A stretch of DNA of 13,102 nucleotides from Mariprofundaceae bacterium (GTDB taxonomy: Bacteria; Pseudomonadota; Zetaproteobacteria; Mariprofundales; Mariprofundaceae). Below the pieces are notes generated by a model that saw only the letters and a list, made by a program, of their open reading frames with translations, made no database searches and was not told where the DNA came from. Below, piece by piece: positions 1-13,102 of the stretch. Made by a program: the position numbers and the translations under genes. The first letter of the stretch is position 1; each line of letters opens with the position of its first letter. Location of the stretch: positions 1 to 13,102 of the forward strand of contig JAUZQS010000065.1 of assembly GCA_030950875.1 (NCBI GenBank), read 5' to 3'.

Positions 1-939
1 GTTTGCATAATAACCATCTGCGGGGTTACCAATCGCCAACGATTTGGCAATCGTATTGGCTTTCACAGGATGAATCATATCCGTACCATCTTTCACAGAT
101 TTAGAAATCGGTGAACAACCTGTTGCTTGCGCACCATAAACGGCAGTATCGTTACCTTCGATGAGACCAAGTTTAATAAACTCTTTAATAGACTTATCAA
201 TCTTGGTACAAAGTGAACCAGATGCCATTGGCACAACCACGTGCTTGGGTGCTTTCCAGCCCAATTGCTCCATGATTTCATAACCCATGGATTTAGAGCC
301 TTCAGCATAAAATGGACGAATATTCACATTCACAAATGCCCAGGCATATTTACCCGCAACTTCTGAACACAAACGGTTCACATCGTCATACTGACCTCTA
401 ATACCGATGATGTTGGTACCAAAGATTCCCGCACCTAGAATTTTACCTTGTTCCAAATCTTCAGGGATAAACACATAAGATTCCAAACCCGCCGCCGCAG
501 CATTTGCAGCCACAGAGCCAGCCAAGTTACCTGTAGATGCACAAGCAACCGTTTTAAAGCCAAATTCAACAGCTTTAGAAAGTGCTACTGCAACCACGCG
601 ATCTTTAAATGATAATGTTGGATAGCATACAGAGTCATTCTTAATGTAGAGCTCTTTAACACCCAAGGCTTCTGCAAGGCGTTTCGCACGAATTAACGGC
701 GTAAAGCCATTGTTCACCCCTACTTTTGGTTCACCATCAATCGGCAACAACTCTTTATAACGCCACATCGTTTGTGGCCGAGATTCAATCAATTCACGGG
801 TGAATTTACCTTCAAGTTTTTCATAATCATAGACTACTTCTAGTGGTCCAAAACAATATTCACAAACGTGCGTAGGCTGAATTTCATATTCTTGGCCGCA
901 CTCACGGCATTTTAAGGCACGAACAATACTTTCACTCAT
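1..939 (-). CDS. thrC: Threonine synthase, zinc-ribbon type (3' end beyond left edge)
   Basis: PLP-dependent enzyme that converts O-phosphohomoserine to L-threonine and phosphate, the last step of threonine synthesis in the cytoplasm. The 313 codons visible begin with a small zinc ribbon (Cys11, Cys14, Cys26, Cys29, as CREC...CEYC), then the fold-type II PLP domain. The Schiff-base lysine is Lys112 in LSFKDR, followed by the phosphate-binding ACASTGNLAGS at about 133-142. The zinc ribbon plus SFKDR arrangement matches the threonine synthase class shared by many bacteria, archaea and plants, not the E. coli ThrC class. The start has a GGAG about 9 nt upstream. It is preceded by a SAM-I riboswitch and an intrinsic terminator, so expression should fall when SAM is abundant. 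The C-terminal part and any downstream operon partner lie outside the window. Confidence 0.95.
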   Translation of the reverse strand, partial: MSESIVRALKCRECGQEYEIQPTHVCEYCFGPLEVVYDYEKLEGKFTRELIESRPQTMWRYKELLPIDGEPKVGVNNGFTPLIRAKRLAEALGVKELYIKNDSVCYPTLSFKDRVVAVALSKAVEFGFKTVACASTGNLAGSVAANAAAAGLESYVFIPEDLEQGKILGAGIFGTNIIGIRGQYDDVNRLCSEVAGKYAWAFVNVNIRPFYAEGSKSMGYEIMEQLGWKAPKHVVVPMASGSLCTKIDKSIKEFIKLGLIEGNDTAVYGAQATGCSPISKSVKDGTDMIHPVKANTIAKSLAIGNPADGYYAN

Positions 940-981
940 GTTTCACTACTCCAATCAAAACAGTTGCCGAAATCCATAAAC

Positions 982-1011
982 AAAAAAACCTCCGCGAGAT
1001 AAGCAGAGGTT
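982..1011 (-). terminator. Intrinsic terminator of the SAM riboswitch (attenuator)
   Basis: On the minus strand, AACCTCTGC (1011-1003) pairs with GCGGAGGTT (995-987), giving a 9-bp stem with one G-U pair and a 7-nt loop, followed by a run of T. It lies between the SAM-I aptamer and the thrC start, where the expression platform of an S-box should be. The 5' arm can instead pair with bases just after aptamer helix P1: GGGTTGA (1058-1052) with TCAACCT (1013-1007), extended by GATAG of the P1 3' strand. This gives a mutually exclusive antiterminator. Confidence 0.85.
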
Positions 1012-1058
1012 GAAAAGAAAATCGCTAGTAAAAAAAACGATCATAAACTCATCAACCC

Positions 1059-1195
1059 GACTATCATCGCTCTCGGCACAAAACCGAGCAGGCGTTGGCA
1101 CCATTCTCCACATCATCAAAGCATCGCTTTAACTTTGTAGTCGGTTGCCGCAGTTTCACAAGGCCTGTAACCCTCCACTGCTCTGGATAAAAATC
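1059..1195 (-). ncRNA. SAM-I (S-box) riboswitch aptamer upstream of thrC
   Basis: Read on the minus strand, the region carries the S-box core in order: TATCCAGAG, then GTGGAGGG, GGCC, TGAAAC, GGCAACC, then GGTGCCAACGCCTGC, and a closing GATGATAG. P1 pairs GATTTTTATC (1195-1186) with GATGATAGTC (1068-1059), with one U-U mismatch. P2 includes GCAG paired with CTGC around the kink-turn. P3 ends in the hairpin AAAGC-GAT-GCTTT (1130-1118). P4 is CTCGG-loop-CCGAG (1088-1072). In this family SAM binding stabilises P1, which lets the terminator form. The class assignment rests on motif order and helices, not on a covariance-model score. Confidence 0.93.
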
Positions 1196-1290
1196 GGATC
1201 CAAAATATGTATGGCGCATTATTCACACTAAGAAAAAAAAAACAAGCGCTTTAAAATAATCACCAACATCAAAAAAACATTCCCCTTAAA

Positions 1291-1319
1291 TTTATAATTG
1301 ACATATAATTAACATTCAA
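1291..1319 (-). promoter_or_regulatory. Candidate sigma-70 promoter for thrC
   Basis: On the minus strand TTGAAT (1319-1314) and TATAAA (1296-1291) are separated by exactly 17 nt. Transcription would begin near 1284, about 90 nt before the aptamer. A weaker alternative lies closer (TTGTTT-16-AATAAT near 1218-1245). It overlaps the upstream region of the divergent gene at 1322, where TATAAT occurs at 1304-1309 on the plus strand without a good -35. This is inferred from consensus matches only. Confidence 0.45.
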
Positions 1320-1321
1320 GC

Positions 1322-1582
1322 ATGGTTTCATGGATGCAAATATCTCCTGTTTCTCATGCACAAAACGCATTCAATACGATCATTAATCCACAACAACCTG
1401 CCGATACGAATCCAATTACTACTGCAAAAGCAGCAGATCAAGTATCCATATCTTCCGCAGCAAAAGCCTTGGCTAGTGGCGAAGCAACTGAATCTCCAAG
1501 TACTGAATCCAGCGAATCTTCTGCCGCACAAAAAACTGAAGGTGAAGCAAGCTCTGGGAAAAGCATCAATATTACTGCCTAA
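1322..1582 (+). CDS. Small Ser/Ala/Glu-rich protein of unknown function
   Basis: An 86-residue protein if translation starts at 1322; an in-frame ATG at 1334 would give an 82-residue protein starting MQISPV. Neither start has a convincing Shine-Dalgarno. It has no signal peptide or membrane segment. Residues about 39-51 read DQVSISSAAKALA, followed by a hydrophilic Ser/Glu/Ala tail that looks disordered. The motif (D-x-V-S-I-S-S-A-A-K-A-L) resembles short segments in small flagellum-associated proteins, including the N-terminal part of some FlgM homologues, but the C-terminal sigma-28-binding helices of FlgM are not evident. It stands alone, divergent from thrC and convergent with nadE. I do not assign a function; the composition suggests a real protein. 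Confidence 0.6.
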   Translation: MVSWMQISPVSHAQNAFNTIINPQQPADTNPITTAKAADQVSISSAAKALASGEATESPSTESSESSAAQKTEGEASSGKSINITA

Positions 1583-1628
1583 CACATCTATGTATTTGGG
1601 ATACTAAAATTATTTTTCCAGTGAAAAT

Positions 1629-3230
1629 TTAATTTTCTCGAAAAGCATGCGTTATGGGGTAACGACGGTCACGTCCAAAGGCGCGTTTTGTTATTTTCAC
1701 ACCAGGCGGTGCTTGTCTGCGTTTATACTCTGAATTTTGCAACAAACGCACTACACGTACTACTTCCGCTCGGTCAAAACCTTGCGCTGCAATATCATCC
1801 ACACTCAACCTTGCCTCAATACTTGCCTGAAGTATTGCATCAAGCACATCATAATCAGGCAACGAATCTGAATCTTTTTGATCAGGTGCCAATTCAGCAG
1901 ATGGTGGTTTATCAATGCTATTTTGCGGAATGACTTCAGCGTTGCGGTTTATATGGTTTGCAAGCGCAAACACCTCCATTTTATAGACATCTTTAATCAC
2001 CGCAAAGCCGCCCGCCATATCGCCGTAAAGCGTAGCGTAACCCACTGCCATTTCAGATTTATTGCCTGTGGTAAGCAGCATACGCCCTGTTTTATTGGAA
2101 ATCGCCATAAGTAATACACCACGAATACGGGCTTGAATATTTTCTTCGGTTACATCTGGCGCAGATTTACCCCACTGCGCAAAAGTCTCGGATAACATGT
2201 CATTCACAGAAGATACGCCATCCGCAATGGGAAGCGTAATCGATTCAATACCTAAATTTTTCACCAAAGCCTGTGCATCACTCAATGAATGATCACTGGA
2301 ATATTTGGATGGCAGCAATACTCCCAGCACATTCTCAGCGCCCAAAGCTTCAGCCGCAATCACTGCCACCACCGCTGAATCAATACCACCAGATAGACCA
2401 ATCACCACTTGAGTGCAGCCATTACGCCGCACATAATCACCTACACCCATCACCAAGGCATGGTTTAGTTGCGTCATCTGAGATGGTAATCTGACAATGT
2501 TTTTTTCTACTTCAAGGCTGTTACAAAGCAGTATATCTTCTGTAAACATCACTGCTCTCGCACATAATTCACCATCGGCATTGACCATATGCGACCCACC
2601 ATCAAACACCACTTCATCCTGACCACCCACAGGGTTTACATACAAAATAGGTGCTGAAAATTGTTTGGCTCGGCGTTTTGTCAAAGTCTCACGCTCTTCT
2701 TGCTTACCCCAATGAAACGGTGATGCATTTAAGTTCAACCACAATTCACAATCATAATCAGCCTGTTTTTCAGCCAACCCATCATGCCATAAATCTTCAC
2801 AAATACCTATACCAACAGACTTACCGTTCACCTTAAAAACAGATTCTCCATGACCAGAAGAAAAATAACGGTGTTCGTCAAACACGCCATAGTTCGGAAG
2901 ATGTTTTTTATCATAAATACCGATAATTTCACCATTTTGGCATAGAAATGCAGAATTTTTCAATTTTCCTTCATCAAAACGTGGGGCACCAAATACACAA
3001 CAAACAGCTTCAGAAGCCTGTACCAGTTGCCCTACAGCTTCATCAACAGCGTGCATAAAAGCAGGTCGCAACAATAAGTCATCTGGCGGATAACCCGTCA
3101 CCACCAACTCTGGAAACACCACAATATCACAACGCTGCACTTCAGCATCCGCCATAACCTTCTTCACCATTGCCATATTGCCTGCAATATCGCCAACACG
3201 CGGCATACACTGCGCCAACATCACTTGCAT
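1629..3230 (-). CDS. nadE: Glutamine-dependent NAD+ synthetase
   Basis: Catalyses the last step of NAD synthesis: nicotinate adenine dinucleotide is adenylated with ATP and amidated with ammonia taken from glutamine. It has 533 residues, a usual length for the two-domain bacterial form. The N-terminal nitrilase-type glutaminase domain (about 1-245) carries the Glu-Lys-Cys triad: Glu41 in VVFPELVVTGYPP, Lys109 in DKKHLPNYGVFDE and Cys144 in GICEDLWH. The synthetase domain (about 255-533) has the ATP-pyrophosphatase loop SGGIDS at 280-285 and TTGNKSE at 387-393. The start overlaps the end of queA by 10 nt and has AGGA 8 nt upstream, inside the queA tail, so translation is probably coupled. It is the last gene of rpiA-queA-nadE. 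nadC, the step two before this one, lies in the divergent operon. Confidence 0.97.
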   Translation of the reverse strand: MQVMLAQCMPRVGDIAGNMAMVKKVMADAEVQRCDIVVFPELVVTGYPPDDLLLRPAFMHAVDEAVGQLVQASEAVCCVFGAPRFDEGKLKNSAFLCQNGEIIGIYDKKHLPNYGVFDEHRYFSSGHGESVFKVNGKSVGIGICEDLWHDGLAEKQADYDCELWLNLNASPFHWGKQEERETLTKRRAKQFSAPILYVNPVGGQDEVVFDGGSHMVNADGELCARAVMFTEDILLCNSLEVEKNIVRLPSQMTQLNHALVMGVGDYVRRNGCTQVVIGLSGGIDSAVVAVIAAEALGAENVLGVLLPSKYSSDHSLSDAQALVKNLGIESITLPIADGVSSVNDMLSETFAQWGKSAPDVTEENIQARIRGVLLMAISNKTGRMLLTTGNKSEMAVGYATLYGDMAGGFAVIKDVYKMEVFALANHINRNAEVIPQNSIDKPPSAELAPDQKDSDSLPDYDVLDAILQASIEARLSVDDIAAQGFDRAEVVRVVRLLQNSEYKRRQAPPGVKITKRAFGRDRRYPITHAFREN

Positions 3231-4267
3231 GTGTTTTTTCCTAGCACAAACATTGCATCTCCATATGAATAAAAGCGGTACGCCTTTTCAATGGCATAGT
3301 CATAAGCTTTTAACACCTGCTCTTTACCAGCTAATGCCGATACTAACATCAATAAAGTTGATTGTGGCAAATGAAAATTGGTCAGCAAGGCATCCACCAT
3401 TTGAAAGTCATAACCTGGATAAATAAATATATCTGTACGTCCGCTACCAGCTTGCAACACACCATCAACACAGGCTGCTTCAAGCGTTCTTAAACTGGTT
3501 GTACCTACTGCCAGTACACGTCGCCCTTCAGCTTTTGCTTGATTGATTTTTTCTGCGGCTTGCTTAGAAATAACATACGCTTCTTCATGCATTTTATGAG
3601 CATGCACATCATCCACTTGCACAGGTTGGAATGTTCCCGGGCCGACATGCAAAGTCACATGCACAAAGCTTGCCCCTGCTGCTTCCATTTTATTCATTAA
3701 TTCAGGGGTTAAATGCAACCCCGCCGTAGGTGCAGCTACAGCACCATCATGGGTCGCAAACACAGTTTGATAACGTTGCTTATCTTCTTCAGAATCAGGG
3801 CGATCAATATAAGGTGGCAACGGCATATGCCCGTGCGCTTCAATGGCTTGCGCAACATCTGTAAAATCTTGCTTATCCGCGACAAGCCTTATTTCAACAC
3901 ACTTACCATCACGCGCCAACACTTCAGCGTGAAAACCATCGCCAAATAGAACCTTATCACCTTGCTTAAGCGGCTTATTGGCTTTTCCCCATGCAGTCCA
4001 AACGTCAGTAGCACCTGTGGGCTCAAGCAATAGTATTTCGACCTTACCACCACTGGGCTTCTGCCCTAAAAGACGTGCGGGAATCACCCGCGTATCATTC
4101 ACCACCCATACATCACCTTCTTGCACCAAGAATGGCAAATCAGCAATAGCGCCATCAACAAACGCTTCATCATCCCAACGAAGTAACCGCGAAGCATCTC
4201 GCTTCTCCAAAGGGCGTTTGGCAATCAGTCTCTCAGGCAACTCAAAATCAAAATCAGATGTTCGCAT
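3221..4267 (-). CDS. queA: S-adenosylmethionine:tRNA ribosyltransferase-isomerase
   Basis: Transfers and isomerises the ribosyl moiety of SAM onto 7-aminomethyl-7-deazaguanine in tRNA, forming epoxyqueuosine at the wobble position of GUN-anticodon tRNAs. The 348 residues match the family length. The N-terminus DFDFELPERLIAKRPLEKRDASRLL is the usual QueA opening. Further family blocks are VNDTRVIPARL (56-66), GHMPLPPYI (146-154), GAVAAPTAGLHLT (175-187), HVGPGTFQPV (207-216), TNFHLPQSTLLMLVSA (296-311) and RFYSYGDAM (331-339). It starts 23 nt after the rpiA stop with no strong Shine-Dalgarno, and its stop overlaps nadE by 10 nt. It uses SAM as substrate, but the SAM riboswitch in this window serves thrC, not this operon. 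Confidence 0.97.
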   Translation of the reverse strand: MRTSDFDFELPERLIAKRPLEKRDASRLLRWDDEAFVDGAIADLPFLVQEGDVWVVNDTRVIPARLLGQKPSGGKVEILLLEPTGATDVWTAWGKANKPLKQGDKVLFGDGFHAEVLARDGKCVEIRLVADKQDFTDVAQAIEAHGHMPLPPYIDRPDSEEDKQRYQTVFATHDGAVAAPTAGLHLTPELMNKMEAAGASFVHVTLHVGPGTFQPVQVDDVHAHKMHEEAYVISKQAAEKINQAKAEGRRVLAVGTTSLRTLEAACVDGVLQAGSGRTDIFIYPGYDFQMVDALLTNFHLPQSTLLMLVSALAGKEQVLKAYDYAIEKAYRFYSYGDAMFVLGKNTCK

Positions 4268-4290
4268 AAAAGTTTATACTCAGGAGCGGT

Positions 4291-4956
4291 TTATAAAGTC
4301 TGCACACCTTCTGGTGTACCCATTAGCACAACATCGGCACGTTGATGTGCAAAAATGCCATTGGTCACCACACCTGGCACTTCATTTAAATCATTTTCCA
4401 ATGCCAATGCATCAGTAATTTTCAGACCAAAAACATCGACAATAATATTGCCATTATCTGTAATAAAGCCTTCACGCACCTTGGCTTCACCACCCAATTT
4501 ATTGGCAATCCCCATCACCAAGGCTTCAGCCATTGGAATCACTTCAATCGGCAGTGGAAATGCGCCCAAATAATCCACCTGTTTTGTACCATCCACGATA
4601 CAAACAAACTTATCCGATGCTGCCGCAACAATCTTTTCACGGGTTAATGCGCCACCACCACCCTTGGTTAGGCACTTTTCAGGATCAAACTCATCTGCAC
4701 CATCAATATATACCGAAAGGCTATCCACCTGTTGCAAGGCATCGTTTAGCTCCAGAACAGGCACACCGTGCCCGCGCAAACGCTCAGCAGTAGCTTCAGA
4801 GCTGGCAACCGTACCTTTGATTTTATCTTTCATAGAGGCCAATGCATCAATAAACATATTGGCCGTCGAGCCTGTACCCACACCTACAATACTACCTTCA
4901 ACCACATATGCTAATGCCGCTTCCGCAACTTTTTGTTTCATCTCATCCTGCGTCAT
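4291..4956 (-). CDS. rpiA: Ribose-5-phosphate isomerase A
   Basis: Interconverts ribose 5-phosphate and ribulose 5-phosphate in the non-oxidative pentose phosphate pathway, which also feeds PRPP for NAD and nucleotide synthesis. The 221 residues agree with the family (about 220). Visible motifs are the phosphate loop GVGTGST (25-31), [16 protein letters not shown] (52-67), YIDGADEFD (83-91) and [11 protein letters not shown] (98-108). By alignment with E. coli RpiA, the catalytic residues correspond to Asp85, Asp88, Lys98 and Glu107, all present. The start is supported by GGAGG 5 nt upstream. It is the first gene of the operon with queA and nadE, and divergent from the membrane protein gene at 5049 across 92 bp. 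Confidence 0.97.
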
Positions 4957-4978
4957 CCAAGCCTCCAGTGTCCCTCAT

Positions 4979-5007
4979 ATATCACTATTTGGCGCAGTCT
5001 AACGCAA
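4979..5007 (-). promoter_or_regulatory. Candidate promoter for rpiA-queA-nadE
   Basis: On the minus strand TTGCGT (5007-5002) lies 17 nt before TGATAT (4984-4979), or 18 nt before GATATA. It sits in the 92-bp divergent region and would give a leader of about 15-20 nt before the GGAGG of rpiA. Consensus match only. Confidence 0.35.
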
Positions 5008-5048
5008 ATGGGCATTTCAATAAACCTCGCACACGTTAATATACTGCC

Positions 5049-5735
5049 ATGCCCAATATAAATGCTGACCACATCATAAGCCTGCTCTTTATTTTAGGGT
5101 TTGCTCAACTTATGTGGATTTCTGCGATGCTTGCCAAACGCGGTATAGCGCCTGAATTCATATGGCAAGGCACGATGCCACTACTAACTATTTGGGTACT
5201 AATATGGCCTGTTTATACGCAAACCGTGTGGTTATGGTTGCCTATCGCTATTTTTATAATCACAGCTCTATTAAGCCACATAATAAAGCGCCCTTTTTGG
5301 CAATATCTACATACTATTTGGGGCGGTTATACAAATAGCAAACGTAGTTTGCCCTGGGACATTCTATCACTTACATCCACCCTTGCTATTGCCCTTGCAT
5401 TTTTTCAAAACATCCCTGAATTTGGCTTCGCCTTAGCTTTGACAGCTTGCCTGGCTTTTCCACTTGCTACATTACTTGATCGCATTGCTTACCTTCAACT
5501 CGGTTTTTTGTTACACCCCCAACAAACCCTTCTCGGCCACCTTGCTCTGATTGCCAGCAGTGCGCTTTTATGTGCTTGGAGCATCCACTTGTACCATGGC
5601 ATCAACTGGCAACAGTTACTCATTGCCACCCTTATTGCAGGTATGGCTGCATCATTATGCCGTGCCTTATTACCACGTTATTGGAATCAACCAGCCGCCA
5701 TACTGACTATGGGCTGGATACTCTGGCTGTTGTAG
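5049..5735 (+). CDS. Polytopic inner-membrane protein of unknown function
   Basis: A 228-residue, strongly hydrophobic protein with about eight predicted membrane segments, near residues 8-30, 42-60, 62-80, 105-120, 125-145, 160-180, 185-205 and 213-228, and few charged residues. The block LDRIAYLQLGFLLHPQQTLLGH (about 143-164) has the spacing of the Asp-rich and KT-x-EG motifs of CTP-dependent polyprenol/phytol kinase and CDP-diglyceride synthase-like proteins. The key acidic residues are not clearly conserved, so I do not assign that function. The start codon has no good Shine-Dalgarno, and a TATACT sequence at 5040-5045 sits almost on it, so the true start could be leaderless or slightly internal. 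It ends 9 nt before nadC and probably heads the nadC-birA-coaX-SPOR operon. Confidence 0.75.
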   Translation: MPNINADHIISLLFILGFAQLMWISAMLAKRGIAPEFIWQGTMPLLTIWVLIWPVYTQTVWLWLPIAIFIITALLSHIIKRPFWQYLHTIWGGYTNSKRSLPWDILSLTSTLAIALAFFQNIPEFGFALALTACLAFPLATLLDRIAYLQLGFLLHPQQTLLGHLALIASSALLCAWSIHLYHGINWQQLLIATLIAGMAASLCRALLPRYWNQPAAILTMGWILWLL

Positions 5736-5744
5736 GCTTGCCGC

Positions 5745-6605
5745 ATGTCTTATACTCAAACACTGATTGATTTAGCCCTTACAGAAGATGCTGCGTATGA
5801 AGATCACACGGCTTTGGCCACCATCTTGGATGTACAACGCGGTATCGCTCGCATCACTGCCAAAGGCGAAGGCGTGTTGTCAGGCTGCACGATTGCTAGC
5901 CAAGTGTTTACAACTATGGACAATCGTATTCAGCAACATTGGAGCAAACACGATGCCGATACGGTAAAAGTTGGTGATGTGATTGTGGAGCTTACAGGAA
6001 GCCTTCGTCATTTACTTGCCGCTGAGCGTACAGCCCTAAATTTCATGCAACATTTATCAGGTATTGCTACAGCCACCCATGCTTTTGTTTCGGCAGTGCA
6101 AGATGCGACGTGCGCTATCGCCGACACCCGCAAAACCACGCCTGGACTTCGTCTTTTGGAGAAGCAGGCCGTAGTTCATGGTGGCGGCATCAACCACCGC
6201 ATGGATTTGGCGAGCGGCATGCTCATCAAAGAGAATCATATCGAAGCCAGCGGTTCCATTAGCGAAGCCATCAATGCATGTTTTAAACACAATAAGGATA
6301 TTTGGGTTGAGGTGGAATGTGAAACTTTTGCACAGGTCAAAGAAGCCGTTGCCTTATGTCCTGATATTATTTTATTGGATAACATGAGCCCTTCACAGGT
6401 AAGCGAAGCACGCTCTTTCGTTCCAACTTCTATTTTACTCGAAGCATCTGGAAATATCGGACTACACAATGCCCATGAATATGCACAAACAGGCGTGGAT
6501 CGCCTCGCTATTGGTGCGATCACTCATTCTGCCACCGCATTGGATCTTTCCATGCGAGTACAAGCCTTGGAACTCAACCAAGCCGCCAATGACGAGGCCT
6601 CATGA
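5745..6605 (+). CDS. nadC: Quinolinate phosphoribosyltransferase (nicotinate-nucleotide pyrophosphorylase)
   Basis: Joins quinolinate and PRPP to give nicotinate mononucleotide, CO2 and pyrophosphate, the committed exit of de novo NAD synthesis. The 286 residues match the family. Motifs are ERTALNFMQHLSGIAT (94-109), the substrate-binding DTRKTTPGLRLLEKQAV (127-143), GGGINHRMDL (146-155), KENHI (162-166), EVEC (189-192), LDNMSP (211-216), LEASGNI (232-238) and the C-terminal IGAITHSATALDLSM (256-270). The lysine and arginine residues expected around the phosphates are present. The last codon overlaps birA by 4 nt (ATGA), so the two are probably translationally coupled. nadE, which completes the pathway, lies in the operon running the other way. 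Confidence 0.97.
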   Translation: MSYTQTLIDLALTEDAAYEDHTALATILDVQRGIARITAKGEGVLSGCTIASQVFTTMDNRIQQHWSKHDADTVKVGDVIVELTGSLRHLLAAERTALNFMQHLSGIATATHAFVSAVQDATCAIADTRKTTPGLRLLEKQAVVHGGGINHRMDLASGMLIKENHIEASGSISEAINACFKHNKDIWVEVECETFAQVKEAVALCPDIILLDNMSPSQVSEARSFVPTSILLEASGNIGLHNAHEYAQTGVDRLAIGAITHSATALDLSMRVQALELNQAANDEAS

Positions 6606-7585
6606 AATCCAAGTCACGCCAACATATTCTTAGCCGACTGAGTACCTCCTCTGGAGCGCTATCAGGTGATGCTTTAGCCCAAGAATTAGGCATCTCCCGT
6701 GCAGCAATTTGGAAGCATGTCGATGCTTTACGCAAACAAGGTGCAAATATCCAATCCCATGCAGGGCAAGGTTATCAACTTTGCACTGACTTTTTTAGTG
6801 CCGCCACATTGCAAGCTCAGTGCTCGAACCTCCACCGCATCGGAAAGCATATCCAACATTTTGATAGCCTTGACTCTAGCAACCGCGAAGCTATGCGGCA
6901 GGCAGAAGCAGGGGCTAAAGAAGGCACGGTGATTGTCGCCGACCAGCAAAGTGCGGGCAGAGGAAGGTTGGGACGAACTTGGCATACCGTGGGTGAATCA
7001 CTGGCATTGAGCATCATCTTACGCCCACCTTTATCACCTGAAAAAGTCTCGCAACTTTCTTTATTAACCGCCGTCGCTCTACAGCATGCCTTATCCCAAT
7101 ACTGCAATAACATCCGTATAAAGTGGCCGAATGATTTACTTATAAATGGCGCGAAGGTTTCAGGCATTTTAACGGAAATGCGTGCTGAACCTGGTCTGGT
7201 ACATGCTGTCATCGTTGGTATTGGCATTAATATCAAAGCGCCAGAGCAAGGTTGGCCGAGTGATATTTCGCAAACCGTCACTGATTTAGAAAGCCACCAT
7301 AAAAAGCCTATATCCCGTTTACAATGTGCAACATCCATACTAAAAAGTATGGATCAATGGTATGCCACTTACCTCCAAGACGGTTTCGCGCCTATTCGTG
7401 CTGCATGGTGGCAAGCCCATGCAGCATCAGGTCAAAAAGTACGCGTCCATGATGGAAAGTCATACATCGAAGGTGTTGCCCAAGCTCTGGATGATGATGG
7501 TGCGTTACTACTCGCCACACAAGATGGAATCCAGCGCATTATCGCAGGTGAATTAGAGCTTTTAGAAAAAAAGGTTACACTATGA
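6602..7585 (+). CDS. birA: Bifunctional biotin-protein ligase and biotin operon repressor
   Basis: Activates biotin as biotinyl-5'-AMP and attaches it to the carrier lysine of acetyl-CoA carboxylase and similar enzymes. The 327-residue form has an N-terminal winged helix (about 5-60; recognition helix near SRAAIWKHVDALRKQG), so it should also act as a DNA-binding repressor of biotin genes. The ligase domain shows the GRGRLGRTW loop (119-127), KWPNDLL (174-180) with Lys185 of GAKVSGIL, and VGIGINI (205-211). A C-terminal SH3-like domain (about 275-322) completes it. GAGG lies just upstream of the start, which overlaps nadC by 4 nt. I saw no BirA operator in the window, so its targets are presumably elsewhere. 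Confidence 0.96.
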   Translation: MKSKSRQHILSRLSTSSGALSGDALAQELGISRAAIWKHVDALRKQGANIQSHAGQGYQLCTDFFSAATLQAQCSNLHRIGKHIQHFDSLDSSNREAMRQAEAGAKEGTVIVADQQSAGRGRLGRTWHTVGESLALSIILRPPLSPEKVSQLSLLTAVALQHALSQYCNNIRIKWPNDLLINGAKVSGILTEMRAEPGLVHAVIVGIGINIKAPEQGWPSDISQTVTDLESHHKKPISRLQCATSILKSMDQWYATYLQDGFAPIRAAWWQAHAASGQKVRVHDGKSYIEGVAQALDDDGALLLATQDGIQRIIAGELELLEKKVTL

Positions 7586-8364
7586 GCAACTTGCTATGCA
7601 TTGATGTTGGTAATACCCAAATGGTCTTCGGATTATATCAAAAGGGCGAACTAACTTGTCATTGGCGTTTATCTAGCAGCTCCCATGTCACCAGCGATGA
7701 ATTAAGCTGGCAATTACATGGCATGTTTACCCAATTCAATCATGACCCAAAAACCATGAATGGCATCATGATTGCCAGCGTTGTTCCTCATCTTGATAGC
7801 GTATTACGAGAATCTTGTATGCAAACATGCGCCTGCCCAACAGCCTTTATTGGTGATAGCGGTGTCAAAACTGGCATAGCTGTGGAATACAAAAATCCTC
7901 GCGAAGTCGGTGCAGATCGCATTGCTAATGCCATTGCTGTACGCGAATCTTATGGTAGCCCTGCCATCGTCTTGGATTGTGGCACTGCCACCACATTCGA
8001 TTTGATTAATCAGCAAGGCCATTATGCTGGTGGCTTAATTATTCCAGGCATGGATATTGCGTTGGCAGCTCTATGCCAACGTGCTGCCAAATTACCTGAA
8101 GTCTCTGTCACTGCTACAAAAACCTTGATTGGTCGTGATACCATTAGCAGCATGCAAGCAGGAAGCTATTGGGCAGCAGTCGATGGTTTATCAGGCATTA
8201 TCAAACGACTACATGCATTGGATGAGTATCGTAATGCCCCAGTTATTGCCACCGGTGGCCTAGCAGCCAGTATTCATGGCGATATGCCCAATATCACCAC
8301 CTTGCAGCCTCATTTGACCTTAAATGGTCTCTATATTCTTGCTCAGCGTCATTTTACATCATGA
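7582..8364 (+). CDS. coaX: Type III pantothenate kinase
   Basis: Phosphorylates pantothenate, the first and controlling step of coenzyme A synthesis. Type III enzymes belong to the ASKHA fold, are not inhibited by CoA and generally need a monovalent cation. The 260 residues match the family. Visible motifs are the phosphate-1 loop IDVGNT (7-12), the pantothenate-binding GADRIANA (110-117), LDCGTATTFD (131-140) followed by GGLIIPG (150-156), and ATGGLA (223-228). AAGG lies 7 nt before the start, and the start overlaps birA by 4 nt. The birA-coaX-SPOR order is a known arrangement in several proteobacteria such as Pseudomonas. Confidence 0.96.
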   Translation: MSNLLCIDVGNTQMVFGLYQKGELTCHWRLSSSSHVTSDELSWQLHGMFTQFNHDPKTMNGIMIASVVPHLDSVLRESCMQTCACPTAFIGDSGVKTGIAVEYKNPREVGADRIANAIAVRESYGSPAIVLDCGTATTFDLINQQGHYAGGLIIPGMDIALAALCQRAAKLPEVSVTATKTLIGRDTISSMQAGSYWAAVDGLSGIIKRLHALDEYRNAPVIATGGLAASIHGDMPNITTLQPHLTLNGLYILAQRHFTS

Positions 8365-9014
8365 AACGTCTGCTTATATTCACCTTTATAGCTGCCAGCA
8401 TCAGTTTAACGTGGCTGGCTTGGAACCCGCCTATCGTGCAAAATCATTTGACTCGAATCCATATGCCTATCCCCGAAATACAGTCACTCGATGCTGGGCC
8501 TTGGCGAGTGATGACGCGCCGTATGATATCCAAACAAGCCGTTGAAGGGATGAAATCGCGTTTATTGGAGGCGGGCTTTCATCCTGAACTGATTCAAAAA
8601 CGAGAGCCTGTCGAGCTTCATGCTTTTGATGATCCGCGAATATTCAAAAAACAATCCGAGGCAGCTAAGGTAAAAGCCAAGTGGCGAGCTATGGGGGTTG
8701 AAGCAGATGTACTTCACCACCTAACCAAAGACGATGAAAAGGTTTTTAAAGTCGGATTAGGTCGCTTTTATATGTCCGAATATGCTGAAAGCATGCAAGA
8801 GCAACTCAAAAGAAGCAAACAACCTTATAACTATGAACGTCGTACGGTCAGCATTCCAAGTTATCATTTTATCTTTCCTGCCATGACCAAAGGTGAAGCT
8901 GAAATATTATGGAAGCGCCTACAAAATATGGGAATTGCTGATCCCGTAATCATGCAACGATCTGAATTTGAAAAGCTTTACCCTAATAAGTTGGCAAAAC
9001 GGTCAAATAAATAG
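8361..9014 (+). CDS. Membrane-anchored SPOR-like protein
   Basis: A 217-residue protein with a short cytoplasmic N-terminus, one hydrophobic segment at about 4-22 and a charged remainder that should lie in the periplasm. Two or three stretches fit the SPOR fold pattern (strand, helix, strand, helix): about 48-88 (PWRVMTRRM...LLEAGFHPEL), 129-160 (FKVGLGRFYMSEYAESMQEQL) and 168-199 (YHFIFPAMTKGEAEILWKRLQ...). SPOR domains bind denuded peptidoglycan glycans at division sites. Assignment rests on this pattern and on the frequent presence of a SPOR gene after birA-coaX. The start overlaps coaX by 4 nt and has no evident Shine-Dalgarno, suggesting coupling. The 3' end overlaps the convergent carA by 37 nt. 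Confidence 0.8.
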   Translation: MKRLLIFTFIAASISLTWLAWNPPIVQNHLTRIHMPIPEIQSLDAGPWRVMTRRMISKQAVEGMKSRLLEAGFHPELIQKREPVELHAFDDPRIFKKQSEAAKVKAKWRAMGVEADVLHHLTKDDEKVFKVGLGRFYMSEYAESMQEQLKRSKQPYNYERRTVSIPSYHFIFPAMTKGEAEILWKRLQNMGIADPVIMQRSEFEKLYPNKLAKRSNK

Positions 9015-10096
9015 TCCGCATCTTGTGGGCCAGGGCTAGCTTCAGGGTGATATTGCACAGAGAATATTGGCTTACCTTTCACACATAAGCCTTCAACCGT
9101 CCCATCAAACAAAGAACGATGGGTAATTTCCACATGCTCTGGCACAGCATCATCTGCTACGGCAAAACCATGATTTTGACTGGTTATTTCAATCTTGCCC
9201 GTAGTTTCGTCTTTCACAGGGTGATTGCCACCACGATGCCCAAACTTCAATTTAAATGTCTGCAAGCCCAAGGCTTGTGATAACAACTGGTGACCCATGC
9301 AAATACCAAAGATTGGCGTATCCGCATCCAGTAGTTCACGAATCGTATCCACCGCATAAGCCACTGCCGCTGGGTCGCCCGGGCCATTGGATAAAAAGAT
9401 ACCATCGGGATTCATTGCCAATACATCTTTGGCAGAGGTTTGCGCAGGTACAATCGACACTTTCAAACCACGATCTGCCAATTTTCGGAAAATATTACGC
9501 TTGCAACCAAAATCAAAGGCTACAACGTGTTTTTTCATTGCCGGTTGTTTGTAAGCCGCAGTATCAATATCGTAGGTTCCCTGCTGCCATGTTGAAACAT
9601 GATCACAACTCACTTGCCCTACCAAATCACGACCTTCCAAACCTATCCAAGCCTTGGCTTTCGCTACAGCGTCTTTCTCAGACATACCATCGGATGCAAT
9701 CACCCCATGTTGCGCACCATGATCACGCAAATGCCGCACCAAAGCTCGGGTATCAATATCCGCAATGCCTACCACAGACTTCGATTTCAACCATGTTGCC
9801 AAGTCTTGTTCGGCTCGATAGCTTGATGTTTGACGTGCAGGTGCTCGCACAATCAAACCACGCACAGCCACATGATCAGATTCCATATCCTGCGCATTGA
9901 CGCCAACATTACCAATATGTGGATATGTAAAAGTCATAATTTGATCGGTATATGAAGGGTCTGTCAGAATTTCCTGATAGCCAGTTAATGACGTATTAAA
10001 ACATACCTCACCAACGGTATTGCCTGTTGCGCCAAATGCTACGCCACGAAAAATACGGCCATCTGCCAACGCTAGAATTGCCTGTGTTTCACTCAT
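8978..10096 (-). CDS. carA: Carbamoyl-phosphate synthase small (glutaminase) subunit
   Basis: Hydrolyses glutamine and channels ammonia to the large subunit CarB for carbamoyl phosphate, used in pyrimidine and arginine synthesis. I place the start at 10096 (372 residues, MSETQ...), because GAGG at 10109-10106 lies 9 nt before it; the ATG at 10102 would leave only 3 nt. The N-terminal CPSase domain shows GEVCFNTSLTGYQEILTDPSY. The class I glutaminase domain (about from 190) has SNGPGDP, the nucleophile elbow FGICMGHQ with Cys266, and His350 and Glu352 in YHPEASPGP. carB is not downstream: the next gene on the left is the convergent SPOR gene, so the subunits are encoded separately or carB lies elsewhere. 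Confidence 0.97.
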   Translation of the reverse strand: MSETQAILALADGRIFRGVAFGATGNTVGEVCFNTSLTGYQEILTDPSYTDQIMTFTYPHIGNVGVNAQDMESDHVAVRGLIVRAPARQTSSYRAEQDLATWLKSKSVVGIADIDTRALVRHLRDHGAQHGVIASDGMSEKDAVAKAKAWIGLEGRDLVGQVSCDHVSTWQQGTYDIDTAAYKQPAMKKHVVAFDFGCKRNIFRKLADRGLKVSIVPAQTSAKDVLAMNPDGIFLSNGPGDPAAVAYAVDTIRELLDADTPIFGICMGHQLLSQALGLQTFKLKFGHRGGNHPVKDETTGKIEITSQNHGFAVADDAVPEHVEITHRSLFDGTVEGLCVKGKPIFSVQYHPEASPGPQDADYLFDRFANLLG

Positions 10097-10166
10097 GCGC
10101 ATATACCTCAGTAAAAGACTCGCCGCAGGGTATGAAAAACACTATGAAAAGTCGAGAAGACATTAC

Positions 10167-10177
10167 TGCCTAAGGCA
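10167..10177. promoter_or_regulatory. Short palindrome upstream of carA
   Basis: TGCCT-A-AGGCA is an 11-bp palindrome about 70 bp before the carA start. The half-site AAGGCA recurs directly after it. It could be an operator or a small hairpin in the carA leader; I recognise no specific regulator. The rest of 10097-10225 holds no convincing gene. Confidence 0.2.
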
Positions 10178-10225
10178 ATAAAGGCATCGTAGCATATCCG
10201 CCTGTCATGAGCCAAACGAGCAATA

Positions 10226-10533
10226 TCATTGCAGGAATGTACACCACCCTAATCTGTCAACATATTTGAGCCGCCTTTCCAAACCTTTTGATTGGGAAAG
10301 CTCCACAGATGCACTCTTTTTCATGATGACCCATGTGGTCTCAGGAAATTCTTTGTATGTTGCAGTGATACTGGTTGAAGCAGCTTTAATTTCCTTCACT
10401 GGCTGGCGTTCTAAGCTATAGAAATACCTGTAAGATCGGAAATATCTTCATCGATTAAGTCTTCTGCCATCGCATTCATGGAAAGGCTGCTTATCATGAA
10501 AAGCAATCCGTATGTCATCATGTTTCGTTTCAT
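10226..10533 (-). pseudogene. Frameshifted remnant of a small secreted protein
   Basis: Frame 1 starts at 10533 and encodes 40 residues to a TAG at 10413-10411. It opens with a clear signal peptide (MKRNMMTYGLLFMISSLSMNAMA, probably cleaved before EDLIDED) and continues DISDLTGISIA. A second frame, offset by one base, continues from about 10425 to a TGA at 10228-10226 with protein-like sequence (YFYSLERQPVKEIKAAS..., later SVELSQSKGLERRLKYVDR). Joined by a single-base indel it would make a protein of about 100 residues. The DISDLTG...PVKEIKAAST opening is loosely like the start of some mature TonB-dependent outer-membrane proteins, but this is too weak to name. It follows yeiH by 29 nt. A genuine 40-residue secreted peptide is the alternative reading. 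Confidence 0.45.
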
Positions 10534-10562
10534 CGCTTTTCTCACTTTTAACATTTCGTGCT

Positions 10563-11585
10563 CTAAATCAATACATACACAGCAAAATACCCGCCCACAG
10601 TGAGCCAGACAAACAGAATCGCTGCAAGAATAAATGGTTTGATGCCCACACCTTTGAGTTTATCAAAGTTTGTTTCCATTCCCAAAGCTGTCATTGCCAT
10701 GGTTAATAAAAACTGATCAATATGCTGTAATACCATGACCCATGATGCAGGTAACAGATGAAGAGAGTTAAACCCAACGATTCCCAGGAAGCCCAAGGCA
10801 AACCAGGGCACCGTTAATGATGTATTCGTATCTTTGCCTTCACCGTTACCATATTTGGCCCACCACCATCCCATAAACAGTAAAGCAGGAACAAGCAGCA
10901 TCACACGGGTCATTTTAACAATCACCGCATCATTGCTCACCGTTTGACCTATATCACTTGCTGCACCGACAACCTGCGCTACTTCATGCACCGTTGCGCC
11001 GATGAAAACACCCCAACCATTTGCATCAAGATTCAAGATGCCCCATTGATAAATGAGCGGATAAATCACCATTGCCAACGTACCAAATACAACAACAGTT
11101 GCGACCGCAGCGGCTGTTTGATGGCCTTTAGCCTTAATAACATCTTCAAAAGCCAAGATAGCAGCCGCGCCGCAAATCGCGCTGCCAGCCCCAGTAAGTA
11201 GCGTTGTTTGTTTATCCATACCCAATAGATAAACACCCACAATATAAGCAATGCATAGTGTGCTGATTACAATAAAGGATGCCGCAGCGAGACCAACCCA
11301 ACCAATCATCATAACTTCTTGCAATGTGATATAAAAACCATAAAGAATCACTGCCAGACGAAGAATTCTCCTTGCTGTGAAGCTGATGCCCGGCAACCAG
11401 GCTTCCGGCATACGGTGATGCAGCGTATTGGCATAGACAATACCTAACACTATGCCAATAATCAGTGGACTTATACCCAGTTGATGAACCCCAGACCATT
11501 GGCTGATTTGTGTGGCAGCCAATGCAAACAGGGTAACAAATAAAATACCATTGTTAGTATCGGCACGTTTTTGCTTACTGAACAT
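10563..11585 (-). CDS. yeiH: YeiH/UPF0324 family membrane transporter (putative sulfate exporter family)
   Basis: A 340-residue inner-membrane protein with about ten hydrophobic segments and the usual length of the UPF0324 (YeiH) family. Family blocks are LGISPLIIGIVLGI (36-49), LLTGAGSAICGAAAI (129-143), GATVHEVAQVVGA (196-208), KMTRVMLLVP (224-233) and AMTALGMETN (297-306). Family members are annotated as putative sulfate exporters. In E. coli, yeiH lies next to the LysR-type gene yeiE, which has been linked to sulfite stress; this window keeps that pairing in divergent form. The substrate is not proven by the sequence. The start has CGGAG 7 nt upstream. The gene is followed by the secreted-protein remnant at 10533. 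Confidence 0.93.
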   Translation of the reverse strand: MFSKQKRADTNNGILFVTLFALAATQISQWSGVHQLGISPLIIGIVLGIVYANTLHHRMPEAWLPGISFTARRILRLAVILYGFYITLQEVMMIGWVGLAAASFIVISTLCIAYIVGVYLLGMDKQTTLLTGAGSAICGAAAILAFEDVIKAKGHQTAAAVATVVVFGTLAMVIYPLIYQWGILNLDANGWGVFIGATVHEVAQVVGAASDIGQTVSNDAVIVKMTRVMLLVPALLFMGWWWAKYGNGEGKDTNTSLTVPWFALGFLGIVGFNSLHLLPASWVMVLQHIDQFLLTMAMTALGMETNFDKLKGVGIKPFILAAILFVWLTVGGYFAVYVLI

Positions 11586-11654
11586 AGCTTTTCTCCGTAT
11601 TTATCATGGGAGGAAGTCTATGTTTTTAATATAGGCATGAATAATGATAGTTAA

Positions 11655-11669
11655 TGATATAATATATCA
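11655..11669. promoter_or_regulatory. Perfect 15-bp palindrome overlapping the extended -10 of the LysR gene
   Basis: TGATATA-A-TATATCA is a perfect palindrome with a single central base. Its left half doubles as an extended -10 element (TGATATAAT, 11655-11663) reading into the LysR-type gene at 11692. The transcription start would fall near 11670. It also has the T-N11-A outline of a LysR-type binding site. A regulator bound here would block its own promoter and could act on the divergent yeiH. Confidence 0.5.
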
Positions 11670-11674
11670 AATAT

Positions 11675-11689
11675 GGTGATATATTCACC
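11675..11689. promoter_or_regulatory. Second inverted repeat just before the LysR gene start
   Basis: GGTGA-TATAT-TCACC has 5-bp arms and ends 2 nt before the ATG at 11692. It shares the core TGATATA with the palindrome at 11655, 20 bp between their left edges. It may be a second operator half-site, or a hairpin masking the start codon, since no Shine-Dalgarno is visible here. Confidence 0.4.
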
Positions 11690-11691
11690 TC

Positions 11692-12588
11692 ATGAATATT
11701 CATCAGGATCATCTTTTAAGTTTTGTCGCCTTGGTTCAGACAGGCAGCGTCAGTGCCGCAGCCAAATCCCGGTTCTTAACCCAGCCAGCCATTTCCAACC
11801 AGTTAAAGCGTTTACAGGAAACTGTTGGTATGCCACTTTATCGACGGCAGGGGCGTGGTGTTCAATTAACGGGGGCAGGTGAAGCCTTTTATATTCATGC
11901 CTTGAAAGTTCAACAGTCGATACAGGATTTAAACAGTTTTGCGGATGAACTTCACGGGTTGCAAGCTGGGCGGATTTATCTTTCCGCCAGTCAAACCATT
12001 GCAGGTTCTCTTCTACCCGCAGCACTGCTTTCTTTTCACCAGTTACATCCACAGATTGAGGTGTTTGTGAATAGTGTAAATAGCCAACAAGTATTTGAGA
12101 GCATGGATCACCATGATTTGGGTTTGGTGGAAAGCCCCTTACCGTCAAGTCTATCTGAGTGTTGCAGTGTTGAACCCCTTGGGGAAGATAAAATTGTCAC
12201 CGTGATGCCTATGAATCACCCTCTTGCAACATACAAATCCATTGAATTAAGTCAGCTTGAAGCTTATCCACTGATTTGGAGAGAACAAGGCTCAGGCACA
12301 CGGGAAGTACTAGAACGAGCATGGATGGCAACAACAAGGAAACAGCCCCATGTTCAGCTATGTATGGGGGGTGTATCGGCTGTACTTGAGTCAGTGCGCC
12401 AAGGCTTGGGAATTGGCGTGGTATCACAGTTTTGTTTGCCAACAGGAGAATCTATTTTAACCACTCGCCCATTTCACCCACAATTATCCCGTCCCATGAG
12501 TTTACTTCAGCCAAGGCATGCTTCACCGCTGGCGAAAAAATTAGTTGCTTTTCTCGTACCTTATCTGCGTTCACGATTAAGCCAATAA
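11692..12588 (+). CDS. LysR-type transcriptional regulator, YeiE-like, divergent from yeiH
   Basis: A 298-residue LysR-type regulator. The N-terminal winged helix-turn-helix (about 1-60) reads MNIHQDHLLSFVALVQTGSV, SAAAKSRFLTQPAISNQLKRL and MPLYRRQGRGVQLTGAGE, the classical LTTR signature. A linker helix (about 62-90) leads to a periplasmic-binding-protein-like effector domain. Its second lobe holds WREQGSGTREVLERA (about 196-210) and LESVRQGLGIGVVSQF (232-247), blocks shared with the CbbR/CysB/YeiE group. Neighbourhood with yeiH suggests a YeiE-like role in controlling the transporter. Two inverted repeats in the divergent region are its likely sites. No Shine-Dalgarno is seen before the start. 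Confidence 0.94.
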   Translation: MNIHQDHLLSFVALVQTGSVSAAAKSRFLTQPAISNQLKRLQETVGMPLYRRQGRGVQLTGAGEAFYIHALKVQQSIQDLNSFADELHGLQAGRIYLSASQTIAGSLLPAALLSFHQLHPQIEVFVNSVNSQQVFESMDHHDLGLVESPLPSSLSECCSVEPLGEDKIVTVMPMNHPLATYKSIELSQLEAYPLIWREQGSGTREVLERAWMATTRKQPHVQLCMGGVSAVLESVRQGLGIGVVSQFCLPTGESILTTRPFHPQLSRPMSLLQPRHASPLAKKLVAFLVPYLRSRLSQ

Positions 12589-12957
12589 ATACAATACAAG
12601 AGGTGGATCCTATCATGTCCTATACTGGATTATTACTTTATAAAAAGAGAAACCCACTTTCTATCGCAGACTCCTTATAAATCATAGCCTTCCTTAAGCC
12701 AGAAACGTCATTTAAAGACATGGATAAACTTGCCATGAAACAATCAGACCTTGACGCTTGGAAGCAGTTATAAAAGGCTAAGACCAAGTTGTTCGATACT
12801 ATTTTTGGGCAGACTCTATATGCAGCATAATCAAAAACTATGCTCATACATTTCAGACGCATTTAACGATTGGGAAATACTCTTAAACTAGCATTTTGTA
12901 GGGGTAAAATGAAAACTCCCCTCTATATTGAATGGGATATCAGGCAAAAATAGGCAG
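12589..12957. other. Gene-poor stretch with a possible decayed reading frame
   Basis: No convincing gene is seen in these 370 bases. A plus-strand ATG at 12615, preceded by AGGTGG, opens 21 codons to TAA (12678-12680). The same frame then reads on through two further TAA codons (12771-12773, 12828-12830) with protein-like segments such as FLKPETSFKDMDKLAMKQSD. A 14-codon frame (MKTPLYIEWDIRQK) starts at 12908 after AGGGG. These may be remnants of one or more lost genes; I recognise none. The overlapping 74-codon minus-strand frame (12862-12638) has no ribosome site or recognisable motif. Confidence 0.3.
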
Positions 12958-13102
12958 CTAGCCTCTTGGTAAATACGTTGAAGGATTTAAAGTTTTTCCA
13001 AAAAGACGGACTTCATAATGCAAATGCGGACCCGTGGAGTGCCCTGTTGAGCCCACACGCCCAATTAATTGATTGTATTCAACTTCATCGCCAGCCTTGA
13101 CT
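12958..13102 (-). CDS. LytM/M23 family metallopeptidase, C-terminal end (5' part beyond right edge)
   Basis: The last 48 codons of a gene entering from the right edge, ending in TAG at 12960-12958. They read VKAGDEVEYNQLIGRVGSTG, then HSTGPHLHYEVRLFGKTLNP and STYLPRG. GxVGSTGxSTGPHLHYEV with the HLH zinc-site histidines is the hallmark of the M23 (LytM, lysostaphin-type) peptidoglycan endopeptidase domain, followed by the usual NPxxYL tail. Whether it keeps all zinc ligands (as a hydrolase) or is a degenerate EnvC/NlpD-like activator cannot be judged, because the HxxxD motif lies outside. It is convergent with the LysR-type gene. Confidence 0.92.
   Translation of the reverse strand, partial: VKAGDEVEYNQLIGRVGSTGHSTGPHLHYEVRLFGKTLNPSTYLPRG

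Follow-up and report, generated by a model that had tools for sequence, protein, structure and literature searches.

The gene annotated as threonine synthase behind a SAM-I riboswitch of a Mariprofundaceae bacterium, one of the marine iron oxidisers, is most likely mislabelled and, judged by its regulation and the neighbours of its relatives, probably encodes a homocysteine-making enzyme of the MetM type. We hold with good confidence that the riboswitch is an OFF switch, which would govern the operon of this probable homocysteine synthase by transcription termination. The window, i.e. the whole analysed stretch of 13,102 nucleotides, contains the leader and the first part of the gene on its minus strand, with the following elements in the order of transcription:

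1204–1211, minus strand: TACATATT, candidate −10 element for the promoter of the leader (by eye, unscored)
1192–1200, minus strand: 5′ strand of a P1 extension beyond the Rfam model; in the free minimum free energy (MFE) fold it pairs with 1062–1054 and holds GGGUU of the antiterminator strand
1061–1193, minus strand: SAM-I (S-box) aptamer with P1–P4 (Rfam RF00162, 71.2 bits, E 2.5e-15)
1052–1070, minus strand: 5′ strand of the antiterminator, i.e. the P1 3′ strand plus GGGUUGA (1058–1052); duplex with 1013–994 of −17.6 kcal/mol, z −2.4
994–1013, minus strand: 3′ strand of the antiterminator, overlapping the 5′ arm, the loop and the beginning of the 3′ arm of the terminator
987–1011, minus strand: intrinsic terminator hairpin followed by a T tract; 9 pairs, 5 of them G-C, with two-sided changes in relatives
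949–952, minus strand: GGAG, likely Shine-Dalgarno sequence outside the terminator (by eye)
1–939, minus strand: MetM-like candidate for a homocysteine synthase (ThrC family, PLP fold II), annotated as threonine synthase; first 313 residues, the reading frame being cut by the end of the window

The complete SAM-I aptamer proposed in an earlier sequence-only reading of this DNA was recovered by the covariance search, whose match on the minus strand (1193–1061) covers the full model (positions 1–108) and exceeds the gathering threshold of 44.4 bits. SAM-I is the sole Rfam family that reaches its cut-off within the window, and no further copy was found in the corresponding assembly (1.7 Mb, 68.5% complete). 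The leader folds with −76.6 kcal/mol (z −3.95), and none of 200 shuffled sequences was equally stable. The riboswitch is a sound and ordinary member of its family. A consensus promoter scan called no promoter at 1204–1211 on the minus strand; ACATATT, a possible −10 element, is present in the leaders of many relatives. Divergent from the leader lies a short Ser/Ala/Glu-rich reading frame (1323–1582, plus strand), and elsewhere in the window a YeiH-like membrane protein (10563–11585, minus strand) is divergent from a LysR-type regulator (11692–12588, plus strand; all by eye). Beyond the order of the window, SAM-I is uncommon in Pseudomonadota: of the 398 genomes sampled, about 320 were covered and gave 15 matches, 14 of which exceed the cut-off, and the idea of a distribution common across the phylum was discarded on this count. 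At the eight of these 15 loci that were fetched (about 3 kb each), tblastn detected no MetM-like gene.

The predicted structures downstream of the aptamer form a mutually exclusive pair of terminator and antiterminator, and the modelled expression platform is of the standard SAM-I OFF design, whose dependence on SAM we infer. Both elements had been drawn in the sequence-only reading. A hairpin followed by a T tract was found at 1011–987, and the proposed pairing of 1058–1052 with 1013–1007 consists of seven standard base pairs from which the duplex continues through the P1 3′ strand. A single terminator-like site was found compared with 0.6 ± 0.9 in shuffled sequences, so that the terminator call is not significant when taken alone. 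The MFE fold of a transcript ending at position 992 contains the antiterminator, and that of the full leader, computed without ligand, contains the terminator, which lies 6.4 kcal/mol below the forced antiterminator; antitermination would thus need to be kinetic. In the P1 extension beyond the Rfam model, AUCCG on the 5′ side pairs with CGGGUU. In the SAM-bound state, P1 together with its 5′ extension would hold the antiterminator strand, the terminator would form, and transcription would stop before the gene. At low SAM, the antiterminator of 1070–1052 with 1013–994 would form and the operon would be transcribed.

The structural conservation of this platform was investigated in 83 leader stretches of zetaproteobacterial relatives (at least 80% identical, gene start present; some genomes occur twice because two collections were used), all of which contain the GGTGCCAA core. 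The 60 leaders that are distinct from the core to the T tract represent the conservation set, and both the terminator and the antiterminator are kept in them, which is the outcome that the sequence-only reading had proposed to look for in orthologous leaders. For the terminator helix, 540 cells were counted, of which 98.9% are paired, compared with at most 62.4% in slid registers; five of the nine pairs of the helix exhibit two-sided changes, and the median energy of the terminator is −12.7 kcal/mol. The six-pair core of the antiterminator is paired in 97.2% of 356 cells (slid registers: at most 64.9%) with two-sided changes in two pairs; its covariation score of 0.078 is exceeded by the slides of +1 (0.094) and +2 (0.082), and covariation alone is therefore no proof of this core. 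The long duplex of the P1 3′ strand and the linker with the 5′ arm and loop of the terminator has a median of −17.7 kcal/mol and a z-score below −2 in 52 of the 60 leaders. GGTTG was found in 45 of the 49 distinct leaders that were parsed (L076 and L079 are outside this set), and in 42 of these 45 the P1 extension covers at least four of the six antiterminator bases. The leaders of L010, L018 and L019 are without GGTTG; they differ in both the 5′ strand and the linker, and their antiterminator is predicted on other bases. A riboswitch that acts on translation, or a decayed element without any effect, is hardly conceivable given the two-sided changes of the terminator, its location with the T tract some 40 nt ahead of the start codon, and the position of the likely Shine-Dalgarno sequence outside the hairpin.

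The protein encoded behind the switch is 95.5% identical over the shared stretch to the full-length equivalent of locus L032, and its closest public relatives are records of Mariprofundaceae, Mariprofundus and Ghiorsea, which identifies the window as zetaproteobacterial. Its designation as threonine synthase, which the sequence-only reading had adopted, is correct as a family name: NCBIfam TIGR00260 (cut-off 167.1) scores 209.7 bits with the cut protein of the window, 267.9 bits with that of L032 and 306.6 bits with the canonical paralog, and the five best-matching solved structures of the riboswitch-linked protein are all threonine synthases. As a statement of function the name probably does not stand, because the protein belongs to a separate clade and its relatives are located in a sulfur operon. 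The assembly of the window harbors a second relative with 33% identity, a canonical ThrC, directly after the homoserine dehydrogenase gene (hom), and both kinds are present in most genomes of the family among the matches listed. A tree of 34 rows resolves two separate groups with a support of 100/100 each, one composed of the 21 riboswitch-linked rows and the other of the 9 canonical ThrC rows of the family; the placement of the long outgroup rows in this tree is unsure. The characterised MetM is not among its rows, and its affiliation with the riboswitch-linked clade is suggested by the common architecture and by the Nonomuraea locus L125. Residues 10–34 of the window protein, i.e. its cysteine-containing N-terminus, match NinF (PF05810) in Pfam, a similarity that probably stems from cysteines common to both.

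The two kinds are separated by 42 alignment columns (at least 19 of 20 MetM-like rows versus all nine canonical rows, the nine being close relatives), for example L139-A140 versus T94-S95, N206/R208/Y211 versus S161/N163/R166, and G350-G351 versus S296-A297. The residues common to all nine canonical rows are not shared by the MetM-like rows, and the differing columns may have a functional role; the literature search yielded no usable information on the active site of threonine synthase. The differences bear on the scenario of a bifunctional enzyme that forms both threonine and homocysteine from O-phosphohomoserine, with the switch tuning the share of methionine. A common family of the enzyme and threonine synthase would allow for such a dual role, and the available description of a Microcystis homolog hints at one (PMC12172450), but the consistent differences between the kinds and the presence of a dedicated ThrC in most family genomes, among the matches listed, make it unlikely.

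The neighbourhood of the gene was reconstructed from relatives, since the window itself stops inside it. Downstream matches at 56 zetaproteobacterial loci comprise a ThiS/MoaD-family carrier (55 loci), a NIL protein (54), CysK (54), a MoeB/ThiF-like E1 (51) and a sulfite/nitrite-reductase-like protein (43). The queries were taken from L032, and every miss concerns a locus whose sequence stops at most 2.7 kb past the MetM-like gene. Two features of MetM are found, namely a SAM riboswitch upstream (in the window, the family genomes and distant loci) and a sulfur-carrier gene nearby (in the relatives). The best PDB match of the carrier is chain C of 3dwg (86.7 bits), deposited as 9.5 kDa culture filtrate antigen cfp10A, which we take to be CysO of M. 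tuberculosis. The carriers of L032 (6281–6559), L037 (6282–6560), L052 (6286–6564) and L073 (6277–6573) have one extra residue (C or R) after the C-terminal Gly-Gly, and those of L086, L090, L094, L095, L100 and L125 terminate at Gly-Gly; a zetaproteobacterial carrier with an extra residue may need trimming before it is charged. The NIL gene of L032 (6696–6938) encodes a stand-alone protein of 80 residues (PF09383) that is kept in Zetaproteobacteria and in three loci of Verrucomicrobia, and DUF39 is absent from the family.

We propose the following route to methionine. Homoserine kinase would supply O-phosphohomoserine, from which the MetM-type enzyme would make homocysteine; the sulfur donor would be a thiocarboxylate on the ThiS/MoaD-like carrier encoded next to it and charged by the MoeB/ThiF-like E1 of the presumably co-transcribed operon. 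Homocysteine would be converted into methionine by MetH, and SAM would close the loop. If the target is a MetM-type methionine enzyme, the switch does its usual job on an unusual pathway.

The distribution of the candidate enzyme and of the established homocysteine routes was investigated in 74 genomes of the family, which contain 64 matches to SAM-I. The MetM-like gene is located 87–335 nt downstream on the same strand for 63 of them; the remaining one (G072) lies about 320 nt from a contig start and has no MetM-like gene among the matches listed. Three MetM-like matches without SAM-I lack their 5′ part, and seven genomes, two of them more than 90% complete, have neither the riboswitch nor the enzyme. 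MetA was detected in 15 genomes (G005, G042, G044–G047, G049–G051, G053, G054, G061, G064, G066 and G067), in all of which it adjoins a full-length member of Cys_Met_Meta_PP and in which the MetM-like gene is also present among the matches listed. The search for Cys_Met_Meta_PP, which found a match in all 14 control genomes, returned any match at all in 70 family genomes (58 above the Pfam cut-off); outside the 15, these are partial, score at most 40 bits and appear to be other enzymes of the aminotransferase fold. None of the MetX matches in 24 genomes is convincing (at best 25 bits over 66 of 351 positions), a negative result that rests on score and length since the cut-off of 500 bits is unreached even in the controls. 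DUF39 (HcyBio) was detected in three of the 14 control genomes and in none of the 74 family genomes, and the DUF39/NIL route to homocysteine, an idea derived from the NIL gene, was accordingly rejected.

No other homocysteine route among those searched was found in 59 of the 74 genomes, including all 11 of the genus of the window, where neither MetA nor a full-length enzyme of the MetB/MetY type, a convincing MetX or DUF39 was detected. MetA occurs in 12 of the 36 genomes that reach 90% completeness without exceeding 5% contamination, and 22 of the other 24 have the MetM-like gene among the matches listed (the exceptions are G021 and G039). Homoserine kinase has matches in 68 of the 74 genomes (60 over the cut-off, with a weak one in G032), including one in the assembly of the window. 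MetH is present in 60 of the 74; no match was obtained in the 68.5% complete assembly of the window. The MetM-type enzyme is probably the sole homocysteine route, under the control of one SAM switch, in most genomes of the family.

These data bear on the central claim of the sequence-only reading, i.e. that SAM controls the threonine branch point at the RNA level, which would be so if the gene encoded a true threonine synthase. Such an activity would agree with the TIGR00260 score, with the best structural matches and with the formation of threonine by the Microcystis homolog in vitro, as far as described in PMC12172450. It is at odds with the canonical ThrC next to hom, which is also found in most relatives among the matches listed, and with the sulfur-transfer genes in the neighbourhood; moreover, there is no clear logic in repressing threonine synthesis at high SAM, and most family genomes would be left without a homocysteine route among those searched if this enzyme did something else. 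We regard a true threonine synthase as very improbable and have abandoned SAM control of threonine synthesis, whose surprising appearance is probably due to the gene name. A seemingly odd target of a riboswitch can reveal that a gene is wrongly named, and SAM-I elements upstream of ThrC-family genes could mark candidates for re-annotation.

The pairing of SAM-I with a MetM-like enzyme extends beyond the Zetaproteobacteria. A protein search, which is blind to riboswitches, provided 21 loci outside this class, and in 14 of the 15 that were scanned with Rfam, SAM-I directly precedes the MetM-like gene, L099 from Clostridiales (42% identical) being the one without it. The loci L101, L102 and L104–L107 (at most 34% identical and outside the Rfam scan) lack the exact core motif, which is also missing in five of the 14 Rfam-positive loci (L089, L091, L092, L093 and L097), so that the motif test is weak. 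The 14 loci are labelled Verrucomicrobia (4), Planctomycetota (4), Actinomycetota (4), Acidobacteria (1) and unplaced bacterium (1). The label of L096 as Acidobacteria may be wrong, since this locus nests among the rows of Acidimicrobiia in the protein tree. Thirteen of the 14 are followed by a carrier match (for L097, its position is +2462; the sequence of L083 stops at the gene), and an E1-like match was found in eight. The top match from the plasmid collection, L125 of Nonomuraea gerenzanensis, exhibits SAM-I together with the enzyme (56%) and a carrier (52%), the latter being followed by a GroEL-type gene (by eye). Its record (NZ_LT559118.1, 11.85 Mb) is filed as plasmid I and looks like a chromosome. 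Ten of the 13 searched genomes from other phyla, including those of L094 and L095, encode a full-length member of Cys_Met_Meta_PP, and the MetM-like enzyme thus need not be the sole route there. We are inclined to a wider scenario, in which one SAM-I transcript carries the way from sulfite via carrier-bound sulfur to homocysteine as the only route of most Zetaproteobacteria, and in which the same pair of switch and enzyme, annotated as threonine synthase where names were seen, represents a methionine pathway that is widespread but has been overlooked, with members in at least four phyla (Pseudomonadota, Verrucomicrobiota, Planctomycetota and Actinomycetota) and also in Acidimicrobiia, to which Acidimicrobium ferrooxidans belongs.

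The Zetaproteobacteria would thereby gain a testable methionine pathway of relevance to a gap that Price et al. 2018 (PMC5764234) pointed out, according to whom at least one further homocysteine pathway was still to be found. Acidimicrobium ferrooxidans is among the organisms named there, which are described as lacking the traditional, the DUF39 and the thiocarboxylate pathways as then known, and the Acidimicrobiia loci L094 and L095 are a candidate for the missing pathway. The consulted parts of PMC12172450, PMC12452182 and PMC4239095 contain no report of a SAM switch on this gene in Zetaproteobacteria, and the main text of the last, which deals with methionine regulation in Proteobacteria, does not use the term “Zetaproteobacteria”. 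Within the one open-licence library that was searched, nothing was found that joins Mariprofundus with riboswitches, or Zetaproteobacteria with methionine biosynthesis and homocysteine.

The closest known system is MetM of Streptomyces albulus (Hasebe et al. 2024, 10.1128/aem.01247-24), which according to the excerpts of PMC12172450 converts O-phosphohomoserine into homocysteine and has a SAM riboswitch upstream. The ThrC-family enzyme, the upstream SAM riboswitch, the sulfur carrier and, as proposed here, the substrate O-phosphohomoserine correspond to MetM/MetO, and our reading would carry the pathway described in 2024 into a new class and probably into several phyla. Compared with the Streptomyces system as presented in these excerpts, the zetaproteobacterial cluster adds NIL, CysK, MoeB and sulfite-reductase-like genes, and most genomes seem to have no homocysteine route besides its enzyme. 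The Microcystis homolog shares 51.6% identity with MetM, has no SAM riboswitch and acts in vitro as threonine synthase and threonine deaminase; the neighbour of its gene resembles metO of S. albulus, a member of the sulfur-carrier family. One unidentified peak hints at a MetM-like activity, and in the part consulted the authors doubt a full MetM function in cells (PMC12172450). The behaviour of this homolog as a threonine synthase implies that kinship is no proof of the MetM reaction.

The aptamer with P1–P4, the logic of terminator and antiterminator and the probable methionine target are those of SAM-I (RF00162) in general, whereas the zetaproteobacterial host and the 5′ extension of P1 that pairs with the antiterminator strand are different. 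A protein thiocarboxylate as sulfur donor for homocysteine, as proposed here, has its counterpart in the methionine pathway of Wolinella succinogenes (Krishnamoorthy and Begley 2011, as cited in PMC5764234). This pathway differs with respect to Cys_Met_Meta_PP, which is full-length in only 15 of the 74 family genomes investigated here. The Wolinella system reportedly uses O-acetylhomoserine sulfhydrylase, a member of the Cys_Met_Meta_PP family. The CysO-CysM system of Mycobacterium tuberculosis (3dwg), whose product is cysteine, resembles the present one in its carrier, for which 3dwg chain C is the best PDB match. The plant threonine synthase is activated by SAM through allosteric control of the protein; the ThrC family is tied to SAM in both cases, but the control proposed here is exerted by RNA, and the riboswitch-linked protein matches the plant entry 1e5x with 108.5 bits.
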